Shown: piece by piece, positions 1-64,000 of the stretch
How positions within the stretch are numbered: position 1 is the first letter of the stretch
Layout of the letters: every line of letters starts with the position of its first letter
Assembly: GCF_021130785.1 (NCBI RefSeq)
Contig: NC_060213.1
Span: forward strand, 112,941,501 to 113,005,500
Length of the DNA: 64,000 nucleotides
Direction: 5' to 3'
Source of the DNA: Homalodisca vitripennis
Taxonomy: Eukaryota > Arthropoda > Insecta > Hemiptera > Cicadellidae
The notes under the pieces: model-generated
The model's input: only the letters and a program-made list of their open reading frames with translations
What the model was told of the DNA's origin: nothing
The model's database searches: none
Program-made: the position numbers and the translations under genes

Positions 1-19
1 ACACTTCGATGACGCTCAA

Positions 20-575
20 TAATCTTCATCGAAACAATTCTTGTCTGTGCAGAAATGAAGTGTCACGTAAAATTTTAAGTCTACAAATGACATCCTTCTC
101 GAGATATCCTGTGGATAGTTGGACTACCTTAAGGCTCAGCCACTCGCCCATCATCAAAAATATGACGTTGCGTCATCATGTACAGATGACGTTATATGTA
201 AAACTTGAATTCCACTGCTTAATTCGTTCTTGAGATCTCTGGCGGAAAAGCACCCATAAAGATAGACAGATGAGGAATGTTGCCAAAACCATTAGTGAGG
301 TATGCAAAATATACAAAATTTTAAGTTTATATAGCTCAATTTATTCTCGAGATATCACCCTTAGTCATATAGGCTTTGCGAATGCTCAGCCAAATCCCAT
401 TGAAGGACTTGCACCATTATCGGACTTGATGTTACTTGAATAGAAATGAAGTTTCATGGAAAATTGTTAGTCTTCAGGTCTGTTTGTTTTCGAAATATTA
501 TACAGAGAGACAGGCAGAAATTAAAATTGTCCATCCCTTCGAGTGACAAGCTTCGCTAACGCTCTGCCAATTATA
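20..575. repeat. Dispersed repeat pieces (GAGCGTTAGCGAAGCCTA family)
   Basis: Tandem partial copies with AGAAATGAAGT, TCTCGAGATATC, CAGACAGG-type blocks and the border motif GCTTCGCTAACGCTC. The same blocks recur at 3355-3580, 55918-56125 and 56500-56700. No polymerase III promoter or tail is clear. Confidence 0.55.
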
Positions 576-637
576 TATTGTGTTTATATGTTCTTAACTC
601 ACATTACAGGATTATCTTCATGTTAGTATAATGGATA

Positions 638-871
638 GTCAACTAAAACCCTTGTTTAAATTATTTTATTGCCATACACATGTTTTGTTATCCAACCATC
701 AGTGTACATTATAACCTCTAAGTAAATAATAAATGTATGAAATGGTCCACATGCGTATATTTTGTTGTTTATTATTTATTTAGAGGTGAATATACATGTA
801 TATTGATGATGGTTGCATATACAAAAACACGTGTATGGCAGTAAAATAATTTAAAAAAAGTTTTAGTTGAC
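638..871. mobile_element. Palindromic MITE with TA target
   Basis: The two halves are inverted copies of about 100 bases. The ends are GTCAACTAAAAC and GTTTTAGTTGAC, each bordered by TA (636-637, 872-873), as for Tc1/mariner-type insertions. The whole 234 bases could fold into one hairpin. Non-coding. Confidence 0.75.
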
Positions 872-875
872 TATT

Positions 876-3354
876 AATTTTAGTAATTATGCTTATAATA
901 TTTGAGTGAATCCCAACTCTCTATGAGGTGTTATATATATGTTCTTTCTCATAATGAACGTGTAAAGTTACATATACATGCAGTATATAGGAGATAATAC
1001 TTTTAAAAATTATACTCCATCATCTTTATACCCTACGCGATTAAAATTGTTATTAGCAACATGTAACTCGTTATAAACACGTGACTTTAAAAAAAGCTAA
1101 AGCAAACACCGTTCTAAGTGTCCTGAGAGTACAAAAATCATTTAAACGGTTAAGATAGCAGTGATTCACGTATGTACAAAATTGTATTTGAACTATTACT
1201 CAACATGTATCACACTTTAAGGAAACTATAAGGAATTACATAACGTAGCCTATGTATTCACGTTTGTTCATACGCATTTTTTTAAATATCTTCTTAGCTT
1301 TTGAAAGGCCTATGAAGTTTTGAAAAGTAAAGGAGGTAAAGTAAGTTACGGAAATAAAGGTACCTAAATACTATAATACTCGTACTGCCGTAATTTCTAA
1401 CTGATTCAAACATGTTGCAAAGATAGTGCTGAAACATGGCTTGGATAAGTTCGTTATCCAGTCTTAACAAATAGAAATTTTGGAAAAGGCAAAAGTTCTT
1501 GTTGTTTCTAAAACTATTTAATATCATTGACCAAATAGGATAAGTTATCAGAAATTATGAGGAAATTTCAGCAAATTTATCATTACTTATTTTTCGAATG
1601 CTCTTAAGATATCAAGATGTCGGAGTCCAAATTATAAAAAATACATGGTTATATATTAGTTCTTATGTATCTTAGAACATAGAAGTGTTTTTGAAATTTC
1701 AGAGAATTTACAACACTGGGCCGATCACAGATTTTAGCAACAAATTATCACAAGTAAATACGTTTGAAACATAATTTTTACGTGTCTGTAGTCAAAGTCC
1801 ACGATTTTAGAAATTCCCTTATACGATTAAAATAATTTTAATCGTGCACCTGAAAATCATGATGTAATGTTTCAAGATAATGGAGTTTCCAAATTTAGAT
1901 ATTACTAAGAGTATATTAACATCCCAATAATTAAAGTTACCATACCATCAGTGTTACACAGGTTAACCTTTAAACTAATAAACCTGTTTTATATTTTGAG
2001 GCGACAGTCACACGTGAAATGTACCTTTGATTTTACTATGCTGAAAAGAAAATTTCAAACACCTTAATATGCATTTCTTCCATTTACTTCAATTATTTTG
2101 TGCAGTTTTTTCATTCGCCTATTCTCACTTCTTTAATGGCACGCCAAATTCCACACTACGTACTAAACACAAGATTTAATTTTGGGGTCATTGGCCAAAT
2201 TACATGTAATCATAGTATGTTGGTGAGTAAACTCAATTGTCTAGATCATATTGATTGTAAATATGTATCGAAATAATATTTATCCACTTGTAACTGTATG
2301 GGCTTATTTTAGGCTGATTAATAAACTGTACTACTTAAGTTAGATATTTCGCATTCTATTCTTATGAAAATTTGATTTACGTATCGAAATAAACATCGGT
2401 AGCAATCATATAACTATTCATGACTTCAACAGAGTATAGCACTCTTAATCGATAGTCTGATGCAGGTTATGTTTCAAAATTGCTGCTGCTCAAATGTTTA
2501 GTTTACGTAAATTCGGATCTTTACACTCGATTGTTACAATGATTGTAACTATCGATGTTTAAAAAGGCGTAAAACAGTGTAGTAAAGCAAAGTGGTCTTG
2601 ACTCAATTAAATGTTGAGGTTAGGAATTAGAACTAAAAAAAAAAAACTCTTTACATTTCAGACACGTTAGTGAAGAATATTGTCAAGGTCAACCAACCGC
2701 TTCTCGATGAGGTCGATTTCACCAATATGGATTCTAACTCTGGCATTTCGATTAAATCAAATGAAAAACGTCTTTATTATACGATGCTATTAAAGTTTTG
2801 GTCTAGTAACAACGATCTGTCATTGGAACTAATTACAATACGAAGTATTATATCAAACTTTCGAATTGGCACTAGACACTGTCTGATTGGATGAGCTACA
2901 GTGAAGCCAATCACTTGAGGGGCTGGAAAAAGTTCAATTTCGTCTGTGTCCGAACAATATATTGAGAACGAACTGATCTATGAACTTGAACATTTGCATG
3001 TAACTTTCTTTTTATTATTATATAAGCTCACCACTTATAACGTTATACTTGATTTACGTTGGTCTTATGGGTAACCATGATGGTAACGAGAATCTTATAG
3101 AATAAACAAATTTGTAAACAAATTGAGTACGCAGTCATTTCACTATTTAACATATCGTGATTTAACGTTTATTTGCATATGTGTCTATTTCCTCCTGGAT
3201 ATCTATCTCAAGAACGCTATGGATTTGAACATTTGCAACTTCTTTTTTTTATAGGTAACGCCGTGTTTAATAACGAGATTGTCCCTCTATAAAAGTCGGT
3301 AGAGCGTTTATGATTACAGGATAATCCGAGAACAATTTTATCTGTAGAATTCAA
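876..3354. other. Non-coding AT-rich stretch
   Basis: Only short chance frames on either strand. No exon-like GC rise, no clear repeat. Confidence 0.6.
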
Positions 3355-3580
3355 ATTTTGCGTGCAAATTCAATTCTACACAATGAGTTCGATTATGGCG
3401 CATGTCCATCTATCCATGGAATTCGGCTGAGTGTTATTGAAGTGTACATCGCAGTAGGCAGTAAAAGTTCTCTAATGTCTGCCTGGAGGGTGTATGAATA
3501 TCCTTTCTGTCTGTCAGTCCGCCACAGGACATCTTCTCGATAATGAAATGAGCTATAGGCTTGAAAACTTCCATTCAACC
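3355..3580. repeat. Dispersed repeat copy (same family)
   Basis: Contains ACACAATGAGTTCGATTATG, GCGCATGTCC, TTTCTGTCTGTCAGTCCGCC and ATAATGAAATGAGCTATAGG. These match the order of blocks in the copies at 55918 and 56500. Confidence 0.55.
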
Positions 3581-3984
3581 ATGTTATTTACGCGATATTT
3601 GGTCTGGCGTACTACTAACTTGTTTTAGATAATTTGAAGGATATCTGTCAATTTATCTATCCTTATCTTATCTATTTTTATCCACTCCGCCATCGCGTCC
3701 CAACCGAGGCCTGTTTTACGCATGCGTATCTTGGTATTTTATCCATCGAGCTTACATCGCTTTTCTTCAATTTCGATAACGCATTAAAATCGAAATCAGA
3801 ATCTCTCATTATTGTAATCGATCTAGGTTATAGTTATAAATAGAATCTCGCATGGAACGGATTCACATACCTGTTTAGCTGCAAGCCTCCGTTATTGCAT
3901 TATATTAGTGATATAAGTTATTTGTAAATTTGATATAATCCAGTACCCAAACCTAAACTGATATATGAATAAAGGAATTCAATG

Positions 3985-4388
3985 GGGTCTTTTGTAGAAG
4001 AGGGCCACCAGTCTTGAAATATGTTCTATAGCAATGGCATATTGTTTGAAGGGTCTTATTCTCCAAAAAAAAAACTAAACTCTTTATTGAAAAAAAAAAA
4101 AACACAAAACTTGTTTTTATTCTTGATCACACTCCGCCACCCAAAATGCGATTGCCTCCGGCCATCAGCGCGGGCTTCGGCAGCACTATTGGTGCTGCCA
4201 CGCGCTGATGTCAACTAAAGAAAAACATCCCTCGAGATAGTACCTATCAGTAAAATATCAAATTCTAGGGGGGCTGATCAGAAATATAAATTGAATTGTA
4301 ATGGAAAGGCAGGGTTCAAACAATATGCCATTGAACATATGCCATAGAACATATTTCAAGACTGGTGGCCCTCTTCTACAAAAGACCC
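3985..4388. mobile_element. MITE with long inverted repeats and an 8-bp target duplication
   Basis: The left arm (3985-4057) starts GGGTCTTTTGTAGAAGAGGG; the right arm (4310-4388) is its complement. The flanks are ATTCAATG (3977-3984) and GTTCAATG (4389-4396). The arms differ mainly by a small insertion. The centre holds A-runs and a GC-richer block (4126-4210) with no coding signal. An 8-bp duplication would fit hAT, but the termini are not typical. Confidence 0.75.
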
Positions 4389-4396
4389 GTTCAATG

Positions 4397-6021
4397 TCTT
4401 AAGAGAAATAGAACATGTCATTTTCAAAATATTTTATAACGTTTGAACTTTTTTTGGAATAAAGTATGTAGTCTTTTCTTTGATAAAATATGGATCTACT
4501 AGGTTGTAAAGACAAACTCCAGTTATCATACTGGTGCCAGGTTATCATTTGTTCTGTAGGTATATAAAACGTTACCTGGCACATGATTGTGGTAGTCTGT
4601 GTGAATCAAACGTCACATTGTACTAATACAGTTGAGTTTGTGTGACTGGTAAAAATTGAACGTAATTCTAAAGAAATTAACTGTAATTATAATTTTGGGC
4701 TCTCCTAATGGGGGTTTGTAACCCACCAAAACTCCATTTGGTTTCAATATTGCAATCGGATAAAAACAAAAAGTAAGTTTTAAGTTGCAATCTGTATTAT
4801 AATGTAATATTGCTCTTAAAGAATACAGGAGAAAAAAAACATTAATAGTTCTACGGGAGATATAAGCATTTAAAGTGTATATGAGTATTATACATACAAA
4901 TATAATAAGGCGCAAAGAAGAAAATTGAAGACAAGAGTATGAAATTGTAATAATATGCATATGAGAGATGTTTGGAAAGAATGAAAAGTTTTATTAATAA
5001 AAATTCCTTAAATAACTAATACGTATTAAAAGAGTAATTTTCTTTAATTATACTGTATAAAAAATGAAAACATCAAAGGTTATTGAAAACATACCACTCT
5101 CTAAAACCATATCCTACCCTTAAACATTTTTATTGTAAAAGTCAAAGTCCTATTTTTCCGTCTTTATTAGAGCCTGGTTACAAGACCTTAAATGCTTTAA
5201 ATTCTTCATAGAGTAATAAACATATCTTTATATTTAGTTCTGTCTTTAAGAAAGTTTTAGAAATAAAAAATAACCCATTGCACCATCTTAGACATGAAAA
5301 ACTAAAAAAATTCATACCAATTTTCGTTATGTTAGAAGATGTAAATTTCATAATTTATTGGACCGACATTTAAATACACAGTAACACACACGTTTCCTGC
5401 TTAGTCAGACAAGGGATAAAGTATAAAATAATCTACTGTATACTGTATTACTCATCTCTAATAAGAACTAACTCTAAGGTCAACGGACGGACGCCTTTGT
5501 CTTGGTTACGTAGCAGTGCCTGCACTTTTCTGTCTGCAACTGAAGCTCTGTGCTGTGTTTTATTTGCATCTTAAAATTTTGAAGGGATTTGAAAAGTTCA
5601 TGGCTCTTTTGGTCCCTACTCAGCTTGTACACGACATTTAGGCGAATTATTAATTCTAAGAACAGGCTTAGTAAACGATGTTTACTCCATAAGAATAATC
5701 CTAAATCTCAAACTGTTTACACAATCGTTTTTATGGCACAATTATGGGAGGTGACTTATTTTAAAGATATGATTTACAATACAGTTCCAAATTTATTTGA
5801 GCTCTTTTAAAATGTACAATTTTTAAATATTTAAGAGATTATTTAAAAATAACCCATAAGGAAAAACATTCTATGAGACTCAAATACTTATCAATAAATC
5901 ACATTTGAAAAATGAGACATCCCCTATAAATTTATGACCAAGGAAGCTCTTACAGGGAGATTAAATGTTGTTCTGGAGTCAAATTCAAAATGGTGTAGTG
6001 GAAAATCTGCTCTTAAAACCT
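4397..6021. other. Non-coding stretch with repeat relics
   Basis: Nothing coding is supported, although a minus-strand frame of 115 codons lies at 4960-4613. At 5688-5800 is a diverged direct copy of the left arm of the palindrome at 6022. Confidence 0.6.
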
Positions 6022-6416
6022 GGCTGTATTAAAATGATCAAGTTTTTCCCCATAAGAACAATATTAAACCTCGTGCAGTATTATACCTTTAATTTCAGCC
6101 TTAGAATTATGGGAGTTGTATCATTTTAAAGATATAAACAACATCCATCCAGACGTTTTTAGTTTATTTAGATTTTGTGGATTGTTCAGAGAGAAATCTC
6201 AAACTCTGCTGTACTTCGACGTTTGAATACTAAAATAGTATTCACTTTACGCAAAAAAAAGACTAAAAAGCATTTGGATGTGTATAAGTTATATCTTTAA
6301 AATGTAATACTCTCCCATATCTCCCACAACATTATAATAAAAAATAAGGCTATAACATTGCATGAGGTTTAACATTCCTCTTAAGTAGAAAAATCCAAGA
6401 TCATTTTAATACAGCA
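6022..6416. repeat. Long palindromic element
   Basis: The left half (CTGTATTAAAATGATC through TTTTAAAGATATAA to GTTTTTAGT near 6163) returns inverted at about 6268-6416 (ACTAAAAAGC, ATATCTTTAAAATG, GATCATTTTAATACAG). A diverged direct copy of the left half lies at 5688-5800, and a fragment near 11505. Non-coding. Confidence 0.7.
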
Positions 6417-8226
6417 ATAAAGTAATGATTGACGAAGAAATATTCTAGATATGATTTATATTAATTTTTTATGTCCAAGTTTCACGGAAATTACAATGTC
6501 TTTATTTAAAAAGCATGTGGTCATGTTAAAATTAGACTAATTACAATACCAACATTAAAAATTGCTTTTAAATTATAAATAAAATAAATATAAGCCTAAA
6601 TATCATAAAATGTACCTAGGATACATTTATTAATGAACAATATGAAACGTATGAAAAAAATTATATTACCTTAACCATTTGGTTCAAACTACCTACCTTA
6701 AATGCATAATGCACATTGTATTTCGTCGATTCCATCGACCAATTCTAGAAATTTGTAGATTGGGAGGTGGTTTGGAGTAACATGGTTACAATAAAATTGT
6801 TTAAATCAAAACAAAATTTATTTATAAAATAAGTTTTATCATTTTGAACCATTTAACAGGTTACAATGGTAAACATTTAACTAACTGATGGAGGAGGCTC
6901 TTTACAAACCTCATGTGCACATACTCTTACTATATAACCTTATATTTAAATAAAGTATAATAAATTCAAAGATTATTGCAGAACAAGGATGTACAACTTC
7001 ATCAAGGAGAATTAAAGCACTGCAGAAATAAAACACTACAAAGCAACTTTTTATGTAAAAGAATATATTCCAGGTCAGATAGTTTTACCAATACAGAAAT
7101 ATGAGATTATGAAGAATCTTTTAACATATAAAAAGAATTTAAAACTTTAGATCTATAATTTGTACTATCTAATTTGAAAGTCAATCTTCAATACAACCAA
7201 AAAAACAACTCAAAAGAACAACTTCAAAAGGGTGATATGATTTGACGTAGAAATGAAATGATTGAAAAAGAAAAGACTATGAAGGATTTTTCAATGGAAA
7301 AGAATTTGCAATTTCAGAAGGATAACGATAATCAGCGTGCAGCTCCATTATAAATGTTCAAAATCATCATAATTTTCAAGAACTTTAGGACATCTTACTT
7401 GAGAGGGAGTTTCTTTCTTAGTTTCTTCTTATTATTTTGGTTGAAATGTCTTTTTAGTTAATTTGGAGCTTAATTTTCGTTGGAAACTTCAATTTTCAAA
7501 TTGAATAATTGTAGTGCCAGACATTTCTAAGAATGTAATACTGCACAAATTAATTCACAATTTTACAGGGAGCAGAATTAATACAATTGAAAATTGTAAA
7601 ATCAATAGTGAAAAACAAATATAAACCAGATACATCTGATATACATGTAAACAAATAAAAACAATAATATACTATAAAAAATTAAGTATTTATTTTCATC
7701 TATGATTAAGCAAATTTACACAAAATCTTGTCAGATCAGGGTATGCAGTTGATTAAAATAAATTTAATATACATTCAATTTTGATAGTTAAGAGATGCAA
7801 TACTTAGAGAGACTAACATTATGGTATCCAATACCTCAGCACTAGATTACTACGAGGATATGGCAGTGTTGCCAACAGCTTCAAGAGAAAAACCTGACAG
7901 CGAATCCTCATCCTTTGATAGACAATTCTGTGTCTACTTGTGTATCCGAAGACAGCAGCATGATTCATACACACGATTGTTCAACAATGGTCATCCCCCC
8001 ACTTATGAAAGATGTAGAAGCAGATGATTTTTAATGATTTCCTTGACAATTTAATTGAAATTCCAGATATTATTTGCCTCTCTAAATAATAGAACACAAT
8101 ATTTTCTAGTATCAAAAATTTCAACATTTCGTTTTAATCATTAGTTTTTTAGAGATGTGTCAAGGAGGGGAGTCTATGTGTTTGCTAATAAACTTTAGAA
8201 GTCAAGTCCAGTTATGATATAGCCAA
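6417..8226. other. Non-coding AT-rich stretch
   Basis: No exon or transposon recognised. A 68-codon plus frame at 7821-8027 has no homology I know. Confidence 0.6.
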
Positions 8227-8234
8227 GTTCAGTG

Positions 8235-8483
8235 CAAGGACAGCTAGCAAGGGGGTCCAAGGGGTCTGAACCCCCCCCAAATTTTCAAGTAACGATTTTA
8301 GTTAACGATTATTATTATTTAAATAATTCAGTATTACTGAAATGTACTGCTGAAAGATCATTCTATACATAGAAAATGGTCAAGAAATTATAAAGGACAG
8401 AATTGGAACTTATTATCTGTCCACTATGGGAAAATATCACTTGTGTGGACCTCCCCCCAGATTTTTTCTTGGCTACGTTCTTG
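8235..8483. mobile_element. hAT-type MITE, inverted copy
   Basis: Same family as 34487-34765, in the opposite orientation: it starts CAAGGACAGCTAGCAAGGGG and ends GGCTACGTTCTTG. It is flanked by GTTCAGTG (8227-8234) and GTTCAGTA (8484-8491), an 8-bp duplication with one change. Length is 249 bp. Confidence 0.8.
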
Positions 8484-8650
8484 GTTCAGTAGAGAGTTTT
8501 TATTTGAATGCTGTGGTATTGAACTAGTTTCTAATGTAAAAACTATAGTTTTATGTATTTATAGGTTATTAAATAAACATTCCAATAACAAGGATGGCAA
8601 TAAGCTCTTTTTCAATCAGTTTTTTATTTAATGAAATTTCTGTAGAAAAA

Positions 8651-9300
8651 AAGGATCCTGAAGCTAAATTTCTTGTCGCAGATGACTTTAATAAGACCCT
8701 TAAACAAAGTAGTTGTAAAACTGATTGGTTTAAAACACTAAAATTCGTGTAATTTTATTTTATATTTTGATAAACCAAGCTTTGATCCACATCCATGTAA
8801 TGCATTCACTCTCGATAAAGGTTTTTCTGATCACTCTGCTCTGCTTCTAGCTCTTATAAATTATAAAACAAACCTAACGTGTAACACAATGTATAACTTT
8901 ATATCCAAGAAAAGAAATTATTCCAAAGAAAACATTTATATTTAAATCACGCCTTTCAAATGAAGGCTGGAACGGTATCTATAATATTTAATTAAAATAA
9001 TTATCACAAGACATAACAGATATTCTGGCAAATTTTTAACCATCGTTTTGATCAAGCTTTCAACTCATCCTCCAAAAAGAAATTTGAGCCATCAGTTGAC
9101 AAAGGGTGGGTCACAGCTGGTTTGCGAGTGTCAACAGCTGGGAAGAGGGACTGTTTATGCAATTTAAAAACACTAGCAATCTTATTTTCAAAGCTCATGT
9201 AAACTTGAGCTGTCTCCTAATATTACACAATCTTCTTTTTTCTACAAAACCAGAATGGGCCTACTAACCTATTGTCAACTTTTGGATCTGTGACTGTTCG
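8651..9300 (+). pseudogene. Decayed non-LTR retrotransposon fragment (endonuclease-RT linker)
   Basis: Several frames hold FTLDKGFSDHSALLLALINY (end of the endonuclease, with the SDH motif), KRNYSKENIYIFKSRLSNEG and KGWVTAGLRVSTAGKRDCL. These are the successive blocks between endonuclease and reverse transcriptase in RTE/CR1-type elements. It is broken by many stops and frameshifts. The RT catalytic motifs are not present downstream; a foldback element begins at 9626. Confidence 0.7.
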
Positions 9301-9625
9301 CAGGTTTCTGGTTCAGATATTATTTTGTTAAGACAAATTTGTAGCTAAAATTTGCACTATGCTCCTTTAACAGGGTAGAACAAAACCTCCAGAATGAAAG
9401 TTATTGGAAATGACATAATTCTGTAGCTACTGGCCTTTTACAGGTAAATCAGATATGATTTCTCTAAGCAATCACAATAAGGTGTTTATGTAGCAAGTCC
9501 TCTATGAGAGATAATCTTTTATCTCTTATCAAAATAAAGATAAGGCAATTTTATCAGAACGTTTTAAAACCAAACTTAGAAGCGGCTAAATTGCAGTATC
9601 AAACCACCAGTTTCAGTCAAATTGT

Positions 9626-10318
9626 TATACAGAGAGTCCCGTAACTCTCTGGACAAAGGTATACCATGTTTTTGCTCAGGGCAAGACACACATATTTCAC
9701 CACATGGGTCTCTGATGCTTAGTTTTTCATCTGTATGTGTTTATGTGTTTTTTTTATAAAAAATTAATATCTTAAACAGTAATAAATTAAATTATACTAA
9801 ATTTTGCTCAATGTTTATGATAACAAGACCAGTTACTGAAAAGAATATCATTCAATTATCTTTAGTATTTTCAAAATGGTGGCCATTAAAACTTTTAAAC
9901 TGTATCTCTTAAAAAATAACATTTTTTTTTCTCAAGAATTGCAGGAACAGTTCTTAGAGGATTTTATCACAAATCTAATACCACTAAAATTATTTGAATT
10001 TAATAATGAATAACTGATTTAGAGCAGATTTACTGTGATAAAACATGGCCCACATTGAGAACTGCCATTTATTCAGTTTTTGAATTGTTGGCTATTCCCT
10101 GAGAACTTCAGTAACTGGCCTTGTTACAATAAATATATGAGCCAAATTTGGTATAATTTAATTTATTAGTTTTTAAGATATTAATTAAAAAAAAACATAC
10201 AGTCAGATGGGAAACTAAGCATCTGGATACCCTTGTTCATATGTTGAAATATGTTTGTCTTGACCTGAGCAATAACATGGTATACCTTTGTCCAGAGAGT
10301 TATGGAACACCCTGTATA
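9626..10318. mobile_element. Foldback transposon with TATACAGGGTG ends
   Basis: The left end TATACAGAGAGTCCCGTAAC and the right end (complement TATACAGGGTGTTCCATAAC) open arms of over 100 well-matched bases (TCTCTGGACAAAGGTATACC), continuing with weaker pairing to the centre. The ends and TA context fit non-autonomous mariner-like elements. No coding capacity seen. Confidence 0.7.
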
Positions 10319-13300
10319 TAAACACTTTGCTCATTATATAAGAGATCTATTCAGTACTACACAGACCTTACAAAAACTGTTGGCTTGATGCACTAATTGA
10401 TGAATCTTCCAGAATTTACGAGACAGTTCTAGGAGCATAGAACAGGTATAAGAAATACAAGTGGGGATTATTTTCTTTAAGTTTTAATAGAAAATCGAGT
10501 ATGATAGAATACAATGTTTACACAATACATTAAGACACTGGGGCAAGATGGTGAGGTTTGCGTGGTGGGAAATCTTCTCACTTTCATCTGAAATGCTGTG
10601 GATGTGCCAAAATTGGCTATAGAACTATTACACATATCAACTTATACAGCTTTGTTAATATGGGCTTCCATCTGAAATGGGAATGAAATTTCTGCACAAT
10701 GACAATTCATTACTATTAAAAATATACAAGTAGGTATAACCATGTAAATATTGTAAACTTGTAAAAGTAAAATATTGTATTGTAATTGTAAAATTGTATG
10801 CTGTAAAATATAAATTAATGTGGGGTTCATAAAACTATTTTCATATTATAATGATAAATTCATTATAATATGAGATTATTCTTTCCCATTTATCAGAAAC
10901 ATAATCATAACTAAATTATTTTTTATATTGTAATAGTTTTTTTATATAAAAATTAACATTTTTAACTGTAATGTTAATTTTAATAGAAAACCAAAACAAA
11001 TTTATCGTTAATTAATTAATTTTTATTTTTTTGTATACTAAATATATTTTCTACGTGAAATTAAAATGGTGTTGGGTTATTTGTTAAATTGTTATTCATA
11101 TTTAGTAATTATAAATATAAGCTAATTTTTCCTTAAAGGAGAGACGGATATTTTTACATTTTATTTGAGAAGAAACCCGTTTGAAGTGTATCCTTATATA
11201 GTTGATGAAATAATAATAATAGTTGTCATTCTGGCACATCCACTATAGATTGAGAGTAAAAAATTTGTTTCTTATATTTAACATTATTATTAGAGTGATA
11301 GTAATATTCAACTTTATAAAAAATATATTTTACTAAACATATTTAGAGTTTCAAAAACAAATAAAAATTAAATGAAATAAAAATATGGACATAAACAATA
11401 TATTACTTAGGATATAATAAACTGATCGAGTGCTAAACTTTTAATAACTTACCACAAAGGATTTTGCTGAAAATTCATAATTCATTATTAGGAATCTATG
11501 TCTCATTTTAAAGATACGATTTGTTTACATGCATCCTGATGCCATGTTTTTGGGTTTGTTTTCAGAATGTGAATATGGTTTTCGTAACTAAAACTTAATT
11601 AAAAATATTATTTAAATAGTGTAGAAATTTGTTGTTGTTAAATAATTAGTATTGATGACAAAATAAATAAAAATATATTTGTATTTATACAAAATGTACA
11701 ATAGGGAAATTATACAAATTGGATTCGTACAAATCATACCTTTAGAATGAGATTTTACAAAAAAAAACTTATCCTAACTACCAAAAATAAGAACGTAAAA
11801 CTGTTTAAGGTTAGAATTATTATGTTAAACAGAAAAATTAAGTTAGTCATCAGTAAAGCCAGCTTTACATAGAGCGAAATATATTTTGGATTGGAAATGG
11901 GTAAGTTAAATTATAGGAAAACTATAGGCCTACACATGTAAATACAAAGAAAAGTTTAGTACATTTTTAACTCAAATAAAACACTAAAAAACAACTACCA
12001 ACATGCCAGCTTTTTGTATTTTTCAGTTGTATTTCACTTAAATAATCAATACCCTTTTTAACTGTTATTTGTCAGAAAAAACATAAAGTAAGAACAATTT
12101 TAGGGCTACAAAACAACGCATTGAAAATACACCCAATTACTTTAAACACGTACAGTACAGTATATTATGTTGCAGAAACAAAATACAGTAGAATTATTGA
12201 AAGTAAAATTATTATATTAAACTACAAAACAGCATTTTTAATGCCACAAATCAATAAATAAACAATACTGGAAAGGCCTCATAATACTGGTGACAGAAAT
12301 AAAATTGTTGGTACATACACATAATTTTAAACACTTCATACAAGGATACTTCCTCCTTACTAATTTTAATAAACGTTTTAGATTTTGAAGCTGACTACTG
12401 TTTTTTAGCTGAAAATGCAAAAAATGAATCAAAAGATAAAAAAATTAAAAAACACCTTATGTAATCTTCTTGGAGATTTTAATTCAGAATACATATAAAA
12501 TCAATAAACAATAAAAGAAATAGTTCAAAACTAATAAATAAAAAATTAAAAGCAGAAAATGTAAAATTATCTTTTGCAGTATCATTCCATTTGTCTGGAT
12601 GTAAGCTTAGCAAACATGGCAAAATACATAAGCATCAGAGTCAATTAAAAAAATAAAGTAGCAATTTAAAAGGTAACATTACAGAGGTAATTACAGAACT
12701 TGCTTTCACTTAACATGAGTTAAAATAAAATATCATCACATAATAAAAATGTGAATAAATAATAACAATATTTACAATTTCAAAATAAATTAGTAAAAAA
12801 AACTTAAAACGATAATTAAATAAAATTGTACATTACAGTATATACAATGTACACAAATAAAATATATGAATTGGATTACAATGTTACAAATCTGGTGATT
12901 ACGTCATTTTGTTGAAGGTTCTGGTCATAGTTCTTGTATAAACGATTCAAAATAAATCAATAAAAGAGGAACCGCACTTCTAAAACTTAATTACAGGTAG
13001 CTTCTTTAAGAAGCGTGGTTATTGCTAAGTTGGCACAAGGGATTACATTATATGGCGCATGATAGTCATAGTACAGGCTAAGAATCATAGAAAAATATAT
13101 ATTACAATACAATACAATACAATATAGTAAATATAGTCAACAGCTAGCACTTGTGTAGGAGGCGATCAAGTGAAAAGTAGAATTGGAAAGCTGATCAACC
13201 AGAAGCCACTTTTAATACATTTTCAGAACTTCATTTTTAAAATTCATGTAAAACATAGTTGAAATATTTTTATTGAAAAGCTAAGCACATAAGGGGTTAT

Positions 13301-16300
13301 AGATTACTTGAATGTTGTATTTATCAATATTTAGACATTTTATAACAGAATTAAGGATTTAAAAACTGTGCAAACTTAATAAATAAATATATGTTAGTTT
13401 TAATAAAAACAAAAATTGTGGCAACTTTTATTAAACGTTAAAATAGTGTAATGAATATTTCCATGCTATCAAAACATTATTAAAAAAAATACTGAAAATA
13501 AATTAAAAAAGAATATCTAATCAAATATTACCACAATGAAAAGTTTTGATTTAGAAAACATCTAAACTATATATACAATATGAAATTTGCAATATTATTT
13601 AAAACAACAAATATTGATTAATTTTGCACCACTGGATAAAAGGTTAAAAACCAACAATGTTTCGAAGTTTTTTTGTTAAATTGAGGATATTAAATAGTAA
13701 ATATGTATCAAAGATATTTTAACTAACAGTATATTATTATACTTCCAAAAAATGTAAAACTATGTAAAATTATATAACTAATTCACAATTTTGATATATT
13801 TAATAACAATTTTCATCACATTACAATAAAATCCACAAAAAATGGTATAAAAGTGGCTCTTATAAATTGTGCCTTGGAGTGGTGGTCAGACGATAAAAAC
13901 ACTCCTAACTTGTTTAGGTGATTTACTTATAGTAATCTAAACCTACATGTGACTAGAATATTGTTTATTTTAGAATATAACAAGAATAGTCCACATTCTA
14001 TAAAAGGTAGACACAAAACTCGACAATGACAAAAATACAAAAATTATTGCGTTCACAAAAGTGCCCGAAAAAGGACAATACAACATTTGGTGTTCGTCGA
14101 TTCAGACCTATTCTAGAACAATTAGTATAAAACATCTTACAAATGAGAGATATCTTAAAAAATCACACGTTGGTCCAAGATACGGTGACTTTGATTTGAC
14201 TTGGCAACATTTTTTGCTCAATTGCCTTTTATGTATTTGTTGGTCTAAAAAGATTAAATTTAATGATAAGAAAAATCTGCAAAAGTCTTTCTCACTTCAT
14301 AGAGTATTAATAATATAAATAAATAATTATATACCATAAAATTAATTACTATGTAGACTACAAATAAAAACTGTGCAATATGACGAATTATTTTAAATGA
14401 AAGCAGAACTCAGCAAATAGTAGCCTACTAAATATATTTTGCAAAGATTAGTAACAAAATAAAACAGAATTATTAATATTGCCAAATTATCAGAGTTACA
14501 GTTGCAAAAGTTACAGCAAAACGTACTGGTTCACTCACAAATATTTCATATTACGAGACAATTTATCAACACTGACTTAGTTGATGATAGGCCTTTGTTT
14601 CTAAACCTACACAAATGTAAACATATATTGTTACAAGGCCTATACACAACTATAAGTTACAACTGTATGGTAAAAATGTAAAATAATATCAGTTATAGAG
14701 TTTATATCAGTATTATTAACCCTCCCCCAAGAGAAAATACTATTTGTTATGAATTATTGAAATTCCAATATTGTTGATGGAAAACAATAATTCCTTATGG
14801 GTAACGCGTGGGTGTTCATTTATACAGTGTAGAATGGTGATCATCGTAAACTAAAATAATGTGATATTCTTGTCAAAATTAAAAAATCTGGTATTCAAAA
14901 AATTTAATTTCATAAGTAACAATTTAGTTTGTTTACGATAAAGTTTCCAAGTATCACAATGGGAGAGAGCAGTATTGAAATCTAGTTGAAAAAATAGTCA
15001 AACTAGTGCAGTAGCACAGCTATTAATATTTTGCTACATACAATAAACTCCTGAGTATACAGGGTATTTAACATAATAAATCTTTTGGCTGCATGGATGC
15101 ACATTTAACACAAGTAATATATCTGATTAAAACTGAATGACCAAAAACAAATCAAAATAAAATATGTATTGTTAATTGGAAATCACTAAATACTTCATTA
15201 GTTTACATTTTTTTGAAGAAAATGTGTTAAGGAAGAAGGAGAACCAGAAATTTCAGCTTCATCTCCAAAATGGCTTGAAGTCTTTGAAACTTCTAATCAT
15301 TATCTCATTCTCATGATGACTTGTTCCCTGCACAATCAGGAGTTGACTGTGTATATTTTGGACCACAGTGTTTATAGCTCCATCTGTTGGAGTAGAACCT
15401 AAACACCAATATAGAAACGCCTTCAATTGGAAGGATAACTACTAGTCTAAAAGAATGTTCTAAAACACTCTTACCGTTGTTTGATTTTTCATATTTACAA
15501 AACAATTGAAACATTATGGAAGTACCAAATTGTACTATTGCTTACAAAACTTTTTGGAATTTATTTCTAGCCTTATTTTTTGAGAAGTTATTTAATACAG
15601 GAAATTTCATACAGTAAACTCATTGATAATCTGAGGGTTTGTCATTGGCACAGCACAAGGTTTTTTTGTTCCCTTAGGGCAAGCAGCTGAGAGATGTTGG
15701 ACTTAGTCCTAGAAGGACCTTTGCTGTGCTTCAGGAGTGACAGAATATTCTGGATGGGTAAGGTTGGGGACAGAAGATCCATGAGGAAAGATTTTGTTCA
15801 TCAATCTCAGTCATGTGTCCTTGGAAGAAAGGGAGGCCAGCTCTATACCAGCTTCTCCGGTCAAAGTGGGCAGGGGGTGTCTAGGCTAGTAACTGCTTTT
15901 AACACTTAGGGAGCCCCACCAACTTCAAAAGTCATCTCCCACAGTAGATTAGACCTATCGGATCTATCCGTGATATGCCTCTCCTGGACATCCATATTTA
16001 AGTGACATATCAGTTTTTGCTGTACCCAGTGTAGGTCGGTTTAGGGCAACTGGATGGTATACACCAGCCAGAGGTGAACCCTCCTGGAAAACTGCACAAT
16101 TTATTACAACATTAAATAAATAATGGTAAAATATGGAATATTCGTTGATTGCACTCTCGTAAAGAACGCTGATTCTCTAATAGAACAATCTGTTCTGTTC
16201 TATCTATTTAAGAACATTATGACAACAAAAGATTGATTTCAGTTTAGAGGGATAATTTTTAAATGATCAGTTGATGAGAAAGAATACGTTGAGTTAGCAA

Positions 16301-16612
16301 GATTTAACAGTAGAAATAGACAAAAGTTTGTTTCAACCTCAGTTCAACTTCAGTACTTTACTGAACTCCCAGCAAAGCTTAGGTTCTGCTCCATCACTGG
16401 TTGCTCTTAGGTTTATGTTCACCGTAATGTGTTGTGTCTACGATCTACGTGGCTCCAGCTTCTGGGACAGAGCTGTCAACACACGCTGATTGTCTATCGT
16501 GCGCAAGCAGCTGATATATGACCGCACTTCTGACTCGTTTTTCGGCGACGGAGGCTCCAATACTAGAACACACAGATTTATTTGGATAAATAAAATACAC
16601 ACAAGTACACTG
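10319..16612. other. Long non-coding stretch, probably downstream or last-intron sequence of Epac
   Basis: Very AT-rich. The segment at about 15650-16090 is GC-richer and looks like an old repeat, but no protein could be read from either strand. I searched here for the missing last Epac exon without success. Confidence 0.55.
13103..13126. repeat. (TACAA)n short microsatellite
   Basis: Four to five TACAA units within AT-rich non-coding DNA. Confidence 0.85.
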
Positions 16613-19186
16613 GAAATAATTAGTCTGGGCGCGCGGCCGGTCGGTGGTAGGCTATGGCGCGGGGGGAAGAGGGGTGTGTGAATCGGTCATTCCTGAAAAC
16701 ATCACGCCCGCGCCACGGTGGCGGACTTCAAGGTCGGGCCAGCCGGAAGGGCTTGGCTGACTTTGTGACTCATCTTTCCCTCCAGCAAACCTTCCCTCCA
16801 AACAATATAATACCAGTGTGACATCTGTTGTCATAGAGTGAGCATCGCTAAAACTTCAGTATTAACAGTGAGTTGTTCTAAGCTGTGTGTATTTACTGTG
16901 TGCAGTTAACTGTGAATAATTATTACGTTCAGTGTTTTTGTATTGTGTTATTTTGTTTTAGTAAGAAGCTTACTTCATAAGCAATATGTGTGACCGCGTG
17001 AAATCAAAACTGAAGGGTAGAGTTTTGCACAGTCAAAGTCGTGAAATTGTCAGTAATGTATATACATTCATGAAAAAGGAGGCTGATGAAAAAACTTTAA
17101 GTATTCCTTGGCAAAGGCCCGTGTCCCGAACAGCAGTAGCTACAGGCGTCCTCAGAACGTGAAATCTCAAGAATTAATAAAGAGCTTAAAAATTTTAACC
17201 GTTAATAATGAATGCAATGGTGAAAGTAGCTTTCTCACCCCAAACAAATTGAAAAGGAATCGTAAAAAAGCCTATTACAGGATTGGATGACTTTGACAAA
17301 GCTCTGATAAGGCGAGTTTGTGTACGAGTTCCATCTTCTAAAAAAACAAGCTACCAACTGTATCTTTGTTACATGAAGAATTGAAACAGCGGATCGACTT
17401 TAAAGGATCAAAATCAAGCCTCAACAACATTCTTAAAGAACTTGGTTTTCGGTGGAGAAGGACACAAAATAACCGCAAGCTTTTGATCGAGACTAATGAA
17501 ATAAGAGAAAAAAGAATTTCGTATTTAAGAGCACTCAAACGTTACAGAGATGAAGGACGTCCAATTATATACTTAGAACGAGTCTTATATACTGACAAGT
17601 CACGTGTCAAGTTCATCGTGGTCTGACGAATCAACTAAAGGAATGCGTGTTTCCATTTCGAAAGGGGAACGGTTGATCATGATACACGCAGGAAGTGAAG
17701 CTGGTTTTGTTCCCAATGCATTGACAATGTGGAAGGCATCGAGTCATTCGGGTGATTACCACGATAACGTGAATACGGAATCAATGATGAAATGGATGAG
17801 AGAAAAACTTCTGCCTAACATACCACCAAGATCAGTTATTGTTGTTGATAACGCCCCCTATCACAATGTACAAAAAGACAAAGCACCTACTTCAAAAAGT
17901 AAGAAACAATTGATGAAAGATTGGCTTTCTAAACATCAAATACCTTTTTCGGATGATTTGCTAGTCCCGGAGCTGTACAGGATTATTCTCCTAAATAAAC
18001 CGAGATTTGTTAGGTATGAGCTTGATGAACTAGTGACCAGCAGTGGAGGACATGTTGTGCTTCGGCTCCCACCATACCACCCGGACTTAAAACCCTATTG
18101 AACTCATTTGGGCTGAAGTGAAAAACTACGTAGCCAGTAGAAATATTCAGTGCAGTTTTTCAAGTATTAAGTCCTTTAGCGGAAGAAAAGTTTTCACTTA
18201 TAGGTGCAGAGGAATGGGCCAGAAAGTGCGAACACGTAAAAAAAAATTGAAAATGATTATGCTTCAGCTGAGCCCCAAATCGACAATCTCGTGGAATCAA
18301 TGATAATTTCACTCGGCAGCAGTGACAGTGAAAGCAGTGAAAACGCGCCAGATGACTTGAGCGGCATTGAAGACTTGGGTGATTTGAGCGGCATTGAAGA
18401 TTTGGATTGAAGCGTATGTATTAACTTTGTACATATTTTATTATTATTTATTAACATGTTTTAAAATTACTTCTGTCATTACACAAAACTGTGGAGAATG
18501 CTGAATACAACACTGTTCTGTTCTATTCTATTATGTAAGGATCTAGCTTTATATTTAAGCCATTTAAAGACAGTTTTTAAGATTTAAAATGTTAAAACTA
18601 AACTTTTATCCTTATTTTATCCTAGAAAAATATATTAGGTGAGGTTTATATGTAAGCCAAAATGTCATTGCTTTCACGCTAAAAGAACTGAAGACCGTAC
18701 TGAGACTGGGAGAAGCTCGCGCGCCGAGTGTTTATAAATATTAAGATAACGCTTAATTTCCCCCGGAATGAGGGGTCGTAGAAAAAAGTTTTTTTAGACA
18801 AAAAATGCAGTTTAATCGATTTTCTAAAACTTTTCCACGGGAAGTTTGATACTGACAGAATAATAAAAAAACTTCCTCGCAGAGCGAAAATTTCATGTCA
18901 TAAAATTAACCAAACTAAAAACTGTACTTGGTTTTTACTAATTTAGACATTATTATTTTAGAATTGACATTTTTTATACGTATTGGTTGGAAAGACAAGA
19001 ATGTGTTCTTTAATTTGATATAAATTTTATTACGATAAAGTAATGGCAAAATGCTCATTTCATGTATTAAATGGAATGAGTTTTGTGAAACGTTGCGCGC
19101 GTGACAGCGAAATAGAACCTCGACCGAGCCGAACCTTAGTTGAACGGCTAGTAGTGCCAGAGCCGCGAGCCCAGACTAATTATTTC
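16613..19186 (+). mobile_element. Tc1/mariner-superfamily transposon with long D-E spacing (decayed)
   Basis: The ends are inverted repeats of 25 bases with one mismatch: GAAATAATTAGTCTGGGC plus CGCGGC on the left (16613-16637), and the complement at 19162-19186. A TA next to GTCTGGGC on both sides may be the duplicated TA target. The interior holds a frameshifted transposase (16986-18410). The region just inside the left end (16621-16780) is much GC-richer than the surroundings. Total length is about 2.57 kb. Confidence 0.75.
16986..18410 (+). pseudogene. Frameshifted IS630/Tc1/mariner-type transposase
   Basis: Reading through frames gives a protein of about 470 residues. It begins MCDRVKSKLKGRVLHSQSRE (helix-turn-helix region). 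Next comes a GSKSSLNNILKELGFRWRR segment, typical of these transposases before the catalytic domain. SSWSDESTKGM, VIVVDNAPYHN and LPPYHPDLKP with IELIWAEVKNYVA mark the DDE domain. Frame changes lie near 17158, 17340, 17610 and 18098. The first catalytic Asp appears as Glu (IIYLER), so the copy is dead. The distance from the second Asp to the final Glu is about 83 residues, far longer than the 34 of mariner/Tc1. The C-terminus has an acidic duplicated DLSGIED motif. Confidence 0.85.
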
Positions 19187-20877
19187 ATCTGTAGTTTAGT
19201 CTTCTTTCAGTGCAATCTCGTAGAGTTCATTTACTATTTGCCAAATAAAACTGAGCATCAATCTCAGTTTGAAATTAAGATTATGGAAAGTAAACAGATA
19301 ACAAACTTCGTTTGTTATATGACTAGATTATCAGATCTGCAATGGTCAACATTTTTTTAGAATTTCACTATTACAAGCAAAATGTTAGCATTCCTTCTTA
19401 TCAACTTAAATCCGAATATTTTCAGAATATTTAATCCAAGACAACTTTAAATTAACCTTATTAGTAGTGTAAAAAAGTTTGCAATACAATTAAGAAACTT
19501 AGCCACAAAATAGCTGTAAAACATGTTAATTTAGTTCAATTATTTGTTATTTTTATTTTATATACCTAGTACCTGAGAATTGAGAAGATAAATTCTGTGA
19601 ATTTAAAATGTACATAGTAGGAATAAAAAACAGTAAAAGTATTATAGGTGATTATACTTTGTAATTTAAATGAACATAAAAACATTGAGATTCTGTTGAA
19701 CTTCTTATTACAATACTATGTTAAAGAAAATATTGTTAAAAAAGTAAAATATAACATGGATAACAGTTAATAACTTTTATCTAATAATAATAATTTAATT
19801 TAATTTAATTAATAACTTAGAAGCAGGATTTCTTCTAATTACACATTTTCATATAAGGGTGAACAAAGCCTCTTCTACTGGTAGGTTGGAAAAGTCAAGG
19901 TTTGTTTGTATGTTTATTTGTTTCTGTATACACATAATAACTCTGAGTGGATTGGGCTACAATCTTGAAATTTTTGGACAACATTTTATTCACACAAAGA
20001 CGACAACAGTCAACATAGTGAATGTAACTCCAACAGAAAGGGAAAGAATTTTTATGGAAAATTGGTTAGAATACTGAAAATGTTCAGACTTACTCCACAA
20101 TAAAATCAGTATTAATTTCTATTTGTTGTACATAGAGCCAGAGTACTAAAAAAAGATAAATGTATTAAAAAGCATTATTATACATGTTTGTCAATTCTTA
20201 CAATTTAAAATAAATACCATCAAAGATAAGTATTGAAATAATTTTGAAATACAGTGTTTAAAATTGAAATAAAATGTAAAGGAAACAACGGAGCTAAACA
20301 AGGTTTTGTGCAAATAATTATTTCACTTATAGGAACAATAAAAGATCACAGTTTTATTGTTAGCTGTGTGGAGAATAAAAAAAAACTTTACATATTACAG
20401 TTTATTACACTTTTTAGTAGGAAAAGTAAATTAAACCCTTGGTAAACATTTATTAAATGTAAATCATAAGTGTATAAACATAGGCCATTTTCAAAGTGTA
20501 CAAATTACCTCTAAGAAATATTTTTAATATAACTTTTTAATACTATAAAACATTTTAAATTAAACAGACAACACCGGATGCTATTGTGAAACTATATGAA
20601 ATGTTGAATCTACATCTCTTACTTAATAGAGGATTTACTCTTAACACTTAATCTTGGAAAGTCTATACTGTATACAACAAAATTATTATTGCTTGCTTTT
20701 TTTTATAAAGAAATTGAACTTTATCCTAATGTACAGACATGGTTAAACCATATTTAGAAACCTGATGACCATATAAAGTGTATTCTAATGTTATTTTGTG
20801 ATATTTAAACATCATACTGCAATATCATTTTTGAGCAGAATACTTCACACAAAACAGATACAAGATGAATCTCGGGA
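19187..20877. other. Non-coding AT-rich stretch
   Basis: No supported gene. TTTAATTTAATTTAATT near 19795 is simple sequence. Confidence 0.6.
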
Positions 20878-21218
20878 AGCTTTGAAAAGATAATAGGATT
20901 TCAGACGATTTTTTCAGACATCGTTATATGTTACAAAATGTATAAGACAACAATTTGAGGATTGAAATCTAACCTCTTATCAGGTGAGAAGACAATTAAT
21001 ATATAGCATGTAGATTTCTTTCTTTTCTCTCTTTTTACTTTTTTTTAGTGGCACTCCATTGCGGTACGTTGTAACTTTTAAGTACATGTATATGTATGTA
21101 CTAATTTGTCTTCTCATCTGATGAAGAGGTAAGATTTCAATCCTTGAAAAGTTGTATTATAGATTATACAACATATAACAATGGCAAATCTCCGAAATCC
21201 TATTATCCTATCAAACCT
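20878..21218. repeat. Foldback element with arms of about 130 bases
   Basis: The left arm (AGCTTTGAAAAGATAATAGG through GTTATATGTTAC to GGTGAGAAGACAATTAA) is mirrored by the right arm (TTGTCTTCTCATCTGATGAA to TATTATCCTATCAAA). The spacer of about 100 bases contains T-runs. A short relative lies at 56201-56295 and a single arm near 55548. Confidence 0.7.
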
Positions 21219-21656
21219 TCCATTATCAATACCAAATTTTAATCAGAAAAATCATTGAAACGAATAGGAAGCAAGTCCACTGATGTTAACAGCATGTTTC
21301 TCTGCTGATGCACAGAGGCAATGTTCCAGCAAATCCACTGAACGTGAGGATATTACCAGTTAATGCTTCACATTTGGTGCCCAAAAGTATCATAAGGTTG
21401 TCAAAAGGGAAGGTGAGGCTACGATCAGCATTGTCCAGACAAGCTTAGATACCTAGGGGAATAGGAAATGGAGTAGCAGGTGAGTTGAGTATGAGTGCGA
21501 GAAGTAAAAAGGTTTATAGTCTTTAAGGTAACATAAAGGATGTCATACTGACATTAATTTGGTATGGCTCTGTCTTGCCTATTTACTTTGTACTAATTAA
21601 ATATTTCAAAATGTGTCTCATTTGAATGACGGAAAAATAAAAAAAAACAAAGATAC

Positions 21657-21776
21657 CTAAATGTCTTGATCTGCAGTATCTGAGCGTCCTCATCGTCTGG
21701 GCCAACATGTGCATCTTCTCGAAGTTGATCAACCCATCGACCAAGGTCTTGTTGCCTTCATGGACAAACGTCATGT
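21657..21776 (-). CDS. Epac: Epac exon 15 (catalytic domain, end segment)
   Basis: Acceptor TTGTCAG|AC at 21777, donor TTTAG|GTATCT at 21656. It codes for residues 782-822: [40 protein letters not shown]. It ends in phase 1, so at least one more exon is needed for the conserved C-terminal end (about 45-60 residues in known Epacs). I found no exon for it to the left. If the intron is retained, the frame runs on for 16 codons to TAA at 21583, giving a short hydrophobic tail. Confidence 0.92.
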
Positions 21777-24700
21777 CTGACAACATAACAACACAATTGT
21801 TATTGATATAACACAAAGAGTTTGGACTATTTTCTTTAAAAATAATACAAAATGCAACTAAACTTTAATTAAATACTATAGGTCTACTAAACATTTAAAA
21901 AGAATCAATAGTTGTTTATCTCATTCACAGTTGGATAGCATTAGATAATGTCGACTCTTTCAAATATGTCTTCTATACTAGATTATTCAATTTCCAATAA
22001 TTACTTTCACAAGTAAATAGTTTTACGGAAGTATTGATTTAAGTATGAACCAAATACCCATGTTCATCTTGTGCCATATAAACTTCTTACCTTTGATAAG
22101 TAGTGGCATGAAAGGTATCACAGGACTCTGCAGTTTGCCGACGTAGCTTCGGTAGTTTCGATGGTTGCGTGAAGGGTCTATCAGACTCTCCAGTTCGGTG
22201 AATATCTTGCGGGACTTGGACGACAGTTTCTCCCAGGTGAGTGAGAGACGACTGACGGCAACATTGCTCAGGCCCATCACCACAGCAAAGAAGGCATTGA
22301 GATTCTGGTACTCCTTGCAGCTGAAAAAATTAAAATCATAAATAAAATGAATTTAAGAATAACTTTACTATACAGAGCAAAGAAAATAATTTGTTTAACA
22401 ATAAAAATAAATCATAAGATGCGGATGAATGAATTTGTATAGATTTTTTAGTTACAAACCTTACTTATCAACTCATGTTGAGAACGGCTTTCTACAATTA
22501 CAGAAAGCTTTCTTGGCTGTACCGCACAAAATTATTAAACTCGTTTAGAAAATTTGCAATGTATTGAAAAATTACGGCAAAGTATGAATTTAAGTCAAAC
22601 TGTAAATAACTAATAACATTTTAAAATCTTTCAACTGTAAAACAATGAAATTCACACAATTACAGAGAACTTACAATAATAAAAAGCAACAAAATTAATT
22701 CATTAAACTAAGGTTAATCTTTTTGAGCTACATTAAAATTGGACTGATTTCCACATGAGTTTCATGGAATGAAAGTAAAAACTATTCCAGACTCGCAAAT
22801 TGAAATTTTAAACACAGTTTTTTAACGATATATGAAGTTTGAAAGTTCTAAAACTATATTGGTTTATACATTTCTATACTAATTTATAGTTAAAAATGAT
22901 ACAATTGTATTTTTATAATAAATAATATATTTTCAAACTTTTTATTTTTAAAAGTATCTACATAATTTTTTTTTCTAATTGTTTGCCTTTAGAGTATTAA
23001 ATAACGATATTGTAAGTCTAAAGAAGACTCCACTATGGTCTGCTTATGTGGTACCAAGGGACACAACACAATACCTCACTAGTTGCAATACGATGTTAAC
23101 CATTAGGGTGTAAAATAGCAATATATTTGAAGAATTGTACACATAGTTCACTTCCAGCATACAAGATATTAAGTAATGTAGATTGTTTACTCTGTGTGAA
23201 ATAAAAGTAAAAGCACTGTAAATATTTGACAAATACAACAGCTATATCCTAGTAAATAAAAAGAAATGACAGTAGCTTAAATGGAATACAGAAACATAGT
23301 TATAAAACTGTAGCAAATCTTTTGAGTAGGAAAATTCAGAATACAAAAGTTTAACTAGTGATTTCATTAAGGGTAAAGACACCAATATTCTCAGATACAT
23401 GACCACTGAGGAACTGGGGGAGGAGATTTGGAGGAACTGGTGAGAACTCAGCGATCCTGAGCTTTGTTAAAGGCGAACCCAGAATTTCATTTTAGAGATT
23501 AAAACAGAATATATCTACATGATCACTGTTATTACAGAAGTGTACACCATACATTTTTATTATTACCAAGGCAAACTAATCGCTGGAAAACGTAACTGAC
23601 AATGCACATAAAAATATCGAATCCAACTCATTATTCTTCAATTTAGATGTTATTCAACATTTCTGAGGATTAATTTCCAATAGCTGTTTATGTTTATACT
23701 TCTGGGTTTTGTGATAGAAAACATGCTGCTGACCGCTTTGGCAATGGTACCATGATAATAAAGCTCACCCTTAACGTCCATACATTTGCTGGCTCCCCCC
23801 ACCATACTGTGAGTACTGGCCCCCCTCCTTAAAAGTTTTATTTCAAGTATCATGTCCTGATATTGCAAAATTGAATTTTTCAAATTAATTTTATCTGGAG
23901 ATCTGCCCAAATAACAGCCAAAAGTGTTATAAAATTTATAAAAACTATGTATGAGACCTTCTGCATCAGATTTTGCCTCCTTTGTCAAGTTACATTCCTG
24001 GGCTGAATTAAGTTGGGATAAGTTTGTGCAATAGGAACTAATGTGAAATACAAGCTAAATCCAATACCTTCTACTGAAAACAACTTTTTTGTGTCTTCGT
24101 GGTAACCTTCAAGTTTCCTGAAGTCTGAAAATTGTGTTTTGAAACAAATTGCTCAACATTGTTTTTCGATGTTCTTTGGTGAGCACAGATTCCAGCACTC
24201 AACTCATAACACAGTTGGAAGCAGTTATCAAATCTCTGATCACAATGATATCTATTTAAAAATCTACTTAACTTTTGGATTATGGTTTGTTACTTCTCCT
24301 CCAGTTATTTTAATTGTTTTATAAAAAAACTTTCTTATATTCTCCATTGATTTCCTTAGAATAGTACACATATCACAGAGCAAAGGATATTTTTTAAATG
24401 TAAAGATCTTGTCCTTGGACCAAAAACGTAGCCAGGAAAATATATTTTTTTTGGGGGGTCCAGACAACTGATATTTTCCTGTAGTGGACAGAGAGTATGG
24501 CCCCATTTTGTTCCTTAAAAAGGCCTGTTTCTTTGTTGAGAACAATCTTTCAGCAGTATATGTTAGTAATACTCAACTATTTAAATAATAATAATCGTTT
24601 ACTAAAAAAAGTAATTGAACAAATAAAAAATTTAGGGGAGGTCTGGACCCCTTGGAACCCCCCCGCCTTGGACCCTCTTGAATGCCAGGTTACATAATAA

Positions 24701-27700
24701 GCTGATTCGCCTCCTTTGAGTAGCCTTTCCTCCTATTACATTATCATTTACTTGTCTGTAAAACATAATTCTATGTTGAAGTTTTAAATAGGGGACAAAA
24801 ATTATAATTTTGTGTCGAATAATGGTGTTGGTATGTTGGTTATTTTTATATTTAGAATATATTGATGTCTTTGGCTTAGATTAAGGAACATGCTCATGAC
24901 ATAAAACTCACTAGCAGGCGAGTTTGATCATTTTCCGCAGAATCTGAACTCGTTTGCTGAGATTCGGGGTGAGCAGCAGTTCCGTGATAACCCAGTACTG
25001 AATCTCGTTAAACCGTCGCAGAAACACGTCCAGATTCGCTGTGATCTGACTGAACCGGAGACGACCAAATGTTTGGTACAACAACTCATACTGGAACAAA
25101 CAGGTTGGTACAAGTTGTAACAATAGTGGAGTTACATCATAGACATCATTTCAATATCTGAGTAAAACTATCCTTTAATATATGAAGAACCATAATGGTC
25201 ACACACCTCATGTACACTCCAGAACAGATCCCAATCGAAAAGGGTCATGTGGTAGGCCAGTTCCTTGGTGCTGAACAGCTCCATGTCAAAGTCCATCCCT
25301 TCCGTGGGATTCTCTTGCTCAGGGATCAGTGTCTGCAACATACGCTGGGAACTTCAGTCATGAACTATGTAAGATTCATCAGAAGCTCCCAGTAAGTACA
25401 TGGTCTACACAGCTGTGTTTCTTGACCAATCTGGAACCTATGCTGTGTGAAGTTTTAAATAGAAATTGACACCTCCAAAGGAGAATTTTCACTTATGTCA
25501 AGAAAATAACTATATTTTAAATACAGACAACACAAAAAACATCAAAAAAGTTATTTTATCTAACTTAATATTTTATGAGGGGCTGGAGAAAACTTTCACT
25601 ATCAAGGTGATCCAATGGCTATACCATCCTATTTTGCTTGAACCCAATAACTGCCATTGTTAGCTATCAATGAAGATATAAAATACTGTCCTATCTGTTT
25701 TCTACAAATCCAAAATTCTAGTTCACAAAACAATTATGAAGTTAAATTTGACTAAATAATAAGAGATATGGTTAAAATGGAATGAATAAATTAATGCAAC
25801 ATCCTTCTTTTGAATGAGTATTTGAACTCAACAAATCTCTCTTGACCAATGACTGGTCAGTGATATCAATGAGATCATTCTCTTTAGATATCTTGATTAC
25901 ATTTCAATGCAAATACCCAGATACAACCATACTTCTGCAAGTGTTTTAATCTTTACATTTTTCGTATCCTCAAGGATTACAATTCAAACCACCAACCAGA
26001 GCGTCCAGGTGATCCTTTGGACTGACAAAGAGGCGACCATTCAAGCTGAGCGCCGTGGGGATGGAGATCTCCGCATCCCTGAATGTCACCTTCTCCCCTG
26101 AACTCTTGAGCTCTACCAGCAGCAGATCCTCACGGGGATGCCTCAGGCCGAGCTTGTCGGCTGCTGACACCTTGATCTCATTGGCAGATGTGTTGATGGG
26201 AAACCGCAATGTGCAGAACGTATGGTCCGCACAGTACACCCGGAATATCACTGGACATTGTAGAAAAATATAATTAAGATTAGTCTGAAGTTGTTTTTAA
26301 TTTTTAAATCATTTGGTAGATTCAAAGTTCAGTCTTTTTCTAACACTAAAAATTTGATCTATATATTTTCAAAAATTTACTTAACATTTTATAACTTTAC
26401 TTAAAATTTTAGACCTTATTCATCTCCAATATTGTAGATCTTTAAACAAAATAAAATAATTTATAAAATAGTGTGGAGTGCATTTATAAATAAAATTTAA
26501 GTAACTTTTTTGGGTGACTAAGATTAAAAATTATGTATTACAAGACAATTTGACAATAACTGTCAGTAAAAATCAATAATGAAATAGTTTTACATTAACA
26601 TTTGTGTTTGACCTTTTGGTTTGATTTATTTAAGATACGCGCAGTACCAAAAAAATGTCAATTCCTTTAATGTTAAAGATGTAACAACATAACGTTGTAT
26701 TTAGGATTGCTGACTAAAGGTCTGTTGTAAACCTATTTAAATACTAAATTAATATTTTATTGCAAGAGCTAATAGTTGATCAACTGAAGTTTTGAAAGAA
26801 TTCACGTTGGCTAACCTATTGGCTATATATTCTAATGTACTCTTAACATGTGAAAGAAAAATTAATGAAAAATGGTCATTCAGTGTACCATCATCAGCTG
26901 GTCGTATGAGTGTCCTCGTTTTGCCGTCGGTGGGACCAGAGAAGAGGCTGATAGGTTGTCCGGCCGGGGGCAGCTTCCACTTCTGGCCTGCAGAGGCTTG
27001 TCGCTCCTCCTGGTAACGGCGCAATTGGGACATGACGTGATGCATCAGGCTGGCCTCCTCTTGCAGACCTACACAGTCTGCCTCCACCTCTCCCGCCAAC
27101 TCCTGCAACATCGGATCTTGCAGTGTTGAGGCAAGTCTTCCTTTTGGAAAGGTTTTGCCAAAACCACAAAATAATAAATAAGGTTGGTTTTTTTTTTTGA
27201 GACATTCAATTATGAGTATTCCTGTCGTGAGTTATTACTTCTCCTTCTTCTCAAGTTGCACACAGATTACAGGTCCAATTATAAGGACTGATTGGAACTA
27301 AGTCCTAATCATATTACTAGAATTTTGGATTAACCAAAATAATTATGGATAATTAAAACCAAATAATTTGTAGATGGAAAGTGTTAACCCTTTAACAGTA
27401 CTACTTAACATTATGTTATGCTGAATTATTTTGTTGTTTTTTTATAGAGACAGGTTTGAAGAGTTTACATATACCTATATAGCTTTTCATGCAATATGTT
27501 TAAGAAATTCAAATTTATATTATATTATAAGCAAGATAGTGAATTTTGCACAAAGGTTTTATATCTTTGAATAGGTTATATTGACGATTAATGTTCATAA
27601 TTGTGTTTAGTAGGCTGTGTAGGATTAATAATTTAAATTGATTAGATTTATATAGTAATGTAATAACAAAAACAATGTCTTTATTGTCAGTAAAATACAG

Positions 27701-30700
27701 TGCATAGTATACAAATCCATATTGAAAAATGATAATATGTAAAAGAGTTTTTACAAAAGAAAAATTCTTCATGACTTCTGAGTACCTAGTACTTGCCATG
27801 GAGAAACTGATATTTTCCCGTAGTGGACAGAAAGTAAGTAAATTGCAGTCAACCGCTCATTCCCCACTTTGTTCCTTAAAAAGTTCTTGATCCGTTTAAA
27901 TGTTGAGAATTATCTCTCAGCAGTACATATCAGTAACACTGAATTATTTAAATAATAATAATCGTTTACTACAAAAGTATTTGTCAAAAATTGAAAATTT
28001 GGGGGAGGGTCCGGATCTCTTGGACCCCTTGCTGGCTACGTTCTTGACTCTTCCATAAAAATCCAAACATTGGTCACTCGAAAAATGGAAACATTTAAAT
28101 GGGAGAGTAGTTGTAAAATACTATTATATTTACTTGTTACTGAGAATCTAAAAATTATACCTCTATAAAATTGAGGGAGGCTGCCTCCTCAAAGACAGCA
28201 TGTCTGATTGTCAGCACCCATCTGTAGACAAAGTGCACCACTCTCTTCTTGCAGATGAGGGGAAAGTCTTTGTCATGCCCAGAAGACTCTGTATGGTAAG
28301 TGTGCAGGTTCAGGAAAACACTGACTTGGTTTCATCTTAAAGTCCTATTTGTAAAAACAAATTGAACATTTTGTCCAATTTCTGTTTGAAAATTCTCTAT
28401 TTATATTTTGACATGGATTAAACAAATTTATGTAAAGGAATATGTTCAAAACAATTACTAATTAACTTGACTACATAATGTGATGCTAGAAAACCACAGG
28501 ACAAATCACTTTATTTGTATAAACCTCAAAAAGTTAACTGTTAACTTAACTTTATTTAACAAACAGTGGGCAATTGTTCAGTTCAGGTTTTATAATATAG
28601 TAAAGGTCTTTTTTCTAAAGTTAAATTACTCAATTTATTTGAATTTGCTAAACTATTGAATCTATTCAGTTATTGATTGTATGTTATTTAGAACACAATG
28701 GAAAATATGTAAGCAGCATTCACATGACCTGCATTACTATTGTATTTGCTCAGCAATGCATTCATTTTTAAGGGGAAAATCAGCTGATTTAGGAACAGCT
28801 GTTAAGTGTTTAACTTCTGTGTTAAAAATATTATAGAGAATATTAAAATTAGTTGTAACAATTGTAAAATGGTATTGTTAATAAAAATGCAATTTCTCCA
28901 TTATTTGTGAACTATCATACACATTAAGGTGTCAAACGAATTATCGCTTAACAAGCTATTTTTTATATTTCTTATAATTTTGTCATATCTACTTTGGTTT
29001 TCATGAAATTTAGCATCAAGATTTTTAAACGGCCTCAATTTTGAAATTAGTACATATATTTTATCATCTATATATCTTTTCCAAAGTGTTGGGTCAAAAA
29101 CATAAAAAGATTACAATCCTGTAGCTTAAGAAACTTGTGTGTTTTGTTTTTCTATGGAACAAACAGGCATACAGATCGAAAACGAAGCATCTGAGGACAT
29201 GTGTATAGAGAACTTTTTTTGCTTTAGTACGATTAATCATTTCCTTATAAATTTTTTTACATAATTATGAAACACTCTGTATATACAAAATCTACCATAA
29301 AAATTGCTAGAAACTTAAAATTTGTGTCTTTTGATATATAAACATTGGGAAATCTCCAAAAACCGGATATTTTTACTTTTAAACTCCTAAAAAAATTTCA
29401 AAATTTAGCACATTTTGACCCTTACAGACCTTTCTTTGAAGTCTGATTGTTAGACCTAGCACAGAAACAACTCCTTCCAAGAAAGAATCATATGCTCTCA
29501 ACATTTAACCCTCCGAGTACTTCCCGATAAGGCTATATTACCGTCTACTTTAAAAAAATCACAGTTGCTCATCAGTGTAGTCTTTTATAACAAGCTCTGT
29601 ACTAGGAAATAACTGTATAAAAATATGTCGTAGCTCAAATCTAATGGCAGAATCAAGAGTTTTAAATCTACAAAAAAGTGTAGTATCTTTTTGTTGTATC
29701 TCCAATATATAAGCCACAAAACACTCTCAAAGTGAAAATTATAGTTAAATTCAGAAAATTAAACAAACTACAGTCTACTTTTAACTCCCTGGAAAACCTC
29801 ATCTTAGAATTCCTCTTATTCCCGAATCTGACAAAATTCCCAATAGGGGCTTAGGAGCGTAGCCGAAGGCAAGTTGATATATTAAAATCAACTGTGAAAA
29901 TCTGAAAGGATGTGTAAGGTCGCAAAGTTCTCTGCAGAACAAGTAAATAAACACAATGTGTGGTTTATTTCTTCTCTAGCATACGTTTCACTTTATAATC
30001 CATTAAAAATCTGACTCTCTTAGATCAACAAACAGGCACAATATATAAAAGGGTAAAAAAAAAAAAAAAATACTTTAGTGGTAATCTTGGTTTTAGTAGC
30101 CTTACAAGTATAACCATATTTTAAATGTGTTTCCACATTACCATTAAGTTAATTGAATCGGCACATGCTAAAAGGGCTTGTCACAAAAATTGAAAATTAA
30201 GTTCTCTATGGAAACCAAGTATTTGAGGATAGCTTCACAATTCTGTGTTAAAAGGACCTCGTCACATGCATTATTAGTAGAGAAAATGGCTGATGGAATT
30301 TGTGTCATGTGCTAGAAGGTCCTCAGTCAGTGACTGAGGACCTTTTAGCACATGCCGTTGGCAACACTGTAAAACCTATTTATTTCAGCTGGTTATTTTA
30401 ATCTGATTATTCTAACCTGAAACTACAAAGTTAATTCTCTGCTGTACTCTATATTGTCTCTTCTTTAATAATATTGAGTTTTGTCAGTATAGAGTTAGTA
30501 GTTCATAAAAGAAAATCCAACTAGTTCTATAACCGCCTTAAAAAGAGGTGGAAAATAGGGATGTCCTAGCCATATCTTTTGATTTTATGCAAAATGTTCA
30601 ACTCCCCAATATACCCGTCCAAGAGACATTCTATCTTCGCCAGCTGTCAAACCAGTGTGTTTTGCATACATGACGTAAACAAGAATGATGCAGTAATCTA

Positions 30701-33700
30701 TCTGTATCATGAGGGTACTGCCAAGAAAGGCCCCAATGAGGTATGCTCGTTTGTATATGACTACTTACAGAAGGTCTCATCGCAGTACACAGAGCTTCAT
30801 TTGTATTCCGACAACTACGGGGGGCTAAATAAGAATAATTCTTTGGCAAGAGTGTTTTTTAGCCTTAACTGACACCAAGCGATTTGACAGAATTGAACAA
30901 TTCTTCCCAATCTGGGGACATTCATTCCTGAAGATGATTCATAAACTGTTTATGATCATAATGTTACTTAAAATATTACTTCTGTATATTCTTATATTCA
31001 TATAAAAGCAAACTGGCCTCATTTTAACTAATAAAATATTCTAAAAGTACGATTTTGAACTCAATTATTCATTGCAAACCCCGGTCCATGCTAAAAGGGC
31101 CTAAGTCTGACACTTTCAAGATTTTTTTTGTAAATACAAATAATTCATAAAAAATGTTTTCATATAACAAAAATAATAATCAATACCTATCCTACCTTGT
31201 GGTATTTTTTTATTAATTTTTGTTATTAATTCTATGTTCTAGAAACAGTTTTTTTTTTTTTTTTCTCAAAAGTAGATTGTTTTGACTGAGGCCCTTTTAG
31301 TATGTGCTGATTCAATTGTAAAAATATTGGTTCTCTTCCAAGATCATACAGATTTTCTTCTATGATCAGGGTCATTGAATGTAGGTATTAAGCAAAAAAA
31401 ATTTCCAAGCAGCTCTACAAGATTCAGAGTTATTTATATGGTGTAAGTTGGTATTTTACTACAAAACATTTACTTTTTATATAAAAGACTATAGTATTTG
31501 TGTCAAATTCTTAAACTAAAATTTCATTCAAAAAAGTAACAGGGAAGATCCAAAAATGAGTAAAGATGAAAACATTATTTTTATGCATATAAATAACTAA
31601 GGTTGATTGGAAATCTCATCTGAAGGCACTACCATGTTTAGAGTCCTAATTGAATATTTTAGTTTTAAATAACTTCTATAAAATTGTGCTAACAATATTG
31701 GTAGTTAAGTTGAAATGAAGGACTGTCTTCTCATGTACAAATTCTTCATGTATTGACATATAAGCAGTAAAGGATATTGCCTAGCCAGTTCGGTAACCAG
31801 TTGCCGGGTGGGCAGGAACACGATGTATGTGAGCAGGAAGTCGTCCAGAGCTGGGTCTTGGGACACACCAGGCGTCCCAACTCGGGTCTCCAACAAATAT
31901 TCCAACATCTTCTGTGGTGTCCCCGCCATCACCATGTACCTGCAACAGATTAACTATCTTAAGAAATCTTTAACATAAACTGTTAAAGTACTAATTTACA
32001 AGTATTTAATTTTTATTATATGAGCTGAACTTGTTACTTTTGTATGACACACAATATACTATTAAAAGTACTTGTGTTGAAGACTTGCTTATGCCTTGAC
32101 AGATTTCGTTGAAACTAGTACCGTTAGAATTACAATAAATTTCACCAAATAGTTGGTGTACAGTACATTTTTTATAATCATACTAGCTTTTTTGTTATTT
32201 GACTTTAAAATTTTCAACAGACGCCATTTTGTTAATAATAAAGAAAATAACACAATTATTTTGTTTATTTTCCTCTTACCTATTCAAACTTATGTGCCAA
32301 ATTTTGTTTCTTTAGCTTTACTAGTCTGCTTAGCGTCTAAACAAAAGGGAAATTGTTAAAAAGTTATTATTCATTTTTAGCTTAGAATCACACATGAAAT
32401 CCGAAAATGCATAGCCAGCCCAACCTTTTTGTAACACCCTGTAAATAACAATATAAATAACCTCTTAAAATAAACTTTTTTAACTTTTGTAAATAAATTT
32501 ATAAAGATTATTACAGAGCAAAATGTTATAGATGGGAATAGCATATGTTATAAGGAGATATTAGAATAGAAAGGGTTACATAAAAAAGTGTAAATTACAG
32601 AGTAGTGAGTGGAATTTTTATGCTAAAATACTAAGCGAGTGTTTGATTCATTAACACTTTGACTACCGAGTGGTGCAGTGTATATGTCAGCACAGACATC
32701 AAAGAGCGCTCCTGGTAGCAAACGTGTTATACAAACCTAGAGATGAAATCAACATTATTTAACTTTCATTTCAATGACTACTCACTTGAACTGCGAGTAC
32801 GATGACTGTATCCGCTCCAGCACTAACACGTCCTTACTGTGCTCCTTCAGCCGAACAGTGTTGGCCTCTACATCTCTCATGATCCTGTTGAAGTTCTCCT
32901 TGTCCACTCGCAGGAAGTGGCAGTTGTCCTCATGCAGGACTATACTCGCTGCTCTATAGACATAGAAAATATATCAGATACAGACTTGTCTCCCCATCTC
33001 TCTTGATCCTGTTGAAGTTCTCATTGACCACTTAAAGGAAATGACAAAAAACTGTAAAGGATTTGTAGGGAGCTTTTGAAATTCTGTTCCACTTAAAAAA
33101 TGTTGGATATAATTGCTTATGAGCCGGTGACACATCCATGATGGTCACAGATTTTGGAACAGTTTTTACCAAATTAAAACAACTACTTTTTACATCTTTC
33201 GAGTGAAATTTACTAATTAATAAATGCTGAAATTTTATTTCCACCAACCTTTTTACAGTTTCTTATAGAATCCAATAGCAGTCTTTGTTTTGTTGTTACA
33301 TTAAACTGCAAAGTTGTCAGTATTTCAAGCAGCGACAGATCTGCCAGAACTTTCTCTCCAATGAATTGAGACCATTTCAAAATCACCTAGGTCATTCTTG
33401 TATTTGGAAGAATAATAAGGGTGTAATTGGTTGCCAATATCATTTGGTGAGGGCAACTGGAAAGATCCCTCCTCTACTCAAAATAACTGTCTGAAAGAAT
33501 CATCTGCCTTCAAGAGGTTGGGTACTTTCTTGACAAATATTCTTCTCATTCAGAGAAAATCATGTCTGAAATTGAAGGCCTGTGTCTATGAAACACACAT
33601 CGTTGTTTGTCTAGTAAAAGGCAAAACATTTATCGTAGTATAATACATGTTTAACTAAAAATAAATTTAAAGCCATGCCTGTATGACCTTTCCTATCTGA

Positions 33701-36700
33701 GTTCATACTTTTAGGGAAATCTGGTATGTGGTAAATATTGAGTTTACTGGAAATATTACTCTAACCCTGACAACATTGAAAAATCATATTAAAATTCTAT
33801 AGCAAGCTCAGAGTTCAAGATAAATTGCAGATTCTAAATTATTTGTATACTGTAACAATGATTGTAGATGACAACAGGGCCCAAGATGGATGCATATTCA
33901 CTGATTGGTCAGTAAGGTTATAATTTTGATTATACTCGTACTATTTACACAAGTTAAATGCAATAGAATTCTCATGGCAGCTGGTACAAATATATGTTAT
34001 CTCTGCTAAACAGGTGACAGTATTCTCATAGTTATCAGAAACGTAGTCAATGAGAACTTTAGTAAAGTTGTTTGTTACAGTGAATAAATACAGAAAATAT
34101 TTCACAAAAGTACAACGTAGACAAAAATTTGGGTAAATTAGAGAGAAAACGCCTTGGTTTTTCTCTACTTTTTGGTGTGCTACCACTTTAAGAACACATT
34201 CGGTATGTCGATACTACAACACTTGCTACAATCTGCTACAATATCTACAAATAGCTTATACAATTATTGTGGTGTCACATGTTTATTGACTTGTGGTGCG
34301 TGTTAGGACATGCCCCTAATGGGTATTGTGACATGTCAGTGAATGCTTCACCAGTCACAAAGCTCGTTTGATGTAAGTGACAGCCAGTACCTAGTAGCTT
34401 ATACACATGGACAGCGGTGACAGAATTTTAAACTCTCAATAAATGCCTGACATAAAGTCGGTGGCAGTATTATTGCCACATACAAGCAGAAACGTAGCCA
34501 GGAAAAAATGTGGGGGGGTCCAGGCAACTGATATTTTCCTGTAGTGAACAGAGAGTAAGGCTCCATTTTGTTCTTTAAAAAGTTCTTAATCTGTTTCTTT
34601 GTTGAGAGCAATCTTTCAGCAGCATATGTCAGTGATACTTAATTATTTAAATAATAATAATAATAATAATAGTTTACTAAAAGGTAATTTAAAAATTGAA
34701 AATTTTGGGGGTAGGAGGTCAGGATCCCTTGCACCCTCTTCACCCTCTTGCTGGCTACGTCCTTGCATACAAGAAACTATATTATCTCAAGGCCTTGGAT
34801 TAAAAACTTTTTCACTTCATGATACAATACATGTATGAAACATTAACATATTCAGACACAGAGATGCTTCAGTTATGTCAACTACTCATTCACAAACTAC
34901 TGTTTCACCATTTAGTGGCATATTTAACTTTGTATCTTAGAAATTTTAATTTTTTCTTCTGAGGTGAAAAAAGAAATTTTGTAAGGTGGAGTCTCACAGA
35001 CTTCGCAAATGAATTCTATTTTTGCCTGAGAATGGGTGTGAAACACAATGTTGTAATACACAATGTGTTGATACGAATTATAAACTTTTATTTTGAACTC
35101 TAACGTGTTGGGTGAAAAAATACACGTATTCCAAAAATTTAAATTACTAATTCTGAATTATTTTAAAATTTGCGGTGACTAAAATACAGCATTACATATG
35201 TTAATAGCATACAAAAAATTGCTCTGAACCATTAAAAAAAATGTTAAACATTATAAGCACTTATTAAGGTTTGTAAAACTGACATACTTAGAAAGTGAAA
35301 CAGTTTTTCTTATTTAAAATGTTAGTAAATACTATGGTACTAAATATATGTTAGTGTGGGTAAAACTTGCCAAAATTAAAATCTTGATGTTCTGTCGGAA
35401 AGAAATATGATTTTTCCTGACAAACAATCTCTATTACGTCTTCTACTTCTTCATCCAAATACTAACTTCAAAATCTGTACTATGAGATTTGTTATCATAA
35501 TTAAGGTCATCTTTAGTATTATATGCCTCAGACTCACTGTCTACCTTACAAAACATGTCATGCGCATTGTCTGAAAAGTCAGAGTCATTTGCACATAAGT
35601 TCCTCAAAAAAGATGCCATAAAAAATTATCAAATAAAATAGAGAACATACACTAAAACAAATTAAAGTTTTAGACACAGACTTACAAACTTTTGTGATTT
35701 CAAACAACACGTGCAGTTCTGTCCTGGGGCAATAAATTGGAATTGACACATAGTATTAGTGGCAAAAGATGCATAAGTTGGCAAAAAACTCAAATCTAAT
35801 TTCTTAAGGGCTTATGAGAAAATTACGAGGGAGGTTCCTGGGATCCTTTAATTCAGCAGTTAAAGGTTAATTAAACTTAATTCTTAAGTTACGACGATTA
35901 TAATTGATAATATTTAGACCTATATAGTAGTTTTTCACAACATAATAATTACTGAACACTTTATTTTTTTGTGGCAGAGCTATTTAACCTCATTTTTAAT
36001 ACAAATGCATTGTGAATCTAGTTGTAAAACTCGTCTTATTACATGAGAAAGCTTCTGTAAACTTATCCATAAGAATTAATTTTGCGTAAAATATAATAAT
36101 ATTTAAGCCATAGACCAACTGTTAATAGAATGTTTCACTCAATAACATGTTCTGTTCCACTAAAATTTTAGATCGGTAAATAATACAGTTGTTTGGTTTA
36201 TTTGAAATGAATAAATGTATCAACTGGTCTATCTAGGGTCTGTTGTAGACTTGATTTAATTTTTACTTTCACACTACACCTTTGATGTATGTGTTCAAGA
36301 TAATTCTGGCATGTTCACATTAGAGTAAGTCGAGGGAATGGGAAAATGTTGAAAATCCAGAAACTAAGGAAAGAAACATAAACAAATGTTGGCCATTATT
36401 GTGTATTATAAATGATATAATCACTGTGAAGAGTGAAAGATTAGATAAGTTAGTCAGAAAGAGCTTTGAATGCAAAGTATGTGTTAATAATAGTGTAGTG
36501 GATCACAAATGTTTACACTCAGAATTGGTAAAATTGATCAATAAGTACAATCCCATCCATACTCCAGTATAAGATAAGCAATTACCTATATTTTGTGAAA
36601 GGTTGTTTGAATTAACTAGAACAGCTGCTCTGGTCACCTTATTCGAAACTGGTTTAGGTTATCATAGAGCTATAAAATATTTTGCGTGTAAAATATATTA

Positions 36701-39700
36701 ATGTTAATATTTATAATAAAGTATTATAAGTTTAATTACAAAGCCTAAGTCAGTATTATGCATGACAATATCTACGGTAATACTTATCAGATGGTGATGT
36801 CTTTGTACTTTTTACGCAATGTGAAAGTCTTTCTTTGTTCAAAAGAATTATTTGGTCAAATTTAACAATATAACCATTTCAAGGCTTTTCATTACACATG
36901 TACCAGAGGTTTTCTTGAATGTGTTAAAAAAATAAAATGTGTCTCGATATTGTGCAGTAGTTTTCTTTAGATGAAGCATACATTAATTGTATACTCTTTT
37001 TACTAATATAAGTTTCCTAATTTACAATAGATATTAATGAGTCTATAAATTTTAGTAAAAATAATTTCTTAAAATCTTTTTGGAATTTTGAAAGATAACT
37101 GAGAAATTGTTTTACTCCTCTCTTTTAAACAAAATTATGTCAAGCCTTCAAATTAATTAATTTTATATTTTTTCAGTGGTGAATTGATAAATTTTAATTT
37201 TTTTGGATTCATTTCATTGGTTTCTTTTACACTGACTTTAAATTGCATGGTTGTATCATTATTTATTGGAAATTAATCATTGTTATATTTTTATTAAAAT
37301 TTCATTTATTATTATTGTTCTCATTCTGTTTTGATATGTAGGTTAAACACTGAAAGCAAGTAGAATCAAACAAAAAATGATATAAAAAGGGTATATTATT
37401 TATTGAATTAAAAGTCATGTCATGTATTTTAATGGTTTAGTCAGAGTATATGATATTTATGTCTCACCTAGGGACATCGTTGATGAGAGCAAGTTTGCCG
37501 AAGTCTTCTCCTTCGTGTAGAGTGGTAACCGTGCCTTTACCGTGGATAACGACATCTACTGACCCTCGCAGTATAATGTACCACGACTTGCCTTCGTCAC
37601 CTTGCTGAAACACTGCACACACAAAATGAGACAGATATATTCCCAAATACGTACATAACTTCCATTGCATTCTACGTCAAAAAAATACTTATACGTATAA
37701 CACATATAGGAGTGTATCAATAATCTGTGCCATTACCTGTATCAGCTAAACAAATTGAAATATAACTTTTTTTAATTCTAACCCCACATTTTCAACTCCA
37801 AGGAACTCAGAGAAATTGATTCCAAGTCTGTTTTATGTCCAATTTATAAAACTTTGGGAGTAGTAGAGTTAGTTTTGGAAAATTAAAATTTGTAAATATA
37901 TGTTGTGTTCCACCTCATTTTAAAGGTCTTGGAACTCTCATTATTCTATAACAAAAATGTTTTAATTATGGCAGGTCTTAAAAATATAAACTAAAAATTA
38001 ATTATAAAGTAAGGCACTCATCTCATTTCCAAATTCAAAAATTTTTTTACATCCAAAGTCAACATTTTTAACTACAAACGTACACCTTATCCGACATAAA
38101 ATTCAAGATTTATAACAACATATTCTAATTTAAAGTTTTTGCAATATTTCTATTGGTTTCAAGATTGTATAAGCTGATTGGTAGTAATTGTTTCAAAGAG
38201 ATCCAGTGTTACTCCTCATCTTCATTTCAGAAATAAGAAAAATGTTTTACAACCCCTTATATATGGTTGTAAAAATTATGGTGGGTGTCCCATTTTAAAT
38301 ACATTATTAATACCTATCCAAACACCTTTTAGTTTTAAAAATTATTATTGGTTATTCATAAAACAATTGCATTTTATTACTTTATCGAACAAATATTTAC
38401 AGAGTATATTACGCTTTAACAGAAAAACTCAAGGTCATTTAGATGTTTATTGTCACATTTAAAAAGTCAACATCTTCAATAGTTCTACAATAAAAAAGTA
38501 ATGACACAGAAGTGTTGAAGGATTAAAATTGTTTTTATGAGAGGTTATTTCACTATAGCCGGCTCTTAAAATATAAAAGCGGAAAAGTAGTACATGTATG
38601 TCTGGAATGGTTTGAAGGATGTCAGGATAAACAGATTACAAATTTCAAGTATCTAGACTATGGATTTACCGGGACGTGTGTATACTTAGATAGACTTCAT
38701 AAACTTGATATTTAATAAAAGAGGATAGTTAGGAGAAAAATGACACCTTAAAATGAAAACAGATGGAATTTTATAAAATATTTTCCAGAAATCACACGTA
38801 CGGACAGTCCCTGCCTTGCAGTGTGCCTCAAACACGATCACTGCTGCCAACTCCCTCTTCATGGAGTGGCTGAGGTGAGCCAAGGGCTTCAGTTGCAGCA
38901 ACTCCTCGTAAATGGTCTCCAACTCCTCTGCAGTCCGATCATGACTCCTAAACCAACCAAAATTGTCAAGAGTTGTCTATCTATTACGTAAATTATGAAA
39001 ATGTATTACCTTATAATTTGCTAGTTTCAACTTATTATGCTTTTTTTCACTCACATTTAAGATATGGAACAACATTGTGGGGCAATAGTAGTGGTGTACA
39101 AAAAGCTTTAAATGGCAGAAAAAGGCATTGGGAGCCATTAAGAATTTACCTGAAAGAGAAACATGTGTACCAATTTTTAAGGAACTACAAATAATGACAT
39201 TTTTATTTTTGTATGTTTATTGTTGTTTAGTGAATGTTAAAGAGTCGTTATGTAATTTTTTAACTAGAAAGGAAATTCATAGTTATTTTACCAGAAAAAC
39301 CATAATTCTAGTTTTGCGTACTGTCAAACTTCAAAAAAGTAATGTATTTTATTTGTTGATAGTTTTTTAGCCTGTGATACTAGACTATAAATTTTTAACT
39401 ACATTAATATATTGTTTTTTATTTTATTTATTTCTGTTTGTGTATTAAGTGTATGTATGTGTTATTGTTATCATAGTTTTAGCATAGATTATTTATATAT
39501 ATTTATTTAATTATTATATTGTATAGACAATTTATATATTTATTTGATATATAAATAATCATTTAGGTACAACTTAATTGTTACCTGTTATCACCTTATA
39601 GATAACTACCGAGAATTTGACTCCTATCCTTTAGACAGAGATTTATATTTATATTAAGAAAATGACTTTGTCAGTTGCAGAATGTGTTTAAAAACAATAA

Positions 39701-42700
39701 AAATTCTTGATTCTTGTATATTCTTGATTATTAATTTTTGGAAATTAATATAATTATGATACTTGGTACAATTCTTAAAAAAGTTATTTTAATCATAGTA
39801 CTTCACAAATATCAGCTGTTATTGAATTATTTTGCTCCAAGAAATCATTATTTTGCATTTGCTTATAACACAGCATTTTTTTACATATAAACTTGACAGT
39901 ATAAGTATTTTTAGCTGTTATGTAATCAAAAATAAATAAAACGTATAAGTTTTAATTTTGTTGTCCATATTATAAAAGCCATTGTTCACCATACAGAATT
40001 GTAGTGTTTAGGCCTCTAATCGTATTTCTAAACTCGGCTTTGTCTTGTTAGTGAAACACCAAAAACAACTACTTTTGCTCCTAATGATGTAAACTACTAT
40101 TATTTTAAGTAGACTCTTAGACGTGTTACTAACTTTAAAGTAGAAACCCACCCCATATTTGTTCATTAAGTTTAGTTTTTAATAACAAAAATAATTTTTT
40201 TAACCAACTGTTTCATAACTTGTGTTTAAAAAATGGATTGTCTCATTTAATAGCATTATTTAAAAGACTTTAAGAACTGATTTTTTTTCTCACGGTTTTC
40301 AAAACTTAGTTTTTCTTTTACCAATGTCCTTGTCACACCAATTCCAAATTGTCTAATTTGGAGATCAGACTGTTTAAAGCAATTATCTCTGGACTTTTAT
40401 GAAGTGTTCTGCTGAAAAGATGAAGAATTAAAGCAGTTTTTATGATTTTATATTAGTGAGCAGGCCTTCAATTTTATGAATAAAATAACGAAGAAACATT
40501 CAGATGGCTTCATACATATAACTAATACCAGTATATTTTAAAACAGGAACTAAATCCACTGTATGTACCCAAACTAAGACAAGTGCCTTGTAGCTCTGGT
40601 ACTTTTGTTAACAGACTAAAGATTTTCTATGTATTATAAAATTTTAGGAGTAACTATACTTACGACTTGCGAAGAATCATGCGCAGCATGGCATCAGGAG
40701 CTCGACGTGTCAGCTCCTGTAAGGCCTCATCCAGGTGTTCTTCTGCCTCTGCAATATCCTGGGCGGATGGTATGGATGTGGATCCTTCCCGGTCCTGCCA
40801 GAACTGGTATAGCAAACACTTGTCCTTGAAGCCATGCTCTGCTGTAGCTGCATCCAACAACCAATTATGTCAGGTGTTGAAGATTAAATAAGCATGAAGA
40901 AAAACAAGGAGTCTGGAAGTGATTATGTGTTGCTTTAGAATTTATATTTTATGAGGGTATGTAAGCTACACAAATTTAGTTTGAAGATGTATGTGAATTA
41001 TTAAATTTCATAGTATGTGCTGGAGCCTTTTTATAATTTGACACATTTTCATGAATCATCTTAGCAGTAATTTCTTACACCTTTGAAAACATTCAAATTC
41101 CTAGATGAGGCTATGGATAATCCTAGAAGGTTTAGCTCTAGTATGATGAAAACCTATCAGAACTGATGAAGTTTGATCAGTTACAATGTTAGCAAATCAA
41201 ATGATTTGGGAATGTACAATAATTTTATAAAATTTTGATAAAACTTGTTATTTATTTTCGTCAAAAATTTAATTATATATTTTCATAGAGTTGTTTCTAA
41301 ACAGGTACACACTAATATGTAAAAGCACATGGATTTTGTAAGATTTACATGAACAAACAAATTCAGTAAGTAATGTTTCATTTTAATTTTTATCGACTGT
41401 TACTGTATGACATGCTATAAGTTGATTCTTACATCCGTTTTAACAAATGAGCCACAAACACAATCCTATGCTGGATAAAGAACCTCAATAAAAAGTTATT
41501 GCAAATGTGATGCATGACTCAAAAACATCTTGATAAGATAACTACATTGCTTCACGAATTTTTATACCCTTCCATTAAATTGGTTCCAGACATGGCAATA
41601 ATCATAATGGGTGGAACAGATGACAGATAATTTCAGAAGGGTATTAAAGTTTGTAGTTTCATCTTGAAACTCTAACAGACTGTAAGTTTTCATAACTATT
41701 GACAAAGTTTGTATTCTGAGTTTAAAATAGTTAAGTCTGACAAAACTTAAATGTTTGATTAAGAAAAGCAATTCCATGTCTAAATGTTGTAACTATTGTA
41801 GTAAAGAAGTTATATAATATTTTAAAATCTATTTCAAAAGGACTTTCAAGATAAGAAATTCTATCTTTAGGTTATAAACCAATAATTTTATCACATTGAC
41901 TTTGGCAGACATAACCAGCTATTACTCTGGCTTTAAGTTGGTGTATGTCTTGTGCTGCAGTGAAGGTGTTAACACTATATACTACAGTTGGAAAGTTATC
42001 ATAGTTTAATGCACTGACTGTGGCTGACGTATTACTCCAGTTGTACAAAATGTCGGGATTTAAGTCTCATGCCGCAATGAAGTTGTTAAATAATATGCAT
42101 GTAGATAACAAGTTAAAATACAACTATCAGCAAAATAATAATATATAATAAAAGTATATGTATTTGTAAAGATATGTTAAAGATACTTACAGAATATTGC
42201 AATTTTGATTCCTAGTCTTACATGTTTTACCACTGATAGCTACTATCTTTTATGGATTTTTGGGTTCACAACACAAACTGCTAACATGGTTCAAATCAAG
42301 ATATTTCAGCCTCACTGAGAATAACCATATTCACCAACAAAGTGAACCAAAACCAACCCTTAAAGACCCCATCGGTTTAAAATTTTTGACTGAAAATGAA
42401 TCCCCACAGTAAGGCTAAAGTATTCCAGATTTTAATTGTGTGAGCCTTTTTTTGACTTGGCGTGAACGGACAAACCTAGAATTTAGTCAGAGAATAATGA
42501 CTCCTTGATTATATTAGTGTAATCTATTATGTTTCATCATCTTCCAACACATGACCACATGAGATAGCATTTATCGGGGCACTTTATCCTCAATGATTCA
42601 TCATCCTTACAGCGGCATTAAAACATAAAAATTCTGAAATTCAATAATTTATCACTAGTTCCAATATGAGATTAAATTTATTGTTTGACTCAGAGTCTTT

Positions 42701-45700
42701 GTGGGCATTGTGAAGCCCAGGACCACCACTTCTCACATTATTTTAGGCTTGGATCAGATGATTATTAGTCAACGTGCATAAATGTCTTGCTTAAACTGGG
42801 ATTCAAGTTGGGTTCGTGGAATGGTAACCACTCAGCTATCAGGGATAGAATTTAACATAGAGCATTGGGTAATGCACAACCGTATTATAAAGATAAAAAA
42901 TAACAAAGAACAGAGTATTTAAAACGGTTCTTCCTCTTCTAAAGGTTGGCCTATTGCCAAGCACTGAAGCCGCAAGGAGTCTTTTGTGCAACCTGATAGT
43001 GTAGGTATAATGAAACCTACCAATTTCCTTTTTTAACACCAACACCAAATCAAGTCTTCCATTAAAAATTCAAAAACCTTGTTTAAAATGCCAAACGACA
43101 CATTGATGGTGCAATAACTAATGCAGGACAGTCAAAAAGTAGGCATACAACAGTTTCCTCCTGCTAATTACATAATCTACAGAGTGGATAATACCTAAAA
43201 AAGCGAACTCTATGAGGATGTTTCATTGGATGCTCATGCTCCAAGATCAGTCCAACAACCTTAGGAGTTAACAATCTGCTTAAGGAGAAAATGAGATGCC
43301 AACTTGAGGGAATATAACTGTAGATCCAGCCTACTAATCCGTACACCCAGATGCAATATCCACATATTCATTTTCACTGTGAACACTCATAGAAAATCCC
43401 TAGAGAATTCTCTACTAAGAATTCCACAGACAATTGAGATCCTGTCATGTTAGTAACAGAGCCCAGATTGGCCAAAGCATTAGTCCTTTCATTCTTCAGG
43501 TCCTGTCAGAAATCCAACAAACAGTGCCATTGTCGATTCTGAAAAAAGGAGGATCAACCAAAAACAATCTCAGACAAGTTTGGAGTTAAAACACGAAAGT
43601 CTGGTCTACAATGCTGTCTCCTGTATTTAAAAAGGAGATTCTTACAAGCACATTCTACAATGGTAGTGACTTCTGAAAGACAGCAGGAGAAGGACCAATA
43701 AGGAGCTCCAGTTTTTTTATCAAAGGCCAATGGCCTGTGCAAGGATCTTATCAAACGGAATAATTCTTAGACTGCTCGCCATTAGCATTCTCACGGTCTC
43801 ACCTCTGCAATACCAGTTTTTGCTGTAGAGTCATTCAAGTTCTGCTGATGGAAGAAGTATATTCCTTTCCTTAGACAAAGTGTCATTGGTAGGTCAAAGT
43901 GTCCCTGTCAAAGCAATATTTTTGAGACATGTGATCAAAGATCATGTTCAAACACTATCTCCTTCAATTATTATGCTAATTGTACAATGTCCTCTGCTGT
44001 AGCCGGAGAGAGACTAAAATTCCTTCTAATAAAGACAGTAAGCACTCCTCCTGGCCACAGCCTGAATACAAATTTTGAGGGGAGCAAGATTAAGACAATA
44101 GTCTAAGACAGCACCTGGGACACTTCAGAAGAATCTGATGATGGCAAGGAGGTCATTCTTTGGATACTATCCAGCCTGGCCATCATCCTCTTATCCTAAG
44201 TTTTATTCTACCAGACAGCAGCTCCAAATATTACGGCAAGTCTAAAATGGAGGCATAAAGCCGATAAATAGTCCTCAAGTTTCTCTTAGTGTACAGAATT
44301 AGTGATCATTTAGCCCAAAAAACAAAGGTTTGTACAACAATAACATCTAAGTTGACATACATTTTTACAAAAAATCTGAACGGAAGAGAATAATTTGTAA
44401 AACTATGAAATTTTATTTGAGATATTTAATATCAGTCGTCTATACACTAGGAAATAACTTATAATTGAATTGATTAGCAATAATCAATAGAGAATTCCGA
44501 TAGAAATCAGTACAAGAATCAAAATTATTAGAAAATCATTAACTTTAATTTCATTTCCAACAAAATATATCAAAGAAATAATATAAGTCAATGCATCCAG
44601 AGAAGTTATTAAGTTGTTTTAATTAATGTTCATAAAGAAAACTACCTAGTTATAGCTTGACAAAAATTTGTTTAAAGTGTGTTTACTGTTGTGAAATTTT
44701 AGCAATAAGAATTACGATGTCGGAAGAATCCAATGGTTTATTTTTGAAAACTAGTTTCAGTTTATTACACATTGAATAATACATTTTTCCCGTTTCTGTA
44801 ACATTGTTCTTAATTTTTTGAAAACATTTAAAACAAATCTTGATAAGCTATTTACAATATGTGATTAAAATTTGTATTCTTTGCTGTCAGATAAAAAAGA
44901 CACTCAAATATTTGTGTGCTTAACTGAATGAAGTGTCTGTTACTTTGATAATGTGACAACTGTATCTAAAACTCACGGTTTTCAGTAAGTTTTATTGATT
45001 TCATTAATCTTTTTCATTCAAATTCTTCATTCACATATCAAACTGTTATCCTTGTTTGAAAATTAGGCAATAACCTTTAAAGTTGGATAAAATTGGTCAA
45101 TGATGATTAACCAACATAAAATTGAAATGTTATACACTTAAACATTTCCCAGCATTACTTAAATTTGCTTATGACGGCTAATAATAACTTCCATCAGATC
45201 ACTTATTTAATTAATATAATATATTAATATAATATACTTTATTATAATTTAATATTAATATAAATTTAATAAAATAAATATTTTATTAAATAGCTCTAAT
45301 TGCAAAAATCCTTAGTATTTTATCTTGAAAAAGTGACATATTCCTACTTTAATTAAGAAAAACACATTAAAATATTCCCGGATTTCAATTTGAGTAACAA
45401 AGATTCTATAAAGCTTAATTAGGCTCTATAGAATTGATAATTATATAAAGTTTATTAATTCAATTTCAACTATAGAGATAGTGGAATTTTCCCACAACAT
45501 ATCTGTTTACTTATAGGCTACCAAAAGATTGTCGTGTTCATTTTATATTGCAATACTTCAATAAGTGATGAATGCTTATTAATTATTATACAATCACAAT
45601 AAGTACTCTTGTTACAATACAATTGTGTCTGATCACGAGCAACACTGACTAGGCTTGGATGATTGCACAAAACTGACCAGTCGAGACATGATTGTAGACT

Positions 45701-48700
45701 AAGTACCGATTGCCCAGTCTGCGCTGCCTAGACGTGTCTATGTCGAGACACCTTCCTAGCCAGGCCAAGATCCGGTCCAGTAGCTTCATCCGGTACAGCA
45801 ACAACAGCACGCGACTCTGAGTACGATCACAGTACACTAGCAACACAGTATCTCCCGCACAGACCCATGCCATCCCACACTAGACTGTATTACCTTTCCT
45901 TTGTCGCAGTCTCGGGATCTGTAGGTGCGGTGTCACAAGTTCTAGATAACTTATCACACAGATACGGTAGGAATAGATGCAAGGCCTTGAGTACCGTAAC
46001 GCTCTACATTTGTATTTGTGTTCAAGACGTAAGGGAATCAGACGGCAGAACTGTGGTTTCCCTCTCTTTCTCACTTTGTGAAATTATGTTTTATTCTCGA
46101 TTGAATATATTTTTTGAATAAAAAAAGAATAATACGAACGAAAAACAATCAACAAACACAGCTCATCAATTTTAAAAACTAATATAATTTATATAGAACG
46201 CCATTGTGTTCAACCCACAATATACGTACTTAAAAAAATTATTTTTACAATTGAATGCAAAAAATAATGAATGACATTATGAGGAATAATCTGTAATTTT
46301 TAAAAAATTGACAATTGCTATATTTGTACCGAAATTAAAGTCTAATCTTTTAGAACATTCATTTGATAAAATTGGGAATTATAATATTTTACCCTTTATA
46401 TTTATATTATAATATTTTACCTATTTTACCCTTGCCTTATAGAAAAGCAAGGGTAATGTAGACATGAACAATTTAAAGTGACTGACTATAAAATAATGAG
46501 ATACAATCACTTGTGTTGTTACTAGGAATTGTTGCAGGTACGACAGTGGCATTTTACTCAGTTACATCAAATGTTTTTAGGGAAATGCGGTCCAAACCAT
46601 TTGCAAATTTTACCAACCTCCCCATGAATCGAACCAATAACCTCTCCATTAGAGAGCCTCTGCCTTACCACTTTTTTATGGTGGAGGTCAAAATATTAGG
46701 AAAACTCTTGCATGATAAAGGGAAAAGGGAATTCGTCCTGGCGGGAAAATTGGTGGTGTTCTATGCCGTTAAAATGAAAAGATTTGGAAAGTCATCAAAT
46801 TAGAACGTTTTAAATCTAAGTTGGATGATAAGGCCCCGGGCACGATACGAGCGGTGAGCGTCGAGCGTCGAGTGTCGAGCGGCACTCGAGCGTCACCAGA
46901 GCGGCGAGGGTGGTCACGATACAAGCGGCGCGAGTTTGTTGCAATATGCCTTCGAGTGAGGACCTAGTACATCTTCTGTTGTTATCGGAAAATTCAATGT
47001 TGAAAAGACGTGTAGTTCGGGGTTGCAAGCGTGGGATAAAACGATGGGGAGTTCATCCAATTAACAGGAGAAGAAGGGTTTATGGAGAGTACCACCATCT
47101 CATCAAACAGTTGAAAGAAGATCCAGAACGTTTTTTCCAGTACACTCGGATGAGCGTACCGACGTTTGATTTTATTCTAAATAGACTGAAGGGCAGACTG
47201 GAGAAGAAAATAATCGGTTAATTGAGTATCACTAAGCTTCTTCAAAGCAACAAAGTCCTTTTTCTTAAGTTTTGCCGGAGGCTCGCGTGGTTCTTGCTCC
47301 TCTGCCATCTTGAATAGACTGAAAACCGTGGAAAGAAGCATGACTCATCTGAGCGTCGAGCGTCGTACAAAAAGTAATCGGGCAGGGTTTGGCGGTGCCT
47401 TCGACGCTAAGCGGCGCCGCTCACTGTCGCTCACCGCTCAAGTCTATCGTGACACCCCTCTTCACATTTGCACGACAACATATGGGGCCCGATTGCAAAG
47501 CGTTGGCATAGCGGTGCCGCTCTGACGCTCGGCGCTCGACGCTCGACGCTCACCGCTCGTATCGTGCCCGGGGCCTAAGACCCTAAAACAGTTTTTTTTC
47601 TTAGATTTTTACAGATCTAAAATGACAAAAACATTTATTTCACAACTTGTATTAGGCTAAAAGCATTCCAGAATATAAATCTGTTCTACATAGAAATATC
47701 TATATTCTGTGGTAAAACTTAGTTTCAATTCAAAGAATTTGTTTTGGAACAAAAATAAAAATACAGTAATACAGTTATACTGTTGTGTAGAAATCAAATC
47801 AAACAAATATTGCATTTTCTTCTACAAAATATATAACTGAACATACAGAAGTAAATATATCTTATATTAAAGAAAAAAATTATCATTTAGATAACAAAAG
47901 ATGTAAAAGTTTAACAACTAGGCTATAACGCATATGATATTTACAATGATCTTCTGTTGATTTTACCGAAGTAAACACTTCAGTTTGAACTTTAGTGATC
48001 TGATAACACTCAAGAATGTAAGTTGTAATATCAAGTCGACTCCACGAGTATGTCACAACTGATAAGAGAGGAAGTTTAGTTATCTCAGCTGGTCAGATAG
48101 CAGCAACAACGCTCTTTGTCGTGGGAGTTAGATAAGAAACGAAAGTGAACAGTTTAGCCTATTATAGAACACAACAATATCTGTCACAGTACTTTACAAA
48201 TTTACGCTATATTTGTACATTAGGTATTCAATTTACAATATATTTTTGTTGAACTGAATAGAATTTCGATTGAAATGTATGATGTAACCGGAACTGTTGC
48301 GTTTTATTTCAGACGTGATTTTTCAGAAGAATGATTTAAATTGTTTCGAATTTTATGTTTTGTGACTAAATAATATTTGTTTTTTTTTGTCAAATTGTCT
48401 CAAGTGTTAGATCGAAAATGAATTTAAAATAATACAAAACGACATTTTTGGGTCCTTGGTGTACCTGACAGACCTGAAATATTCATGATACATATTTAAC
48501 GTACATACAGGGTGAATAAGAAGTCAGGGCCCCTCTAGCTTTTTCTAAAATTTATATAAGGAGGTATCCTTTTGGTAGTGGTGCTAAGTGGAAAGAAAGT
48601 TTCATTTGACGATTTTGAACTTTATTTGAGTCCACAAAAATGCAAGATTATGGGGGTAACTAAAAACTTCAAATGTTAACACCCCCAAGTGACCCCTAAT

Positions 48701-51700
48701 TTTGAAGAGCATAAGCTTAAATAATGGTGAAAACCAGAGACCACTATCTCTTTCCCATCGAAAATAACAGGTCGTCAGAATTTTAATGAAGTCTTAAAAC
48801 ACATTTTTAATGAAGACATTATTAACATTTACAAGACACCAGAAGAAAACGTTGAAGATTTAACAAGCAAGATTGTAGAGGCCTGCAATCAAATACCACT
48901 TCAGAATTTTTAAATCATGAGAGGGGAGTTCACCCTACGCTTGTCTCACTACCAAATAGTAGGAGGGCTTCAGTTTGAACATTTGATTTGACTTGGCAGG
49001 GGGGTGAGCGATTAAAAATATTGTTCTGGTAACAATAGCTGTTTCTTTGGATGGGAAAAAGATAGTGATCTCTGGTTTTCATCACTGCTAAAGTTTGTTG
49101 ATGCTCTTCAAATATCTCGCATTTTTGGGGGACACAAAACATTTTCAAAATCAATTCCTTTACACATTGCACCACTACCCAAAGGAAATCTCCATATATA
49201 AACTTTAGAAAAAATAGAGGGGGGTCCTGACTTTGTATTCATTCTGTATAATAAGGAGGATTATGAAGGGTCAGCGTGGGAGGCTGCGCGATTGCTTCAC
49301 AGCGGACATCCTGGGTCAGAGAGCGACCCTCAATGAACCGTTTTTTCACATTTTCATTTCAGATACAGTGATAGTAGAGGTGGAGTTTCAAACCAAATTA
49401 CAACCACCTAACTTAACTCATTAGAATGTTGTGTAGTCGGAAACACAAAAATTTCATACAGAGAATACTAGAGTAAACGCTTATCCAATAAACTTCGAAT
49501 AAAGCTTACACAATATATGAATACGATTTAAGCTACAACCCTAGATTTTAAAATTAATAAATTTAGTGTACATACACTAACCTAAAATGGATAAAGAGAT
49601 TGGAATATCTTTCAATGACTACCACTTATTTCAGGATTGTTTGGAATGCCACTTTAAAATAAATATGCCCATGGTGTCCTTGTTTTTTTAAATTAAATTT
49701 GCCTACGTAGCAACGGGCCAGTTTCATACTAAAAATAATCCCACTGTAAAATTGACTATCGTATAAAAAACTAAACACGTTGGCCTGATTAGAATACTAT
49801 TAAGTAAAGGAAATTCATGTTTTAGTGATTACAAGCTGTAAATTTTGGGCTCTAATATAACTCAATTTTAATTTGGTAGACATCATGAAGATTTAACTTA
49901 AATAGTTGAATCCTACTTTGAGTTGGATACGAAAAAGTATTTTCTTTCTAAATTTGTTTTGAGTTTTTTTTTTATATACATTGTTAGTTTTGCGAGGACA
50001 AATTCAAGAGATTTTGAAAAGCGATTTACTGAACGACAACCAACCACCAACCTCTGGCACTTACCGTGAAAGACGACTCCCTCTTCCAGCAAGGCTTGCC
50101 ACATCCCAGTGGCCAACTGCCTGGAGCATACTTGAGGGTCAAGAGCCATGAGCCAGTCGACCAGCTCACTCCCGCTGGCACACCGACGGACCAGCAGGCG
50201 GCCCCCGGCACTCTTGCGGTCTCTCAGCGTGCCTCCCGCATCATTCAGCAGCAGCGTACGTAGTACCCAACCGGCCCGTGCCATGGGCACACTGGGTGTC
50301 TGTAACAGTAACATTCACAGTTTGGCTAGTGCAGAAAAACGAAAGGTTAGGTTAGGTTAGCTTAGTTTCGGTTAGGTAGGTTGGGTTAGGTTAGCTTAGT
50401 ATCGGTTAGGTAGGTTAGGTTAGGTTAGCCTAGTTACGTTAGGTTAGGTTAGGTAGCCTAAGGTAGGTAAGGTTAGGTAGCCTAGTTAGGTTAGGTTAGG
50501 TAGCCTAGTTAGGTTACGTTAGATTAGGTTAGCCTAGTTGGGTTGGGTTAGGTTAGTTTAGCTTAGGTAGGTTAAGTTAGGTTAGCCTAGTTGGGTTGGG
50601 TTAGGTTAGTTTAGCTTACTTAGGTTAAGTTAGGTTAGTTTAGGTAGGTTAAGTTAGTTTAGGTTAGCCTAGGTAAGTTAGGTAGCCTAGGTAGATTATG
50701 TTAGTTATTTGTACAATACTTATTGCAGGATGACGGCTACGTCACATTACGTACTGTCCTATTTATAGTGTACCTTGCACCAAATCAAATGGATGTGGCT
50801 TCAAGATAACGATACGCCACGTCACAAAGTCGGAAGTGTGCTCTAGATGTTATTAAAACCTTATAGAACGTGATGTAACGTTGTGGTGTAGCTACCACTT
50901 CCGTAGCGGAAGTTATTGTAGTAGTGCAATCGTGCATGTTCGGTACATTCTGGATGATTTTTTTAAACTAGTTAATAAAATGTTTTTCATCTGCATTTTA
51001 TAAAAAAAATCTGTTGAAATAGAACAAAATACTATAGAATACTAAATAAAATAATGTAGTAAACTAAAATTTAATTCATATTGCCCACTATAAATTCAAA
51101 GTATGCCACTGCTGTCAGTTCTGTACAAGTTGTATTACGTGGTTGGTTTGGATCAATGCAAATTCTAGTATCTAAGTGCTTTGTAATTTATCTGTGTAAT
51201 TAGAGACAGAGAGGTATAATTAAGGAAGAGCATGAAGCATTTTTTGTCATATTGCCATGTTGTTATCAATATCAAAATCAGTCATAAATTAAAACTGCAA
51301 TATTGCACCTGTATATTTAAAAGAGTTTGATTTAGCCGGATTTTATAAATTGTAGTTTAAACTGACAGAATATTTCAAAAAATGTATGGATATAATGTGC
51401 AGAAAAGCCCTTGTATTGCTGTAAGAATGTATAAAGTAGTTCATTGTAATCTTATATTTCGCATTCCTAAAAATCAATTTTTGAGAACCTCTGATAATAA
51501 TTATTTTTAAATTAACATTTTTAAAATAGGAAGGTACTTAAGGAGAATTTGTATATTTTAAACTTCACACGAAGTGTCTTTCTCAAAGTTTAACGCGGGT
51601 TGATACACACAAAAACAATAAAACTATTGATATAACATACAATACAATCATACATAACATACAATCTCTCATGGTTCACATCTTCTCACACTTTCACTCT

Positions 51701-52002
51701 ATCTTTTCAGAAATTCCCCATTCATATAACACCCGATATGCCGTGACACAGGAATAGCCACTTTACAACTATATAGATCTTTCTCCACAACTAATTCGTA
51801 TTACGTATCAAATATACTATTCAGAAATATTTCTAGATTCTTTCACGCTTATAATTTCTTTAACGCACAATCCTTGTCAGTTTTTAAAAATCGTATCAAT
51901 GAGTGGCTATTGCAATTAGGCGTATCAGAGGCGGAGATCATTATCACTGCCGGGTACAGGGGACCTGACCCTTGACCATGACGTTGTTACTATTACTAAC
52001 CG

Positions 52003-52082
<80 letters not shown>

Positions 52083-55000
52083 TCTCTCTCTCTCATCTCA
52101 CTTCTCCATAAATTGATTATTTGAGTTTAGCAGCACATAACCATTTTTATTTTGTTTCCACCGCTTGATTAAAAACAGTCACTTACACAGTAAAATTCAA
52201 GTAGCAATAGACATATATCCCCCTTTATCTTTTTTACCTTATTTTTAGTCTACTACTAACATTCCAGCGTTTTATTTAAATTTTATGTTGGCGGCTAGAT
52301 GCAACTAGGCCTACGCACAGGCAGATTGCCCATGTAGGCTTTCCAGTATTGTTATTTTCATTGTGCTATTCGTTACATTTTCTTACATTTCTTCTACATA
52401 TATGAGCTGCTGTATATATAATAATAGCTATTTCATTTAAGAACCATTGTATATATGTTACATATAAACTGCTGGAATAAACGTTATTCATTCATTCATT
52501 CATTCATTCATTCATTCATAACGTATACAAACGGTTCATTTATTTTGGGAAACCGAGTTATACTTCGCACCTTCCTCGAACGATTCTGTGACACGAGGCT
52601 TCTTCAGGTTTTTAGCCTGGGTTTTAAATTAAATCAGTAAATTATAAAGCACATGGAAATTGTTGATTTCGGATGAAGCGATGTTGCCAACAAACCGATA
52701 TACATTGTAGCCCCATCATCGGTCTGATACTGCAGATTCTACTCTGATTAATTGTAATTGGTTCTAACTAAGAGCCAATTTGTGTTTTGGTTTCGCATAC
52801 AGAGCATGTGTCCAACGGTTGAGACTAAAAATGTAAGCATGTTCACTGTCTTTTATAATTATTATATATTTTAGTGGTATTTTTAATTTTAATTCAATGT
52901 TAAAGAAACATTTAAATAGTATATCTTTACGAATGGAATATTACTCATACGTATCAGTATCTAGAAAATATTCTCCTATATGTTTAGTTTTAGTCACAAC
53001 AAATATTTAATTACGTTAAAAAAACTAGTAATCACCAACAAAATTGTTCACCTCCTTTCAAATTCTTATAATCAGTTTCTAGTTCAAGGGGAACATTTGA
53101 TAAGATAAGTGGCACAGTTTCGTTATCAATTACATTATCGTGTGCACTATTATTACCCAGCTCCAGCAGTGCTCTATAGATTATTCACCCTAACCGGACA
53201 TTTGAAGTGATTTACATTGATGTGCTCTAATCTCACTTTCATCTGTTGTTAATCAGCTGGACACTCCACAATCCAATCAACATTGTGTGTTCTAGACGAG
53301 TAAAATGATTGCAGTCTGTCAAGTATTTAGAGATAACATGAATGACAGTTGTTTTGTATCATATCAATGGCACGTTTTAATAATCTTGTTAACGCATGCA
53401 TTGTCAACTTGGAGCTTTAAGAGGGTCCGGCATTGCTACGCTTGTATCTCACCTCCCCATCCACCTACCTTTATTGGAAGGTACCAACCTTCAGAATCGT
53501 GGTTTTATTTGAAAATAAAAACACGAAATAAAACATTCCGTACCTTTCGCAGATTTTATATATTCTTTCTATTATCTCAGAAATAATTCCATAAAAGAAG
53601 AAAATGTAGGTCACTACAAAATTAAAAGCACATTTCTTACGTGTTTCTTGCAATTAAAAATATCTTAAACTTTAACAAGGTTTATAAACTGTTTTTTAAT
53701 AACTCTGAACTTAACCAAAGTCCATTATGAGTTGTAAAGACAGTGTAGTTTGTATGGAATTGTTTAGTCTAAAACAAACATGGAAAAACGAAATAAGTTA
53801 CCCTGAAATTGACATGTGAAGAGAGCGAGAGCAGCCATGGTTGGAAACACTTATGGAAAATTAGCTTAATTATTTCAAAAGTCAGTATACATGCAAATTA
53901 CGAAGCTCACAAAAAATGTATAGGCCCTACAATTTAATTTCATATTTAAGTTAGTGTCAGACTGGTAGTAATATTTATATTTGACTTTAACAATGCCTTT
54001 TGTTGAATTTTATAATTATACATTAACAATATTTGGCGAATTAAAGAGTATTTATACGAAAATCCAAGATCAGCTGAACCTGCCTGGACATACCCAAAAC
54101 GCGTTCCGTTATGTTACAGAAAAGGGTGCCTAAACGGTAATGTAACGTCACTTCCCGTTCAGTTTGCATGGTCTCGAGAGCTTTCTCGTGAAGTGACGTT
54201 GCCATGTAGGAGATACTGTCAACAAATTCGTTGGATACTGCAGGAAGTCACTATGATTTGTGGGGTTTGCAGGTAATTTTGTGAAGGAGCTGTTTAACTA
54301 TAAAATGCACGATCATTCTTTAAGATCTTGAATTTGCCACATAGGCTCACCCGGGTTGCACACTCTTAACATCCATGAGTGTTAAAATTGGACATTTAGT
54401 GAGGAGTTTATCAACAGTTTAATTTGTAATAAAAATAAAATGTTGGAATATTATATTTGGCCTGTCTTGTTATTAATAGTAACTCTAGTTGTAACATAGC
54501 AGATCTATTTTTATATTTTTATTTACAATACAAAATTGCTATTCTTACAAATATTTAACAGCAACAAGTTTTCTAAAAAGCAGTAAAATTATACAGTTCT
54601 ATGCCATTAACGGTTTACAAACTGATAAATAGTTTTTCACAAGTGAATAGCTCAAAATTGCATTTAAGAAAACTATATTAATATTTATACTGATGTTTTA
54701 AAGAATAAGTTCATCATAAATATGTGGTAATGGAAATGAACAAGAATTTCTATAAGTAGTTTTTATCGTACAAGTCGTAAAGAATATATTGCTTTATTAT
54801 TACTGGTATTATACTGTAGAGTACCATAGTAAAACACACCCACAATTTAAACTACAATAAATTTATTTCATACAATTGATATGGATAGTTTAACTTCATT
54901 AAAGAAGGTATTCATGAAACATATGAATGATGTTCTAAATTATTCTAGTGTTCTACTAACTTTCTGAACGATACACACTTAATTAACTAACTTACAAACA

Positions 55001-58000
55001 ACATCAAGAACAGTTGTACGATTTGTCTTTTTGGAACTTTTGCTTAGACATCAAGCAGGAATTCAGGTATCAATATATTATTTATTTTTTTTTCTTACAC
55101 TAAGTAAGAGTCACGAATTACTTCAAACTTTTCTTGGAATCCTGTAAATGATAATTAAAAGTGACTCCATACATTACAAGTGGGCCGTTCTGGCAAAGTT
55201 AACAGCATTAAGGTGCGATTTGAATGTACAATTTTGACAAGAAAATTGTACCCTTATCAGAATTGTAACAGAAAGATCTGGCTCAGAATATTTTTTCAAA
55301 TTTGGCCACAATATTGGACCGCTGTGTTTTTAGCAATATTTTATGTAAATAACCATAACACCATCTTGCCGGAAAACAGCTATTTATTAGTTTAAGCGGA
55401 AGAGTCCATTTTACAAAACTAAATATCGAAGAGCTGACTTAAACTAAACAATGCAATTTTATCAGTTTCAGGTATAAAAAAGTGAATAAGTAAATATATT
55501 TGAATTAAAGGATTTGTGCTCTCAAAACATGGCATCTATATTTGTAACATAACGATGACAAAATGTTCGAACTACTGCTATCCTTTCAAATCATCAATCA
55601 TCAGTACTATACTTTAAACACTACAGTACCTTACTCAACAAGGATTACTCACATCCGTGATGGGTTCAGCAGGGTTGGAGTTCTCGGGGCTGAGGGTGCG
55701 GCGTGTCTGAGAGACTGGGGGTGACGGGGGCGACTGGCTCTTGGTTACCCCAGGGCCAAACCCTGGAATCATCAGGGAAACTTGTCAAACATCAAAATAG
55801 AAAACATGCGTTAGTCAATAGCAATAATTAAATCATAAACAATATGTGGGAAAATATTGTTATTTCTCAATTATATTTTGAACAAATCATAAGTGATAAA
55901 TTCTTGTACATTATAACTGGCTGAGCGTTAGCGAAGCCTATTAATCTGGAGGCGGGAAACATTTCATTCCTGTTTGTCTGTCCGTACGATATCTAAAAAA
56001 AAAAAACTGACTTACATACTTGAAATTGTGCAGAAGCTGCATTTCTCTATAAGGAACACTGAGTTCAAAGATGGTGCACGCCCGTCTATGGTATTTGATC
56101 GAGCGTTAGCGAACATTTTTACATTGGTATATGAGTAACAACGAGAAAATTGCAGAACTATTAATTTGTAACCCATCTGAGTACAAATCTGAGGACGAAT
56201 GGATAACAGGATTTCGGATACTCTTCATAGTTATATGTTGCAAAAGTACCTTTTGTAACATATAACGATGACAAATGTCCGAAATACTGTTATCCTTTCA
56301 AACCTTCTATCGTCAATGCCATAGTGACACATGTAGCGTAACTATCCCAATGGATACTATTACTTGGTTACTTGGTGTGTATACTTTTATTATTCGCAGC
56401 TATAAAACCAAACTTAATGGCAAAAATGTAAATGTGTCATGTGTTAATATATCTAAAAAAATATTTAATCTATAAAACTTTGTGTAGAACTTCATTTCTA
56501 TGCAGACAGAAATGAGTTCTCTGTTGGTGCATGTCCAACCATGATATTTGGCTATGGGTAATCGAAGCCTATAATAATATAGGTTGACTCACTGTCTGAT
56601 CTGCTGGAGGGAAGTAAAACCTTCATATTCTGCCTGTCTATTTGTGCGCAGGATATCCGAGAATGAAATCAGCCATGGACGTGAAAGTACATATACATAC
56701 AACCTCAGCGATCCCTATGGCTACTCCTACCTTGTAATAGTTTATATAAAACAATAGTTTTTACTGTTGAACAAGCTAGACATGTTCTTGAACGTGGAAA
56801 AGTTTAAAGTACCATTATACTTCTCCAACTTTGAAAGATCTGCACCTTGTTAAAAGTTCTGAAACTCTGCATCCCGTCATACTAATATACAGTTCGAGGA
56901 CTTCAGCTGTGCGCGTGACCTTGAGTGTGTGGTGATAGGCGGGAGGGGTGGCGGGGTACTATTATGCGCTGCGTCCCGAAAACATTTCCTGTGACACATA
57001 GGTAAAACCCTCCTTTCAGGAATCGTACTGGCCCAAATAACTCATCACACTCGCTAAAATCAGTCTGTTTTGTGACAGTGCTGATTGTGGTGGAATTAAA
57101 AATAAGAGAATACCAAATAATAGCAATAATAGGACTTATCCTTATTTTCCAGTTGTTACAGTGTTGTTTAATATGTTTTTGAAAATTACGTATTTGTCAA
57201 TACTAATCTGCAAATCGAAATCGTGAGTTTAAAGTCGTTAAAGAGATTGCCGCGCCTTCATCTCAGCGGCTAGAACGTAAACGCAACCCGCCACACAGAT
57301 AGCGTTTATTTGTTGAAAGTGTAGTATTAGGGCCCTACGAGCACAGCTAAATTCCTCCAACTGTAAATAGGGTTTTCAAAGCAATCTTAACAGCATTTCC
57401 TTATCTCTCATAGTTAGCCATACACGGAAAAATATTAAACTTAATTTGAACGAATTATTATTTATTGTATCATATCTACTTATATTATGTAATGAACGCA
57501 ATGAATATTGAAAACTGACAATATATGTACTAAAATTAATCATACTGCTTTATTAAATGACAAAATCTGTTTTGCAAATATATATTATTTGATGGAGTTT
57601 TAGACAATATGAATTGATCACATATAAAAATTAAAAACAAATTGTAGCCATCAAGGTAGTTAAATATATTTCAATTTGGCTAAATTAATTGTTACTTCAT
57701 TTATTTACCTTAACCTACAGTACTTGAGGATGGATTCTTGGAATCCAAAATGTACGCCGTAGAAATAAAAACTACAAAAAAATATAAGGTGTATTCTTCT
57801 TACATAAATTAAATTTCCAATAAAAACTCACTATTTTGTGGAGGTCAAAACAGGAAAGCATCAAAAGGGTTAAAATTAGGAAACGATAATTTTTTCAGAT
57901 CATATTTTGCCCTATTTTGACACTCGTATAACCATCATGACACACTTAAAACCAACCATAAGTCGTATTAAATCAGCGTGAGATAAACTTATACAGACTC

Positions 58001-59861
58001 TTCCAGTCTCTGTATCTCGTTATCTGATGATGATATAACCATTAAATGTGTCAAAAGTTGGTTTTAAGCGTTTCAAACTGAAAAAAATATGATATGAAAA
58101 TTATTGTTAACCCTTTAGATCTAAATCGACCTCATAAAAACTAGTTTCAGAACAGGCAGACGTTAAATGTAGTTCCTAGGAAGAATTTCTCTGTAAATAT
58201 ATCCTACGTTTGAATTTTATTTCTTCAGAAATTTTGTTTTTAAAATGGGATTAATTGGGCTCAAATTAACATAACAAAAGTTAATAGACGTTATCCAATC
58301 AATCACACTAAAGAATGATGTTTGTGATTAGAATAATGAACGATAGAGTGCAGGCTTATGAGTAACTCGGATCGGTATGAACATAAAGATAGAGTTCATT
58401 CATTAAATATGAAAACTTAGAAAAATAAAAAAGTTTGCTTTTACAAGACTGGTATCTTAGACCTGCTTAGAAGTCGGAATAACCCTAATATTTAAGAAAA
58501 CCACAATGAGCAGTTTTTCATAGTTTCAATAAATAAAATTAATGAAGGACGAGGAGCTCTTCTTATTGGAATATCAATTTTCTATGATTTAACAAAAGAA
58601 AACTCACAATTCTCCAATAATTTGTTTATTTTTCCACGAGGCCTTTCGACGTCACAGATGCCATCATCAGGTGTGAATCACCAATTTAAAACAAATATCA
58701 GCTGAGTAAAACTTAATACAAAATTTATATGGTTAAAAGTAAAATAAAATAAATATTAGTATATGTATAAATATACATATACTAATATTTATTTTATTGG
58801 ACAAATTATTGGAGAATTGTGAGTTTTGTTTTGTAAAATAATAGAAAAAAATTAAGTTTTATACTTTCATTGCTGTAATTTTTTTATTACTTATCATTAA
58901 TATGGCGTACATTAACATTGTAGTCTTGTCATATCATTTAATATGATATTGTAATATTCAGTATATTATGTTTACAAAATCAGCGTATAGCAATTTCCCT
59001 CATTGTAACACTTTTTGGAATACATATCGGTATATTCCATATAGATATATAGATTACATGTTAATACCACAAGAAATAAATTGTTAATATCACATTACTA
59101 CCCCCGTTGCTACACCTGTTTAGAGTTCTTTCTCTCTTGTATCGATTACTCATCGTTTATAATTCTGCATTATTTTTATTGTTATTACCCATGTAACAAA
59201 TTACCTTTTCTAAAATTAAATAAAAATATCTTAATAAAATTAATTTAAAGTCAATTTTATTTATTTGGAACGAACACATTGTATAAATTGTTTAGTTTAT
59301 TACATATAACTCACTTTATTGACCTATTATTTGTTGTATATACTGGTATTGTACAAGTAATGGGAATAACTCATTGTAAATTACGGTATTAGTTTATTAT
59401 TATCGTATTTGTTTACTCATATTCTGGTTTTCTGTGAAGTTTTGTTTATTCATTCCTAATAATTATGTTAAATTTATGATTCATAAGGTATTATAGTTAA
59501 CTTTTAATATTTTGTGATATCTATGACCCTATTACATAAAGTTATTCATAATGGTTAATGTTTTACAAGTACCAATAAGAGTGCTACCTTGTTACATTAA
59601 ACTTAATGGTTATTTCATAGATTTGTTTTAAATTGTTGATTCACACCTGACGATGGCATCTTTGATGTCGAAAGGCCTCGTGTGAAAATGTAAATTGATT
59701 GAAGAACCGCGAGTTTTCTTCAAATCTGCAAGAGTTATTATGAAAAATGTATATCAAGAATTAGCAAACTTAACCATTATCAACTATAAGAGATAAGACC
59801 AAAGTTTACCGATTTTGTTGTGGGAAAGTTGTCCAAGATCAGGTCCAGGCGGCTCTGGCAT
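21657..59861 (-). CDS. Epac: Epac: cAMP-regulated Rap guanine nucleotide exchange factor (15 exons, C-terminal end missing)
   Basis: Spliced product of 821 codons. Exons in transcript order: 59861-59810, 55762-55653, 50299-50065, 40847-40664, 38947-38802, 37612-37468, 32953-32786, 31939-31778, 28299-28161, 27102-26889, 26250-25997, 25332-25207, 25090-24912, 22320-22091, 21776-21657. Domain order is DEP (about 60-140), cAMP-binding (about 205-330), REM (about 347-480), RA-like (about 519-603), CDC25-homology (about 615 onward). This is the order known for Epac1, and for Epac2 without its first cAMP-binding domain. In the family, cAMP binding relieves autoinhibition so that the protein loads GTP on Rap1/Rap2, a PKA-independent arm of cAMP signalling. 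The pocket reads FGKLAL, the Epac form, where PKA has FGELAL. The start ATG has an in-frame TAG 33 bases upstream. Only the last 45-60 residues are unaccounted for. The family call is near certain; the isoform structure is inferred. Confidence 0.95.
22091..22320 (-). CDS. Epac: Epac exon 14 (catalytic core of the CDC25-homology domain)
   Basis: Acceptor TTTTTCAG|CTG at 22321, donor AAAG|GTAAGA at 22090. It codes for residues 705-782: [48 protein letters not shown] and [10 protein letters not shown]. This contains the AIxxGLxxxxVxRLxxTW core and the Asp-Pro-Ser-Arg-Asn-His-Arg signature, and leads into the helical hairpin that opens the nucleotide site of Rap. Confidence 0.97.
22321..24911 (-). 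other. Epac intron 13
   Basis: 2.6 kb, GT-AG. It contains the hAT MITE at 24421-24690 and otherwise no recognised feature. Confidence 0.85.
24421..24690. mobile_element. hAT-type MITE, copy with a degraded right end
   Basis: The left end AAAACGTAGCCAGG and the inner block GGGGTCCAGACAACTGATAT, through GTAGTGGACAGAGAG and AATAATAATCGTTTACT, match the copies at 34487 and 27803. The right terminal repeat is missing or scrambled. It lies in Epac intron 13. Confidence 0.75.
24912..25090 (-). CDS. Epac: Epac exon 13 (CDC25-homology domain)
   Basis: Acceptor TGTTCCAG|TAT at 25091, donor GCTA|GTGAGT at 24911. It codes for residues 646-705: [30 protein letters not shown], and [15 protein letters not shown]. 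The segment [19 protein letters not shown] is a hallmark of the RasGEF catalytic core, including the conserved Arg-Phe-Asn that packs against the substrate GTPase. The 116-base intron after exon 12 is the shortest in the gene. Confidence 0.97.
25207..25332 (-). CDS. Epac: Epac exon 12 (start of the CDC25-homology domain)
   Basis: Acceptor TTGCAG|ACA at 25333, donor GAG|GTGTGT at 25206; 42 codons, phase 0 in and out, residues 604-645. It reads [12 protein letters not shown], then [20 protein letters not shown] and FWSVHE. The sequence [19 protein letters not shown] is the classic opening of the RasGEF (CDC25-homology) domain in Epac and related RapGEFs. Confidence 0.96.
25997..26250 (-). CDS. 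Epac: Epac exon 11 (RA / ubiquitin-like domain)
   Basis: Acceptor TGTCCAG|TG at 26251, donor CTCTG|GTTGGT at 25996. It codes for residues 519-603: [19 protein letters not shown], then [21 protein letters not shown], and [18 protein letters not shown]. This is the Ras-association-like domain that lies between REM and the catalytic domain; in Epac2 it can bind active Ras (family knowledge). The donor is weaker than the others, but it is the only one that gives a phase matching exon 12. Confidence 0.95.
26889..27102 (-). CDS. Epac: Epac exon 10 (REM end and linker to RA)
   Basis: Acceptor GTTGCAG|GAG at 27103, donor GATG|GTACAC at 26888. It enters in phase 0, giving [13 protein letters not shown] across the junction, as expected at the end of REM. 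It goes on with a helical stretch ([16 protein letters not shown]) and a basic, Pro-rich linker ([14 protein letters not shown], then [12 protein letters not shown]) ahead of the RA domain. It codes for residues 448-519 and is strongly GC-biased compared with the flanks. Confidence 0.92.
27803..28046. mobile_element. hAT-type MITE, copy with a truncated left end
   Basis: It begins inside the family consensus at AACTGATATTTTCCCGTAGT and runs to the intact right end CTTGCTGGCTACGTTCTTG. The left terminal repeat is absent. It lies in Epac intron 9, only about 115 bases downstream of the exon 9 donor. Confidence 0.75.
28161..28299 (-). CDS. Epac: Epac exon 9 (REM, second half)
   Basis: It begins after an AC acceptor (..CTGCACAC|T at 28300) and ends at GAG|GTATAA (28160). 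It codes for residues 401-447. With exon 8 it gives RHYHTESSG, then [20 protein letters not shown] and [10 protein letters not shown]. The length of 139 bases fits phase 2 in and phase 0 out exactly. The nearby AG (CATACAG|AG at 28292) would give a stop or the wrong frame with exon 8. Confidence 0.92.
30151..31317. mobile_element. DNA transposon with subterminal repeats, inside the U12 intron
   Basis: The left end, AATTGAATCGGCACATGCTA followed by AAAGGGC, is mirrored at 31291-31317 with a few changes. Related motifs (CACATGCTAAAAGG(G/A)CC) recur near 30245, 30308, 30340 and 31087 in both orientations. One pair forms a near-perfect palindrome at 30329-30352. A decayed coding remnant lies at 30594-30872. 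The superfamily is not assigned. Confidence 0.7.
30594..30872 (+). pseudogene. Transposase-like fragment, family not assigned
   Basis: In one frame [17 protein letters not shown]; after a frame change near 30648, [20 protein letters not shown], then [17 protein letters not shown] and [15 protein letters not shown] recognise this pattern (FYLRQL, CIHD, GPNE, YSDN with GGxNKN) from transposon proteins that are common in insect genomes. The Asp residues in HD and SDN may belong to an RNase H-like fold. Too little is left to name the family. Confidence 0.6.
31778..31939 (-). CDS. Epac: Epac exon 8 (REM / Ras exchanger N-terminal domain)
   Basis: Acceptor GTTGCAG|G at 31940. The 3' boundary is not a GT donor: the exon ends ..GCTAGGCA followed by ATATCCTTT, the U12 AT-AC donor consensus. 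It codes for residues 347-401: [16 protein letters not shown], an 18-residue linker, and [20 protein letters not shown], which is the REM core. The exon leaves in phase 2 (CA), and only the AC acceptor before 28299 restores the conserved HYH motif. Confidence 0.93.
32786..32953 (-). CDS. Epac: Epac exon 7 (end of cAMP-binding domain and hinge)
   Basis: Acceptor CTATAG|AGC at 32954, donor TTCAA|GTGAGT at 32785. It codes for residues 291-347. [20 protein letters not shown] completes the cassette and the hinge/lid helix. [18 protein letters not shown] and DVLVLERIQ lead into REM. These segments are very conserved in Epac. A degenerate copy of about 65 bases of this exon lies just upstream, in the intron at 32987-33053. 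Confidence 0.96.
32987..33053 (-). pseudogene. Decayed partial copy of Epac exon 7
   Basis: About 65 bases in intron 6 align to the middle of exon 7 at roughly 79% identity by eye, with an unbroken identical core GAGAACTTCAACAGGATCA. The copy lies in the same orientation, about 34 bases beyond the exon's acceptor. It has no splice sites of its own that I can see, and the matching reading frame carries several changes. It looks like an old local tandem duplication. Confidence 0.75.
34487..34765. mobile_element. hAT-type MITE, best copy
   Basis: The ends, CAGAAACGTAGCCAG and CTGGCTACGTCCTTG, are inverted repeats, and the element is flanked by a perfect 8-bp duplication CATACAAG (34479-34486, 34766-34773). 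An 8-bp target and CA(A/G)G-type ends fit the hAT superfamily. The interior is non-coding, with a (AATAATAAT)n stretch and runs of G near both ends. Length is 279 bp. It sits in Epac intron 6. Confidence 0.85.
37468..37612 (-). CDS. Epac: Epac exon 6 (cAMP-binding core with the phosphate-binding cassette)
   Basis: Acceptor TGTGCAG|TG at 37613, donor CCTAG|GTGAGA at 37467. It codes for residues 243-291: [20 protein letters not shown], then [16 protein letters not shown] and the first two bases of the cassette Arg codon. FGKLAL is the Epac version of the phosphate-binding cassette; PKA has Glu where Epac has Lys or Gln. The exon boundary splits the codon of the conserved Arg that contacts the cAMP phosphate. 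Confidence 0.96.
38802..38947 (-). CDS. Epac: Epac exon 5 (N-terminal helices of the cAMP-binding domain)
   Basis: Acceptor TTTAG|GAG at 38948, donor GTCC|GTACGT at 38801. It codes for residues 194-243: [38 protein letters not shown] and KAGTV, which are the helical lead-in and first strands of the cAMP-binding domain. A plus-strand non-LTR retrotransposon fragment begins within about 20 bases of the acceptor, inside the neighbouring intron. Confidence 0.95.
38965..39735 (+). pseudogene. Non-LTR retrotransposon 3' end (RT thumb region and tail)
   Basis: [20 protein letters not shown], then [10 protein letters not shown] and, after a frame change near 39115, [20 protein letters not shown] are the end of the reverse transcriptase in RTE/CR1-like elements. 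A non-coding 3' region follows, ending with repeats of TTCTTGATT near 39700-39735, which look like the 3' tail. The fragment is 5'-truncated as usual and starts almost at the acceptor of Epac exon 5, on the opposite strand. Confidence 0.75.
40664..40847 (-). CDS. Epac: Epac exon 4 (end of DEP and linker to the cAMP-binding domain)
   Basis: Acceptor GATGCAG|CT at 40848, donor AAGTC|GTAAGT at 40663. It enters in phase 1 and leaves in phase 2. It codes for residues 133-194: the DEP end ([14 protein letters not shown]), a Ser/Asp/Glu-rich linker, an acidic helix ([20 protein letters not shown]) and MRMILRKS. The last motif is highly conserved in Epac just before the cAMP-binding domain. It is separated from exon 3 by a 9.2-kb intron full of transposons. 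Confidence 0.95.
43160..44320 (-). pseudogene. Decayed non-LTR retrotransposon with RNase H domain (Jockey/R1-like)
   Basis: Read on the minus strand, from high to low position: [13 protein letters not shown] and traces of IQRMTSL (post-RT region, about 44300-44050); [19 protein letters not shown] (start of RNase H, about 43680); [17 protein letters not shown] (RNase H end, about 43500-43440); and [20 protein letters not shown] with PLCRLC (C-terminal Cys motif, about 43280-43170). The order is that of Jockey or R1 ORF2. Stops and frameshifts are frequent. It lies in Epac intron 3. Confidence 0.75.
45678..45873 (-). CDS. Possible alternative Epac first exon (hypothetical)
   Basis: In the middle of AT-rich intron 3, a GC-richer patch has an ATG at 45873 and an open frame of 65 codons plus one base. 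It ends at a plausible donor (ACTG|GTCAGT at 45677) in phase 1, the phase needed to splice to exon 4. The peptide ([20 protein letters not shown] onward) resembles no domain I know. Such a transcript would start after the DEP exon, as the mammalian Epac2C form is known to do. Just upstream, a second donor-like site (AAAG|GTAATA at 45893) could end a 5' non-coding exon. The frame match could be chance. Confidence 0.3.
46946..47221 (+). pseudogene. N-terminal fragment of Harbinger (HARBI1-like) transposase
   Basis: Begins [20 protein letters not shown] and includes [20 protein letters not shown], then [20 protein letters not shown]. This is the N-terminal part of PIF/Harbinger nucleases, before the DDE domain. 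It stops after about 91 residues, where the internal deletion begins, so no catalytic residue is left. Confidence 0.85.
47177..47308 (-). pseudogene. N-terminal stub of the second Harbinger protein
   Basis: The minus-strand ATG at 47308 opens a 43-codon frame starting [20 protein letters not shown] and containing [16 protein letters not shown]. It overlaps the end of the plus-strand transposase fragment. Autonomous Harbinger elements carry a second, Myb/SANT-like DNA-binding protein gene. I infer this stub is its start, brought next to the transposase by the internal deletion; I cannot confirm the domain from so short a piece. Confidence 0.5.
48506..49248. mobile_element. Foldback transposon with a transposase C-terminal remnant
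   Basis: The left end TACAGGGTGAATAAGAAGTC pairs with a right end ending CATTCTGTA. Arms of about 290 bases pair in blocks, for example CCAGAGACCACTATCT with AGATAGTGATCTCTGG. The loop at about 48806-48912 reads [20 protein letters not shown] followed by [12 protein letters not shown] before a stop. This resembles the C-terminal tail of mariner-type transposases. Confidence 0.65.
50065..50299 (-). CDS. Epac: Epac exon 3 (DEP domain)
   Basis: Acceptor TTACAG|ACA at 50300, donor CACG|GTAAGT at 50064. It codes for residues 55-132, including [11 protein letters not shown], a basic RDRK stretch, [11 protein letters not shown] and the [13 protein letters not shown] end, which together are the DEP fold of Epac proteins. 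In mammalian Epac1 the DEP domain brings the protein to the plasma membrane through phosphatidic acid; the same role is inferred here. The fold is completed by the first residues of exon 4. Confidence 0.95.
50344..50704. repeat. Degenerate TTAGG array (insect telomere-type repeat)
   Basis: About 360 bases are built almost wholly of GGTTA/TTAGG units with variants (GCCTA, GCTTA, GGGTT, GGTAG), beginning 45 bases beyond the acceptor of the DEP exon. The strand shown is G-rich. TTAGG is the telomere repeat of most insects. A higher-order unit around TTAGGTTAGCCTAGTTGGGT recurs. Confidence 0.9.
52004..52079. repeat. (AC)n microsatellite
   Basis: About 38 uninterrupted AC units, followed by a short CT-rich run (52082-52100). 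It is in Epac intron 2. Confidence 0.98.
52486..52519. repeat. (ATTC)n microsatellite
   Basis: About eight perfect ATTC units in Epac intron 2. They follow GGAATAAACG, so they may be the tail of a non-LTR/SINE insertion (inference). Confidence 0.9.
55653..55762 (-). CDS. Epac: Epac exon 2 (Ser/Pro-rich linker)
   Basis: Acceptor CCAG|GG at 55763, donor GAT|GTGAGT at 55652. It enters in phase 1 from exon 1 and leaves in phase 0. It codes for a low-complexity linker rich in Ser, Pro and Thr ([20 protein letters not shown]) before the DEP domain. It contains several S/T-P pairs that could be phosphorylation sites (inference). It is much GC-richer than the surrounding intron. Confidence 0.85.
55918..56125. 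repeat. Dispersed repeat copy (same family)
   Basis: Begins TGGCTGAGCGTTAGCGAAGC, has TGTTTGTCTGTCCGTACGAT and an A-run, and ends in a second GAGCGTTAGCGAAC. It is in Epac intron 1. Confidence 0.6.
56201..56295. repeat. Short hairpin relative of the 20878 foldback element
   Basis: GGATAACAGGATTTCGGATA on the left pairs with TGTCCGAAATACTGTTATCC on the right, with GTTATATGTTGCAAAAG and CTTTTGTAACATATAAC in the middle. The whole 95 bases are nearly self-complementary and share their core with 20878-21218. Confidence 0.7.
56500..56700. repeat. Dispersed repeat copy (same family)
   Basis: AGACAGAAATGAGTTCTCTG, GTGCATGTCC, AATCGAAGCCTATAATAATA and TCTGCCTGTCTATTTGTGCG match the other copies. It is in Epac intron 1. 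Confidence 0.55.
58635..59682. repeat. Inverted repeat pair, Penelope-like terminal signature
   Basis: CACGAGGCCTTTCGACGTCA through CATCATCAGGTGTGAATCA and about 60 bases in all at 58635-58697 return inverted at 59618-59682. The phrase TGATGATGGCATC followed by GTCGAAAGGCC resembles terminal repeats of Penelope-like retroelements. A second, shorter inverted pair (ACTCACAATTCTCCAATAAT) lies at 58603-58627 and 58800-58826. The 900-base middle shows no coding signal. Confidence 0.55.
59810..59861 (-). CDS. Epac: Epac exon 1 (start codon, 17 codons)
   Basis: ATG at 59861; the peptide [17 protein letters not shown] then one extra base, and donor G|GTAAAC at 59809. An in-frame TAG at 59894-59892 stops the frame upstream, so this is the first ATG of this transcript. 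The short Pro-rich leader lacks any cAMP-binding domain, so this form resembles Epac1 or the Epac2 forms that lack the first such domain. A longer upstream isoform cannot be excluded. Confidence 0.8.
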
Positions 59862-60951
59862 GACTAAGTTTGGAGAGAAGTTGGTAACCGACTATCAACC
59901 AACTACGAAATACGTGATTCACTCTCAAATTGAACAAAGCCGCGCACTGAGCTGACCGCCGAGCACAACACACATGACACAATCAACAGCTGAGATTGAC
60001 AGACTTGCCAACTGCAATGTACCATGACTAAATATCCCGCCGTTCAAATCTTGCGGGGGTTACAACTGTTTAACTTGTTAAAACTGGTGGAATCAATCAA
60101 TGATCGGGAAGCTAACCATTTACTTGGGTTAGGTTTAAACTAATTTAGTTTACAATTACTTAATCGATTGACATAATGTGATACCGCACTCATCGTAAAA
60201 TTACCAAAGTATTAATTCAAAACAACATGACAGAAATACCGATCACAAGTATAAAAATATGAAACTAAACACAAAAACTGGATACGTATAAGGGAATAAA
60301 GTTTATAGTGGTTTAATAGATTTACAATGCACACATTTAAGTCCAATTTAAGAATGATTTAGTGGGCGAACTTCTAGTTTAATAAAAAACGTATTAACTA
60401 CGATATGGCATATTTATTTTTACATTAAGCTAACTTTAATGTGATATTGATGAAAAATCACGGATTTTATAAATACAAACTGGTATTTTGTTTGCTGGGT
60501 AACATTTTTTGTTTAACGACTTAATGTGATAAAAAGTTTCCAACGTAGTTATTATCGTCCCCAGTTGCTGTAAACCTTATATTCATCGCTGTACATAAAA
60601 TGGCTTCTAACTTTAAATGGCTACCGTACTGTCAGAACAGATCCTGAAATACTACTCTAAACACAATTTATCTCTTAGTTAACTACCAAGAGCAATTCAT
60701 AACTCTAGTCTTCTAGTCTATATTTACTATCGCTTCATAAATGCATCATTCACTATAAAGTTCGTTATTAGTTTAGTTCCACTGCAAGTATTATACATAG
60801 TAATTTAAGAATTGGCATAGTTTTCAAAACTTCCATCGGGATAAAAGCCCGTAGCCTCTATTTCCGTTCCTGAAAACCGTTTGGTGACTACGGTTCTACA
60901 AGCCCGTATGACGTCAGAGTATTGGTTATTGAAAATAATCAAACCCATCTC
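59862..60951 (-). promoter_or_regulatory. 5' untranslated region and upstream flank of Epac exon 1
   Basis: The sequence just upstream of the ATG is moderately GC-richer up to about 60060 (for example CGCGCACTGAGCTGACCGCC at 59942-59961), which fits a promoter-proximal region. I cannot place a start site or TATA box with confidence. Further exons could lie beyond. Confidence 0.35.
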
Positions 60952-61193
60952 CACCAGTGGCGTATGTTGAAAATTATTCGCCAGAGGGTGCTGATGCACC
61001 GGATGGTTCAGGAAGTATAAAAATCCTGCAAGAATAGGAACACAAGAATCTTTCTCCGGGAAATTGTTGAGCTCTAAGATCTCATAAATGTGTTATAGCT
61101 TAAAAGAAACTACTGGAAGCTATGTTAATGTTTATCTTTCACAATTTCTGGGATGTGTTTAAGCCCCTACAGCTCCCCCTTATATAAGCCCAT
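60952..61193. repeat. Repeat flanking the tandem array, copy 1
   Basis: Shares with 61945-62175, in the same direction, ACCAGTGGCGTAT at the start, AGCTTAAAAGAAACTACTG in the middle and CCCCTTATATA near the end. Identity is moderate. The minus-strand frame of 64 codons through it (60999-60805) has no recognisable domain. Confidence 0.7.
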
Positions 61194-61290
61194 GATCTCT
61201 GCACATATCGTGTTTTGCTGCAGGAAAAATAGATGTACAACACTGCCATCGAAAGCATTCAGCAAGCACCTCTGAGTTATTAAACGCGAT

Positions 61291-61790
61291 CATCGACAAC
61301 TTTGCACTCCACCATGTCTTGCTATACCAAGTTCAATAGGTAGCTAATTATTTCCAACAATAATTGAAAGTATATATTTTGTGTTGATGATTCTGTAAGA
61401 AAATCTGAACCCTTACGAACAATTATAGTTTCTTCTGGACTCTACACCCCACCATGTCTTGTTGCAACAAGCCCAGAAGCTAATCACTTCCTACAATAAT
61501 GTCATCGAAAATAAATATTAGACTCTGAAGATTCTGTAAGAACATCTGAGACATTAGGAACAATCATAGTTTCCTGTGCACCCCCATCATGTCTTGTTGC
61601 ACCATGGCTAGAACATCGTAATCCCTAACAATACTGTAGTCCAAAACATACACTGGGCGTCATCAGAAACAATCATCGACACCTCTACACCCTGCTGGTC
61701 CTTGCTACACCAAGCCCAGAAGGATACGATTCTGCAAAAACCTCTGTTTCATTAGGAACAACCACTATCATATCTGCAACCTATTGTGTC
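61291..61790. repeat. Degenerate tandem repeat, unit about 140 bp, four units
   Basis: Units start near 61291, 61438, 61579 and 61674, each with a form of CTCCACCATGTCTTGCTACA. Inside are AATAAT near the middle, GATTCTGTAAGAAAATCTGA and AGGAACAATCATAGTTTC. Units 3 and 4 are shorter. CATCGAC marks several unit borders. No long frame crosses it. Confidence 0.75.
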
Positions 61791-61944
61791 TCTGTGCTTG
61801 GCTTGGAGGCCATCGACATTAAAAAGTAAGGGATCGTTAGAAATATTTACATCATGTGATAAACCTGAAGTTGGTCTCCTACAGGAGTACATCAGCATCT
61901 CTTAACTACAGTACGACAAGTCCATCTTAGATAGTATGTGGTCC

Positions 61945-62175
61945 ACACCAGTGGCGTATATAAAAAGGAGCTGACACACTGGATGCTTTAGGATGTATAA
62001 AATATCCTCAAAATTAAAGGCTCGGAAATCTTCTCTCAGGAAAGTACTGAGCGTTAAGGCTTCGTAAATGTGTTCTAGCTTAAAAGAAACTACTGTGTGC
62101 AATTGTAAGTTTGTCTTTCAAATTTTTGTGGAGGGAACTAGAGCCCCCTGAGCACCCCTTTATATACGTCCCTGG
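61945..62175. repeat. Repeat flanking the tandem array, copy 2
   Basis: Direct partner of 60952-61193. Together they bracket the 140-bp tandem array, so 60952-62175 may be one composite element. Confidence 0.7.
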
Positions 62176-64000
62176 TCCACTCCTAAGACACCGAACTTAT
62201 AAATTGAAATAATCTTAATGTATAATATTTAATGAAATTAGGTCTTATAAATTTTATGTACACCCACGTGAGTAGCTTTCCAAATAACACCCATTAAATG
62301 TAATCGTTGATGAGACGCGTGTAGAATACGTAATTTTAAGAAGTACCAGGATTTCCTAGTATTTTAAATGAGGGCCATCTTCAAACTTGCTGTGTCAACT
62401 TTACTTGTCGAAGGGAATAGTCAAGAAGTTCATCCATCAGGTCTGAAGAATTATCAGTTTAACTGTAAATACGCGGCGGCGGCGTTGAATGAGTCATTCA
62501 GTTCTCTTGCTCTCATTTTGGCATCTATTCTAGCGACTGTTTATACCACTGGAATAATGAGTTTGTTTATAGGGGTAGCCATTTAAATTGTCTCATTGTT
62601 ATTTCAGTCTGATTTGTTACTACGAAACTTAGTTATCAGTTACCCTTCCTATTATTATATTTTTGAAGTTAACACAACTTTTGATCTATACTAATACACT
62701 GTCTAGAAAACCGTCTTAAACACAAATTAAATCTCGCAACGTCTGAAAACTATTATGTTTGTTTCTTTATCAAAGTATAAATATCCATTTCTATTTAAAT
62801 TTCTAATTTTTTCTAGGTTAAATTCTTAAATTCGAATCTTAAATAGTGAGTTTAGCCTAACTACATATTAAAAATGTGGCCTACTGTTACAGTAGGTGGT
62901 CGAACAATAACCCCAGTATGTTTTACTGATGTTTTGTTAAATATTTTATCACCCGTTTTTATTTAAATTTGTATTGTTGTTAATTGTTTTATCTGATCTG
63001 TTTTTGATTATTAATTAGTTTAGCCGAATGACTGGTGTCCATCCCATGAGACAGAAGCTGTTGTTGGCTATTTACAATTGTGTCTAGATAAACAGTACAA
63101 AAGCGGTTAATACTCACATATTATTAAACTCACAACAAAAACAAACAAAAAACTATGGCTCACAGAATAAACACAAAATAGTTAGCAGTTCCTTGATTGT
63201 TAGTAGCTCTTAAGAGCTGGGGAAGCTTATTAAACTCTCAACATAATACAAATATTGGGAAGGATGGAAATTTAAACGTTTAAATTAGTGGCGTTGTCTC
63301 ATCAGTAAGAATATATTTTATTAGTGTATTCGGTGATAAACACACGTGTCTATCCAGACCATCTAGGGTCTCTTCTGACTGCTTCGCCATTTTTAACTTG
63401 ATACCAATGGTCTTCTGTTCCATAATTCATAATTCACAATCCATGTTTCTTCCCTCTTGCTTGTTGTTTTGTGTTGTCCACTTTCCAATGATCCCTTGCT
63501 CAAAATGTTATTTTGTAACCAACACCATAAAGATTATAGTCGTTATAATGCTACTATTATAATATACTGTAAGTAATGGATTTTCCCACCCAGCCACACA
63601 AAGTTTAGATTTATTTGATAGAATAATGTAGATGCATGGAATGTATATTGTACAAGTAATTAATGTAAAGTTTTTGGAAATTATATGATTAGCAGACAAG
63701 TCCAATGGACTTGGAAAAACTTAAATTTGTAAGGAAATTTTGTAATTGAATAAATAAATAAATACAAGGTAGGAGTATATCCACTATGTGTTCGAGTAAC
63801 ATGCACCACTAAGGTTACATGTACAGATTAAAGTTTACGGCTCATTTCATTCTGATAGGCTACATGTGTTTCTATGTTACATGTTAACATGACATATGAT
63901 TTTACTCAGTTTGTTTACTCTACTTGTTGCCCATAAGAATAACGTAACAATGTTACGTAGCACTCAGGAAATTCCCTTAGAGTGATATGCAACGTTATCA
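62176..64000. other. Non-coding stretch to the right edge
   Basis: No supported gene. The plus frame of 72 codons at 62368-62586 has a hydrophobic end but no known motif. Confidence 0.55.

Follow-up and report, generated by a model that had tools for sequence, protein, structure and literature searches.

The window, a stretch of 64,000 nt of Homalodisca vitripennis DNA, contains, on the minus strand, a gene for the cAMP sensor Epac (RAPGEF3/4). Our gene model has 13 introns, 12 of them GT-AG and one AT-AC (31777-28300). Exon numbering starts at the DEP exon, and model exons 6 and 7 are exons 8 and 9 of an earlier note on this DNA. Exon 1 (50065..50314) encodes the DEP region; its 5' end is provisional, as the NCBI protein agrees from TPSVPM onward only. 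Exons 2 (40664..40847) and 3 (38802..38947) are followed by exon 4, with the cyclic-nucleotide-binding region (37468..37612), and exon 5 (32786..32953), which is 168 nt long and in frame. Exon 5 is absent from 24 of 120 homologue entries (the best 120 of a longer list). The REM domain is divided between exon 6 (31778..31939, first half) and exon 7 (28161..28299, second half). Downstream lie exons 8 (26889..27102), 9 (25997..26250), 10 (25207..25332) and 11 (24912..25090), exon 12 with the catalytic GEF region (22091..22320), exon 13 (21657..21776) and exon 14 with the stop codon (16438..16562).

The NCBI protein of H. vitripennis (P0121) matches the model at 808 of 811 aligned positions, differing only in three residues at the start of exon 1, and it already contains the protein sequence of the AT-AC join. 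Its precomputed domains (PF00610, PF00027, PF00618 and PF00617; DEP, cyclic-nucleotide-binding, REM and RasGEF) are those of an Epac. The REM domain is intact across the junction (Pfam RasGEF_N, 3.5e-10; Epac2 structures, 6e-13). An Rfam scan of the 64,000 nt at gathering scores returned no RNA family, and we recognised no minor snRNA gene in the window.

The AT-AC intron between exons 6 and 7

We found that the intron at the exon 6/7 junction carries the sequence elements of the U12 class. Intron 6 in model numbering (28300..31777, minus strand) is 3,478 nt long, lies in phase 2 and runs from ATATCCTTT to TTTTCCTGAACCTGCACAC. The upstream exon ends in GGCTAGGCA, up to 31778. The 5' splice site ATATCCTTT (31769..31777) matches the U12 AT-AC consensus at 9 of 9 positions, and the conserved U12 form [AG]TATCCTTT likewise (9/9 at 31777-31769). 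At its 3' end the intron reads TTTTCCTGAAC-CTGCACAC (28318-28300, minus strand). The putative branch site TTTTCCTGAAC (28308..28318) agrees with TTTTCCTTAAC at 10 of 11 positions and has one mismatch in 11 to TTCCTTAAC, a G for T ahead of the A's. The AC 3' splice site (28300..28301) adjoins exon 7, which begins with TTACCATACAG from 28299. The predicted spliced junction is CTGGCTAGGCA-TTACCATACAG; joining 31778 to 28299 in phase 2 gives LARHYHTESS within the REM (RasGEF_N) domain. The exon ends, donor, branch and AC acceptor were thus all present as the earlier note had described them, and its statements that the join keeps the frame and restores HYH proved correct.

The candidate branch A is 28310 or 28309, which places it 11 or 10 nt ahead of the first exon base. 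PMC3584512 gives 11-13 nt as the optimum between branch and 3' splice site in U12 introns, with the choice of A left free. The first A (28310) falls within this range and the second (28309) just under it. The last 20 nt of the intron contain 12 pyrimidines, compared to 9-14 in the other 12 introns, and are not poorer in them. Those 12 GT-AG introns have 2-6 mismatches to the U12 donor at positions 2-9 and 3-6 mismatches to the branch site.

We dropped bare motif counts as evidence, because both motifs occur in the window at chance frequency. There were three copies of ATATCCTTT (1.53 expected) and six matches to TTTTCCTTRAC with at most one mismatch (5.83 expected). A second minus-strand ATATCCTTT (24390-24382) is within intron 11, away from any exon end, and was taken as chance. 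Rates at fixed positions were 2.3e-5 for the donor and 5.5e-5 for a branch site with AC or AG at the right spacing. Because the joint rate is ~1e-9, the placement of the motifs at the exon ends is not a matter of chance.

Competing joins and the class of the intron

We found that no other join near the junction accounts for the protein. Among 81,900 donor/acceptor pairs tested, only 31777/28300 yields the NCBI protein. The AT-AC join scored 151.0 bits against the profile, ahead of the next AT-AG (142.7), the best GC-AG (138.3) and the best GT-AG (136.8), and these alternatives were discarded. Two neighbouring acceptors, AC at 28302 and TTAC at 28296, are out of frame and lead to an early stop. 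There were 58 stop-free, in-frame GT-AG pairs in the region searched, and one of them might have been a U2-type intron beside a chance AT-AC match. However, the best such pair lies 14 bits under the AT-AC join and puts foreign residues into the REM domain, making this explanation very improbable. The earlier note had named a GT-AG pair with an intact REM domain as its refutation; none near the junction equals the AT-AC join.

An intron with AT-AC ends could also be removed by the major (U2) spliceosome. Such ends are not by themselves proof of the minor pathway, as illustrated by SCN4A intron 21, a case cited in PMC2831892. However, the donor and the branch site both fit the U12 consensus, which, according to PMC3584512, defines the class, and the fly and human introns are classed as U12 (PMC2831892). 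We consider U2 removal highly unlikely, and from these elements we infer removal by the minor spliceosome. ATATCCTTT and TTTTCCTGAAC are the expected targets of the U11/U12 snRNPs, and joining of CA to T by the minor spliceosome would restore the His codon of LARHYH. With the intron left in, the frame runs for 24 codons to a stop, and unspliced RNA would be unable to make the rest of the REM domain, the RA domain or the catalytic GEF domain.

A U2-type bypass might exist besides the U12 join, from a GT in exon 6 (after ...LTYI) in frame to exon 8, giving an Epac with the REM domain deleted. The site ATC|GTGTTC is in phase 0, as is the start of exon 8, and models from Nezara (P0013, LLTH) and Blattella (P0039, LLTHI) leave exon 6 nearby and resume with exon 8 sequence. 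However, both are gene predictions by submitters that may merely avoid the AT-AC intron, P0013 moreover stops partway through exon 8, and the donor GTGTTC looks weak. We regard the bypass as unlikely.

Our results are most consistent with the earlier note's proposal of a genuine U12-type AT-AC intron within the H. vitripennis Epac REM domain. We are nearly certain of this reading, in which the intron most likely predates the split of arthropods and vertebrates.

Traces of the intron in other animals

The intron itself is already known. Drosophila Epac intron 11 is catalogued as U12-type AT-AC, with an orthologous U12 intron in human RAPGEF3 (PMC2831892 Table 2), and Table 1 of PMC2952598 likewise ties Epac to a U12 intron. 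A literature search for H. vitripennis and the minor spliceosome found nothing. Conservation of the position as U12 in relatives is supported indirectly, by signatures in protein models of arthropods and vertebrates and by the published fly and human orthologues.

We used QYPF or QYPL as the signature of a read-through donor and T before Y or F as that of the AC acceptor. QYPF/QYPL was present in 11 of 233 fetched proteins, every time at the REM junction; five of the 11 are vertebrate RAPGEF4. This signature is blind to AT versus GT donors. Among read-through or broken models, donor traces came from insects, springtails and vertebrate RAPGEF4, and acceptor traces from insects and one crab. Within the best 120 homologues, T before Y/F was found in 7 of 14 abnormal arthropod models compared to 5 of 106 others, all five being mosquitoes of the Aedes group. 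The Glossina model P0183 is broken exactly at the REM junction, with an AC|T signature. The fly, human and H. vitripennis introns would then be one and the same, an identity of position that we infer mainly from P0183 and the vertebrate read-throughs, not from coordinates. Among the matches listed, the junction was intact in 8 of 8 'lgn' entries, which are probably cDNA, being contigs of 2.9-4.8 kb with long open frames. A further 'lgn' entry, P0055, reads through the AT-AC junction.

The earlier note had also claimed that automatic annotators usually miss such introns and would break the REM domain. Breaks do occur: 14 of the best 120 full-length homologues of the longer list were abnormal at the AT-AC junction by eye, and 8 of these 14 lack Pfam RasGEF_N. 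"Usually" was only partly borne out, since 106 of the 120, including the H. vitripennis NCBI protein, are normal there; these 120 are the top of a list and not a fair sample of all annotations. A first count, of gaps and insertions around each junction, was replaced by a second rule, since it was affected by a natural length insert after HYH in Diptera and by the entries without exon 5. By the second rule, 13 of 120 rows were abnormal at the AT-AC junction and 0-9 at other junctions, except for exon 5/6 (33 rows, 25 with one side wholly gapped). The count of 14 leaves out P0214 (Allacma, HC for HY) and adds two rows with a visible abnormality, P0127 and P0007. In two of the 14, the springtails P0208 and P0211, the insert may be real and not an error. 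Loss of Pfam RasGEF_N is not specific to breaks at this junction, because P0131 (Bemisia) lacks it with the junction intact. Epac REM domains in databases are broken at one predictable place, and mis-annotated proteins can reveal traces of AT-AC splice sites even without genome sequence.

Possible regulation and comparison with known introns

It is possible but unproven that Epac output tracks minor-spliceosome activity; such a role would matter for cAMP signalling under impaired minor splicing. On an array that, according to its authors, does not distinguish spliced from unspliced RNA, the 18 Epac probes showed no loss of signal in flies mutant for U6atac: 2 were up and none down. LSM12 raises EPAC1 in human cells (PMC7757817), and a published compilation counts it among the genes that have a U12 intron in both fly and human. 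Because LSM12 is also a U12-intron gene, the LSM12-EPAC1 axis could, if Epac output does depend on the minor spliceosome, be hit twice when that spliceosome fails. In springtails, the donor may have become coding sequence (QYPFHTK), a minor-to-major conversion seen in protein. A broader proposal would combine this conversion and the LSM12-EPAC1 double hit: the intron would have persisted in Epac1 (human, published) and Epac2 (read-throughs) from a time before arthropods and vertebrates separated, because it ties the supply of Epac to the capacity of the minor spliceosome. We think this unlikely.

The intron is a clear instance of the minor class and of great age. With Drosophila Epac (CG3427/CG34392) intron 11 it shares the gene family and the AT-AC U12 subtype, and most likely also the position, judging from the AC|T break in Glossina. 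It is 3,478 nt long and the sixth of 13 in our partial model, whereas the fly table puts its intron eleventh of 16. With U12-type AT-AC introns generally it has in common the 9/9 donor, a near-consensus branch site, short spacing from branch to acceptor and phase 2; the one branch mismatch is the sole departure seen. The U2/U12 twintron of Drosophila prospero (PMC2831892 Table 2) is another insect example of an AT-AC U12 intron. In contrast to prospero, no GT-AG pair near the Epac junction gives a REM domain equal to that of the AT-AC join.

Gene model and the AT-AC join

We found that the REM (RasGEF_N) domain of Epac is interrupted by an AT-AC intron. A model of the gene, assembled from four homologues, contains 14 exons (50314 to 16438, minus strand) and an open frame of 813 aa. 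Twelve of its 13 introns have GT-AG ends, and one, intron 6, has AT-AC ends. According to the earlier note, 28300-31777 (minus strand) is a U12-type AT-AC intron, and the sequence matches that description exactly. The upstream exon (exon 6, 31778-31939) ends ...GAA CTG GCT AGG CA, with its last base at 31778. The intron (31777-28300, minus strand) begins ATATCCTTTACTG and terminates TTTTCCTGAACCTGCACAC, and the downstream exon (exon 7, 28161-28299) opens TTACCATACAG at 28299. The join is in phase 2. Among 81,900 donor/acceptor pairs tested, only 31777/28300 gave the required protein stretch. Exons 6 and 7, once joined, matched Pfam RasGEF_N (3.5e-10) and Epac2 structures (6e-13).

Exons 8 and 9 of the earlier note are exons 6 and 7 of our model, which omits upstream exons; a trace of one omitted exon lies at about 55706 and is also found in the NCBI protein P0121. 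This top homologue (rap guanine nucleotide exchange factor 4 isoform X2, Homalodisca vitripennis; family Cicadellidae, leafhoppers) has 808 identities to the model across 811 aligned residues. The three differences are all at the very start, where exon 1 of the model probably runs into intron. Because the two proteins are otherwise identical, the AT-AC join is already present in the NCBI protein.

Class of the intron and features nearby

The intron at 31777-28300 is almost certainly a U12-type AT-AC intron. Its donor matches the U12 consensus at 9 of 9 positions and its branch site at 10 of 11, with the branch A 11 or 10 nt upstream of the exon. The remaining 12 introns have 2-6 mismatches at the donor and 3-6 at the branch. 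As free motifs in the window, both occur at chance level (donor, 3 vs 1.53 expected; branch, 6 vs 5.83 expected); at fixed positions, their joint rate is about 1e-9. Pyrimidine content by the acceptor does not distinguish this intron from the others.

We scored 252 in-frame, stop-free alternative joins around the site, using a profile of at most 104 of the best 120 homologue rows, excluding both leafhopper proteins and the 14 models with an abnormal junction. The AT-AC join ranked first (151.0 bits), and all AT-AG (142.7), GC-AG (best 138.3) and GT-AG alternatives fell below it. The best GT-AG pair reached 136.8 bits. A second perfect ATATCCTTT (24382-24390, minus strand) lies within intron 11 at no exon end and is taken as a chance occurrence.

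Exon 6 also holds a GT (ATC/GTGTTC) in phase with exon 8, and the Nezara (P0013) and Blattella (P0039) protein models run from near this GT straight to exon 8 sequence. This jump may be a U2 route around the U12 intron, or it may be an annotation artefact. Exon 5 (32786-32953, minus strand; 168 nt, in frame) encodes the end of the cyclic-nucleotide-binding domain. It is absent in 24 of the best 120 homologue entries, all 24 Diptera by name, which suggests that it is a conserved cassette; a protein made without it would probably be impaired in cAMP sensing. Intron 13 contains transposase-like frames (17342-18101, plus strand; HTH_33 and DDE_3, under Pfam cut-offs). A 100-aa stop-to-stop frame within the AT-AC intron (30570-30872, plus strand) had no match in a Pfam search and looks transposon-derived.

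Junction in other animals

We inferred conservation of the intron from abnormal protein models of other species. An ordinary junction (at the position of HY in the model's LARHYH) is kept in 106 of the best 120 homologues. Its first residue is H in 56, Y in 33, N in 6, T in 5, L in 4, F in 1 and K in 1, and the second is Y or F in 105. By inspection, 14 of the best 120 full-length homologues are abnormal (P0004, P0006, P0007, P0127, P0128, P0132, P0137, P0138, P0175, P0183, P0193, P0208, P0211 and P0217); an automatic rule called 13/120, with one call rejected and two misses relative to inspection. Because only the best-scoring 120 were used, broken models are probably under-represented. By our reading of the names, two abnormal models (Folsomia; Scylla, marked LOW QUALITY) are named in NCBI style and the other 12 in the style of submitters or UniProt. 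The two springtail rows may reflect genuine sequence instead of errors. RasGEF_N is absent in 8 of the 14. The expectation that annotators miss the intron and break REM thus held for several submitter models, but the NCBI model of H. vitripennis is intact.

The peptide QYPF or QYPL, found in 11 of 233 fetched proteins and always at this junction, is the translation of CA/[AG]TA[TC]CCN then TT or CT, as from a read-through U12 donor, although AT and GT donors are not separable in it. Its carriers are arthropods (Timema, Laodelphax, Ephemera, Folsomia, Orchesella), the 'lgn'-type entry P0055 and five vertebrate RAPGEF4 models (Callorhinchus, Bubo, Salarias, Lates, Accipiter). T before Y/F, the translation of AC/T at an AC acceptor (an AG acceptor gives S), occurs in 7 of 14 abnormal arthropod models (Zootermopsis, Diploptera, Periplaneta, Carabus, Glossina, Scylla, Gryllus). 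By itself, T does not prove an AC acceptor, because it is also present in five ordinary rows, every one from the Aedes group (P0002, P0186-P0189), perhaps as a true substitution. The Zootermopsis model combines both signs (QYP-TYR).

Three submitter models of lesser length (Diaphorina P0009, Cyamophila P0010, Timema P0012) start just past the junction, which is where they would begin if the AT-AC intron had divided the gene in two. P0055 reads QYPF...KFTFH, consistent with in-frame retention of a whole, open 87-nt intron. Both Folsomia (P0208) and Orchesella (P0211) read QYPFHTK, which is absent from Allacma (P0214). The shared HTK could reflect a minor-to-major conversion, in which the old U12 donor turned coding and its role passed to a GT downstream.

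Possible regulation and the published record

Most likely, the ordinary minor spliceosome would take out the AT-AC intron. If retained, the intron would extend the frame by 24 residues past residue 351 up to a stop, and the rest of REM, RA and GEF would be lost. Because retention would truncate Epac, RNA that keeps the intron would be non-productive, and the intron could, in principle, act as a brake on Epac supply. We consider such regulation quite improbable, since no clear loss is seen in the fly data and plain conservation accounts for many U12 introns.

Epac is one of the 19 fly U12 genes listed in PMC2952598. Of its 18 probes, 2 rose in third-instar U6atac mutants and none fell in any instar, on an array blind to the difference between unspliced and spliced RNA. 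RT-PCR of genes from each class detected more RNA with the U12 intron unspliced, a good deal of spliced product persisted, and for most up-regulated or neutral genes functional mRNA was near wild type or somewhat reduced. Given the array's limits and these RT-PCR results, functional Epac mRNA may be mildly reduced in the mutants.

PMC7757817 reports that LSM12 raises EPAC1 post-transcriptionally, via the EPAC1 5' UTR. LSM12 is also in the fly/human U12 list of PMC2831892, and we remark that it may thus be doubly linked, raising EPAC1 and having its own U12 intron. The same list gives Drosophila Epac (CG3427) an AT-AC intron, intron 11 of 16, that is U12 in both fly and human (RAPGEF3). The intron is already known, as a conserved intron.
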